Source: Chromera velia (lineage: Eukaryota > Sar > Chromeraceae). Taken from it: a DNA stretch of 54,086 nt. A program made the translations under genes and the position numbers. The stretch spans positions 15,001 through 69,086 of the forward strand of contig JAHBMJ010005529.1 in the NCBI GenBank assembly GCA_018398765.1. The letters run 5' to 3'. This document shows, piece after piece, positions 1 to 54,086 of the stretch (its first letter is position 1; each line of letters starts with the position of its first letter). Under the pieces are notes generated by a model. That model worked only from the letters and a program-made list of their open reading frames with translations, was not told the DNA's origin and did not search any database.

Positions 1-930
1 AAGAGGGGGACTTTCCGACTGGAGGGAGAGATCGGATCGTAACACATTTTCCCCCTCTGCACCGTTTAATTCGGCGACAATCTGAACGCCCCATTCGAGT
101 ACTCGCTTGACTGTGTCTCTGCTGTACCGAGCCAACACAGCGAAAATCGCCATCTGAGAGATGAGGGTGGTAGGAATTTGCTGTATGATTGAGGGTGTGA
201 GGTCCAACAATTGATCGGTTTCCTGCAAGGCAAGCATCTTCATCAGCTGTCCCCCCACCGGCATCTCCGTCCCGTCCGGAATACCGTCAATGGAGACATA
301 GTCTATCAGTACATGCAGGCTGTTGGGTTTTAGGTCTTTCATCAACAACGCGAAATATGTTAAAGAGACCTTGAGACGGCGGGGGATCAGTGCTCTTCTT
401 CTGAGAAGTGAGAGAATACGGAAGTGTCCAGCACGGAGGGCCTTCCAGCCCAACTCAACCAAGAACCCCTCCCCCCCTCTGATCGGAAGTGTAAGCAGAA
501 GTGGCAGCCTGTCTTGAAATCGTGCATAATCCCCAACCGCGGCTGCCCCTCTTAGTTCTCCAATAACAGTCGCCAGTTGTAGCATCATTTGTGTGGAAAA
601 GAATGGTGGCGAGGCGAATTCATGAAGAGGAGGGGGAAAGATGGGCAAAATTCGCAAATATCGAAGATCTTTGACCCTCTTTGTTTCTATGAGGGCCACC
701 ACAAGAGCATCTATCTCGGGTGAATTCTCTCCCAAAAGAATTTGCTTGAGCATCTTCAGAGAGTTACCGTCTACGCCTTCAAACATTCTTGTAAGTTTAG
801 TGAAGGAGAACCCGGGAACGTTCTGGCAGGCGTCGTTGTAATGCTTGTTGACGAGACGAATGTCAACAGTCAGTCCTGCTGTCTCTACAACCCGCTGTAA
901 CACAGGGGGCAAAAATGGATTGGGCTGCAT
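1..930 (-). CDS. Unrecognised helical protein, 3'-truncated by window edge
   Basis: A frame is open without a stop for 310 codons from ATG at 930-928 down to base 1, where it leaves the window. It begins MQPNPFLPPVLQRVVE. The composition is protein-like: hydrophobic and charged residues alternate in helical patterns, with Leu-rich stretches such as FRILSLLRRRALIPRRLK and MAIFAVLARYSRDTVKRVLE, and there is no low complexity. I do not recognise the family; an alpha-helical repeat protein is possible. A good splice acceptor (CTTCTTGCAG) ends at 947, with the exon starting at 946, just before this ATG. The ATG may therefore be internal, with an upstream exon at higher coordinates. Upstream DNA (950-1700) holds TGCATGCA strings and no clear exon. 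The reading frame is well supported; the start and function are not. Confidence 0.6.
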   Translation of the reverse strand, partial: MQPNPFLPPVLQRVVETAGLTVDIRLVNKHYNDACQNVPGFSFTKLTRMFEGVDGNSLKMLKQILLGENSPEIDALVVALIETKRVKDLRYLRILPIFPPPLHEFASPPFFSTQMMLQLATVIGELRGAAAVGDYARFQDRLPLLLTLPIRGGEGFLVELGWKALRAGHFRILSLLRRRALIPRRLKVSLTYFALLMKDLKPNSLHVLIDYVSIDGIPDGTEMPVGGQLMKMLALQETDQLLDLTPSIIQQIPTTLISQMAIFAVLARYSRDTVKRVLEWGVQIVAELNGAEGENVLRSDLSLQSESPPL

Positions 931-1224
931 TACACTCGCGCTGCAAGAAGAACCAATGAACAACTGTTGTTACGGCCGGGGTGTTTAAAATCTGCAGAGG
1001 AAACAGCCTCAAGCGACCTGCGAAGTGCACCACTCTGTATGTAACGCTCTCGATCACTGGCAAAGGGAAGTCGACCTTCAGATCTGCAGTTACACTGCAG
1101 TATATATGTGTGAACCTACAGTAATCAATACGTATACTGGCGATATATACGCAGCCCAGAATACTGGCTATATATATGCAGCCGCCATGCATGCAGGGAG
1201 ATGGCGCGTCGACAGTGACTCGAC

Positions 1225-1245
1225 ACATGCATGCATGCATGCAAA
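1225..1245. repeat. TGCATGCA-type short tandem repeat
   Basis: Four to five tandem TGCA units lie about 300 bases upstream of the ATG at 930. Further ATATAT/GTGC strings occur at 1090-1190 and 1330-1345. TGCATGC is a known AP2-factor site in coccidian promoters, so a promoter role is possible, but the string is also common across this window, including at splice acceptors. Confidence 0.5.
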
Positions 1246-1685
1246 ATTTGGCGTGCGAACGGTCGCGAGAAAACAATCCATGCATCCCTAGCTCCGCACA
1301 ACATGCAGAGAGAAACGTGCCCCTCAAGCAATATATATATGTGCGGGACGCCAGTGCATGGCACAACATCGATCTCGGCCACGCCAATGCATTCAATTAA
1401 GCTATAGGATCTTCGATGGCAAAAAAGAACTGGTATGGGACAGACATAGCTGCATATTCTCCTGTACATCTGCAGGATGGAGGTAACAGGCCCACCAGTA
1501 GGTCCAAATTTGCAGTCAATCCTGCGTCTGTGCATACAGCTAAGCAGCAGCTTTTTGACTGACCTTGCTACGAACTCTGCATACACAGTTCAATCAAGCT
1601 TCTGTCTGGACACGTGGTGAGAGGATCAAATCTTCAGGCCAGAAGTCCTATATGAAGATAAACACGCAGACGTTGAACTTCTCTC

Positions 1686-2480
1686 CACTTTCACCTTTCC
1701 TGCTTGAATGACGGCCTCTCCACTTCCATCTTTCTGTCTGTTTGCGTGACGGCCTCTCCACTTTCATCTTTCTGTCTCTTTGCACAACGGCCTCTCCACT
1801 TCCATCTTTCTGTCTGTTTGCATGACGGCCTCTCCACTTTCATCTTTCTGTCTGTTTGCATGGCGCCTCTCCACTTTCGTCTTTCTGTCTGTTTGCATGA
1901 CGGCCTCTCCACTTCCATCTTTCTGTCTGTTTGCATGACGGCCTCTCCACTTTCATCTTTTTGTCTGTTTGCATGGCGCCTCTCCGCTTCCATCTTTCTG
2001 TCTGTTTGCATGGCGCCTCTCCACTTCCATCTTCTGGCAGTGTTTGCATGGCGCCTCTCCACTTTCGTCTTTCTGTCTGTTTGCACGACGGCCTCTCCAC
2101 CTCCATCTTTCTGTCTGTTTTGCACAACGGCCTCTCCACTTCCATCTTTCTGTCTGTTTGCATGACGGCCTCTCCACTTCCGTCTCTCTGTCTGTTTGTA
2201 TTACGGCCTCTCCACTTCCATCTTTCTTTCTTTCTTTCTTCTTGCACGACGGCCTCTCCACTTTCATATTCCCATCTTTCTTTTTTGCTTACTTGGTGGG
2301 TCTCCACTTTCTTCTGTCGTGCGCTGTCAAACATGACGACTCTCCACTTTTGTCTATCTTGCCGGCTTGCATGACTACTTTCCGCTAGCTTCCATCTTTC
2401 CTGCCTGCGTGTTAAGGGCCTCTCCAGTTTCATCCTATCTGCTAGCCCGTCTGCTTGCAGAAAGTCCGCTTCACTTTCAT
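1686..2480. repeat. Minisatellite, period 38 bp (with 36-bp variants), about 20 copies
   Basis: The unit contains ACGGCCTCTCCAC, then TTCCATCTTTCTGTCTG. Successive ACGGCC starts at 1711, 1749, 1787 and 1825 show an exact 38-bp period. Later copies alternate with a 36-bp variant carrying GGCGCCTCTCC. Copies degrade toward the right end (2280-2480). The array is strongly pyrimidine-rich on the plus strand. Because the unit has no stop in several frames and 38 is not divisible by 3, it generates overlapping long frames on both strands. These are artefacts. Confidence 0.93.
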
Positions 2481-2549
2481 CTTCCTTGTCTCCTCACATA
2501 ACGACCTTTCAGTCTTCATCTTTCTTGTCTGTCTGCGTGTATGACCCCT

Positions 2550-3720
2550 CATTGGAACAAACAATATGCTCTAAATCTCGTCTGGTTGATAATTCCGTAC
2601 AAAAGCTGAAGTCTGTTCCAGTTTCATTTCTCTGGTTTTCTTTTCTGTTTTCATATGCTTGAATGCTGGCTTTTCCTGGACCACAGAGAATGTTTTCCTT
2701 CCTAAAATATGAAATTTAAAGCAGAATCATTTGGAGGAGGATAGAGGATGGAGTTTACAACATTTGAACAAAAAACAACAAAGACTTCCTCACAAGGAAT
2801 TTCTAGCAGAATTTTCAATATATTCGCCATAGCAATACATTGTGAGTTTACGTTTCTCTAAAATTCTTGTTGGGGAGAGATTTAGACTCATTTAGTAGGA
2901 AAACCGAAAGGACTTACGTTTATTTAAAGCCCCATTTGCAGCTGGACATATAAAATTAGAGATAGAAACAAAAGAAAAAAAAATGTGTAAACTTACGTAA
3001 TTTCAGTTATAATTTATGTACCACTGTGGGTAATTTACCAAATTTTGAATACTTTTGACAGTAAGAAAGAAAAAAGGCTTATATAGATGACATGCAATTA
3101 AGTTAAGACTATATGCATATTAAAATTTTGATCTAAAAAAAAAAAGAAAGGAAAAACGTCCACTATAGCTTTCGTTCGATATAAAGAAGCGCGCGTGCAG
3201 AAAAAGATTGGTAGATTCGCCTCCCACATTGGATCCACAATGCATGCGCGGGCCTAAGGAAGAATTTAAGGAAGCAAAGAATCTAGCAAAAACTTAAGCT
3301 AGTATAATTAAGGCAATGAAGAGTGAATAGAAATTAAAAATGGAATGGAAGTAATGCACAGAGAAGTTTTTGCATGCACTTTATGTCAAATGCATTCGGT
3401 TCAGTCTAGTTCAGTCTAAAAGTTTAGTTTCAGAGAAGTTCAATTAATGAATGAATGAATAAATGAATGAATGAATAGAGGCAGTAATAATTTTAATTTT
3501 AATTTTTTCTTACCGGATGTCACCGGCGGATGAGAAGGGGATGACTACATGTGATCTAAACAGACCAACTAACAATAATAAGAATGATGATGGCGATTAA
3601 TTATGTGGGGTTCAGTCCTAGATCCAGCAATGGTGAATCTTAAGCCACTAGCAAAGCTTTATGGATTCTCTATCTCATTTGATAAGCAGTTTCAATGTAT
3701 ACATGTTTTAATATATTGTC
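2550..3720. other. AT-rich intergenic island, no gene seen
   Basis: This is AT-rich sequence without a credible exon on either strand. It contains a short AATG/AATA tandem run at about 3447-3476. It separates the minisatellite from the 3' end of the TRAPPC5 gene. Confidence 0.6.
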
Positions 3721-3768
3721 AATTCTACCTAGTGTTCCACAATACAACCACGAAGACTTTTGTGCATC

Positions 3769-5313
3769 TTATCCTGCTGCGAGTTTTCTTTCCCTTTGCA
3801 TGACTTCAGGAGCAAGCCGAATCAGAAGCGTGGTTGATTGTACACCGGGGGCGTCGTCGACTGTGTGTGCGGACACCTCACATGGCTGCATGAAAGAAAG
3901 CGAAGGAGTGCAACAGATATACTCGAGTCACACTCAAAGAGAGTCTCTGGAGACCAAAAGAGGAAGAATGGAAACAAGTCAAAGAAGACGGAATGCAAGG
4001 AAGGGAAGGTGAAAAGCGAAAGAAGAAAGAGCACTACAAGGGGAAAACTGACTGACAAATTCAGCACTATGCAGAATGCCCTCCACAATCCCTGCCGCGT
4101 ATGCTCCACAGTTCACCTGCCCCATATCCTGAGGGAAGCAGGCAGGCAAGGAAGAGAAGGAAGGAAGGAAAGGCAACAGAACACGACTTCCATGTCAGAG
4201 CAAATGCAGACCTTCTCAGAGTGCGCAACTCGACATGTTGCAATTGCAGCGTGTTTTGCGCCCCTCTCCACGGCATATCCACGTCACGGCTCGCCTTCTA
4301 GCTGCAAGAGGTAAGTAGCCTGGATCGAGAGAATGGTCTTGTACGACGCGTCCGTTCTGGCTTCCCCCCCCCAAAAGGAAAAAAAGGCAAAAAAAAAAAA
4401 AAAGCAAACCGACCTTTGGTACAGAGATATACTTGTTCAAGACCAGGTTCTTGTCATTGATCATATCTAGAAGAACAAACAGACAACCAAGCAAAGGAAG
4501 CAAGAAAGAAAGAAAGAAAGGAAAGCACATCCATCATCTGAAGGGGGGGAAGTGGGTGAGCCCCCGGGGAAGAAGACGGGAAGTCCAAATGACCATTCCA
4601 GAGGTCAAAAGACTGTTGATTGGGAGGGGGGACCCAAGAAGGGCAAGAGATGGGTGAACGAAGGAGAGAGCAAAGATAAGAGAAACCAAAGGAAGTAGGA
4701 CGGGCGAAGAAAAATAAGGGAAAAAAAGCGACAAGAAGAGATGCCGCCGACAGAGGAGAAACGATGCAGACTGCGGAACTTGAAACGCCATTTCATATCC
4801 TGTCCCCCCCCTTCCTTTTCAGAGTCAAAGACAGATACTCCGCTCAAAAGGACTCTCCCGCTCTTTCACACCACTTGCTCACACACGCATTTTTTTGTGT
4901 GACTCGGCGCTCCAGCACACTTTCATCGGCATGTCTTCAAAAATCAATCTGTAGCAGAACCTACCGAACACATGTATGCCTAGTAGCCCACTCACATTCA
5001 TTTGGTTTGTCCTGAGATTTGAGCAGGTCACCGGGTTTTCCGAAAAGTGCACGCCAGCAGACCTGAATGCGCCACACAGAAAAACGAAACACAAAAAGAC
5101 ATGAAATTGCCTCACAGACAAAGTCGCACAGACTCAGAACGGCAACGTGAACACACACACACACACACACACACTCATACACACACTCATACGCACACTC
5201 ATACACACACTCATACACACACTCATACACACATTCATACATAAACTCATACATACACTCATACACACACTCATACACAATCTCTCTCTCACACACACCC
5301 ATACACATACACT

Positions 5314-5344
<31 letters not shown>

Positions 5345-5385
5345 TCATACACACACATACACGCACACACACTCACACACACACA

Positions 5386-5436
<51 letters not shown>

Positions 5437-6742
5437 ATAGAGAGACAGAGAGAGAGGGGGGGGGAAACGAAGTGCATTTGCTGTGTATCCCCTGAGACTA
5501 TTCGGACGTTGTGATCCGCGGTCAGTCTGAAGTCGTATCCTCTTCTGAAAAGCCAAGGTGCCCTGGAACACGGACGTGCGCCCTTCTCTGCTGTGCAAGA
5601 TAAGAAAGAAGAGCTCAAAGAAGACGAAGCGTACCTGCGAGACGAAGCTGAGCATGCCCAGCGCTCGCGTCTCCTTCTTCCCGAATGCCGCCACGTTCCT
5701 GTGTTGCCCCGATGACCCCATGTCTCTCGCAACTAGAAGGTCCAGAATCCGATACCCCACACGCACGCCCATCTCGTGAAGCCTGCATGCTTACATGGGT
5801 GTCCAAAAACAGGGGGGGCAAAGGAGGAAACAGAGAAGAGAAAGAAGAGGAAGCAGAGAATGCCTGAACGAGAGGAGCTTATCCGTTTGGCAAAGATCAC
5901 CTAAGCTCTCTCTCTCTCTCCCTCCTATCTCATAGTGCCGAGCTTGGGGGATCTGTTTGCAGGTCCGAACAAAAGGGTGCGTGTTCCAAGTCGAGAGAGA
6001 AAGTGGAATTGCCTTGCGGAAAAGGCGGCCCAAAATCACTCCAGTTGAAGGACAGGACTACTCAATATGAGGCTGCATTTGGCTGGAGTTACGTGGAAAA
6101 AACAAGGGCAGAGAAGCATTGGGGACAGCCAGGCAAGAAGTAGCAGTGCATTGCGCTGTATGAGGAGGAAGCGTGCGAATTTAGTAACGGACTGTGTGTT
6201 CGCTGCACTCTGCCAGAAACGTTTGACCAAGTGCTCTCTTTTCCTGCGAAACCACCCACCCACCTGTCTTCCAGATGGACCTGTGGTGTCGTTTGTGTCA
6301 TGCTGTACTGCACCACCTCACTGAAGAGGAAGGCGAAAAAGCTGAGGGACACCTGCAGAACGATGGTGCATCCCGAACGACGATTTGCTTGGACTTGCGT
6401 GCATTTTCAAAGGAAATTTCGGAGACTTTCGGGGGCAAATTTATCTTGCTTGCTACAGTGGCACCCAAGCTTACCCGTCCAGAGGCAAAACAGAAGAAAG
6501 GGCAACAAGCCGGAAGGGTTGAGACGAGACCCTCTCAGACTACATTCGTCCCTCTACTTGCCTTGTAATTGAGGCAGCAGACGAATTAAGTAACACTTTC
6601 TTCAGTCAACCTCACAGTTCTGTATGCCCTAATATCCCGACTTGACGGTTGATCGACCCCTGAACTCCCTGACTGACTGACTGACATCGTTTCGTGTCCT
6701 CATCAGAGGCCTGTCGAAAATTGATGGGGGGGGGCTGCTCAT
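3769..6742 (-). CDS. TRAPPC5: TRAPP complex subunit 5 (Trs31/TRAPPC5 homologue), seven exons, complete
   Basis: Core subunit of the TRAPP tethering complexes, which activate Rab1/Ypt1 in ER-Golgi traffic; cytosolic, on membranes. Exons (minus): 6742-6686, 6352-6264, 5782-5635, 5062-4996, 4466-4414, 4128-4057, 3885-3769. All are bounded by GT-AG and all phases match, giving 603 nt or 200 residues; human TRAPPC5 is 188. Family landmarks appear in order: SIFDRPL near the N-terminus; VSLSFFAFLFSEVVQY (residues 20-35); LHEMGVRVGYRILDLLVARD; KKETRALGMLSFV; CWRALFGKPGDLL; NKYISVP; VNCGAYAAGIVEGIL; and a C-terminal TTLLIRLAPEVMQRER. Each aligns with the matching TRAPPC5 block from memory of the family. 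The short insert after LLVARD (GSSGQHRNVAAFG) is longer than in animals. The start ATG at 6742 opens a 57-nt exon ending in a GTCAGT donor inside a GTCA repeat. It is divergently arranged with the gene at 7706. Confidence 0.95.
5148..5454. repeat. CA-rich microsatellite (CA)n with CATA and TCATAC variants
   Basis: About 300 bases of CACACA with interspersed CTCATACACA units, followed by a GAGA tract. It lies inside the TRAPPC5 intron between the exons ending at 5635 and starting at 5062. Long translated frames of Thr-His or Cys-Val here are repeat artefacts. Confidence 0.95.
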
Positions 6743-7705
6743 CTTCCTCCCAGCTCTCCTCTTTTCTCGTCTCGTCTCTCTCTATGTGCCCCGTCCTGAT
6801 GAAACCACAAACTTGTGGGAGAGGCCTAGTCAGGCAGGGAGGGAATGCACGCACCACACAGAGATCAGGCACAGGGAGTGGCCAGAAGTGGAGACGGCAA
6901 TATTAACAGGATACAAGAAGACGCGTGGGCAGTCGTCCAATGTGCTACCAACAAATGATGTGTTACTGGAAAGAAGCCCAAGGGCTGTCAGATGAAGCAA
7001 ACGGCACAATTCGACTGTTGTGGCTTCAAAACATCTCGAACTGGGAAACCATCCACTTCAACGTGCGCCTTTCTCAGACAGCCGGGCTCGACTAGATTTG
7101 GTCACAGAAACTTGGGGATCGAGTGAATGGAAACAGGCCGTCCGAGGCTGCTGACGTCCAAGGCTCTCCTTCAACCAGACTGCTTCCACACTGCAGCCGA
7201 ATATGGCCCCTGACAGCATCTGACAGCACCATGGATCACCCAGAACACTGACTGTCACTGAGCTGGGAGCAATCAGCAGTGCATGCATGCGCCCCGGCCA
7301 CCGCGCGCCCCCCCCCCNNNNNNNNNNNGGCCCGAATTTGCCCCGAAAGCCCTATAGCTCCGCGCCCGCGAAAAGTTTTTTTTTTTTTTTTAAATTACGC
7401 GCACCCTCCCGAAAAAATCTTGAGCCGAAATTCATCGCCTCATGCAGTGAAGTGCAACATCACGAATCACGGAAAGAAGCCGAAAGAAGTTACCATCACC
7501 TCTTCGTCCCTGTAATCGACCTGGCTCCCTATCCTTCTCTCAAAAGAACACTTTGATCGATTTCACTTGATCTCCGTTCTCGTGTTCTGTTTCGAGTTGC
7601 TCTGTATAGCAACAACCGCGAAAGGATTGCTGACGGACTGATCTTCTGTGGTGAGTAAGTGGTCTGTCTCTGTCGTGGTCCTTCTCTCGGCCTCTCTCCC
7701 TTCCT
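6743..7705. other. Divergent intergenic region between TRAPPC5 and the 7706 gene, with assembly gap
   Basis: About 960 bases separate two divergent start codons, so the promoters of both genes should lie here. It contains GCATGCATGC near 7280, a C-run, an unresolved 11-N gap at 7318-7328 and a poly-T run at 7376-7391. I see no TATA box I would defend and no further exon. Confidence 0.55.
7318..7328. other. Assembly gap (N run)
   Basis: Eleven N bases next to a C-run. Single Ns also occur at 34014 in a C-run and at 38030 beside a G-run, so homopolymer lengths there are unreliable. Confidence 0.99.
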
Positions 7706-9081
7706 ATGGCAACTGTGAAAACTGGAGGAGCTGTGCGCTGTGATCCAATGAAGTAAGTCCATTGTGCTGAGGGTATGTGATAGAACAGTGAGGGTGGGCA
7801 ATGTACTGATAAATGGTGTCATCCGCGCAACAATTGTCTCGTCTGTCCTGCACCTATCTTCGCACAACAGTTCGTTGGTCTCCGATACTCAATCACACAT
7901 TCCTGTCGGTGAATCCAACGAACGTAGAGACACTGTAGTGCACAGAAGAGAGTCGGACAAAGCCTCTGCTTTCCATCAGGAAGTTCTTCTGTTCGTTCAA
8001 AATGAGAAGCAACTAGGCGACGAAGAGTTTTGGGTCCCGTTCGATTCCTTTCCTTCACCTTACGCGTCTACCTCTTTGCCCCCCCCTTTCTGATTTCATT
8101 ATGACGCAACACCGGATTTTCCATGTGTAGATGATAGGCCAGTGTCAAGTGAGAGCATCGAGATGGAGACGTGTCGGCAAGGGTCACCTGCTCGTCTCTC
8201 AGTCTGTCAGTCTATCTATTCCCTCTCGGTCCATACCCGTTTTCGAGTAGTGTGATTGATGTGATGATGCCATGTCTGTACATTGCCCTGCTCGGTCCTC
8301 CCAGAGGACTGCAGAGCATCTTCCCAGCATGCCGTCCCTGGGTCTCGAAAAGTAAACACCTGCCTCCTGCTTGTCTGTTCATGTTCTTTTCTTCATCAGG
8401 CTCTCAAGAGACTACCGTACATCGAACACGTACCAGTCGAACATCATATTCAACGATGCTCCCATGCCGCCCTCGCCCCAAAGGAACTCAAATGTGGTCG
8501 ACGACGCTCGTAAGAGCTTGCCGACCTACAAGAGCTCCATCCAGTTTGACGACTCGATCCCCCCCCCCGCAGAGAGATCACCCACCGGGACCTCACTGTA
8601 CCCAGATGGGAGGAAGTCCGTGACTCTGGCTGAGGGCCTGGTGCCTGAGAGCGTTGACACCACGAAGGTCTACTTCGGAGCAGGGAAGCGCAGGATCGAT
8701 GAGCCTCTGGGCGCCTCTCAGATCAGCAACTCGACCGTCGGCAGGAGGCATTTCGGGACAGGGCAGACTCAGTCCTCTCAAATGGCGGGGGTGATGAAGG
8801 ACAAGGAGGGTGGGGGGCCTAGTAGACTGGAGTCGCAACTCACTGCGAGTGATGCCATGTCCGTGCGAACCGCGAGAAAGATGGTCCCGCCGCCTGAGAA
8901 GGTCAGGCAAATAGAGACAGACAGACAGACAGAGGACAGAGAATGGATTCTTCACCGAATTTTTTTCTGCTGGATGGGTCTGACTGTCTGCTGCTTCTTC
9001 AACCGACCAGAGATCTTCTTTCCGCGGTCTGCAGGATTTCTCGCCGTGTGCTGTTTGTCTGGAATTCCTCTCTTTTGTTTT

Positions 9082-9113
<32 letters not shown>

Positions 9114-9432
9114 TTTTTCTTTCTTTCTTTCTTTTCACATTGTTGTCTTCGAGATCGTCGCCGCCTCCTTTTGTCTTGTCTGTCATTCGACACCAGAGGG
9201 ATCACTGAGCGGGTGGATGTCCGTCTCTTGGTCTGTCTATGTTTGGCTGTTTGTGAAAACTAAAAAACAGACGTTAGATTGTTTGCGAGTGTGTCTCTGT
9301 ATCTATCTTGAAAAAAGAGAAACAGACATTTTCCCTCGATCTCTCCCTCTCGCAGAAGGAAGAGAAGACCAAGGTCTCCTACAAAAGGATCTTCCAGCAC
9401 AACGAAATGCCCGACTACATGAAACTGCAGGC

Positions 9433-9463
<31 letters not shown>

Positions 9464-11189
9464 AGAGTGTGTGCGTGCGGTCTTGGCGAGGTCACAGCAG
9501 TGTCACGGCATATGCACGACGTTTTCTGGCATCTCGGTTTTCATCGCTTCCGTGTGGCTCATGGATCAGATTTGCTTTTGTCCTTTTCCTTTCTCTCCTT
9601 CCCTTTCTTTTCTTTGTTCCTTTGCTTTTGTACAAGTCTTTTGTGTTCTCTGTTCCTTTCTCCGTGCTTTCTGTCTGGAAAAGAAAGAAACATTTAGTCC
9701 TCTCTATGTGTATGCGCATGGGTGCAGATGCACGGCCAGTACGAGCTCGAGAAAGAAATCGCGAGCCAGCAGGGCAGCCAGAGGAAGAGCACCATCGGAC
9801 TCGAGGATCTCTCTGCAGACCCCCCCCCTGCCCAGGACGAGGAGGAGGAAGAGGAGGAGGAGGACCCTCTGAAGAAGGAGATGGAGGCACAGGCAGCAAT
9901 GGCAGAGCAGGAGGAGCGGAAGAGAATCGATGCGGAGGTTGCAGAGGCGGAGATGAATGCTAAGATGAACGGTCAGTCAGGGGATGCGGCTGAGCCAGAA
10001 TGGGAGTGTTGGTCACGAGGTAGCGAGATCACGTCATTTACGTTTTTGTGTCTCTTTACAATATCCCTCTGACATTTCGTGGTAAGTTTCTGTCCTGCTG
10101 ATTATTGTCGGACATTCTTGTCGCCTCTTTTCTTTTTTGCTTCACGGTTCCAAGCAGCTTTGCGACCCAGTTTCCTCCTGTGCGATCGAACAATGTACTG
10201 AATGCATGCATGGAATCACATGCACATCCTTCCATAACGCACCTATGACCAAAACTCTTGCTTCCTCGACTTATTCCTTTTCCAATCCGTGCCTCTCTCC
10301 TTCGTTTCGCGGTAGTGGATGCTGGCTTCCTTTTCCTTGCGTCTCTGGGTCTCCACCTCTGAACCATTCCTGACTCTATGCGTGAGAGAAGAGACTGACC
10401 ACCGATGCGTGCCTGCAGGTCTCAACGTTCGCAACGGAACCACCGACGGCGATGTCTCTGTGAGAGGCCGCGTGCGTCGTGACATCCGTTCCTCCCCCGA
10501 CAACCCATTCGTCCAGGAACCCCCCATGCACACCAGCGCTGCCCTCAAAGCACAGGCCACCACGGCCACCTCAGTGGCGGCCTCCATTCCGTCCTCAGCG
10601 GGATCGGGGATGAGGGCTGCGGGTGTGCGCACGCCTGCGAATGAGAACACGGAGACGCAGAGGTCAGTCCGTCTGTTGGCGTGTAGGTAAGAACATCCAA
10701 TAGACAGTCAGTCGGTTGGATGAGCAGCTTGTTTGAGTCTGTTGCACTTTTCTTCGATTTCGCTGTTCGCGGGCACCTCTCAGGTCTTACATGCAGGCTT
10801 CGCGTCAGGTTGTGTGATTGAGTCTGTAGAGTGGCAATGGCTACATGTGCGGGTCCGTTTCTGTGTCTGGAGCCCCACAAATGTACCCCTCCTTCAGTTC
10901 TTTCGCTGCCCCCTTTCTTCCCTTTTTCCCTCTCACCTTCCCTCCCCCTCGCATTGTGTTCCCTCTCTTCCTTTGCCTCACTGGGTCTCCACTCTTGGCC
11001 TGCATGATCCGACAATTCTTTTTCTTCCATCACCTTTCCTTTTTACGATCAAATTGATGCATGGATGGATGGATGGATGGATGGATGGATGGATGCAGTG
11101 CTTACGGCATGCTGAGTGGAAGGAAGCATGCCTACGGTAACCGCAACCACACGAGCTCCGCCATGGCTGCGGTGCTGTCCAACAACTAG
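7706..11189 (+). CDS. Conserved-looking protein of unknown function, six exons, about 400 residues
   Basis: Exons: 7706-7752, 8400-8901, 9356-9430, 9728-9971, 10419-10662, 11099-11189. The phases (2, 0, 0, 1, 2) all match and total 1203 nt. The first exon ends in a perfect GTAAGT donor. The last exon gives a GMLSGRKHAYGNRNHTSS-type tail ending ..AAVLSNN. I do not recognise the family. Visible features: two related N-terminal motifs, TYQSNIIFNDA (residues 25-35) and TYKSSIQFDDS, and a later SYKRIFQHNEMP; an acidic EEEEEEEE run followed by a Lys/Glu/Ala coiled-coil segment (about residues 245-285); and an Ala/Ser/Thr-rich C-terminal part. There is no signal peptide or membrane segment. The repeated TY-x-S motif with a coiled coil suggests a cytoskeletal or scaffold protein, but that is a guess. 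The intron after 9430 uses a GC donor. Confidence 0.8.
9078..9137 (+). repeat. CTTT tetranucleotide microsatellite
   Basis: A run of about 14 TTTC units with one T-run interruption, lying in the second intron (8902-9355) of the gene at 7706-11189. Confidence 0.9.
9431..9464 (+). promoter_or_regulatory. GC-AG intron donor followed by CT repeat
   Basis: The exon ending CTGCAG is followed by GCAAGT and then (TC)n. Only a GC donor at 9431 keeps phase 0 with the next exon (9728, after GGGTGCAG). The nearest GT, four bases later, would break the frame. Apart from the C, the donor matches the consensus perfectly, as is usual for genuine GC donors. Confidence 0.75.
11060..11098 (+). repeat. GGAT tetranucleotide array ending in a splice acceptor
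   Basis: About eight ATGG units run directly into GATGCAG, the acceptor of the last exon (11099) of the gene at 7706-11189. Confidence 0.9.
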
Positions 11190-14100
11190 TTGAGCTGAGC
11201 TACGTGGAGAAGGGAAGGAGGAAAGGAGTTTGTTGTGGTGACGTGACTAACTCAGGATGTCCTCATTCATGTCTTTCTCTTTCTCTCTCTTTCGATGGGC
11301 ACGGGGGAGAAGCGCAGAGAAAGGGGAGAAGAATGCTTGAGGAACTTTCAAAAATGGTAGACCAACAGATAGAAGAGGAAGAGTAAAGCGTGCATGTTGG
11401 GCGGAGGAGAAGTGGCGGGGGCTCAAAGTGAATGAAGCGTCTGAAAGCAGACCACAAAAAAGAGAAAAGCACGAAAGGGCAATTCAAGACAAGAATGAGA
11501 AAGGGTGCGGGGAATGATGAGAAGTCGAGAGGGGTTCGGTGGGTCTCCTCTCGTCTTTTTCACTTCTCCTTCGTTCTTTGTTTCCTTCTTTTCACATCGA
11601 ATCCCTTTGACCATCCTGCAGTGGATTGAATGGGCCGTCGTCATCGATCTCTCTCGTGCCGAACCTCTGTGCAAGTCTTCTTCTTGTGTTGTGCGAAGGA
11701 ATCCTTCCCTCACTTCTGTGCATTTGTGTCGTTTGTCTTCTCTCCTCTCCCCCCCTCCCTCTCTCACTCTGTGTCGATTGTTGTTAAGGGTCTTTTTGAG
11801 GCGCTCTCCTTTCCCCCTCTCTCTTTTCTGGTGTGTCTTTGTCGATGTGCATGCGTCGATTTTTCTTCTCTGCTCCCTCCTTCCCTTCTACGCGAGTCTG
11901 TTTCTTGTACGTCCTCCTTCACCTTTTTGCTTTACGGCTTCTCCCCGCTTGGCGATGATTGCTTTATCGTCTGCGTGGAGGTGAAAGTAAAAAGGCGGAG
12001 AAAGGGCTCACATTAATTAAGCGTCTTCACTTCTTTTTGTTGAACACCTGGCCGAAGAGAGGGGAGGAACGAGAGAGGAGACAGTCAAGACGGACAGACG
12101 AGACGAACTCTCAGCCGAAAGCGACGAGAAACAAAAAGAAGAGCAGAGGGGAGAAGAGAAGAGAAGAGAAGAGAAGAGAAGGGAGGGTCCTTTTTCTTTC
12201 TTACCGTGTTCATCTCTGGCCTCTCTTGTCTCTTTGTGTCCGTTTCGGTGGGCACGAAGAGACAGAAAAGAAAGGACGGGGAGGACGAAGGTGCAAAAAA
12301 GATGAAGACCATCCGAAACCTCATCAAGAAACGAGACTACCAAAAGAGCGAGGATGAAGAGGAACTGCTGACTGACTGAATGTCTGTCTCTGTCCCCCCT
12401 TCAGTGCAGAGCGAGCGTTGGTTTGTTTCTTCGGCACGGGATTCGTTCCTTCCTTCATTTGTGTAACCAACCCCTTTCTATAGCCCCTTTCCCTTTCTCT
12501 TTCTTACCTTCTTTCGTGTGTGTGTAGTTTCTTGTCCTCCCCTCCTGTATCCATTCACGTTCCACGCGTGCGTTTGCGCGTATCCGTTTTTCCTTTTCTT
12601 CATGCTTTTGAGGGAGGCAGAAGCCGGTTGGAGGGCGGTCGATTGCCAGACCTTGAAAAAAAGGGGAAATGTACTATCGATAGACTGACTGCTCACGGCA
12701 GTTTGCCCCTCTTTTTTTTTCACACATAGACTTCGTGCTTGTTCTCCATGAGATTGTCGCCCTTCCTTCCCTTTTGCTGCCGCTGGTTTCTTTCTCTTTG
12801 TTCTTCACGCTTTCACCTCTTTTTCCCCTTCTGTATTGGAGCAAAACCCTAGCCCTGCAAGGTACTCTTCCGCCCGCTCTTTTTTTTTTTTTTGAAAAAC
12901 GGAGTGGATGATCGACGGGAAAGAGGAAAAAAAGAGCCATCCTTTTTCGGTCCTAAATCGCTTTCCTCACTCTTTTTTCTTTTACTTCCTGAGGGGATGG
13001 AGAGCAAATTGACGGTTCAAAGGAGACGGAAAAAGAGAGTGGGTGGGTGGGTGCACAGGCCTACTCTCCTGAGCCTGCAAAGGCTGAGGAGAAAGAACGA
13101 ACGGTTGCAGGTTGGAGCTGTAAGGCAGACTGAAGGGGAGACAGCAGGCCTGCAGGTCCTGTTGCCTCTCCCCTGTCCTGTCCCCTAGCATCCCTCCCTC
13201 TTTACGTGCTCCGCACCCTCTCTCCCTTCTTCCTCTTGCACTTGTTCTTTGTCGTTGGCTCCTCCAATCAAAGAAAGAACAGAAAGCGAAAGATGACGAC
13301 GAAAGGAAAGAAGCAGGCGACAAGGCCTGATCGAATTCGGTGTGTGTTTGAGGGATTCCTTCTCTCTTGATTCGTTTTTTTCTTCCCCTCTTCGTTGTGC
13401 CTCAATGAATTCTTCTGCACCTTTATTGCATAGATGACTGAATGAGTGCATGCTCCAATGCGACAATGACTAAGTAAAGGAGAGGTAAAGTGCACGGCTG
13501 CCTGGATGGACAAAAAAAACAATTCCCCTCCTGGATTGGAAAGCAAAGCGCTTAATTCCCGTCCTGCCCTTGCATTGGAAGTGCGGATGGAGAGCCCTGG
13601 AAGGATGGAAAGAGAAAGGGCCGGGCTGCCTCTTCGCTTCTTTGGAAAGCTTGTAAGGGAGGTTGCAGGGGGGCTGATGTGCTGTGGAAAGAGAGAAGAA
13701 TGCCAAACGAACTGCCAGAGAGGACAACTTCGCAAAAGAGTTATCGACAGCCTCGGCATATGAGAGCACCTCACCCGTTTCCGTTCCCCATCTCGTCTTC
13801 GCGATTGATCCCTGTGATCTTCGACTTTTCCCCTGCAGGACTGCATGATCGGTCGGTTAGATGATGAGAGTCGGCATGAAGCCGTGTTCACTTATCCTGC
13901 GCCGCCTTTCTTTGATGCTTCCTACATTCCCCAATCCCCAATTATGCCCCCTGCCTTGCTGGGCTGATTGAGCACTCCTTTCCACCTTGCGCACAGCGTG
14001 TAAGTGTCCTGATTTATGCTGGTTCATCAGCATGTCGCTAGGCATGTCGATCGATCTCCACCAGCAAGCCTTTGTCTGTTATTTAGGCAGACTGAGGCAG
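11190..14100. other. Gene-poor interval, pyrimidine- and purine-rich tracts
   Basis: This region lies downstream of the gene at 7706-11189. Long TC-rich and GA-rich stretches (for example GAAGA repeats at 12148-12184) give many short open frames on both strands. None has convincing composition or phase-matched splice partners. It presumably includes the 3' untranslated region of that gene. I see no further gene. Confidence 0.5.
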
Positions 14101-14950
14101 TGATTCACTCGTCTTCGAAAAAAAAATCCAGTAGACCATCATATTACATTATATATGCAATATTCATTTTCATTCATTGTCATGCAAAATCAACTAGAAA
14201 ATCAATGCCATTTTAAAAGTAAAATCTAAATATGTAGCTAGCTATAGTAAGATCGAATATGATTCTTTTAATTTACACTTACAGGTTCTTAGACAGGTTT
14301 TTAGGCAGATTCGTCATAAAATCTAGCATAAAATAAACCGTATATGCAAAGTTTTCCTAGTTACCTAGCGAGTATCTGGCTCTCAACTTAACAAATATGT
14401 TTTTCGATATTAGATTTATATATTAGACTTTTTTAAATGAAGCGAAATAATATTTTTTACATTATATTTCTCATATGCGCTAGCATGTACGCATACATGC
14501 GTATTCTTTTTATAGAATGTAATAGAATGAATGAATCACTTACCATGCAAGGAGTGTTTATTTGCTGTCCCTGACCCCGCTCATTTCTCGACCTGCTTCG
14601 GCATGCTTTTATCTTCTTTCATCTTTTTTATGATCGTGAATGCTTTTCAACCCAAAAACAAAAAAAAATTGAGTACTATCGAATGTCAATTTGCCAAATT
14701 ATTAAACAGAAAATAATAACCAGTTTTGTTTTCTTATTTTAGATGATTTCAGTCATGATCAGTCTTTTTTTCGTTTTTGAGTGGGAAAATGTTCATGGTC
14801 ATGAAAAGGATGAAGTCTTAGTCTCAGTCCTAGTTTTTTCAGTTTTTTAAAGTTAAATTTCGATACCGGTAAAAAAAAAATGAAAAAAATATATAAAAAA
14901 ATCTGATACAGTTTGCATTTGTCTAAAAAACTTGTCGTTATAAGGGCAGG
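14100..14950. other. AT-rich island with an imperfect inverted repeat
   Basis: No gene is seen. The segments 14618-14672 and, reversed, 14757-14815 match over about 50 bases (…TTCAACCCAAAAACAAAAA against …TTCCCACTCAAAAACGAAAA), forming a potential hairpin with an 85-base loop. A related segment occurs at 40948-40985. It looks like a decayed dispersed repeat. Confidence 0.6.
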
Positions 14951-14969
14951 CCGGGGGGGCATAGAAACA

Positions 14970-15213
14970 AATGGCCCGGAAAGCGTAACTGGAGGGCACT
15001 TACAAAACTTTACTGGGAGCCACTTTGCGTGTGCACAGACTAGTCAGCTTCGGGCGCGCACAGACCGCTCATGACGCAAGCAGCTTTTTTGACGATTAAA
15101 AATTGACGCACGCATTCTGATGCCCCGGAAAGATCGCTGAGGGGGCACTTAATTCCACTTAAGTCCTTCCGAGTCCAAAGTTAATTTCGCTTTCCGGGCC
15201 ATTCGCACGTAGT
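14970..15213. repeat. CCCGGAAAG-bounded small repeat element
   Basis: ATGGCCCGGAAAGCG at about 14972 is matched by its reverse complement CGCTTTCCGGGCCAT at 15188-15202. A third, direct copy (ATGCCCCGGAAAG, 15120) is followed, like the first, by an AGGG..GCACTTA segment. The layout resembles a small inverted-repeat mobile element, or a cluster of factor sites about 300 bases upstream of the start at 15509. Confidence 0.55.
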
Positions 15214-15508
15214 GCGTCAGATTTCGGGGGTGCATGGCAAATGAAGCAGGTACGTCTCTTGAACCCCCCCCCCCCCTTGTCTTTGGAGGAGACGTGGTCA
15301 CGCAGCCATGTACACTCCAGACAATGATTGCATGACGATGTCTTGCACAGTCCAGCAAAATGACCGATCTGTCAAGATTGACGAGCACACCAAAAGCTTC
15401 TCTGCCGTCTTCCTTCACACAACCTGAGCCACATTGCAAGCAGACTCGAGACGGCTTGTGAGAGTTTGTATCATATTTTCGCTTCGTAGACGGTGCGTGC
15501 GTGGAAGA

Positions 15509-17321
15509 ATGCTCACTTCTGTCTTTCCCTTGTACCTGTATTTGCTGTTTGCCCTCTTAGCGTGGGGAGTGGCTGCCAGTGGTACGTTCAAGGAAGAGCG
15601 CTCTCGCTTTTTCGAGCGACTTAAGCGCTTCAGGTCCTCATTGCCAAAAGTGCAGGTGAACGCAAAGAACATGGGGGCTAAACTGAAACTCCAGAAGAAA
15701 ATGTTTGGAGTGCCGATCAGCGAACTTCAAGTCAGTGTGTACGGCCTCGAAAAGAATATATTTATCCCTGTCGGGGACTTCCAATTCTCATGCAAGGACG
15801 CAGGGTGGGGTACTCGCGTGATGCCGTCTCCATCTCCGCCTTACGGCATCCTGTGTTAACTGATCATGCCGCCGTTCAGGCGGCTTCCTGATGTCTCTTG
15901 TTTTCTGCCTTCACATTGAAGATGACAAATTAATTTGCACCCGCCCCCCCTTGAAACTCTATGAATTGAAGGATTGAATGTCACGGGTAGAGCAGAACGC
16001 ATGCGCATCAACAGGTGCTCATTTGCATGAGGTAGACAGCCACGAAGCAGCACACAAAACACACATAGAGTAGCAAGCCACGAAGCAGCACACAAAAGAT
16101 ACATAGAGTAGCAAGCCACGAAGCAGCACACAAAACATACATAGAGTAGCAAGCCACGAAGCAGCACACAAAACATACATAGAGTAGCAAGCCACGAAGC
16201 AGCACACAAAACATATATAGAGTAGCAAGCCACGAAGCAGCACACAAAACATATATAGAGTAGCAAGCCATGAAGCAGCACACAAAACATACATAGAGTA
16301 GCAAGCCACGAAGCAGCACACAAAACATACATAGAGTAGCAAGCCACGAAGCAGCGTGCACACACACGCACATATTAGTTAGTACGTACGTACCCTCTCT
16401 CTCACACACACCCTGGGGGTGGGGGGGGGGAGAGAGGAAGAAAGAGAGAGAGAGAGAGAGAGAGATCCCGACTGGCACCCTCTTTGCACGTTGCAGCGGA
16501 TTGGATTTGTCGGAGAAGTAGAGATACTCTTTGTGAGCTGCAGATTGTCTGTGCGAAGAAATTGCGCGGACCCGTCTCCGCATGCAGCTGCTCTCTCAGC
16601 TGTCAGATTTGTTCTGAAGCTCATAATACAGGATGCATGCCGCTCGCTAAATTTTCTGCATGACCTACAACTTTTGTATGATTTTTGCTCCTTGCTTTCC
16701 TGCCTGCCCACCTCCCTGCCTGACTGCTTGCTTCTATGCCTACCTGCCTTTTTTCTGGCTGCCTGCTTCTATGCCTACCTGCCTGCTTGCAAGCATGTGT
16801 ACCTGCCTGCCTGCTTGCAGCTCGGCTTCATGTACGACCACGAGACGAAGCAGCTGAACCCCGTGTCGTGCGTCAGAGAGAACCTTCTCCAGGGGGACCT
16901 CAGCCTCCAGGGGTCCTGCCTAGAGTACCGGAACTCGTGGGTGGTCCCGCATGCGTCCAAGGATAAGCAGGAGAGAATCGCGGCAGGGGGGGCAGAGTAC
17001 GCGGAGGGGTGTGTGGGGAGTCGGCTGAACTTTGTTGGGGGTGTGGACTTGAAGAGGGGCAAGGTCTTTTGCCGGTTTGGTATTAAGACTGAGCGCATTT
17101 TACCTGTAGAGGTGCTCCACGACGGTCTCCGTTTCGCTCCAAAGTTCCGACTGGGACGTGAAAGCGGGAGCCCCAAGATGGAAGTGAAGGCGCGAGTACG
17201 ACTCCCCGCTCCCCAAGTCGAATACGAATGGGATGTGGACACGAGAGAGATAGAGGGAAGGCAGGGGTTTGGGCCTCTCGAGGTCGACTTGGAGGAAGTC
17301 GCACTTTGTGTCGTGGCCTGA
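15509..17321 (+). CDS. Secretory-pathway protein of unknown function, two exons
   Basis: Exon 1 is 15509-15730 and exon 2 is 16821-17321; both junctions are phase 0 (CAA|GTCAGT and CTTGCAG|CTC), giving 240 residues. The N-terminus MLTSVFPLYLYLLFALLAWG is a clear hydrophobic signal peptide with likely cleavage after VAAS. There is no second membrane segment. The mature part starts Lys/Arg-rich (KEERSRFFERLKRF). It ends in a beta-rich region that has several cysteines (VSCVRENLL, GSCLEY, EGCVGSR, KVFCRFG) and strand-like blocks such as KMEVKARVRLPAPQVEYEWDV. I do not recognise it. Lumenal, extracellular and plastid fates are all open; there is no Phe at the cleavage site. Reading of exon 1 also stays open past 15730 to a stop at 15858, so an alternative shorter product from an unspliced transcript cannot be excluded. 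Confidence 0.6.
16041..16354. repeat. Minisatellite, period 38 bp, about 8 copies
   Basis: Units start CACGAAGCAG at 16041, 16079, 16117, 16155, 16193, 16231, 16269, 16307 and 16345 (the last partial), an exact 38-bp period with very few differences. The array lies in the intron of the gene at 15509-17321. No minus-strand frame has a stop, which creates a Cys/Leu-rich pseudo-protein of up to 191 codons. Confidence 0.96.
16405..16466. repeat. CA/GA microsatellite
   Basis: A short CACACA run, a G-run and then (GA)n, following the minisatellite inside the same intron. Confidence 0.85.
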
Positions 17322-17605
17322 TCGAATTAAGAGGGGCCGGGCAGGGTTGGTGAGTGAGTACTGCTATTAAACTCTGGTGGTTGTGTGTGCATGCTCCATG
17401 TTCCACCTCACATTGATGACACCCGTTTGAAAGAGCGACCGAACTTTGGTATGGGTGCTCTCTGGTGGGTTGACTTTGTGTGAATGAGACGAGTTGCAGG
17501 CGCCAGGCTGGAGCTGCTTCGTTCTTTAATTCTGTCAGTTTTAAGGATCATTTAAGAGCTTCCCGATTTGGTCCGTTTCAAGAAGCCATGCAGTCACGCC
17601 ACTCG

Positions 17606-17644
<39 letters not shown>

Positions 17645-17665
17645 GCGCGTGCACACATACACACG

Positions 17666-17704
<39 letters not shown>

Positions 17705-17707
17705 GCA

Positions 17708-17745
<38 letters not shown>

Positions 17746-18330
17746 GACACACACACACACACACACACAGAGAGAGACACACACAGACACACACACACAC
17801 ACACGCACACACGAGTTTGCAGGCTCGCTCGCATAGTGACAACAGAGAGGGTGGGTGAATGGCACTGTATCAATAGAAGTTCCAAATTGATTGGACCTAA
17901 GGTTTGTTTGAAGGAAAGAAAGGCACAGAGCAGAGGGCTGGCTCAGACAATTCCCCTGGAGTATTTAAAATTCTGAGCGTATCCCGACAGCTGGAAGCTC
18001 AGACACCGATGCCTGCTTGCTTGGCATGCTTGCGCAGCATATTCATTCCTTTTTGACAGTCACTTCCCTCCCCTCAAAATTGAACTTAGAGAGACATGCG
18101 AACCTTTCCATCCCCGCATACTCCTTCCGTGTGCTCCTCCATTGAGTTTTGGTATTTCCTTCGACCTCCTTCATCCCGTTCGTAACTCCCCTCCCTCTCC
18201 TCAACGGACGGCCGACTGAGTGAGGCTGTCCATCCAGTCACACGGAATGTACTGTCAACATGCGTTGACAGGACTGGGAATATATTCGCCATGGTGAGGG
18301 TTCTTCCTCGACGCATCTTACATGTATGGC
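17322..18330. other. Intergenic, with (CT)n and (CA)n at 17600-17815
   Basis: This is the 3' flank of the gene at 15509-17321. About 30 bases of TC repeat (17607-17640) are followed by about 165 bases of CA repeat with CG-containing variants. No further gene is seen. Confidence 0.7.
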
Positions 18331-20200
18331 TTGTCGTGCATGTATCAAAGAAAAGGAATCAGAACTAGAATCAGAAAGAATCAAAAGAAAATTGTTGTCA
18401 ATTTAAAGGTCTTTTAACCGTCTTTCAAGTTGTATATGCAAGATTCGGTGTCACATTTGATAAAGTGATCTAGTAAAGTGATTTTGTGGCTCACTTAAAT
18501 AATTAAGTTAAATTGATTTAATTTGATTGAATATGAGACTTATTTTTCCAATAAATAGTTATAATACAGAGTTTTTATATCAACCTATATTATTTTGTCG
18601 TCAGTGCATGTATATACATTTGTCTATAGGAATTAAATATTTTTTAGAAAATATAAATTTTAAATACACTTTAGTCATGGTAAAGAAAAAACATATACAA
18701 CTTACAGCTAGTAATATAAGATTGTTAGGCATGCAACACTTGAACAACAGTTGTTTCACTGAAAAAGAAAAGAAAAGAAAAAAAGTAAAGAGTTTTTTTT
18801 TTTCTTTTAGCCGACGCCTAGTTAATGAGTTGCTTTGATATTTTCAGAAAAAGTTAAAAAAAAAAAAACTATTTAGTTAAAAAAAATTAGAAATCATTTT
18901 ATACTCCAAAGAAAAAGTTACCTAAGCTCGGATTCGATCAATATATATTATATTTTAGACAAAACGCTAATATAATACAATGCAATATAAACTTCATGTA
19001 ATATAGGAGGATGAAGTTTGGTTTGAACTAGGCGACGTACAGTGGTAAAAAAAAAAAAATAGATCTTTCCAGATTTTTTTTTTTTCTTTTTTTCTACGAA
19101 GGATTTCCTAGAGCACCTGTAGGAGCACCTAGAGGAGCACCTTTTAGAAGTACGTTTAAACTAACTTCCTTGCGAACTTATTACTCAACTCAAAGTTTTA
19201 AACATCTTTTAACCCTAGTTTCAACCCTAGTTCTAGTCCTAGTTATTATTGTACGTTTGTCTCTACTAGTGTCTCTACTACTAGTGTCTTCACCATTCCA
19301 TCATCGACTTTGTTGAACACGGACCAAGCAATCTTTTTTTCCTTGTTCAACTGCACTGTCACCAGACTTTTCTCTCTTTTCTTTGCTGTGTCTGTTAAAA
19401 AAACTAACCATGTCTTCTTGTTTTCCATTCACATTGACTTGCATCCGCCCTTTCTTTCTCATAGATTCTGCAGCCACTTCAGTATCATCCCCACGCGGTA
19501 TCGACTCGTGCTTTTGGTTGAACACATTTTCACGGCTGGCTGTTGGATTTGCATCATCACCTTGCTCATCCTCCTTCTCCTAGATATGATTCAAACTCTA
19601 GTTAAAGCTAGTCATTTAACCTTTATTTTTTTTTATATATACAATAAAATTTTAAATAAACAAAAAAAAAAGAATAGACGTTTTCAGATTTTTTTTTTTT
19701 TTTACCACTGTGCGTCGCCTAGGGTTTGAAGGAAATGAGTTAAAGAAGGGAGATCCGCCGGCCTGCGCAAAATTTGATGATATGATGCGTCTCTTTGGTT
19801 GATCAGGCGGTTTTTGATAAGGATTCAGAGGGAGGTTGCTCTGTCCCGACTCCCGAAGCAGAATTTGGTTGAATTAAGAGGGAAAGATCGATAAACACAA
19901 GCAAATTTATATGGATGTTACATAATATTATATTATATTTATATTATTATATTACAGAAATTCTAAAGATATATATATGTGTATATTGAATCCAAGCCTA
20001 GCAAGTTACATATTTATTGTTTTGTCTTTTTTGATACATCTAGTCATTCGTACTTTTATTCAAAGTTCCAGTTTCTATTTGTTTTTCCCCTAAAAATTAA
20101 AATTAAAATTCTATTTCAAATAATTTTAATCAAGTGTACACTGTATAGTATTCGACAGAGGACACCCTATTTTTTTTGCATGCGCGAGTGCAAATGGTGA
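18330..20200. other. AT-rich island
   Basis: Strongly AT-rich, with poly-A and poly-T runs and no gene I can support. It hosts the inverted-repeat element at 19028-19722. Confidence 0.6.
19028..19722. mobile_element. Terminal-inverted-repeat element, about 695 bp, non-autonomous
   Basis: The left end CTAGGCGACGTACAGTGGTA followed by an A-run is mirrored at the right end by a T-run and TACCACTGTGCGTCGCCTAG. That is about 32 matching bases including the homopolymer, with one mismatch in the first 20. Inside there are three GGAGCACCT-like tandem units (19109-19143) and a short minus-strand frame (19246-19525) rich in Lys and Glu with no recognisable domain. I could not identify a clear target-site duplication, because the flanking bases are themselves inverted. 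It is best described as a MITE-like element or a fragment of one. Confidence 0.6.
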
Positions 20201-22695
20201 CATGCAGGAACACAGCTATTGTGTGCACCCGTGAGCCTTCTTCACAGTCATATCTGTCAGAGCTCCACTCAGCACTGCATTGCATGCATGTCTCAATGCA
20301 CGCATGCAAAAGAATCTCAAATTGTTCAGGGTTTTCTTCGTGGCTTCAAAAACTAGTACGATGAAAAATTGAGCACACGCACTCCTTTCTGCTTGGACAC
20401 AGTTGACTGCACGGATCCCTATCGAAAGTCCAGCGAGTCCGTCGGAGACTGATGCTTCGACCAACCCGCTACACTCACTGCCACTCAAAGAAACGAAATG
20501 CACACATGCAAACGTTCAACTTGTTGTTTTCGTAAGGCTGACATTAAAGGACAAAGAAAGTGGAATCAATCAGACAGAGAAACGACCCAAGTCACTCACA
20601 AACAAACGGAGTGACAACGACGAAGCAAAAGGATGATGTACAGACACGGTCGAACCAGCACAAGCACAAACCCAGCGCTTCCTCGCAGACCCGGGTTGCA
20701 TGAAGCTGGAATGAATGGCTTCAGAGGACGTGCAGGCACATACGCACTGAAAAAGCATCCTTGAGATTGTCGTTCCTCATCAGTACGCGAACCTATTATT
20801 TGACCGAAAGGTCGAATTCAAACAGTTAACCATTTAGGAGTGCATCCAGAGTCGTGAAGCAGACCCTTGTTTCCATTTTACGCGCAGATCCACATACACA
20901 CGAAAAGAAAGTAAGAATCAGAAGAAAACCGTGGAAGATTGACGAGTTCTTTCCCTTACCAAAGAGTTATAGTCACTGCAGTGTTCCGATAGATCTCCTT
21001 TCACTTCTGCCTTGCTCATGCTCTCTCTCGGCTGGCTGCATCCGACATCCCCTCTCTTCTTCACTCGAAGAGAAGAGGAAGGGAGAAGTACCACGAAAGA
21101 GATGGCATTGAAGGGAGGAGGAAAGGGAAGAAAAGAGAGAAACAAATTTTTCTCTCGATCAGTGCATTCTCAGACCCAAAGGACCAAACAAACCAATGAC
21201 CCTCGTGAATGCATGGGCCTCCTCGTCGATCAGTTGATTGATCGACGGACAGACCTATCATCAAACAGTACATGCATGCAGCAGTGTTCAAACAACCTTT
21301 CTTTCTGCCATGCATGGAGAGTCAGCGGACTCTGGTTTTCAAATTCAAAGATCCACACGTGCAGGGCGAGGAGAGGGGAGGAACTAAACAACAGGGTAAT
21401 ACGCACACAATGGATGAATCAAGCGCAACAAAAACTTTCAGGTACCAACTCTTGCATGTACATCTTCTCTTGCTTCTTTCTGGCCTGCCCTTCCTTTCGG
21501 CTCTGTCCGACTTTCTCTTCCTTCTCTATCTCAAACGAAGAGAAAAGGAGAAGAGCTGCGAAAGAGAGAGGGCAAGTGGGAAAGATCAAAGCACCTGTCA
21601 GAGGATCATGCAGAGCACATGTGAATGACCTCATGGAGAAGGACACAGAAGCTAGGCAGGAGGGAGGGAGGGAGGGAGAAGGAAGAAAGAAAGATTCTCT
21701 CTGTAGATTTCAGACTCACAAGCGCTTTATTTGCTCCGCCACCCGCGCCCAGACGGACACAACGGAGGTAGGCCACGCACATTCAAATCACAAATCCATC
21801 TGGAAGAGAGCCGCGGTCTCTTTCCTTCCGAGATGGAATTCCACATTTCATTTAAAAAGTCGGAAACTAGGGGCATGTACACCCCAAACAAGCAAGCCAA
21901 TCATTGAACAAACAGACAGATACGATGTGCAAGTGAACAAACAGCAGAGGGCTCAGTCACCCACTTGCATCACTCAAACAGACCTGTCCCCTTATTCTTC
22001 GCTATCTATAGAGAGAATGATGCCCATTCCAAGGGGGCATCGAAAACAAGAAGGTCCGAACGCCACTGCCCCCTTCTCTTCCCATCTCTCTCAGACAGAT
22101 ACTCTTGCTCTGTGTGTTTGTACAAGCGTGTGTGTGCCACTCTACCCAAACACCCTTCTGCGATCTGTTTTGATCTCCCTTTCCTTCTTCCTTTCAACTG
22201 CGTGCTTGATCTCTGTCTCCCTTCCCCTCGATGGTCTGCCTGACTCCTCAGACATGCCCTCTTCCCTCCTCTTTACTTGAGTCTCCTCTCTTGTGTTCTT
22301 CATCTCTGACATTGAAGATAATCCTTTGATCAATCAAGGATAGGATCCATGGAGGGATGGATGCAGAGAGGTTTGATGGAGACGGCATATGAAATTTGGA
22401 GGGGTCGTGTGACAGATTCCTTCTCTCTCTCTCTCTCTCTCCTTCTCTGTGCTGTCTGTCTCTGCAATTCAGACTGACGGTTGCACTGAGCCTTGTGCGC
22501 CTGAGTCACCTCATGTCCCCGAAATTTCAAACGAAACAAAATGCCAAAGTGCTGCGTTGCGCGCCATAAAGCGTAAGAATGCACGCCCTGTCACACACAT
22601 GCAGGCTACCATGCAGACCCGGCCATCTCTCATGAAACAAACTTAATGCCTTTCCTTGCTTCCCTTTTGTCCCTCACACCTCCTCTTGCATGTCT
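20200..22695. other. Interval downstream of the P5B ATPase, no supported gene
   Basis: It contains GA-rich and CT-rich tracts and a 422-codon plus-strand frame (21012-22280) that reads as low-quality sequence. No phase-matched exon pair was found. The 3' untranslated region of the ATPase presumably lies at the right-hand end. Confidence 0.45.
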
Positions 22696-24877
22696 TCACA
22701 CAGGAAAACGAATCCGCACGGACGGAAATTTCTTCCTCACCGCGGCTCCGATAGGCCCCTCCACCACACTCTTCTGCCAGAGCGCACACGCCAAATGACT
22801 TCCGACCGCCAAGAGAACGAGAGACCCCCTCTGCCACACACTCATGGCAGGAGAAGGATTCCCCCCCCTCTCCTGGTAGAGACGCCAGTAGGGGTTGTCT
22901 GGGTTGGGCCTGTTGAACTGTTCCTGCATGCACGTGTGCGGACGTCAGGGTTGGGGGGGGGGATAAACTAAACGGGCGCACGGCAAGAAGAATAAGGAAA
23001 AGTGGACAGGGACTGGGTTCAGAGGCTATGTAGAAGAAAGAATAACAAATCAGGATGGGGAGGTGGGCGAATATATGTGAGAGAGTAACACATCAGGGTG
23101 TGGAGGTGAGCAAATGTATATGAGAGAATAACACAGGAGGATGGGCAGGTGGGAAAATATGTATGAGGCCAGAAAGAAAGTCAAAGAGACGAACCTGTGC
23201 GAGATGAAAAGCCCGAGATAGAACGTTCTCTGGAGCAAGAAGGAGCCCTACAGTGAACCCGTACAGGACAGCCCAGACAACAAGCAGAGGCCACTGGTTC
23301 CATAGAGCCCGCCTGTATTTGTGCCCAAAGGAGAAGATCAACGCACCCGTGATGTACTGCACCAAGGAAGAAAGAAAAAGGGCGGAAAAGGGAGAAACAT
23401 CCCATTCATTGCCGCCAGGTGTACCTGGATGCACGCCGTTGGACACACAAGGGGGTCGAGAACTTGATTAATCTTTCAGTGTGTGACCTTCTTCCGTCCT
23501 GTGACACTTTCCTCTCCGCAGAGAGTCTCTCCCTCCGCATTGTTTGACACTCAGAAAGGATTCACAGACAGAACGCCTCTTTCTGGTGAAAAAGAAGCCG
23601 GCTGGCCCCTCTTTCCCCTCGAGGGTATGCAACCCCCCTACCTGCAGGAAGAAAGCCCATGCACCTACCTGAAGATACATCATCGTGTAGACCCCAGTCG
23701 ACTCCCAGTTGTCTGTCAGCAGCCAGAAACGCCACGAGTCGGTCAACTCAGCGGGCCAGGGAACAAAGCCTTCCCACGTCTGAACACAGACACACACACA
23801 CACACACACACACAGAGAGAGAGATACACACGCACACACACAGACAGATACAGACGCACACACACAGACAGATACACCCACAACATTGTTCACGTACTTC
23901 CATCGCTGCAAGTACACCACACCCTGTTCCTCACCCTTGACCCACCTGCATAAGGAAGAGAGCGCCGACAAAAAAGGCAAAGCAGATCAAGAACACGCCA
24001 AAGAGGGACCACAGGTTGATCGCACCCAGCAGGGAGGCAGTCGGACGGGAGGGGACCAGCCGCTTCTTCGGATGAGCCAGAGAGATGGCGTAACTGCATG
24101 CAGGAGACAAAGAGCATGAAGTCGAGACACCAGTTTCAAAGGGAAAATAACTAGCCAATGCCGAGCGAATCCGCATGCTCTATTCAGATACAGTACAAGG
24201 GAAGCCTAGAGGATCTCGGCGTTCCATTCTGACCTATGCATCCTCACTCAAACATGAGGAGAATGGGTGAACTTTTAATTTCCAAATGAAAAGCCAGATA
24301 GAAAGCTACTGCTATCAAAGAAAAGAACAACCGCTTAGACACACACCAAAACACACACGCACGCACACGCACCCACAAAAGAAAATCCCTCCCACGAAAA
24401 ACGGACCCAACGAAGAGTACCGCCACGATGTCGATCATGAAGTAAGAGAGTTGGGCGATGAAAATTCCCCAGTACCGACACGTCAGCTGCAGACACAAGC
24501 CAACAATTGACAGAAAATATGAATCATAACATTGCAGGACAGAGAGAAAAAAGATACCAGGAGAAGTAGAGACAAGAGAGAGAGATGTCAACACAAGGGA
24601 GAGAGGCGTCACGGAGAATGAAATAAGAACTGTTTGAAGTCCCCGAGAACTTCCAAAAAAAGCAAAAGCAAACGACTGGCAGGCCTCCTCCCTCGCCTAC
24701 CTGAAGCACGGACGCCAGGAGCCCGTAGAGAAGGAGATACTTCACACAGGAGAAGGAGACATGAAGGGCGCAGCGCCCAAATCGAAGAAGATCAACAACC
24801 GCCTGCGATCACACACACACGCACACACACTCATTCACTCACTCACTCACTCACTCACTCACTTACTCACTTACACG

Positions 24878-24912
<35 letters not shown>

Positions 24913-24925
24913 ATACACACACACT

Positions 24926-24962
<37 letters not shown>

Positions 24963-27900
24963 ATTCACTCACTCACTCACACACACACACACACTCACTC
25001 ACTCACACACTCACTCACTCACACACTCACTCACAGGGGGATGGAAACCTGAGAGCAGTCGTTTTTCTCGAAGGTGTCCGATACACATCTTCACACATCT
25101 CCTACATCCACGTTGCATCCGGTGTGCCTGTCCGTTACCCTCTTAAAAAGAGAGTCACTAAATCACGCGTAGAACCCATCATCCATTTTCATGGCCGTCC
25201 ATCACAGGGCAAGGAGCAGGTTCCGTGTCTGAGTGAGGAGGCAAAGAAAGGAGAACATCAAACAGAGAACAGGGGAGAGGACATTTTCGAGGACCGACTC
25301 ACTGCGCAGCTCTTGTTCTTGTCTGTGAACGGAGAGACCACGCTCGCCTCCGCGTCTGAGAGGGCGACGCCGACGTGGGCAGCCTTCAGGGCACCACAGT
25401 CGTTCCCTCCGTCGCCGCACATCCCGACCTGCATGCAGCCACAAGGGAAAAGTTTTCATGTTGCAGTGAAGTTCACAAATGCAATGAGCGCAGCAACAGC
25501 AGCCATTCTTTCGAGAGAAGTGACCTCTGAACCAAACAAGCAAGTTGACGGTACGAAGAAGTTTCTTGCAGAATGCATGCAACTTCCTTTGCATCTATCT
25601 ATCCGATGGGAGACTGAGAGAGGGGTTGCCTGCCTGCCACTCACCGTCAGCCCTCTCCCTTTGAAAAGCTCCACGACCTCTACTTTGTCGTCTGGACTCA
25701 TGCGGGCAAACACGCGGGTGAAGAAGAGAGCACGGTCGAGAACTGTCCCTGAAAATGCGCTGGTGACAAGGTCCCACTTATCAACTCGTGTGTCGTGGGG
25801 GGTATGTGTCTGCGCCCTCTCCTTTTCGACCCTAGTTTTCTCAGCCAACAGAGCTCGGAAAGCCTTCCCCGTGATGGACAGCTCAAGACGGCCACTTCTG
25901 AGGTCCTCTTCCTGCCTGAGAACGTCCCATGTCCGCAGTCCCTGTTCTCCCTCCGGACTGATGTCGCTCCAGGTGACGTCGTCGACTGTGCCTCCGTCGC
26001 ACACCTCTGCCAGCAGCACCTGTTTGCACCTGAAGGAAGGAGAGAAGGAAGAGGAGGAGGGAAGGAGGGAAGAGGAAAGAAAGACAAGGGCTGGAGTCGT
26101 GAGAAGAAGGGAAGGAACTCCGGTTCTGCCAACACTAAATGCGGCGTGAAGGGCATTACAACACTCAAAAAATAAAAAGACAATAGGAATCAAGAAAAAA
26201 TGATGATGATTGAAACTCACTATGCGCCCCGACAGAGAAGTCCAATGCAAGGGAACTAGCGTTGCTCATTCACAGGGCGAGAGGAAGGAGGCAACCGAGA
26301 GGAGGAGGAGGAGGAGGAGGAAGGCCATGCACGCATCCCTCCCACCTGTCAAGCAGCCCGAGTTCCCTCGCAATATAGTTCCCGCACTCTGCGTTGTCTC
26401 CCGTCACGATGACCACCCTCACGTCTCCCTCTCTCAACTGTTGCACGGCAGCGCTAGAGTCGGACTTCAGTTCGTTCCTGCAGAAAAGACACAGCAAACA
26501 CGTACACGCAGAGAGAAAAGACCCTCTTTCGACCGATGCAGTCCACAGCTCAACACCAGTCCTTTTCTCCTATCTTCTCGAAGAAAAGCATTGTTAAGGT
26601 ACTTACCCACTGGTGCCAGCAAAAGGATACAATTTCGCTACCTCCGCAAATGCAGAGGATTACCTTCACTCAGGCAACTCTCCCAACGACAACGCAAGAA
26701 AGAAGGCAAGGGATAGGCCTGGACTGTCGTGAGAAAGAGTGACCAAGACAGAGAGAGTTTGGCCTCGAAGTCTTCCACGTGCATGTATCCGCCTACCGAA
26801 ATAAGAGGAGTCCCAAAAACCCAAACTCTGCCTCCACGTCTTCCCTCCCCAGATCGTCACACAGGATCGCGGCCACTGTCTCTTTCGACAGCTGCCGGCC
26901 TCCCATGGCTAGCACGTAGCATCCATCCAGTGCCAGAGACTTGGCCCTCTCCGTTGCATCAGCTGGGACACTTTCCGGGACAGAGGCCCCAGAAAGAGCC
27001 TCAAAGGATCCCTTGGCAAGAGCGAAGTACAGAGCTTCCCCCCTCTCCTGAGGCAGGGCAACGACGACGCTCATAAGTTGACGCCCGTGGTCGAACTCAA
27101 ACTTCTTCAATACGCACAGCTGCCCTGCGTTCGAAGACCCTGGCCACCGGGGCCCCTCCAGATTCCTCTCTGCAGACATACACGCATACGCACATGGAAG
27201 TTCGTTAACTCATCCGCATGTGAAACTGCTCCAATGCTTCGGACGGAAACCTCGGGTAGGTGGGTGTTGCCTGCAGGGATAGAGAAGTTCATGGATACGA
27301 GACTCCACCAGATTCGCAGAAAAAGGAAACCTGCAAGACAAATGTTTGCATACACCCAAGAAAAGGAACGAAAAGCACCCCCCCCCTTTCCCCCGTCTTT
27401 TTTTCCTCTCTGACCTGCACGGAAAGGGACTGCGCGGTGTCTGTCCAGCGCTGCAGATGAGAAGGTCCAACCGGAGTTCCGAAACATCTGAACCTCCACC
27501 TGACTTCCCACCAGACCACCCTGGAAGCTCCCGACCGAATGGCACGACGCTGTTGCATAGTAGAGCAGCTCTTGAGAGGACACTGTCGGGCTGTGGGAGT
27601 CCACAGGAGGTGCAGAGGTCTCGCTGGATGATGTTGTCCTGCTGATCTTGATCTTGTCTTCCCGAGAGACATCGGAAGGTTGCGACAGGGGTGTGGCAGG
27701 GGAGACGATTATCTGGAGGACGCCTCCCTCAAAGGGTGTGGAGACTACAGGGGTGCCCTGGCGACCTTTACGAGTCACGGATCGTTTTTCAGGGATGTCC
27801 GCAGAATCGCGGAGAAGAGAAGGAAGCACAGGCTCATCTGCCAAGCAAAAGGGTCGAGTGCTGTCGGTCTCTTTCGACTTCGCCTTGTCTGAGGCTGCCT

Positions 27901-30900
27901 CAGACCTCCCGGTCCCTTGGAAAGATAGAGGGACGACCCCCAGAAAGTCCAAGCTCTCTTTCGTGAGTGTTCCTGTCTTGTCGAAGCACATCACCCTGAC
28001 ATTTCCTGAAAGTACAGCCAGACAGGAAAGTGGAAAGGGAGAAAATAGAAAGAGTGAGAAAGAGAGACGGAAACCAGGAGGACGGAAACCAGGAGAACAT
28101 GAGAGGTACGAAAGGGACCTTCCGCAACTCTGAGGGATAGAAGGCTGCACAAAAATCACCGCTACCCTTGTGGACAGGCAGGCCAACGTACCTGCACAGG
28201 TCGTCCTTCCAGGTTGGAGACAGGAGATTCCTCTCTGTGCTAGTCGGTGGGCAGCTCGAAGAGGCCCAGCCACAAGCACTACAGGAAGCAAAGGGGTGAT
28301 GACCTGCGAAAACAGAAGCAGCATCCGACCCGACAGTGCACACACACTCGAAGAATTTTTGCTTTCTTTTCTTTCTTCTTTTATGAACATCTGATCGACC
28401 TCTCTCTCATCACGGACTTCAATCAGCGGCGAAAAACACAAAACTGAAAACCGGAACATCTTCCACTACCTCCGTCAGACAGTGACCGACCTGCGACATC
28501 GTCGTGACAGCCAGGGCCCACTGGTCCAGCCAGGAGGACTTCGAGCCCGCAAGCACCATCAGCTGCAGGGTCAGATTGCAGGTTGAAAAGAAGAGTCCGA
28601 AAGTACCAAACATACAGATTGTTTGTGGACTACTCCCACTGTACGTTTCTTTGAAACATGAAAAACACTCTGTGGGAATGTGTGTGTGGGCGCGACGTAT
28701 CTGCATTTGTCGAGCCAACTGAGTGACTGAAGTCCAAAGCCTGAAGATCTGTCATAGTTCTTCCTCGACATTCGCTTAATGGCAGGCACTCAGCTTGGAC
28801 ACAGACTTCCCCTCTAGCTGCCTCCTCTCCTTTCTTCTCTCATGATGTTCCCTTCCCCGGCGACTGCCTGACCGACTGACTCTCATGGAGGTGATGAAGA
28901 CGAGGACACCGTAGAAGACCATCCCGAGAACAACCAGAGGGAGGTCCTCCTCGAATTTGAACTTCACTTCCTCAGGAAACAAAATGGAGGACACAAGACG
29001 ACCCTTGGCGGTGTGGATGCCCTGCAGTCAGTCAGTCAGTCAGTCAGTCAGTCAGACAGTCACCCCCATTCATCCACTGCATGCTTCATTGAAGAACATT
29101 GAATGAACCAACCCTCTTGGCGGCAGATGTGCGACTCTCAAATTGAAACGAATCATAATGGGGGGGGCTGGGAATCAAGCTGCATGGATGGAGTCAGAAA
29201 GGAACTTTTTCGGCACTTCACCGTGCATCACCTATGAATCGATGTCAGAAAGAAACGGCATGGGATGATAGAACAGCAGAAAGAAAAACCGATCATCGAC
29301 GCATGTCAAGACTAACCTGAGCAACGACGATGCCCACCGCTGTTTTATCTCCCCAGCCCTCCTCCGCTCTCCCTTCAGTCTCCCCCCTTTCCTCTGATCC
29401 CTCTCCCTCTTCCCTCATGGGGTCTCCAGTTTCAGCTCTGGACAATCTTCGCTCTCCAGCCTTCCCATTTGTCTCTTCTCCAGTTCTCTGCTTGTGCATA
29501 TGCAAACTTTGCGTCAGGGAGGATCCCTCGGTCTCTCGTTGACCTTCTACCGTCCTTTTCTCGTCCCCTGGCTTCTGTCGGGTCTCCTTGCCCCCCACAA
29601 CCTGTCCATTGTCTTCAGAGAAATGCAGGACGGGAGATGGAAAGGGAGGGGAGTCGAGACAGCAGTCCGGACTTTCCGCCTGACTCTCGCTCCTCCCCTC
29701 CCTTTTCCCTTTCCCCTCCTTTTCCATTTCCTCCAAATGGGACGTCTCCATCACGGTCGTCCCTGCAAACACCTGAAAAGCTGCCGAGGCCTTTGCTGTT
29801 GAGTCAAAGACCACTCTGGGGTCTGTAGGCACTTGTCGCTTCTCTACTGGATGTGCCTCCCCTGTGAGAGCGGCCTCGTTGCACACCGCCGCGCCTCTGA
29901 CCAACGCAATGTCGCAAGGGACAGTCCATCCTCCCTCCTGCAGTGCAGACAGCACGTAGACAGACAACACGGGGCAGCTAGGTATCACTTGTACTCCTGC
30001 TTCTGCTGGGTTTTGCTTGGTAAGCATGTCACCAAAGATTACGCGGAGGTTTGACTTTCATGAAAGAAGAAGACACGGGTACTGATAGGAGGGAGACTCA
30101 CGAAGGGACAGAGTCAGAGTGTGGGAACAGAATTTGAGGGATACAGATTTCAGTTGCAGCGCATTGTTGCCACACAAGCTAACGTAGAGACACGCCAACG
30201 AACCTTCACATGGATTATGTCTCCATGCATGATGTCCTCAGATGGCACATCAGTCCACCTGCCTCCCCGATACACTCTCTCCACGCTGCTGTGCTTGGAC
30301 ACCCTCTGAAGAGTCACCTGCAGAAACAGAAATAGAGTGAATGATCGAATTAAAAGAAGATTCCTGAGAGTGCATGCCACAACCAACCATTCTGAATTTA
30401 TGCTTCGATCGTCGAAAGAGATCGATCAACACTTGGCAGTCACTCCCGCATATTCATCTGCACGGACAGTAGGGCGCCTCTTCTCTTGCCCAAAATGTCC
30501 TTTCCTCCAGCGTCTTCTTAGAATCACTCCAGGTCTTGATGTCTACTCATTATTTCTCATGTCCGCCCGGAACCCCCTCCCGTCCCCCCTTCCTACCCTA
30601 CCTGGTTGTTTCTCACAACTGATGCCTTGATGAGTCCCGTCGCAACGATGAGGAGACCCGTGGCGGGTGCCACAACGATGTTGCCGTACCTGCAGGCACG
30701 CAGACATATGTACCCAGCAGGACGACCAGAGTGTTTATCAAGCGCTCTGTGTACCCCCCAGAAGAGACGATACTGCGCCTTGACAGACACCCCGCAATCA
30801 GAACTCTCTGTCTTGTTGTCGCATTGTTTGAGCGAATGTCCGCCAGAAGAGGAGACGGCTTCATCAAGCTATTGCAAAACTAGACTCTCGTCTGCTCTCT

Positions 30901-33900
30901 GTCCAGACTGACCAAATCCAGACCATGTAGATTGCCAGCTGATAGATGTAGAAGCCACCGAAGAACTCCTTCGCCACGAGGGTCATCAGAGATTCGGGCT
31001 GCATGAATGCACAATCAATAATTAGGGGAAGGCTCAAAAAGGCGACACAGCTAGAAATGGACATCTTTGCACAGCAAGGGCTTGCATCATTTCCAAGGAA
31101 AACTCGAATAGACATCATTTCTACAGCGCCAACGCGCAATCAGCTTTTCATGGCGATCCAGGCAAACGGAAGGCACAACAAGGAAAGACCGACTCTGAAG
31201 ATGCATGCAAACGCCTGATCGAGGGACTCGAATGCCTGGCGTGCGTCAGTGTCGGAGGGTCAATTGAGGTACGTCGAGCAATAACAGTAAAAAGAAAGCA
31301 ACTCAACCGACAAATATTTATGCGACAGAATGTCTCTTGACAGGAGAGCAGAAAGACTCCTGAGGGGCAAAGCAAGCCAGACGACGACAGTGTTCTCTTC
31401 TGTGTTTCTGCCTGCTTGTCACCATGAAGAGAAAAATTAACTCCCCCCCCCATGCACGAGCCAACCTCGAATGGAATTTCATTCGCCCCCTCGATTGCCT
31501 TCAGTCGGGCAGCCTCGCCATCAGAGAGTCCAGATGACAAATCGTGAAGCCCTGCATGCATGTGGGGTGTTTCATCGAAAGACGAAAAGAAAGTGTATGC
31601 AGCAAGCAGATGAATCTCCTCACACAAATGCTCAGAATCCATGCGAAATCCACAACCCTTGAGAACCAGCTGACAAATCTCGAGCTCCAGAAGGAAAAGA
31701 AAGGAAAGGAAAGGAACTCTTGGAGGTTTATGGAATGGAATAGCGAGCCTCCGTGTATTTCCCATGCAGATCGACACGGGCGTAGGCGGATGAACCTATA
31801 GAAACAGTGGCAATTCAAGGGGATTTCGGCAAAAGGCGGCAAAGTGGACAGAAATCATATGAGGCGGCTTCAAACATGCACAAGGTACCCTGGAGAGATG
31901 CATTAAAACGCAGGCAGCCAACTAATGCCTCCACCTCCCACTTCCCCACGCAGCACACAAAGCAGAAAGAACACCGATAAACAGACGCAAAAATGCAGAC
32001 AGACCTCTGCACGTGGACGGCATCTTCACATCTATCCGCCTGCACCCTTCTTTGCCCTCATGTGCCCAGAGAAGAAACCTGCATGCGGACAGTTCATGTG
32101 TTTGTACACTTTACGGATTGACAGACACACAAACAGCGGCCGCCAGACAAGGGAACGGCTGAACAGATTGCGCCATTCGAATCATGCCCATCGATCTGAC
32201 AAGGGTCCTGGAGGAAAGTTGACCAGCAGTAGAGCGAGGCTACGCAAACCGTCGCGGGTACGGACATCCGGGACGAAACCGAGGCAGGCAGCATATGAAT
32301 ATATTGATCGCAGGGCCCATGCAAACAGAATCATATCCGAAAAGGAAACAATGAAAGTGGCACAAGGAGAAACTTTGGAGTAGAGAAGGCAAATGAATGC
32401 GATCGATCCGAAGAATCCAAAATCTACTCACCGAGATCCCTCGAAAACAACAAATCGATGAAGGAATCCAGGGCACAGTTCTCCTCTCTGCTCAGAGCCG
32501 TTCCCCCCTCCTTTCCCCCCTGCTCCTTCAAAGTGAAACTCCAAAGGCCTCACGACCACAGTCGTGCACCGAATCCCACTGCCCTGACCCAATGCCGCAT
32601 TCGCACTCTTCTGCAGGCAGGCAGGAAGGCAGGAAGGCAGCGTGTGACTCACCCAAACTTGATTGTACTGCCCCGTCCCCCCCTCCCCAGTTTGAGGACT
32701 CGATCGGGGGTGTCCAGCCTTTATCAAAAGAGAACTAAGTCTTTGCACTTGCTTACAGAAACAGACTGCGTTTCTGGACGAGCAGCCTCTGCTATGTTGC
32801 GTTGCCTTCCTTTTTCTTCCAACCGACAGGACAGGACAGAGAGAGCCTCCCAGACAGACCGACTTGTTTCCTTCCTTTCAAAGGAAAAAAACAGAAACGG
32901 AAAATCGTAAAGATCGACGGACCTGAAACCGCTGGGGCAGAGAACGCCGAACAAACTGCAGAACACGCGCCACAACAGAGGAGGCTGGACCTTCTGAGGG
33001 AGGGGGTCGGGATGCCTTGACCTGGATGAACAGATGAGAGGCCTCCCGAAGACTCACACCCTGCAGGAATTAACAACATCTTTGCAGCAGTGCGCCCTCA
33101 CCAGATGGAAGGGGGACAAAGGAGCGCCTGAGACGTCAAACCAGGAAGGAGGAAAGGAACAAACAGAAAGAAAAGAAGGAAGCTGTCGGGATCGTGAAGT
33201 CTCTAAGGAACCTCCTTGTGAACGTCTTGCTTTGTCAATCTATACAGACAGCTATACAGACAGAGAGGCCCTTGAAACTTGTCATTTCATTTTGTAACTA
33301 TCTTCCTCCCCCCCTCTCTAATTCTTTCATTCCTGTCTGTCTGTCTGTCTGTCTGGCTGTCTGTCTGGCTGGCTGTCTGCCTTGTCTGTCTGTCTGTCTG
33401 GCTGGCTGGCTGGCTGGCTGACTTGGAGTCTGAACCAGTTTCTCAGTTGGTCCTTTGACAGCAGTAGGAAGACCAGCCAGGCGAGAAAGCACATCCACAC
33501 AGTGAACATCGCCCTCTGATTGTTCAACGTGTTCCCCGTAATGAAATGTTGGCCCTCAAAGCACAAGTTGTCCCAACCGCCAAACTGCATCAATACAGAT
33601 CGCGTCAGACATTCACATTCATACGCAGCATTTCCAATACGTAGGTCTCCAGGAATCCTTCTTCCAGACATTCTGGCAGATGCAATGCACAGCCAGTGAA
33701 GAAGTGAATTGTTGTGCGGGAAAGCTTCATTTTTCCTCAAATCTTTCCAGAAAGCTATTGACCACCCCCACTTATCTCTCCAATTCGCCAACTTCGAGCC
33801 GAGAAGGCAAGACAAGGAAAGCGAGAAGGTCTTCTTATGGTCGCTAAGTGCCCCGAAGAAAAATGCGCCCTTGGAGGCTGTAGACGGGTGAGGGAGGGGA

Positions 33901-34397
33901 GCAGGGGGCAGAGGCGGGAGAAGGTAACGGCAGATGGACAAAGCGAATCACAAGAAAAACAACCCGTGATAACTATGCAGAGGATTTTCCGTTCACCCAT
34001 ATCCCCCCCCCCCNCCCCCCCCCAACTGCATACCCCGACGTTGAATCCGACGAACCTGGCAGTCCCATCTGTGGTCAATCACAATCACCAGATAGAGGGC
34101 GACCCAGTGGAGTGAGAAGAGGACCCACAGAAAATACACAGAGGTACCCACCCAGTGGTCTTTGTATCCTACGATGCTCATCTGACGACCCCCCTCTGCT
34201 TTGGGATCCCCCCTGGTCTTTCTTGAGTACACCAAGGCAAGCCATCTGCCCACAAACCAAGCAAGAGAGAAGAGGCCAAAGAAAGCCCAAAAGGAATAGA
34301 GAACCAAAAGCCCTGGTTGAGCGCTCCAATCATGAATGCGTGGGTGGCATTCCGGCGGCTGCAAGTCAGCAAAGCAGGAACAACGGTGAGTGGCCAT
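22696..34397 (-). CDS. P5B-type ATPase (ATP13A2/Ypk9-like), 24 exons, complete
   Basis: Likely an endolysosomal or vacuolar P5B pump; animal ATP13A2 exports polyamines. Exons (minus): 34397-34056, 33584-33423, 33060-32923, 32610-32432, 32078-32005, 31551-31466, 30998-30913, 30689-30602, 30317-30204, 29937-29317, 29021-28881, 28562-28491, 28303-28192, 28005-27415, 27169-26797, 26477-26346, 26029-25645, 25428-25303, 24802-24701, 24486-24407, 24093-23946, 23779-23669, 23356-23195, 22923-22696. Every phase matches (4653 nt, 1550 residues). Signatures: FDKTGTLT (Asp about 747), KGSFE nucleotide-site motif, VTGDN (about 1085), [18 protein letters not shown] (about 1235) and [15 protein letters not shown], the last two typical of P5B rather than P5A. 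An N-terminal hydrophobic hairpin, six C-terminal membrane segments and VPSRP are present. Odd: the actuator loop reads TGEA instead of TGES, and helix M4 reads TPLLP instead of PPALP. Acidic low-complexity inserts sit after the actuator (about 470-610) and after the phosphorylation site. The start ATG is the first in frame; an upstream exon is possible. Confidence 0.93.
24808..25036. repeat. CA/CACT microsatellite
   Basis: CACACA and TCACTCACTCAC runs alternate over about 230 bases in the ATPase intron between the exons at 25303 and 24802. A shorter CA/GA tract lies at 23787-23875 in the intron between 23946 and 23779. Confidence 0.95.
29022..29062 (-). repeat. CTGA array forming a splice acceptor
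   Basis: On the minus strand about seven CTGA units run straight into CTGCAG, the acceptor of the ATPase exon starting at 29021. Confidence 0.9.
33316..33422. repeat. GTCT/GGCT array abutting a splice donor
   Basis: On the minus strand the donor GTCAGC of the ATPase exon ending at 33423 continues as CAGC and CAGA units for about 90 bases. Confidence 0.9.
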
Positions 34398-35209
34398 GCA
34401 ACGTAGACGGAGACGGGCCACGACGCTATGCAGCGAATCGACTCACAGCACACACTGGATTCGGCCCTGTCGGATACCTCCCCATCAGACGACCAGTCAA
34501 TTTGTGTATCGACCTCGATAGGCACTTATATTTCTTTCTGCCGCTCTAGAAACGTTTCTCCGTCGAAAAATTCAGGGAAGTGGACTTTCAACTTGTGATT
34601 TAAAACAGAGACGCCGTTACGCAAGACTGCAAATGCGCTTCATGTGCACCCCTCTTATCGCACAGGCAAACGATGTATAGCGATGACTCAAGAAGTCAAC
34701 ACCTTCAGGCCGATTGCCCACGCGCACCTTCCACTTTCAGGGTCGAAATTCAACAAAATCGACGTCCAGTTCGCGAAGGGCATCAAGAAAGGTCAGAACT
34801 TATCGACTGTTGTCCGAGTTTGTGTCAAGTGTACGTTGTACGCGTTACGCGCGCGCGCGGAGAGCTAGCCGCCCACGCCGTCCGAGCTAAATTGACAGTG
34901 CGAATGTCCCGGAAAGCGAAAAACGTCTCGGACGACACATACGCGGTGTCACGGCACTTTCCGGGGCCGCGCGGGACTATAGGCACTTGCTACTTTGCGC
35001 GCAAAGCGCGCGAACTAACTTTTTAAATTTGTTGAATTGTATATGCACAGCATGGTACCGATATATTAATATATATAATAATATTATACCACATGCACTG
35101 GATCCGAAACCGTCAAAGTTCTGAGCATAGAGTGAATGAGTCAGGAGTCGATGTCTTCCAAGTTCTCAACATTCTGTTATTTTATCGTGCGTCTTTGCGA
35201 GTCGCTACG
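34398..35209. promoter_or_regulatory. Divergent promoter interval between P5B ATPase and AT3-SGNH gene
   Basis: About 810 bases separate two divergent start codons. It contains GTCCCGGAAAGCG (34905-34917) and an inverted copy, CACTTTCCGGGG (34964-34975), then GC-rich TTTGCGCGCAAAGCGCGCG, then an ATATATTAATATAT stretch at 35060-35085. The upstream motif is shared with 15190-15213. No TATA element or transcription start can be assigned from sequence alone. Confidence 0.4.
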
Positions 35210-37561
35210 ATGGTAAACCGTTCAGCTTTTCGGGAAGACATTGAAGCCCTACGTGGTTTCGCGATCCTCCTCGTTGTCTTCTTCCATGCGCAAGTTCCGT
35301 GCTTTGCAGCTGGATTCGTTGGGGTTGACATCTTCTTTACTATATCAGGGTTTGTCATTACCCGATCTCTTATTTCCGAAAACCAAAAGACCGGGTCGAT
35401 TGACTTGTGGGGGTTTTACTCTCGCCGAATTGGCAGACTCCTTCCAGCCTCACTCCTCCTGGCGGCCTCCGTCGTTATAGCGTCACTCTTCATCTCTTCA
35501 TCTCCAGAGTTCGTCTTGGATGCTAAAGACGCCATCGTGGCCGTGCTGTACGGCCTCAATATACAACAAGCCCTGACGGCCGATGACTACTTTCAAGAGC
35601 GCGAGGAGGATCGGCAGACTCCTCTTTTGCACTTTTGGTCCCTCAACGTTGAGGAGCAGTTCTACATCCTGTGGCCCCTACTGATGAAGCTCTGCTGCCA
35701 ATTTCGAGGGCGGCAGATCTTCCTTGTTCTTGCAGCATGTGGTTTGATGGGGGGCTCCTTCGTGTTCAACATCTACTACACGGAGAACAACCAGCCGTTC
35801 GCCTTCTACCTCCCTGTATCTCGGGCATGGCAGTTTGGCGCTGGAGGCCTCTGTGCTTGGCTTCAGGAGAAGCCCCTCTCTGGTACATGGAAAGTTCTCA
35901 CTCAGGCAATTTTCTACTTGGGACTGGTTGTATCTCTTCTCTTCCTCAACAGTGAAAGGACATGGCCTGGGTACTGGGCCCTCATACCCACCGTCTTTAC
36001 CATGGCATATATCGCAGGGTTCGAAGAGGGCCCCGAAGCTTTTCACCCGCACGCTGAAAGGCCCACAGAGTCTGCATATTCAGCAGAACTTGTAGGGTCC
36101 CAGGGACGATTGGGATTTCTTCGTGGGCCATTTGATACGGTTGCCAGCGGGGTCTGGAAGAGTATGCTCTTCTTGGGACAGCTGTCCTACTCTTGGTACC
36201 TCTGGCACTGGCCGTTCCAGATCTTCTTCCTCCGTCTGTTCCCCGGTACGTCGGCACGCTGCTCCCATACATTTGTTCCTCTGGCATCCGAAGCTCACGC
36301 ACCCTTTGTTTGATCAATCTTTCTATTTGCCAAAGTAAACTGTATCTTTTTGTGCATCTGTCTCTCTGCATGCAGATGCCTCTGTTGCTGCTCAGGCTTG
36401 GGCGGGAACATTTGCTCTGGCTCCCGCCTGGCTCTCCTTTGTGTTCTTGGAGGCACCATTGCGAGCAGCAGCTAAGAAAAGCACCAACTCGATGTCAATC
36501 ATCTTCAAGGGGGCGGTGGCGATGCTGGTCTTTGTTGTCGCCTCCTGGTTTCTCATTATCAGCCACAGCCTAACTCCTGCAAGCAGCCCCACGACGGTGG
36601 GAACGGTCCAGTGGCAGCAGCAGCAACAGCAACAACAGCAGCAGGAGGACCAGCAACAGAAAGCGCCGCAGTTCGGAAAAGCAGATGGCCTCTCCTCTGT
36701 ATCGGAGGGGGGAGAAATCGAGGAGCTAACCCTCCCTCCTCAGAGGCAGGCTCCCCTCAATCTCTACGCTCCTGAGAAAAACCAGTCTCCATCGGTGCAT
36801 GGAACAAATGAAGACGGTAGCGTGGGAACGGTAGGGGGGCAGAGAGATTGGGGGGATGACTTTATCTTTAAGAATTCAACTTTTGGCGAGCTAAAGGTGG
36901 ACTTGTGGTTGAAAATGCTCCGCCCGAGTCTGGGAGAATGTCCGGAGGCTCGTCCGGAGGAGGCAGGTCAGTCAGACACCGCGTGATGCTATACAGCAGC
37001 ACTGTGCTTTTTTGGTTGGATCAGAGATAGAGCTGGGAAACGGGGAAGAGAGTGAGCGCTTTTGGGCTCTGCATTCTCTTAAAATGCGCTTTTTGCTCGA
37101 ACTCTTTCAGCTCTGCATTGCTCGGCTTTTTTGACTCCTGCAGCTCTCCATTTTTCCATTTCTGCTGGACCTTTTTTGAACTCTGCAGTCCCCAAAAACC
37201 CGCTTCCAGCAAAGCTGAAGCGGACTGGGATGTGCAGTCTGTACGGAAACGGCACGCAAATTGTCAGCACTGGACCTCGATACGGTCAGCAAGAACAGGA
37301 AGAGAAGGAGGGGGAGAAAGCGGATGAAGGTCGACACGGGAAACAAAAAGGGTAGGAGATATGCGGCGGGGGAAAAGAAGAGGGCAGTAAAGGGACAAAT
37401 GAGGGGAGGGAGAGAGAAAAGAAGGAAGGGAAAGGAGGGGAGGGAGGGAGAAAAGAAGGACGAAAGGAACGAAGGAAGGAAGGGAGCGAAGAGGAAGGAA
37501 GCAAGGAAGGGAGGGAGGTAGGGAGGGAGGGTGGAAGCAAGGGAGGATAGACGGATAGACG

Positions 37562-37655
<94 letters not shown>

Positions 37656-37724
37656 AAGACAGAGAGAAAGAAAGACAGAAAGAAAGAAAGAAAGAAAGAA
37701 AGAAAGGCAGACAGACAGACAGAA

Positions 37725-37755
<31 letters not shown>

Positions 37756-37808
37756 AAGACAGACAGACAGACAGACAGACAGAAAGACAGACAGACAGAC
37801 AGACAGAC

Positions 37809-37843
<35 letters not shown>

Positions 37844-39234
37844 AAGAAAGAAAGAAAGAAAGAAAGAAAGGCAGAAAAAGACAGAAACACAGAAAGAAAG
37901 GAAGGAAGGAAGGAAGTTGCGAGTGAAGGAAGGAACCGTGAGAAGAGCAGATGGAAGAGGGGAGAGACAGAACGAAAGACAGAAGAAAGGAGGGAGAGAA
38001 GCGATGAAGCAGTGAAGGAAGGACTGAANGGGGGGGGGGGGGAAACTCAAGTGAAAAAGAGCAGATGAAAAAAAGAGATATATTAACAGGAAGGATGAAG
38101 TGAATCCTCTAGAAATTAGGAGTGCTTGACTGGTGCAACCATAGAATGGAGGACAGAAATAACGGCTACATGCAGAAAGTTGAAAGAGAGGGACTGCCGA
38201 AAGCGGAGAGAAGACAGAGAGCTGCATGGGGGGGGGCTCTTCTTTTCTTCTGCAGAATCGTGACGCACGCTTGCATGAATGGTATATCGATAAATTGAAG
38301 CATACCAATCAAACCCTGGTGGTATCGGTTAAATCACACGTCATGGCGATTTCGAACATGTGTTTCGTGTCCTTCTTGCCAAGTTAGACGCATGCATTCC
38401 TTTGTGTATGAAAAAACAGATGTCTTCCCAGACCTATCGCAAGGAAAATTGAGCATCTTTGCGTACGGGGACTCCCATCTGTCCACCATTCTCCCAGCGT
38501 TGGTCAGCTTCACAGAGTCTCGGGGGATTCCACTGCACTTCCGGTTTGCCCTGGGCTGCCCACTAGCGGTAATCCATTGGAAAAAGAGGTACAAAGCCCA
38601 GAACTACATGTGGTACGGATGCAATGACACTTCGTCTGCATTCATGGACTACATGACTGACCCCCCGTGGGAGTCCCACACGCAGCAGGCGGGGGGATCG
38701 ACGGACAACAGCGTCGTTCTGGTCATAAACTTTTTCTACGGTGCTGAAAGTCTGAAGATCAAACCTCTTCACAGCACCAAAAACGATCCCTGGCTCGAGG
38801 GGGCGGAGGCTCTCGAGGCCTTCGATGCCGGGTACGCTGCTGCACTTTCTCGGCTTCTCAAGGCCGGACGCCGTGCACTCTTCGTGCTTGCAAATCCGAT
38901 GAAAGCCGGAGAACCTCTGTTCAAGTTCAACAGGTGCATTGCCGAGAAGCGCCATCCTTCGGATTGCGACTTTCACTGGAGCAAGCCCGTCCTCCCTAAA
39001 GTAGAAGAGCTGGTCAGGGAGCATCCAAACCAGCTCGGCCTTTTCGACTTCAGTGACTACGCCTGTGAACCTCCAGAACGGCCTCCGAACCCATCACGGC
39101 TCTGTAAAGCCGTGGTGGACCACCGCGGCGTCCTTGTAGACAATCACTTCAATAAAGACACGGTCCTTAGCAATCGTTTTCAACAATTTTTTGCAAAGAA
39201 ATTAGAAGAAGAGCTTGGCAAACTCAATTTTTGA
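35210..39234 (+). CDS. Acyltransferase-3 / SGNH-hydrolase fusion (OafA-like), three exons
   Basis: Integral membrane O-acyltransferase expected to move acyl groups, usually acetyl, onto glycans or lipids using an attached SGNH domain. Exons: 35210-36245, 36376-36966 and about 38420-39234; phases match (phase 1 both times), giving about 813 residues. The acyltransferase domain has FREDIEALRGFAILLVVFFH with the catalytic-type His, GVDIFFTISGFVIT, FYSRRIGRLLPAS and LNVEEQFYILWPL, with about ten hydrophobic segments ending near FVFLEAPLR and ASWFLIIS. A poly-Gln linker (CAG/CAA, 36613-36660) leads to the SGNH part: FAYGDSHL (nucleophile Ser) and, near the end, VDNHFNKD (likely catalytic His). A second in-frame ATG at 35093 would add 39 residues. 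The acceptor of exon 3 could instead be at 38432, losing four residues. The family is widespread in bacteria, so an ancient transfer is possible, but the introns show the gene is settled in the nucleus. Confidence 0.88.
36611..36662 (+). repeat. CAG/CAA repeat encoding poly-Gln
   Basis: A mixed CAG/CAA run encodes about ten consecutive Gln residues, then EDQQQ, in the linker between the acyltransferase and SGNH domains. Confidence 0.9.
37290..38045 (+). repeat. Strand-asymmetric purine tract with CAGA, GAAA and GGAA arrays
   Basis: Some 750 bases in the second intron (36967 to about 38419) of the AT3-SGNH gene are almost free of T on the plus strand. GGAA-rich sequence (37290-37545) is followed by CAGA and GAAA tetranucleotide arrays (37545-37915), more GA-rich sequence and a G-run containing one N at 38030. 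Minus-strand frames made of Leu/Ser/Cys/Phe are artefacts. Confidence 0.93.
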
Positions 39235-41500
39235 CCCCCAAAAGAGAAGACTCTCTGCCTAGCTACCTAAACAAACAAACTTTGCATGCTAGTTTGCATG
39301 TGTTACATGTCATGTTATACCCTGCAGGGGCCTGGTTGACTAGAGCCTAAGTAGTCGCTAATTGGTCTAAACGTACCACCTTAATCATGATGAACATCAT
39401 GCCGGTGCAATCAATTAATCGAGTCTCAAATTTTTTTCAATTAGATTTGTAAAATGTGTGTCTAGATGTATGTACATTATAATTCTTATGCTGTCCCCAA
39501 AAATTAATTTTATTATGTGGTACGTTTTTACCATGTCGTTTTATGTATATTATAGTATGTCATGCAGTTTCATAGTTATAAAAATTAAGTTCCAGGAAAA
39601 GTTACCACCGTTTCCCGGTTTAGTAGTCTTCTTTAGTTAGTCTGATAAACTATGATAAACTAGCTGATAAAGAAACTTATATAAATATAATGATGATTAA
39701 AGTTACTTTTGTTAAGGCCTACTTAGAGGGGTTGGCGCTAGTAAGTGCTTGCAGAGGTTCAAGGGTCTTCAGGGCTTGATGTCGCTGGAGCGATTCAGGT
39801 CGATCCTTAGTGACAGACTCGATCGATGTCAGGAGCATGGAGCTTTCTTACGATTCAGTGATCAATCTGATTTTATAGTAGTCTTCCAGAAAGTCTTTCG
39901 GAAGTCTTTCATGTGATTTCGATCGAAATACGACAGGCCAAAATCTGTATAGTACAGGACGTTAACGTCCCGTCTCTTTTCTTGTTGATCCTTAAAAAGG
40001 CAGGTAGCGAGGATTGAACCTATGATCTTCTGTTTGTTAATGTTATATATTAACCACTAGGTCATGAACGTAAGTGACACACACCATTCTCTTTTACTTA
40101 GCACTATTTTCGATTAAGTCAATTTATTTAATTCTCATTTTCTTTCTAGTCACGCTTTGATAGCGTATAGCACTTTAGAGAGCTAGTTAGAGTACAGTAA
40201 GTTAGTGCTCTTGATCATGACAGCTAGCATGACAGACTAGTTACTACCATAGGCGACAAAAGTATTGTATATTTTTTTATAGAGTTGGTGAAGATTCGTT
40301 TTTGAAGACAAAACTGGATCAAGTAGGCTAAAATAGAAGTAGATAGAGCATAAAGTATTACTTTAAAGTAATTGGCTTTATATATCTTTAATTGGCAAAG
40401 CTGGATTCAATTATAAATTTATGTCTTACTTTTTATAGGCTTGGTCGATCGGTCACTCCAGAAAAAATAAGTTTCGTTATATTTGAGACACATTCTCCCC
40501 ACAACCCCTAATTAACACATGATTGAAACCGTTATAGCTTATTAATTTAATTGTATAAATGTTATAAACTTTACTTTTTATCATATTTCATTGGTACTAG
40601 AGAGGTTAAAAGATGAGTATACAAAACTTATGTTGCCCATGGTAGTAGTCTAGTACTATATTCTTGTTATATATTTGATTGAGGGTCTTGTTATATTTAG
40701 AATTAAACATGCAGAAAAATATAGCTCCCGGTAGCTCCCAGGGCCTGTGTAAGTTAAATTATAAAAAGTATAAAACAATTAATCATTATTTTTTCAAAGT
40801 CTAATTTTAAAACCGGCGTCATGCATTGTTTACAAGTATTTATAAGTGTTTGGGTGTTCATAGCCTGCGTGATTTTTTTTTCCCCTTTAAATAAAAAATT
40901 TGGGTCTACACATATAGTCTTTTTGTTAATTTGTATTCATATGTCTATGATCCTTTTTTCGTTTTTGAATGGGAAAATGTACAAAATGATGATCGAGGGT
41001 TTTGTCATGCATGCCGCGTCCCCACATATGAGGGGCGGATCTAGCCTAGTTTGTCCGAAGGTTCCGCTTGCGGAATTGTTATTCTCGATTCTAGGAGCAA
41101 GCTTACGCCCGGCCGCGCGCAATGTACAAACATATGTCTGACCTTTGCAATCCTTTGCCTTAGTACGAACCCTTCATTGGGCCTTCAATGAGACTCAAAA
41201 AGTTGCATGAGCGGCCCCAAGATAAACAACTCCAGCATCTTGCAGGGTTTTTGATCATCCTTTCGATCCTTCAATGAAGTGTAATGAGGATCAGCTAACT
41301 TTTTTCTGCAGTGTACGTCCGGGCTGTGCCTCCCTTTATATTTTTACATGCAACATCGGAATCTCATCTGCATGAAGTCGTCAGAAGCCCACATACAGAG
41401 GCTTTTTGACTAATTTACAGCACCAGAAGACAATGAGTTTCCGTTTCTATCTCTATTCCTATTTATTTTGTGCAGGCGTACGGAATTTCTTCGATCTACA
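39235..41500. other. AT-rich island without a supported gene
   Basis: It contains a palindrome GGACGTTAACGTCC at 39957-39970, a tRNA-like relic at about 40004-40072 and a repeat related to the 14.76-kb segment at 40948-40985. The 5' flank of the gene at 41522 begins somewhere after 41100, where base composition becomes balanced. Confidence 0.6.
40004..40072 (-). pseudogene. tRNA-like relic or SINE head (Pol III A and B boxes)
   Basis: On the minus strand TGACCTAGTGG (40064-40054) resembles an A box and GGTTCAATCC (40020-40011) a B box, 33 bases apart, followed by a T5 run at about 39999. I cannot pair the acceptor ends or fold a clean cloverleaf, so a functional tRNA is unlikely. A decayed tRNA gene or tRNA-derived SINE fits better. 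Confidence 0.35.
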
Positions 41501-41521
41501 AGGTAGAGTCAATTCGCAGGG

Positions 41522-43399
41522 ATGGGGCAGTATTTGAGCAATAAGAGGGCTGCGAGAGTAGAGGAGGGAGGGCTCGAGTGGGTGCGCAGCCTGTGGGAAC
41601 AGTGCACTGATACAGAAATAGGGGCTGCGTATGATGGAATCATATGGGAAGCAGGGGATGATGAGTTCAAACCGCAGTATTCCTCTCTGGTGGGGGGGTT
41701 CGTTCCTCTGTCGAAGTTTCCGAAAGACCCACTCATGAACATGTGCAGATGTTGCGGTGAGTCTCTATCCGAATGCAGTCGGACGTGGAAGAGGGAGCTG
41801 GGGGTTGCGGAAGGGAGTATCAAAAATTGTTTCCTCTTCTACCCAAAAGGCAAGGCTGCCTGTGTTGGGCTTGGGTGTGCCATGGAAGCTCTGACCATGA
41901 CCTCAAGCAGGAAGTACAAGACTGACATGTGCATTTACTGGATGCACTTGAAAGGTGTGATTGCCTTATTGAGGGTAGATCAGCTGTCGAAATTTGTAGC
42001 CATGGGCAACAAGCTGAAGCGTCATCAAGATTTAGAAAGCAGATTTCCGTCTGTGTATATTTCCAAAGAGCAAGCGCTGGAGTTTCTCTACACTCACGTG
42101 AAAGTCAGTTGCGGACTCCCCAATGACAAACCAGGAATTTTTGTTCTCTCCTACCCCTGGCATTCTGCCCAGCATCTAGACCCCTCTGGCTCCACAATCA
42201 GAGATGTGTTGAAGCTCATTGAAAGTATGCAAAAGGCAGAGGCACGAAGACCTATGGGAGGTCTTAATCCTGACTTGATCACTGCAGCACGGGAAGATGG
42301 TGAGCGACTTCTCCATGAGAAGCTTCAGCAGGAGGCGGGGGGGCATTGCCAAGGCAGACAAGAGGGAGAGAGTGAAGAACAAGTTGACACAGAAGAAGGG
42401 ACCCAGTGGACGGAGCAGTACTTCCTCAAAGGGAGTCCTCCTCCTATCTCCCCCGACAAATATGGTTCCTTCTCCCTTCTGTTTCAGGACTTCTGCTCTC
42501 TTTATCAATGGGTGAGAAACGAAGAGGAAGATGCCCTCTTCAAGCACGGTTCGGGGTTCCTCCCCTGCCTATACGGAAATAACCTTCGTGCTCTACAGCA
42601 TGACTAGCCTCAAGTCACAGTAGTCAGCTACACAAAAGTACCTGCAGAGTCTGACAACCGAACAGAGGGGCTGAACATAACTGTGTACCATCGACGTGGG
42701 TAGTGCAATTTTGAGTCCCTAGTTGCTGCCACAACCCGCGTGCAGGACTTTTATGCAGTGCAGACATTCCGCTTCGAGGACCTGATTCAGCTCGGCCCCC
42801 TCCCTGAGGACTGGTGCGAAGTTTCAATCTCTCCTCTGGCATTTCGGAGACGGTTGGAGGAGGGGGTAGAAGGGGGGGAGGAGTATGCGGTTAAATTCAC
42901 AAACGGCTTCGACGATCGTCCCAGAGTGCTGAAATTGTATACGGACTTTCTCAAGGACGCCCTTGTAAAAGGGAGGAGGGAGATCCGATTTCCCCAAAGT
43001 ATCTCCCTCATTGGAAAATCGAAGGGGGAGGCTGTGAGGGAGCTATTCCGATGGATAGGGGAACAATCGGACTGCACAGTCGATTTTGTCAGCATTGATA
43101 CGTCGGACGAGTCTTTGCCTTTTCTGGTTGCAGGTCTGAGTGCCATCCCGTCGCTCTTGCGACTCTGCGTGCTTCTCTTTCCTGATGATGAAATGGTAAG
43201 CGATGAACCCAAAACCGCGTCGACGCTTCTCGAGCACTTCAAACCGCTTCAACAACTGAAGCATCTGGTGCTCACAGTGGCTGACATTGAGGGAGAGGGT
43301 CTTGTCGAGCAAATAAGGAAGAGCAAAGAGATGCGCGCTCTGAAAAAAGAGCTACCTCGCTGTCAAATTGTTGTCACGCAGCCTGGAGATGATGAATGA
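41522..43399 (+). CDS. Possible N-myristoylated protein with a YPWHSAQHLDPSG motif, two exons
   Basis: Exon 1 is 41522-42511 and exon 2 is 42746-43399; the junction is phase 0 (TGG|GTGAGA and GTGCAG|GAC), giving 547 residues. The start MGQYLSNK fits an N-myristoylation signal (Gly2, small residue at position 6). A Cys-rich patch, MCRCCGESLSEC, lies near residue 75. At about residue 205 FVLSYPWHSAQHLDPSG resembles a HRW..xxHPDPxG motif that I recall from many uncharacterised protist and algal proteins; this link is from memory. The middle is Glu/Lys-rich. The C-terminal 150 residues contain leucine-rich strand-helix units (SIPSLLRLCVLLF-like, then LQQLKHLVLTV), suggesting a partial LRR fold. 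There is no membrane segment. Function unknown; membrane-anchored signalling is only a guess. Without splicing, exon 1 would continue to a stop at 42607. Confidence 0.75.
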
Positions 43400-43676
43400 T
43401 TGATTCAATCATTAATATCACTTAAAACTGTAAGTCCTAATCAAATTGTGAAGTATTCATTATTCATAAAAGATCAATGAAGATATCAAATGAAGTAAAT
43501 TATCCTAAAAGTTATCCTTTAAGTCCCTGCATACAAAGCTAGATACAAAGAAAAAAAAGAAAAAAAAGCTAGGCATATATAAATAATCAAGCATTAATTA
43601 AATTTGAATACACCTTAGTAACACCTGGTATCAGTGTATCACTCAGTAACAAACATTACCCACTACATAAATTTAG

Positions 43677-44924
43677 CACTACGCATGGACGTGAGCGGGC
43701 GGGACATGAGGGGGGTCTTAATCAAACCGGACCCCGCCGCCCACACTGCACGATTTTGGCCTCGTATGGGGAAAGGAGAAGAAAGCCCTGCCTTCCTTTC
43801 GTCCCGCTTCTGAACCCGATCTAACTCACCTAGAAGACGTCAATTCGCCTCTCTAGACTCTCACTAGCTGCTTGGTGTAGAAAAAACGACTCCAATACAC
43901 ATAGGGAGTGCAAAGAACGGACGTCTGAGCTCTGACACCTGAAGAGGCCAAAGAGACCTCCCTGGACTCAGGAGTGAATAAAGGGCTGTGATGCATCAAT
44001 GATGATAAAATGCATACTGACACACTCCATCTGATCCAGGTAACTTAGTTCCAACAGGACACAACGAATAGTTGGTGCACTGTGGACTTCAAGTGACAAG
44101 TCTGCCCAGGAACAGAAAGATACACTCCAGGGGGCAGCTTATGTGAAATCGCCAGAAGACCTTTCTCTTTCTTGAGTGCCTTCAACCTGCATCCAGCGTA
44201 CAGAGGTACTGCCTAACACGCATACGATCATGTTTAGAGGGAATGAGCAAGACAGAACGACTTACCTGGGGAAGTGGAAGTCGATCAATGCTCCAGAGAC
44301 GTCACTTCACCACAACAAAGACACAAAAGAATTTCACCTTCCCACAACCAGCAGACACACCAGCAACCCATCCCACTGCCCTGGAAGGATGTCAACTGAT
44401 AAAAGGCACTGGGCAAAACTGTCGATTTCGGGGCCTCCTGGTGAAAAGAAGGAATGTTGCTCAGGAGGCTAGAAGGGCCAATTCCTGACTGTTCGCAGTA
44501 TCAACTGCCAAACCCATCCAACCAGACCAGTGGTGCAATAAGACTTCACCCTGACATAGACACAAGCTATCTGGTCTTAAAGGAGGGGAATGGTGCGACT
44601 TTTACCACCAATACTGCTCTGGACAACAAGAAGGAAAGCAAGGTAAGAGGGAACGAACTTGGCCCTCTGCAGACATTTGTGAGCTTTCTGAGGTTTTTTC
44701 AGACATTTTAGTGATTTTGAGGGTGACCCCGGAAAGTTGCGGTCAAAATTTTGCCAGATTTGAAATGCCGGGGTCCTGACGATCATTTTGGTAGGTCGCG
44801 GGCCTCTGAGGGCACCGGGGCCGCCAGATAAGGCCATACTGCACGTTTTTAGCTTCGTATAGGGTCCTACCGTTTGATTAAAACCCCCCTCATGTCCCGC
44901 CCGCCCACGTCCGTGCGTATAGTG
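43677..44924. mobile_element. Terminal-inverted-repeat DNA transposon, about 1.25 kb, non-autonomous, CACTA-like ends
   Basis: The left end starts CACTACGCATGGACGTG. The right end, reversed, starts CACTATACGCACGGACGTG. After a 2-base indel the two agree at all but three of about 46 positions, through GGGCGGGACATGAGGGGGG and TTAATCAAAC. Just inside each end is a diverged 30-base segment in the same orientation (ACTGCACG..TTTT..CTCGTAT, at 43755-43783 and 44838-44866). The interior has no transposase-like frame. The 3-base flanks (TAG left, ACT right) do not match, so no target-site duplication is seen. The CACTA termini suggest the CACTA/EnSpm superfamily, but five bases are weak evidence. Confidence 0.78.
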
Positions 44925-46560
44925 ACTAGCTAGTAGGTGACTGGTATAGTCTTTAATACTCAGTCTAGTACTGAGCTTTGACCCTAGCTATGACGGTCAG
45001 TATGATCTAGGCTGTGACCATAGTAGTCACCATACTAGTTTTTTAAATTTAGTTTTTCTTTTGTTATTCAACACTGTTTTTTAATGTGTGGTTTCTACGT
45101 AGATTCCTATACAGCTACTACCTGTTCAGAAATTATTTTTTTAAAATTACTTTTTATTTTGAAAGTTGTGCAGAAAGAAGGCTATAAAAAAGTTAAATAG
45201 TCAGTTGTTGAATGCTGGGTCTATAAAATATGATTTGCTCTATATACGGGTTGAAAAACTTTTGAATGACACAAAACCTAGGAAAAAATTTTTTTTTTTC
45301 TTTCAAAAAAATTCCATGTTTTTTGAAAAACACAAATAAATATAGTGTCTTATGAGTGTATGTATATACAATGAATAAGATACTCAAGTAAACACTCTGT
45401 GTGAGTTTATAGATTTAGTATTTATTCATAAAGTATGAGCTTTATATATATTCTTGTTCAGGAGTCATACTAGATGAAAGTATGAAAATAATTTTTGAAC
45501 AGGTGGTAGTTAAAAGGCATTATTGTTCTGTACTCCTCCGACCCCGAAGTCAGACAGAGTACAGACTCTTTAGTTAGCGAATGAGAAGAGAGTCGAATCC
45601 CTAGAGTAGCGATTAGCTAGAATGAGCTAGAAGAAGCTAGAGTGATGAGTGAAGTTGACAGTAAGGGTTGTTAGTCAAAAGGTAGCTGTAAGCGCAGTTG
45701 CCCAAGGTACCAGAGTAGTTGAATGAAGTGAATGAATTTTGCTAAGTCAGAAGTCGATCCGAAATCAAGAATTCTGTGTATGTTTTTGGGTGATTGATTG
45801 GGTGATGATTCTGATGATTTCGTTTGTGGACGTTGTGGAATATCGTGTGAACGCCTGTGGACGCATGTGGATACATATGGAACCTTCATGTGGAACTTTC
45901 CATAATTCGGTTCCACATGTTGATTTTGTATCTTGTTTCATCTCAGGTTGTTTGTGGAACTTTCCTGGGGAATTCTGCTGTGGAATCCTAGTGTGAAACT
46001 CTCTTGTGGAATCTTAGTGTGGAACTTCAAATCTATAGTATACTTTCACAATATTTGTATTTTTTTTTATTGGAGATAGTTAACGCTATTTCATCTTACT
46101 ACTAGTCTTACTAGCTTATAGAACTTCCTGTTTGAGCTTCGTTAACTTGCTTATCGTTTTGGCTAGCTTAGATCGGTGTTTAATTTAATACGTTATGTTG
46201 TTCCTCGTTTCTTGGGCCCTATAACTTCTTTTTCTTTTAAGGCACTCACCCATTATATTCAGTGTATCACGCCTGCCTCAGTGCATGGCCATTTGCTTGT
46301 CAGTCTAAGTCTGCGCCATCGGACTGGCAGTTGTCTTATTCCCTTTTCTTCTTCCACTACTTCTTTCCTATTCCATATCTCATTGTATACTATCATTACT
46401 TCAACATTACATTATTCAACTTAATCAAATCCCTATTTTTTAAAAAAATGAATGATATTGATACTTAAATGATCATTATATCACATTAAGTGTTTAAAGC
46501 TAGTATGCTAGAAGCTATATTGGAACGGTTTTTTTAAGTGTTTTGATTCATGCTTACGGA
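44925..46560. other. AT-rich island with TGTGGAA interspersed repeats
   Basis: No gene is supported. Between 45828 and 46028 the string TGTGGAA (or TGTGGAC, TGTGAAA) recurs about ten times at spacings of roughly 12-30 bases. The remainder is AT-rich, including TAGTGACTAGCTAG-type palindromic strings near 44920-45020. Confidence 0.6.
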
Positions 46561-46579
46561 AATAATATGAATTATCATT

Positions 46580-49500
46580 TCATGAGTTTAGAGAGTCCGA
46601 CAAACCTTCAGCATCGACTGTGTGATTTGCTGCGGCCGACTTTGCGACACCGTCTAATTGCTGCATCGATTCATTCCACTGTTGCAGGACTGCACGCCAG
46701 TGCGTCTCGTTACGAAATGTTTCGAAAACGGTAAACACATCTGAAGCTCCGCGCTCTGAAGCTCCTTTCCTTTTCGAAACTACACTTTGATCTTTTGTTT
46801 CATTCAGATCCAGGTCATTTTTCAGGTCTTCAATTCCCTTACTCGCCCCCCACCTTCCTCGCCGCAGACGGCGGACAATCCTTCTCCTCTCAACCCCTTC
46901 ATCAAGCAGCAGACCGCGCTGAAAGAGCTGCACAGTATTCGACATGTGGGATGTCGCAGGGGGAAACCAGACAGTAAGATACTCAAGCACGGTGCGCAAA
47001 GCGCGAGCAGAGGACGCCTCGGACGATCTCTGTCTGTCCAAGACGGCCCGGAAGCCGTCCAGACCCCCCGCTAAGGAGAACATCCAACTGCGTCTCCTCA
47101 GGTCCCTTCCCCTGAAGCCTTGCACGGCCAGGGAGTCTCTCTGTGTGTTCAGTCCGGGCTGGCCAGACGAAACCTCTCTGAATGCAGCGGAGGGGCATCG
47201 CAGTATCCAGGCAAGCCGTCTCTTCATAGTGGGTGGGCGGGAATGGATACTGCCTTTTGAGGACTTTATTTTGAGAAATGCAGAACCGGCAGACAAAGGA
47301 GCATCAGGACGAGAAGAAGGGAACTTCTGTAGGGATGAAGTGGAGAAGTCAGAGGTGATTCTTTCAGAACGAGAACGAGGGGGAGAGGGGCCTTGGGGGG
47401 AAGGGGAAGTGGAGGACCAGAGATCAGTCAGATCACCCCCAAACGCAAATGGATCCTTTTCCTTTTTTTGTGAACTTCTTTTCTTTTCCTCCTCTTCCTG
47501 TTCTTCTATGTCTCTGTCAATGATGAATGGCATGTTAGGTTTGATCTCCATCGTCTTCAGTGTGTCAAAGCGAACACTGGAGGGGAAAGGTGAAATCTCC
47601 TCAATCTCTCTCAATGGATAAGCTGAGGGGAAGATGCTTTGAGAAAGCTTCCCGGCCTCAGTCTCTTCTACAGAAATGCCCTCTAGCAAATCTGACCTCA
47701 CATTCCCTTCCCCTTCCCCTTTGACTGCCTCAACTCCCTCCTCTTCTTCTATCCACCCTTCAACGTCCAAGTCAAAGAAAGATTCTTCCCCTGCTTCCAA
47801 TTCCAACCCCCCCTCCTCCCCCTGTGCCCCCCCCGAGTCCTCCGACTCCTCCACGGTCCTCCCCTCAGTCTCATTCACATCCCTGCCCTCCCTCCCATCA
47901 GCAGGGGGCAGAGACTCCTCTGTACACCCCATAACACTCACCTCTTCTTCCTCTCCAACCCATCTCTCATATACATCCCCGCCCCCCCTCTCGCTACGAA
48001 AGCCGTGACCGGTACTTGTGTCTCCACCCTCCCCCGCAACCGCAGAGGCAGCAGAGACGGACACCCGACTCTGACGATTCCTACTGCTGCCCCGACTCCC
48101 TCCCCACCCGCTCTTCAGCTTTCGGCCCGGGCCTGCTGTCTTGCTGCTGTCCCCAGGAGGCGCATGCCGATACTGCGCAAGGGGAGCGCGTGCTTCTGTC
48201 CCCCACCCTGCATCCTCCACTGCCCCCCCCCCGAGTGCGGATGCCACTGCAATCAAAGAATCGGCTTCATCGGAGGGAAGGAAGACCTGACCTTGCTCTT
48301 CACTGAGCGACACCCCGCCCCTCATTTCAAACCAACCCAACAAAAAGGGAGTCGCTGCAACTGCAGCTACTGCATCGCCATTCACTCCCTCCCCTTCTTT
48401 CCCCCGCTGTGGGAATAGAGGATTCAAAACACTGCCCGCATTTATGTACCGACAACTCAACCACTGCAGCCAGGAGGCGATAACAATCAGTCGCGGGGGT
48501 GTCAACAGAGTCGGACGACCGATTCGCTCTGCCTTCAAGCTCTGTCCGCACAGACAAAAAAGAAAAGGACTAACCAGGGCAGCAACGCGGAGGACATCAT
48601 CAATCCGGCTGATGTGCCACCGGAAAGTGCTGTTTGTTTTCTTCCCAACACTGTTGGAATTTTTTACTTCATATATTTTTCCCATCCCCCCCAGACACCA
48701 ACGGGCGAATAGAAGGACGCCCAAACGGGAGGCTGAACTTTCCAGGCGGATTTCTGGAAATACCAAACCATTTTTCCGCTTGACCAACAAGAAACTACCA
48801 GCTGCAGTGAGCACCCCTGACAACCAAATCGCGAACGCCGGACCAGTCTCAGCGTCCTTCTCTGTCTGCCCCCCCCTAGCATTTTCCGTTGCCAGGCCTG
48901 CTTCCGTCACCTCATCCCACCTCCCCCCCCCCGACCACCAACCTACCGGACCGACCCCTGCAGTCTCTGCCAGTCCGGGGAGCGGAAAGCACAGCGAGTA
49001 CTGCGGAGTATCCTTTGCACCCTTGCACGAGACTTCTTCCAAGGCTTCTAGGACGGACGTGTATGCTGGGCAGGTGACTCTTCTGAGTGGCTCTAAGTAT
49101 GCGCCATGCAATCGGACCGACGGAAGGCTTTCCGGGGCCCTGAACAAGCGCCCCACAGTCGCAGCGCAGAGCAAGACTCTCAACTGGGACCTAGTTCTGA
49201 CATGTCCGAGAGCGAAACCTCGAAGGACCTCTGGCAGCACTCTGCGGACCTGAAGACAGCTCATCACAACCTCAACTTCCCCCCTTGCCCCTTGCCCTCC
49301 CCCACCCGGACAGAAACGAGACGCCAAAACATCCATCTCTCTAGGATCCATACTATTGCCCTCTTTTTCTTCCCCTTCTGTCAACTCTTGCAGCAAACTC
49401 AGATCAACACCGAGCTCTGCTGCAGCCCACGAGAACGGAATGGGGACAGGAACGGCAGACGGCTCTCTTCGGTGAGATGCAGCAATGTTTTGCATCACTC

Positions 49501-52500
49501 TCACCCACTCCCGGAGATGCCATTTGAGTAAGACACGATCCGGAGTCAGCAAATCAACAAAAGTTCTAATCAGAGAAAGGCACAAAAGGGACCGGGGGCA
49601 GGTGAAAGCCCTCTGGACAGGCGAAGAAGACGAAAGGGTCTCCCACAACAGCTGTCGGGACACACCCAAACAACGTGACAGGCCTGCAACCGATATATTG
49701 CGTTCTTCCATCACCCCTTTCAAGCAGCTAAGAGAGGCCTCCAATTCCTTTTCAGAAAAAGGGGAAGTGTCCCCTCTGCTGAAACCATCAGCCAACGAGG
49801 AAGAGGCTGAAGTGATGGGGACAGAGATGAGAGGGTTGTCAACACACGAGAGCACGAGATGTTCCAGTTGGTCTGCAAACGGGGAGGAAAAGAACGCGAC
49901 CGTCGCACGAACTCTGACTGAGTCTGTGTTCGACTGTTGTGACTGATCGGGACCGAAAATAGAAGAATCTTTTCTCCCTTTTTGGTCTCCTCCAGTTGAG
50001 AGAAAGCTTACAGAGCTCTGGAGGTGGGGGAAACACCCGAACAATAATTCTGAACGTTCTGTTGCTCGAATCAATACTTCTTCGGGCAAAGACTCTCTTT
50101 CCAGACAGAGGGGCGGCGGAAGTAAGATAAATGTGCTGCTCTCCTCTGACTCAACTCTGAATCTATGCTGCCCCTCTCCCTTCCCCCCCCCCCTTTCATC
50201 TGCTGCCCTTCTTTCCGGATCTGCTGGTGACGACATTTTATCCCCCCCCGGAGACCCTCCCTTCCTGATGGCAGACAGAGGGAGCCCTTCAGTCTTCCTG
50301 TCTACTATCATCATTCTGAGTACAGACAAAAACGCGGGAGCGAACAGGAAGCCGAGACGAGAAAGGGAAAGTTCTCCTGGGATCGTTTGACTGCCTCGGA
50401 AGCTCTCCAACACCTCCCCCACACTCCTCTCAACAACCTCCCACAAGCCCTCACATTCCCGTGCTCCTTTCTCATCCTCCTCCTCTCCATCACACAAGAG
50501 AGACTTTAAAGTCAGACACTCCGACTGATTCAAAGACTGCCGCCACTGTAGAAGAGTAAAACCCACACCTGCACTCACTCCCATTTTCCAGACCGAAGTC
50601 CGTGTCCCTCTGTGCCGATCTGGCGGCAACGCAAACGGAGGACAGAACCATTCCGCAAACGCATCAGACACCCTCAGTGTTCTCCCCCCTCCACCCTGCC
50701 TGCTCAAATTTCCGTTTCGTGAGTCCAACACAGCCTCCTCAGAGGCGTTCAATTCAGGGTCGTCCCCTCTCATGAACTGACGAAGGGAAGAAGGAGACAC
50801 AATTGAGGGCAGAAAGGGATCAAGACGTCGCAGGTCTTTCTCATATTCGTCTTCCCCCTCGCCTGCCTGCACCCCCCCTCCCTCTAAGACGGGCCTGTCC
50901 CCGACACCAACTGCCTGCAGACAGGCAGAGAGGTGTAAGACCTTCTCACGCAAAACCTGAGTGTTGGGTCTCAATCTGGGCACAACTGCAGCCTGAAACT
51001 CAGGGTCCATAGGGCCGCCTCTCTGGTGATTCAGCAGGGCGGCGTGCAATATGTCAGCCTGCTTGTGTGCGGGAAGAGAAAGAAAGTGAGCTGCCTCTTC
51101 TCTCGCCGTCCTCCCTCTGTCACGGTGCAGAAGAGGTAACGAAGGGTCTCTCAGGAGGCCCAGGGGCCTGCCTGTTCTCACGCAGAATCTGCGCAGGGCT
51201 GCATGAACAGCGTGAGCATGGTCGCTGACATCCATGAGGACATCCGTGGGGAGGGAGACGGGAGGGATGCGCAGTAAGGGCCTGCTGGCTGCTTTCCTTT
51301 CCTCTTGCGGGGAGTAATTAATGGAAATGGGGGGGAAAGGGGCCCGAGCGGAGTCACGGGCTGGCATGGAGGGCCTCTGTCTTCTTGAAAAGGCAGGGTG
51401 TGCCTTTGGAGAGGTATCAGAGGGGACTTCACCATTGGGGGTCATGTGTCCCTGATTAGGCTCCACTCGTTTCTCTGCATGCAGTGAGAGCGATTTAGGG
51501 AAGGATCAATCAACAACGTCCAGATTTTGTTGATTTACTCTTGCAATACTGTACTTGTGCCAACTGATGCAGCTTTCAGTTTTCTGCCACGGCTGCGTGC
51601 CTTCGCTTGTAGGCATCACAAGACTCAACGCATGAACAAGTCAAGGAAGGAAGGAAGGAAAGAAGGAAGGAAGTGGACGGGTCTGCGGGCGCACTGACAA
51701 AGGGACCTTCAGAGTGACCACAGATGCCTGCGGGGGATCGAAGAAAGGGGCGACGCAGAGAAACAGAAAGAGAAACGCACGATCGTACACACAGAGGGAG
51801 AAAAAGGGAGCATCAGACTGCCGAGCCCACCTGAGTGCGGCGGTAGAGCGACTCCCGCAGATTGAACAGAGCCTTCAACTAAATTCCCTGCTGCCTCTAG
51901 TCCGTCTACGTTTCTTTCAAAGTATCTCCCCATCCTCCTCTGCTTCTCACCCGTACAAAGAGGGGAGAGAAACCGAAGTGCGGTGTCAAACCGCCGCTTC
52001 CAGAAGGCAGAATTATCCACTGTCCCCCCCTCTTCTGACATCAGATCGATGTTTGTTTTCGTCCACTCTGAGATCAGCTGGTGAAAATTCTTAATTCCCT
52101 TCTCCCCCCCCTCTTCCAAAAGCCGCCTCTGCAAAAGCTTTCCGGGGTCCTCCAGGAACTCTCGGGCCGCCAAGGGGGACCCTAGGGGCACAGCAAGATG
52201 GCGGGAGAGCGCAAGGAGCGTGTGGGGAGACGGAGCCTCTTCAGAGAGAAGACACTCGGAGATGTCCGAATTCCCTCTCGCTCCCACCTTCACGCGCTGC
52301 CTCTCCAACAAACGGCCTGGCCCACGCTTTACAGGTGTCTGAGAGACTTCCTCAGATGTCTCTCTGCCGAGTGAGCGAATCGCTGAGACAGGAGCCCCAG
52401 TCTCATCTGCAAGGTTGAACAATGCCACTTCCTTGGCGGTGTCACGGTCGGATCCGCTCTCTAAGGCGACAGCCGTCTGGATGGAGAGATACAGATCCAC

Positions 52501-53160
52501 ACGTCTCCTGAGAAGGCCGACGTCAGGCAGCATAAGAGAACAGAAAGCGGAAAAAAGTCGGAGAGTTTTATGCCGTCTTCGCCAGTCTACAAGCAAGGGG
52601 GCATTCTCGTTTTCAACAAACTCCTCAATCTCTTCAAATGGAAGTCCAACCAATGCCGAAACCGTTTTGTCATCGCATTTCCTGTGTGCGAGAAAATCCG
52701 TCATCACTTCTCGGCATCTTCTGGCCACCACTTTCGCGCAACGCTTCGGGACACGAAGGGATGGTAGTGGGCGTGACAGGGACAGGTCTTTCTGGTTGCC
52801 GGTAGAAGTTATCAAGAGGACTTGGACGTCCGGAGGCTGGACAAACCACTCGGCAAGCGCGCGCACGTGCGGGTTTCTTGTGTGCACGGCTGAGGTTCCC
52901 ATCAGGGTTTTCATTCCCCTCTCGGTGATGCCCAACCGCGGTGGCACGCTTTGACGGTTCTTCAGAAACCGTGCACAGACGGACTTCAGTCTGCCCCTCA
53001 CCCTCTCAACATCCTCTGAAGAATACAATACGTCGGTCACCACGTGTTCTGGTCGTGGAGGTAATAGAGGAGTAGGGGAGAAGAATCCTCCTGCGGTGAA
53101 GAAGCAAGAAAGAAGAAGCAACACCCGCACACCACATGAACCTGCAACACGGAAGATCAT
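46580..53160 (-). CDS. Giant, probably plastid-targeted protein with two degenerate LAGLIDADG motifs, two exons
   Basis: Exons (minus): 53160-51831 and 51474-46580, joined at phase 1 (CTCAG|GTGGGC … GCATGCAG|AGAA) for 2074 residues. The N-terminus MIFRVAGSCGVRVLLLLSCF is a signal peptide. It is followed by TAGGFFSPTP, matching the Phe-at-cleavage leader of complex red plastids, then a Pro/Arg/Ser-rich stretch. The middle has several short helix-turn-helix-like units (VSALVGLPFEEIEEFV, LSRCLGVSRQLLWETL, LSRHLAVPLG). A homing-endonuclease-like domain follows: WLSGVLTAAGSF (1327-1338), a LARWCLGGMGKIY-type block and FRWHISRIDDVLR; a second motif, FLLGWFEMRGG (about 1487-1497), precedes LGGG. Both catalytic acids look altered: Thr and Ala in motif 1, Glu and Arg in motif 2. 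Cleavage activity is therefore doubtful and a nucleic-acid-binding or splicing role is more plausible. After that comes an acidic low-complexity region and a basic C-terminal part. WF.PP recurs three times. Expression level and real targeting are unknown. Confidence 0.8.
51475..51830 (-). other. Phase-1 intron of the LAGLIDADG-type gene
   Basis: The donor GTGGGC (minus strand, from 51830) and acceptor CTCTCACTGCATGCAG fuse the two long frames without a frame change. The 356-base intron contains a GGAA repeat at 51639-51672 (plus strand). Confidence 0.8.
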
Positions 53161-54086
53161 ACTTGTGTTCCCCACACCTCAGATTCCCAGCGGAAGCATG
53201 TGGAACCGTAACAGACTCCGGTGCTGGGAAAAATGCGCTCAGATTCAGCTCAGTGTAGGGCGCCATATGGCACTACGGACGCACGTCGATTGAACGGCGA
53301 CACAGCCGTCTCCTTCCAGGAACGGCGATTGCCCTTGAAACGCCGGAGCAAGGAACGACAGGAACTTCATTAGTGCTGGTGAAAGACACGCATGGTGGGC
53401 GACAGAGGCCTGTACGTCATGCCGTCGATGTACCGATATGGAGAAAGGACTCCGTGAATTGGTGGAAATCAGTGCCAGGGTGTAGTCTGACATTGAATGA
53501 GCTAGCTGCAATATATGAGCTGTGATGAGCTGTGCGTAGACGGATCCCCTGGGCATTGATTTGTACCGACTTTTTATTTACTGGTGCCTACAGCAATGAA
53601 TATATCTGTCTGAATTCCTAGAATTGCTAGCAACGTCAACCTACCTATGCCTTTCCTTTCTGCATTTCTAACGGGAGTCTCTACTTCCCATACACACTCC
53701 GAAAGGCCTCTTCCTTATAGAGAAAAAGACCAAACAAAGGGCTAAAAGCAAACCGTTGTTCTGTTCCCCCCTGCTCCCAGATAAAGCAACACATGAAAGA
53801 AAATGCCTGAAAAGGCCGCGTTTCTCTGATCTAACCGTCGGGATTCGTTCAGAAAAATATGGAAACTATAGAACAACACAGCTTTCATTGAGTGATTCGC
53901 TCAAAATCTTCTCTCTGTGCCGTCAGCTTCGCTTTCTCACTTCGCGCGAGAAGATGGTGGCAGACGCTCTCATAAAAGTCGCCACGCATGCCGGGGGTCC
54001 CCGGCCAGCAGTGGCTTGACACAAAATCCTGCTGCTGGCGGAGTAGCAAGATGCACCGCTATGCTGCAAGGTCAAGAAGGTATGGC
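53161..54086. other. Right-edge flank, no supported gene
   Basis: This is the 5' flank of the minus-strand LAGLIDADG-type gene. Short open frames occur at 53245-53556 (minus) and 53756-54019 (plus), but neither has recognisable domains or splice partners. A gene may begin beyond the edge. Confidence 0.4.

Follow-up and report, generated by a model that had tools for sequence, protein, structure and literature searches.

A probable catalytically dead, LAGLIDADG-derived protein family with predicted plastid targeting in Chromera velia

The gene at 46580..53160 (minus strand) of the window, which is the whole 54,086-nt stretch of DNA analysed, probably belongs to a catalytically dead, LAGLIDADG-derived, plastid-targeted family of RNA- or DNA-binding proteins with at least four genes in the genome, analogous in principle to OTP51 of plants. 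LAGLIDADG ancestry was supported at the level of the family only, and became so once paralogues were pooled (PDB profile E 0.0013; hhalign E 2.8e-5).

The phase-matched intron that the first-pass annotation had placed between two long frames was borne out: with the intron removed (donor CAG/GTGGGC, acceptor TGCATGCAG/A), the two exons were in phase and gave 2074 codons plus a stop (Table 1). The start was the first ATG downstream of an in-frame stop. The longest open frame had 1641 codons; when the region was simulated 60 times with a first-order Markov model, none was longer than 408. Cross-scored with each other's codon model, the exons obtained +0.126 and +0.160 bits per codon in the joined frame, which was the sole sense frame scoring as coding in each exon; one antisense frame of exon 2 was also positive (+0.063). 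The intron lacked coding signal, with negative scores in all three frames, and judging from its sequence it would be spliced in vivo. Exon 2 was also scored in ten stretches of 150 codons; that at residues ~1345-1494, the LAGLIDADG region, obtained -0.05, and its coding status is better evidenced by the protein-level match to a paralogue, C1681 (E 1.9e-7).

Table 1. Features of the gene and of the encoded protein (positions in the window).
Feature	Position	Strand	Residues	Remarks
Exon 1	51831..53160	-	1-443 + first base of codon 444	Sequence, codon scoring
Spliceosomal-type intron	51475..51830	-		356 nt, GT..AG, phase 1; sequence only
Exon 2	46580..51474	-	Rest of codon 444 to 2074 + stop
Putative signal peptide	53086..53160	-	1-25	Cleavage site assumed; then Phe26 (AGG/FFSP)
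Degenerate LAGLIDADG domain	48185..48841	-	~1322-1540	Family-level profile evidence
Motif 1, WLSGVLTAAGSF	48791..48826	-	1327-1338	Position 6 Thr, catalytic position 8 Ala
LGGMGKIY block	48671..48694	-	1371-1378	GxG block 44 residues past motif 1
RWHISRIDDVL block	48590..48622	-	1395-1405	Low-confidence model
Motif 2, FLLGWFEMRGG	48314..48346	-	1487-1497	Position 6 Glu, catalytic position 8 Arg
Acidic low-complexity stretch	47405..48007	-	~1600-1800	Probably disordered

The putative signal peptide and the Phe-bearing AGGFFSP junction noticed earlier were both present by eye and by hydropathy, with AGGFFSP at residue 23. A Phe at +1 is reported for plastid proteins of C. velia in the text seen of PMC6668581. 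By eye, the leader of the 2074-residue protein would be of the plastid-type bipartite kind that follows this rule, and a plastid location is predicted. The leader of C1681 was without a clear +1 Phe.

The protein does not stand alone; its gene is one of at least four related ones in the genome. Three further members were linked as a chain, with N-terminal leaders in two. C1681 matched the 2074-residue protein in the own-genome search, and C1088 matched C1681 (E 1.0e-8; E 1.1e-14 when C1088 was joined across one inferred intron). C3514 had E 0.13 by sequence search, was put into the profile scan on account of this weak match, and reached E 8.8e-5 there (six-frame translations of selected loci plus the 54,086-nt stretch). 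Queries with C1088 and C3514 against the genome did not return the gene under study at E<=10. C2273, C392, C308, C4025 and C1007 were not accepted as members, their genome matches being weak (E 0.13 to 0.94); in the profile scan C4025 had E 4.7, C2273, C392 and C308 were not listed at E<=5, and C1007 was not among the loci.

Outside the genome, no relative was found at E<=1 among 1255 word-sharing candidates, nor with the three-member alignment at E<=10 among 8000 scored, and none of the pattern matches in prokaryotic (381) and viral (15) contigs was confirmed as a relative. The protein database says little on this species, because the 2074-residue protein itself is not listed there. Pfam and NCBIfam returned no family at E<=10 for the family members (the Pfam search filters discard most matches above about E 0.1), PHROGs returned one unnamed family for one of three members (E 0.36), and a single-sequence PDB search with the 2074-residue protein returned no match.

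Profile search, the test proposed in the first-pass annotation, did recover LAGLIDADG proteins with pooled paralogues and not with a single sequence. With the four-member profile, all five matches at E<=10 among 177,635 PDB sequences were LAGLIDADG proteins, bI3 mRNA maturase being first (E 0.0013) and I-AniI at E 0.012; the three-member profile, which overlaps it in membership, also gave LAGLIDADG proteins in 5/5 matches at E<=10 (best E 0.06). Alignment of the family by hhalign with the halves of I-AniI, I-HjeMI, bI3 and I-PanMI (organelle maturases/endonucleases) scored 35.9 (E 2.8e-5), compared with a mean of 11.0 and a maximum of 17.3 for 200 column-permuted alignments; without the motif columns the score was 16.8, compared with a maximum of 16.7 over 150 permutations. 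The hhalign probability of 74% was below usual comfort. When a profile was run against the 2074-residue protein, C1681 and 500 shuffles of the 2074-residue protein, the two real proteins took the top two places (3.4 and 2.3 bits), above the highest-scoring shuffle (-0.5). When 39 windows of the 2074-residue protein were scanned without selection, ranks 1-3 fell on motif 1 and ranks 5 and 6 on motif 2 (14.9 and 14.7), with the signal peptide (16.0) above motif 2; the top three of 19 windows of C1681 were all motif 1. For calibration, LAGLIDADG_3 proteins of the same genome matched the same maturase/endonuclease set at E 1.3e-4. The family matched the I-CreI family at E 0.11 and 0.048, and the maturase halves matched it at 6.5e-10.

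The LAGLIDADG-like motifs and intervening blocks occurred in the expected order, with motif cores 160 residues apart. Motif 1 and the GxG block were separated by 44, 40 and 38 residues in three members (43 and 43 in I-AniI and bI3), and motifs 1 and 2 by 160, 125 and 121 residues (132 and 137 in I-AniI and bI3). The double fold originally proposed was well supported in its first half and weakly in its second: motif 2 had the expected location in all three members compared, but the motif-2 half alone was weak (hhalign E 0.04). A second half resuming past the acidic insert (residues ~1890-1970) was not supported by shuffle tests, in which 13, 89 and 95 of 300 shuffles of the whole tails, and 83, 17 and 3 of 500 shuffles of chosen short tail stretches, reached the observed scores, the last of these stretches being misplaced. 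The single-sequence AF2 model of the domain (pLDDT 43) had motif 1 itself non-helical, followed by strand, strand, helix, strand, strand, helix and an extra helix, and then by a helix at motif 2, strand, strand and helix. In this low-confidence model the RWHISRIDDVL block would form a strand end and the start of the first half's long helix.

In LAGLIDADG motifs the catalytic acid occupies position 8 (D16 and E148 in I-AniI). Motif 1 had been read as carrying Thr and Ala at its acidic positions, which was correct. Motif 2 had been read as keeping one Glu; this Glu is present, but it is not a kept catalytic residue, because it stands at position 6 and position 8 is Arg. Residues at position 8 of motifs 1 and 2 were A and R in the 2074-residue protein, and Y and R, and H and G, in two paralogues, so that position 8 was non-acidic in both motifs in all three members where it was readable. 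As a control, position 8 was D in 51 of 52 I-CreI relatives and N in one (52 of 53 used, an I-DmoI chimera being left out). The 2074-residue protein thus lacks the acid that an active endonuclease has at position 8 of each motif, and its domain lies inside a 2074-residue, two-exon gene, not in an intron- or intein-encoded or free-standing mobile frame.

The closest known systems were the mitochondrial group I intron maturases/endonucleases bI3 (PDB 2ab5), I-AniI and I-HjeMI, with which the putative motif 1 helix and next strands and the GxGK-I/V block were shared in register and spacing. Motif 2 of bI3 has E at position 6 and Lys at position 8, compared with Glu and Arg here. Unlike these proteins, the 2074-residue protein has a nuclear gene with a spliceosomal-type intron, a plastid-type leader, long extra regions and a non-acidic position 8 in motif 1 also. 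The genome's own LAGLIDADG_3 (PF14528) proteins share the superfamily; they have frames of 302-349 codons, kept the motif acids in the four that were read, and had no signal peptide noticed by eye. The family matched them weakly (E 0.083 with the three-member and 0.022 with the four-member profile). Descent from them was not favoured. In WhiA, a bacterial LAGLIDADG-derived regulator, the fold has been domesticated for a function other than that of a nuclease, as is predicted here, but no WhiA-family Pfam match was obtained. OTP51, with PPR repeats and two LAGLIDADG motifs, resembles the 2074-residue protein in nuclear encoding, LAGLIDADG motifs and chloroplast action (the last predicted here). 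Pfam (E<=10) detected no PPR family in the frame of exon 1 or of exon 2, and therefore the analogy held in principle only. LAGLIDADG_2, the Pfam family of OTP51, had no match in the whole genome at E<=10, and neither had LAGLIDADG_1 at E<=0.001.

A LAGLIDADG protein with two motifs, of the kind seen in organelle-intron maturases or homing endonucleases, would be the ancestor of the core. The signal peptide would direct the protein into the secretory route, and the Phe-led transit peptide into the complex plastid. With the metal-binding acids gone from both motifs, no DNA cutting by the known mechanism is expected; the cutting residues being lost, the remaining activity is probably RNA or DNA binding alone. 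A saddle-like beta surface may have been kept for binding nucleic acid, most likely plastid RNA rather than DNA, which the protein could, in the manner of a maturase, stabilise, process or help to translate. Further contacts would be made by the long N-terminal region and the acidic region. A more specific proposal, speculative and rather unlikely, is that chromerids (one genome here) evolved specificity factors of their own for plastid gene expression from a domesticated organelle-intron maturase: the dead LAGLIDADG family would recognise individual plastid transcripts independently of introns, in the role that PPR or OPR proteins have in plants and green algae; poly(U)-processed or split-gene plastid mRNAs would then be candidate targets.

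OTP51 aids the splicing of ycf3 intron 2, and a similar role for the family on specific plastid introns would agree with the best PDB match being a group I intron maturase, bI3, also basic at motif-2 position 8, and with the trnL intron tabulated for 6/7 apicoplasts in the part of PMC3932168 seen. This role is nevertheless unlikely: a family of four or more would seem large for a handful of introns at most, and the two C. velia psaA transcripts are reported not to be trans-spliced, with atpB similarly split, in the portion of PMC3894158 consulted. No match to psbA was obtained in the assembly. Of equally low probability is a plastid DNA-binding protein acting in transcription, in the nucleoid or at telomeres, in parallel to WhiA: the LAGLIDADG surface natively binds DNA, but no WhiA or HTH domain was detected by Pfam in the protein. 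The plastid DNA of C. velia, linear with terminal inverted repeats according to the text seen of PMC4743939, would suit such a protein.

It is improbable that an unrelated alpha/beta protein mimics LAGLIDADG by chance through W-L-x-G-x5-G and GxGKIY blocks. The domain went undetected by curated profiles and single-sequence searches, on its own it scored 20.2 against the maturases, under the best of 60 shuffles (22.5), and the AF2 model was too weak to judge; but both overlapping profiles retrieved LAGLIDADG chains only from the PDB sequences, the permutation and sliding-window controls speak against chance, and motif spacing is near-canonical. LAGLIDADG ancestry with loss of catalysis remains the preferred reading.

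Neither LAGLIDADG nor homing occurs in the main text of the paper on chromerid genomes (PMC4501334), and papers retrieved by PMC full-text searches showed, in title or first lines of the abstract, no description of a nuclear plastid-type LAGLIDADG family in Chromera, alveolates or dinoflagellates. Reviews, in the parts seen, name OTP51 of land plants as a nuclear-encoded, chloroplast-acting protein with LAGLIDADG motifs (PMC8393795, PMC9275481). If the preferred reading is true, a photosynthetic relative of apicomplexans would have a second such family, independent of OTP51, and the fold would have been recruited repeatedly to bind nucleic acids in organelles. The family would also provide concrete candidates for the unknown factors behind the lineage's unusual plastid transcript processing. 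An alveolate host, as had been supposed, is consistent with 11 alveolin-profile and 58 light-harvesting matches in the genome; the alveolin profile had matches in a control genome, that of a bacterium, as well.

The two minus-strand frames named in the first-pass annotation were real and joinable over a 356-nt GT..AG intron, and gave 2074 codons plus a stop when spliced. The longest open frame of the gene (1641 codons) was far beyond chance, the maximum in 60 simulations being 408. With a codon model trained on either exon, the joined frame was the sole sense frame in which the other exon scored as coding, and the intron scored as non-coding; one antisense frame of exon 2 was weakly positive (+0.063), and among ten stretches of 150 codons in exon 2 the one with the LAGLIDADG-like domain itself (residues ~1345-1494) scored -0.05. 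From the sequence, we infer the join of exon 1 to exon 2.

Searching the window's own assembly (177.8 Mb, 4040 contigs) with the window domain retrieved a paralogue on contig C1681 (E 1.9e-7, 37% over 99 residues, 1087-codon frame), and searching with the latter retrieved a member on C1088 (E 1.0e-8), assembled by joining over one inferred intron. The C1088 query reached a member on C3514 (E 0.13 by sequence), whose locus entered the profile scan owing to this weak match and scored a profile E of 8.8e-5 among six-frame translations of the retrieved loci and the window. Neither the C1088 nor the C3514 member, used as a genome query, retrieved the window gene at E ≤ 10, and the four members connect, by similarity, as a chain. 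Because common blocks persist across the diverged long frames, the window gene and its paralogues would appear to be under selection. The alveolin profile, which also matched Caulobacter among 14 controls, had 11 matches across seven contigs, light-harvesting proteins had 58 (many of them exon pieces) and psbA had zero in the assembly; the contigs are thus probably nuclear, from a photosynthetic alveolate.

LAGLIDADG was unseen for the window protein by Pfam, NCBIfam or single-sequence PDB searches. The three-member profile gave five matches at E ≤ 10 among 177,635 distinct PDB sequences: 2ab5 (0.06; listed in the database as an mRNA maturase and taken here to be bI3), 3uvf I-HjeMI (0.3), 1p8k I-AniI (0.47), the rRNA intron-encoded endonuclease 3e54 (0.69; a LAGLIDADG protein, matched on the motif-2 half) and 3eh8 I-AniI (1.5). 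The first half of the four-member profile matched 2ab5 (0.0013), 1p8k (0.012), 3uvf (0.017), 3eh8 (0.06) and 12fk aHE31 (0.23), itself an I-AniI relative; the PDB matches are redundant, and perhaps two or three are independent. Compared profile to profile with four organelle LAGLIDADG proteins, taken as halves, the pooled paralogues scored 35.9 (E 2.8e-5, probability 74%); 200 permutations of the columns reached 17.3 at most, and the reversed alignment scored 9.5. For scale, the LAGLIDADG_3 proteins of the same genome matched this organelle set at E 1.3e-4, and the set matched the I-CreI family at E 6.5e-10. With the motif columns removed the remainder stayed in register and, at 16.8, narrowly outscored the best of 150 permutations (16.7). 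In a profile search against 500 shuffles the window and C1681 proteins ranked first and second, with low bits (3.4 and 2.3). When the window protein was scanned without selection in 39 windows, the top three contained motif 1 (21.0, 20.5, 20.4), followed by a signal-peptide window (16.0) and two motif 2 windows (14.9, 14.7).

The window domain alone scored 20.2, below the best of 60 shuffles (22.5), and the motif-2 half alone gave E 0.04; against 52 I-CreI relatives, E was 0.11 with three members and 0.048 with four. The structure prediction suggested earlier as a check gave a low-confidence model (AF2, 251 residues, mean pLDDT 43) in which motif 1 itself was not helical. The order of its elements is consistent with LAGLIDADG: past motif 1, strand, strand, helix, strand, strand, helix and one more helix, and then, starting with a helix at motif 2, two strands and a helix.

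Motif positions were read by alignment to I-AniI and bI3 in the three members with identified motifs (C3514 was left out). Position 8, that of the catalytic acid, was A/R (motifs 1/2) in the window protein, Y/R in C1681 and H/G in C1088, where motif 1 carries a one-residue gap in the alignment. Among 52 of 53 I-CreI relatives (the I-DmoI chimera was left out), 51 have D at this position and one has N. The Glu of motif 2 noted earlier sits at position 6, with R at position 8; motif 2 of bI3, the best PDB match, likewise pairs E at position 6 with a basic residue, K, at position 8. The differing position-8 residues across three members fit a relaxed catalytic constraint with a retained binding constraint.

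The LAGLIDADG fold binds ~20 base pairs and, in maturases, structured intron RNA. With cleavage sites assumed by eye, the leaders read AGG|FFSP in the window protein and ANA|FLPASF in C1088; that of C1681 was hydrophobic, without clear Phe (by eye). In C. velia, Phe directly follows the signal-peptide cleavage site in most plastid-targeted proteins (PMC6668581). Three features point to a putative binding factor: a leader of plastid type, an active site that is dead and an expansion into paralogues. The nearest functional precedent is OTP51, described in PMC8393795 and PMC9275481 as a nucleus-encoded PPR protein that carries two LAGLIDADG motifs and is required for splicing of ycf3 intron 2; unlike OTP51, the window protein had no PPR match. 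Transcript-specific factors are to be expected in the C. velia plastid, since its transcripts bear poly(U) tails and both psaA and atpB are split; psaA transcripts are reported without trans-splicing (PMC3894158). A domesticated LAGLIDADG protein is an already known kind; no description of a LAGLIDADG family of such lineage, size and architecture was found in the literature searched.

Positions of features in the window and of LAGLIDADG_3 matches elsewhere in the genome
Feature	Position	Strand	Basis
Exon 1, window gene	53160-51831	-	frame joins exon 2
Exon 2, window gene	51474-46580	-	frame joins exon 1, ends in stop
Intron, window gene (356 nt, GT..AG)	between exons 1 and 2	-	sequence
Very acidic low-complexity stretch of window protein, downstream of motif 2	47405-48007	-	composition
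Acyltransferase-3 frame	35036-36310	+	PF01757, E 5.1e-27
SGNH frame	38299-39231	+	PF19040, E 2.2e-9
E1-E2 ATPase frame	29296-30057	-	PF00122, E 1.8e-9
Tandem array, 38-base period, 14.6 copies	1681-2231		
Tandem array, 38-base period, 8.4 copies	16038-16355		
LAGLIDADG_3 frame	L023:1126-2031 (C3377)	+	PF14528 match
LAGLIDADG_3 frame	L024:1183-2166 (C3397)	-	PF14528 match
LAGLIDADG_3 frame	L025:1048-2094 (C463)	+	PF14528 match
LAGLIDADG_3 frame	L026:1354-2373 (C3473)	+	PF14528 match
LAGLIDADG_3 match	C3862:106148-106279		PF14528, sequence not read

The LAGLIDADG_3 frames (302-349 codons) were set apart from the window family, retained acids in their motifs (e.g., MSDG, FEGDG), had no signal peptide noticed and may be homing endonucleases that are active or were so until recently. 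PF14528 had five matches in the genome at E ≤ 1, two above cut-off; 3/3 scanned proteins were above cut-off. The C463 protein had an additional sub-threshold WhiA LAGLIDADG match, and the C3377 protein had no pattern match in viral contigs.

Residues 1651-1700 of the window protein were 20/50 D/E, and in the C1681 paralogue an acidic tract likewise lay behind motif 2. The Acyltransferase-3 and SGNH frames, on a common strand with 2 kb between, are possibly exons of a single AT3-SGNH fusion gene, and the E1-E2 ATPase frame probably belongs to a P-type ATPase gene, as one of its exons. The units of the two tandem arrays, equal in period, were apparently unrelated.
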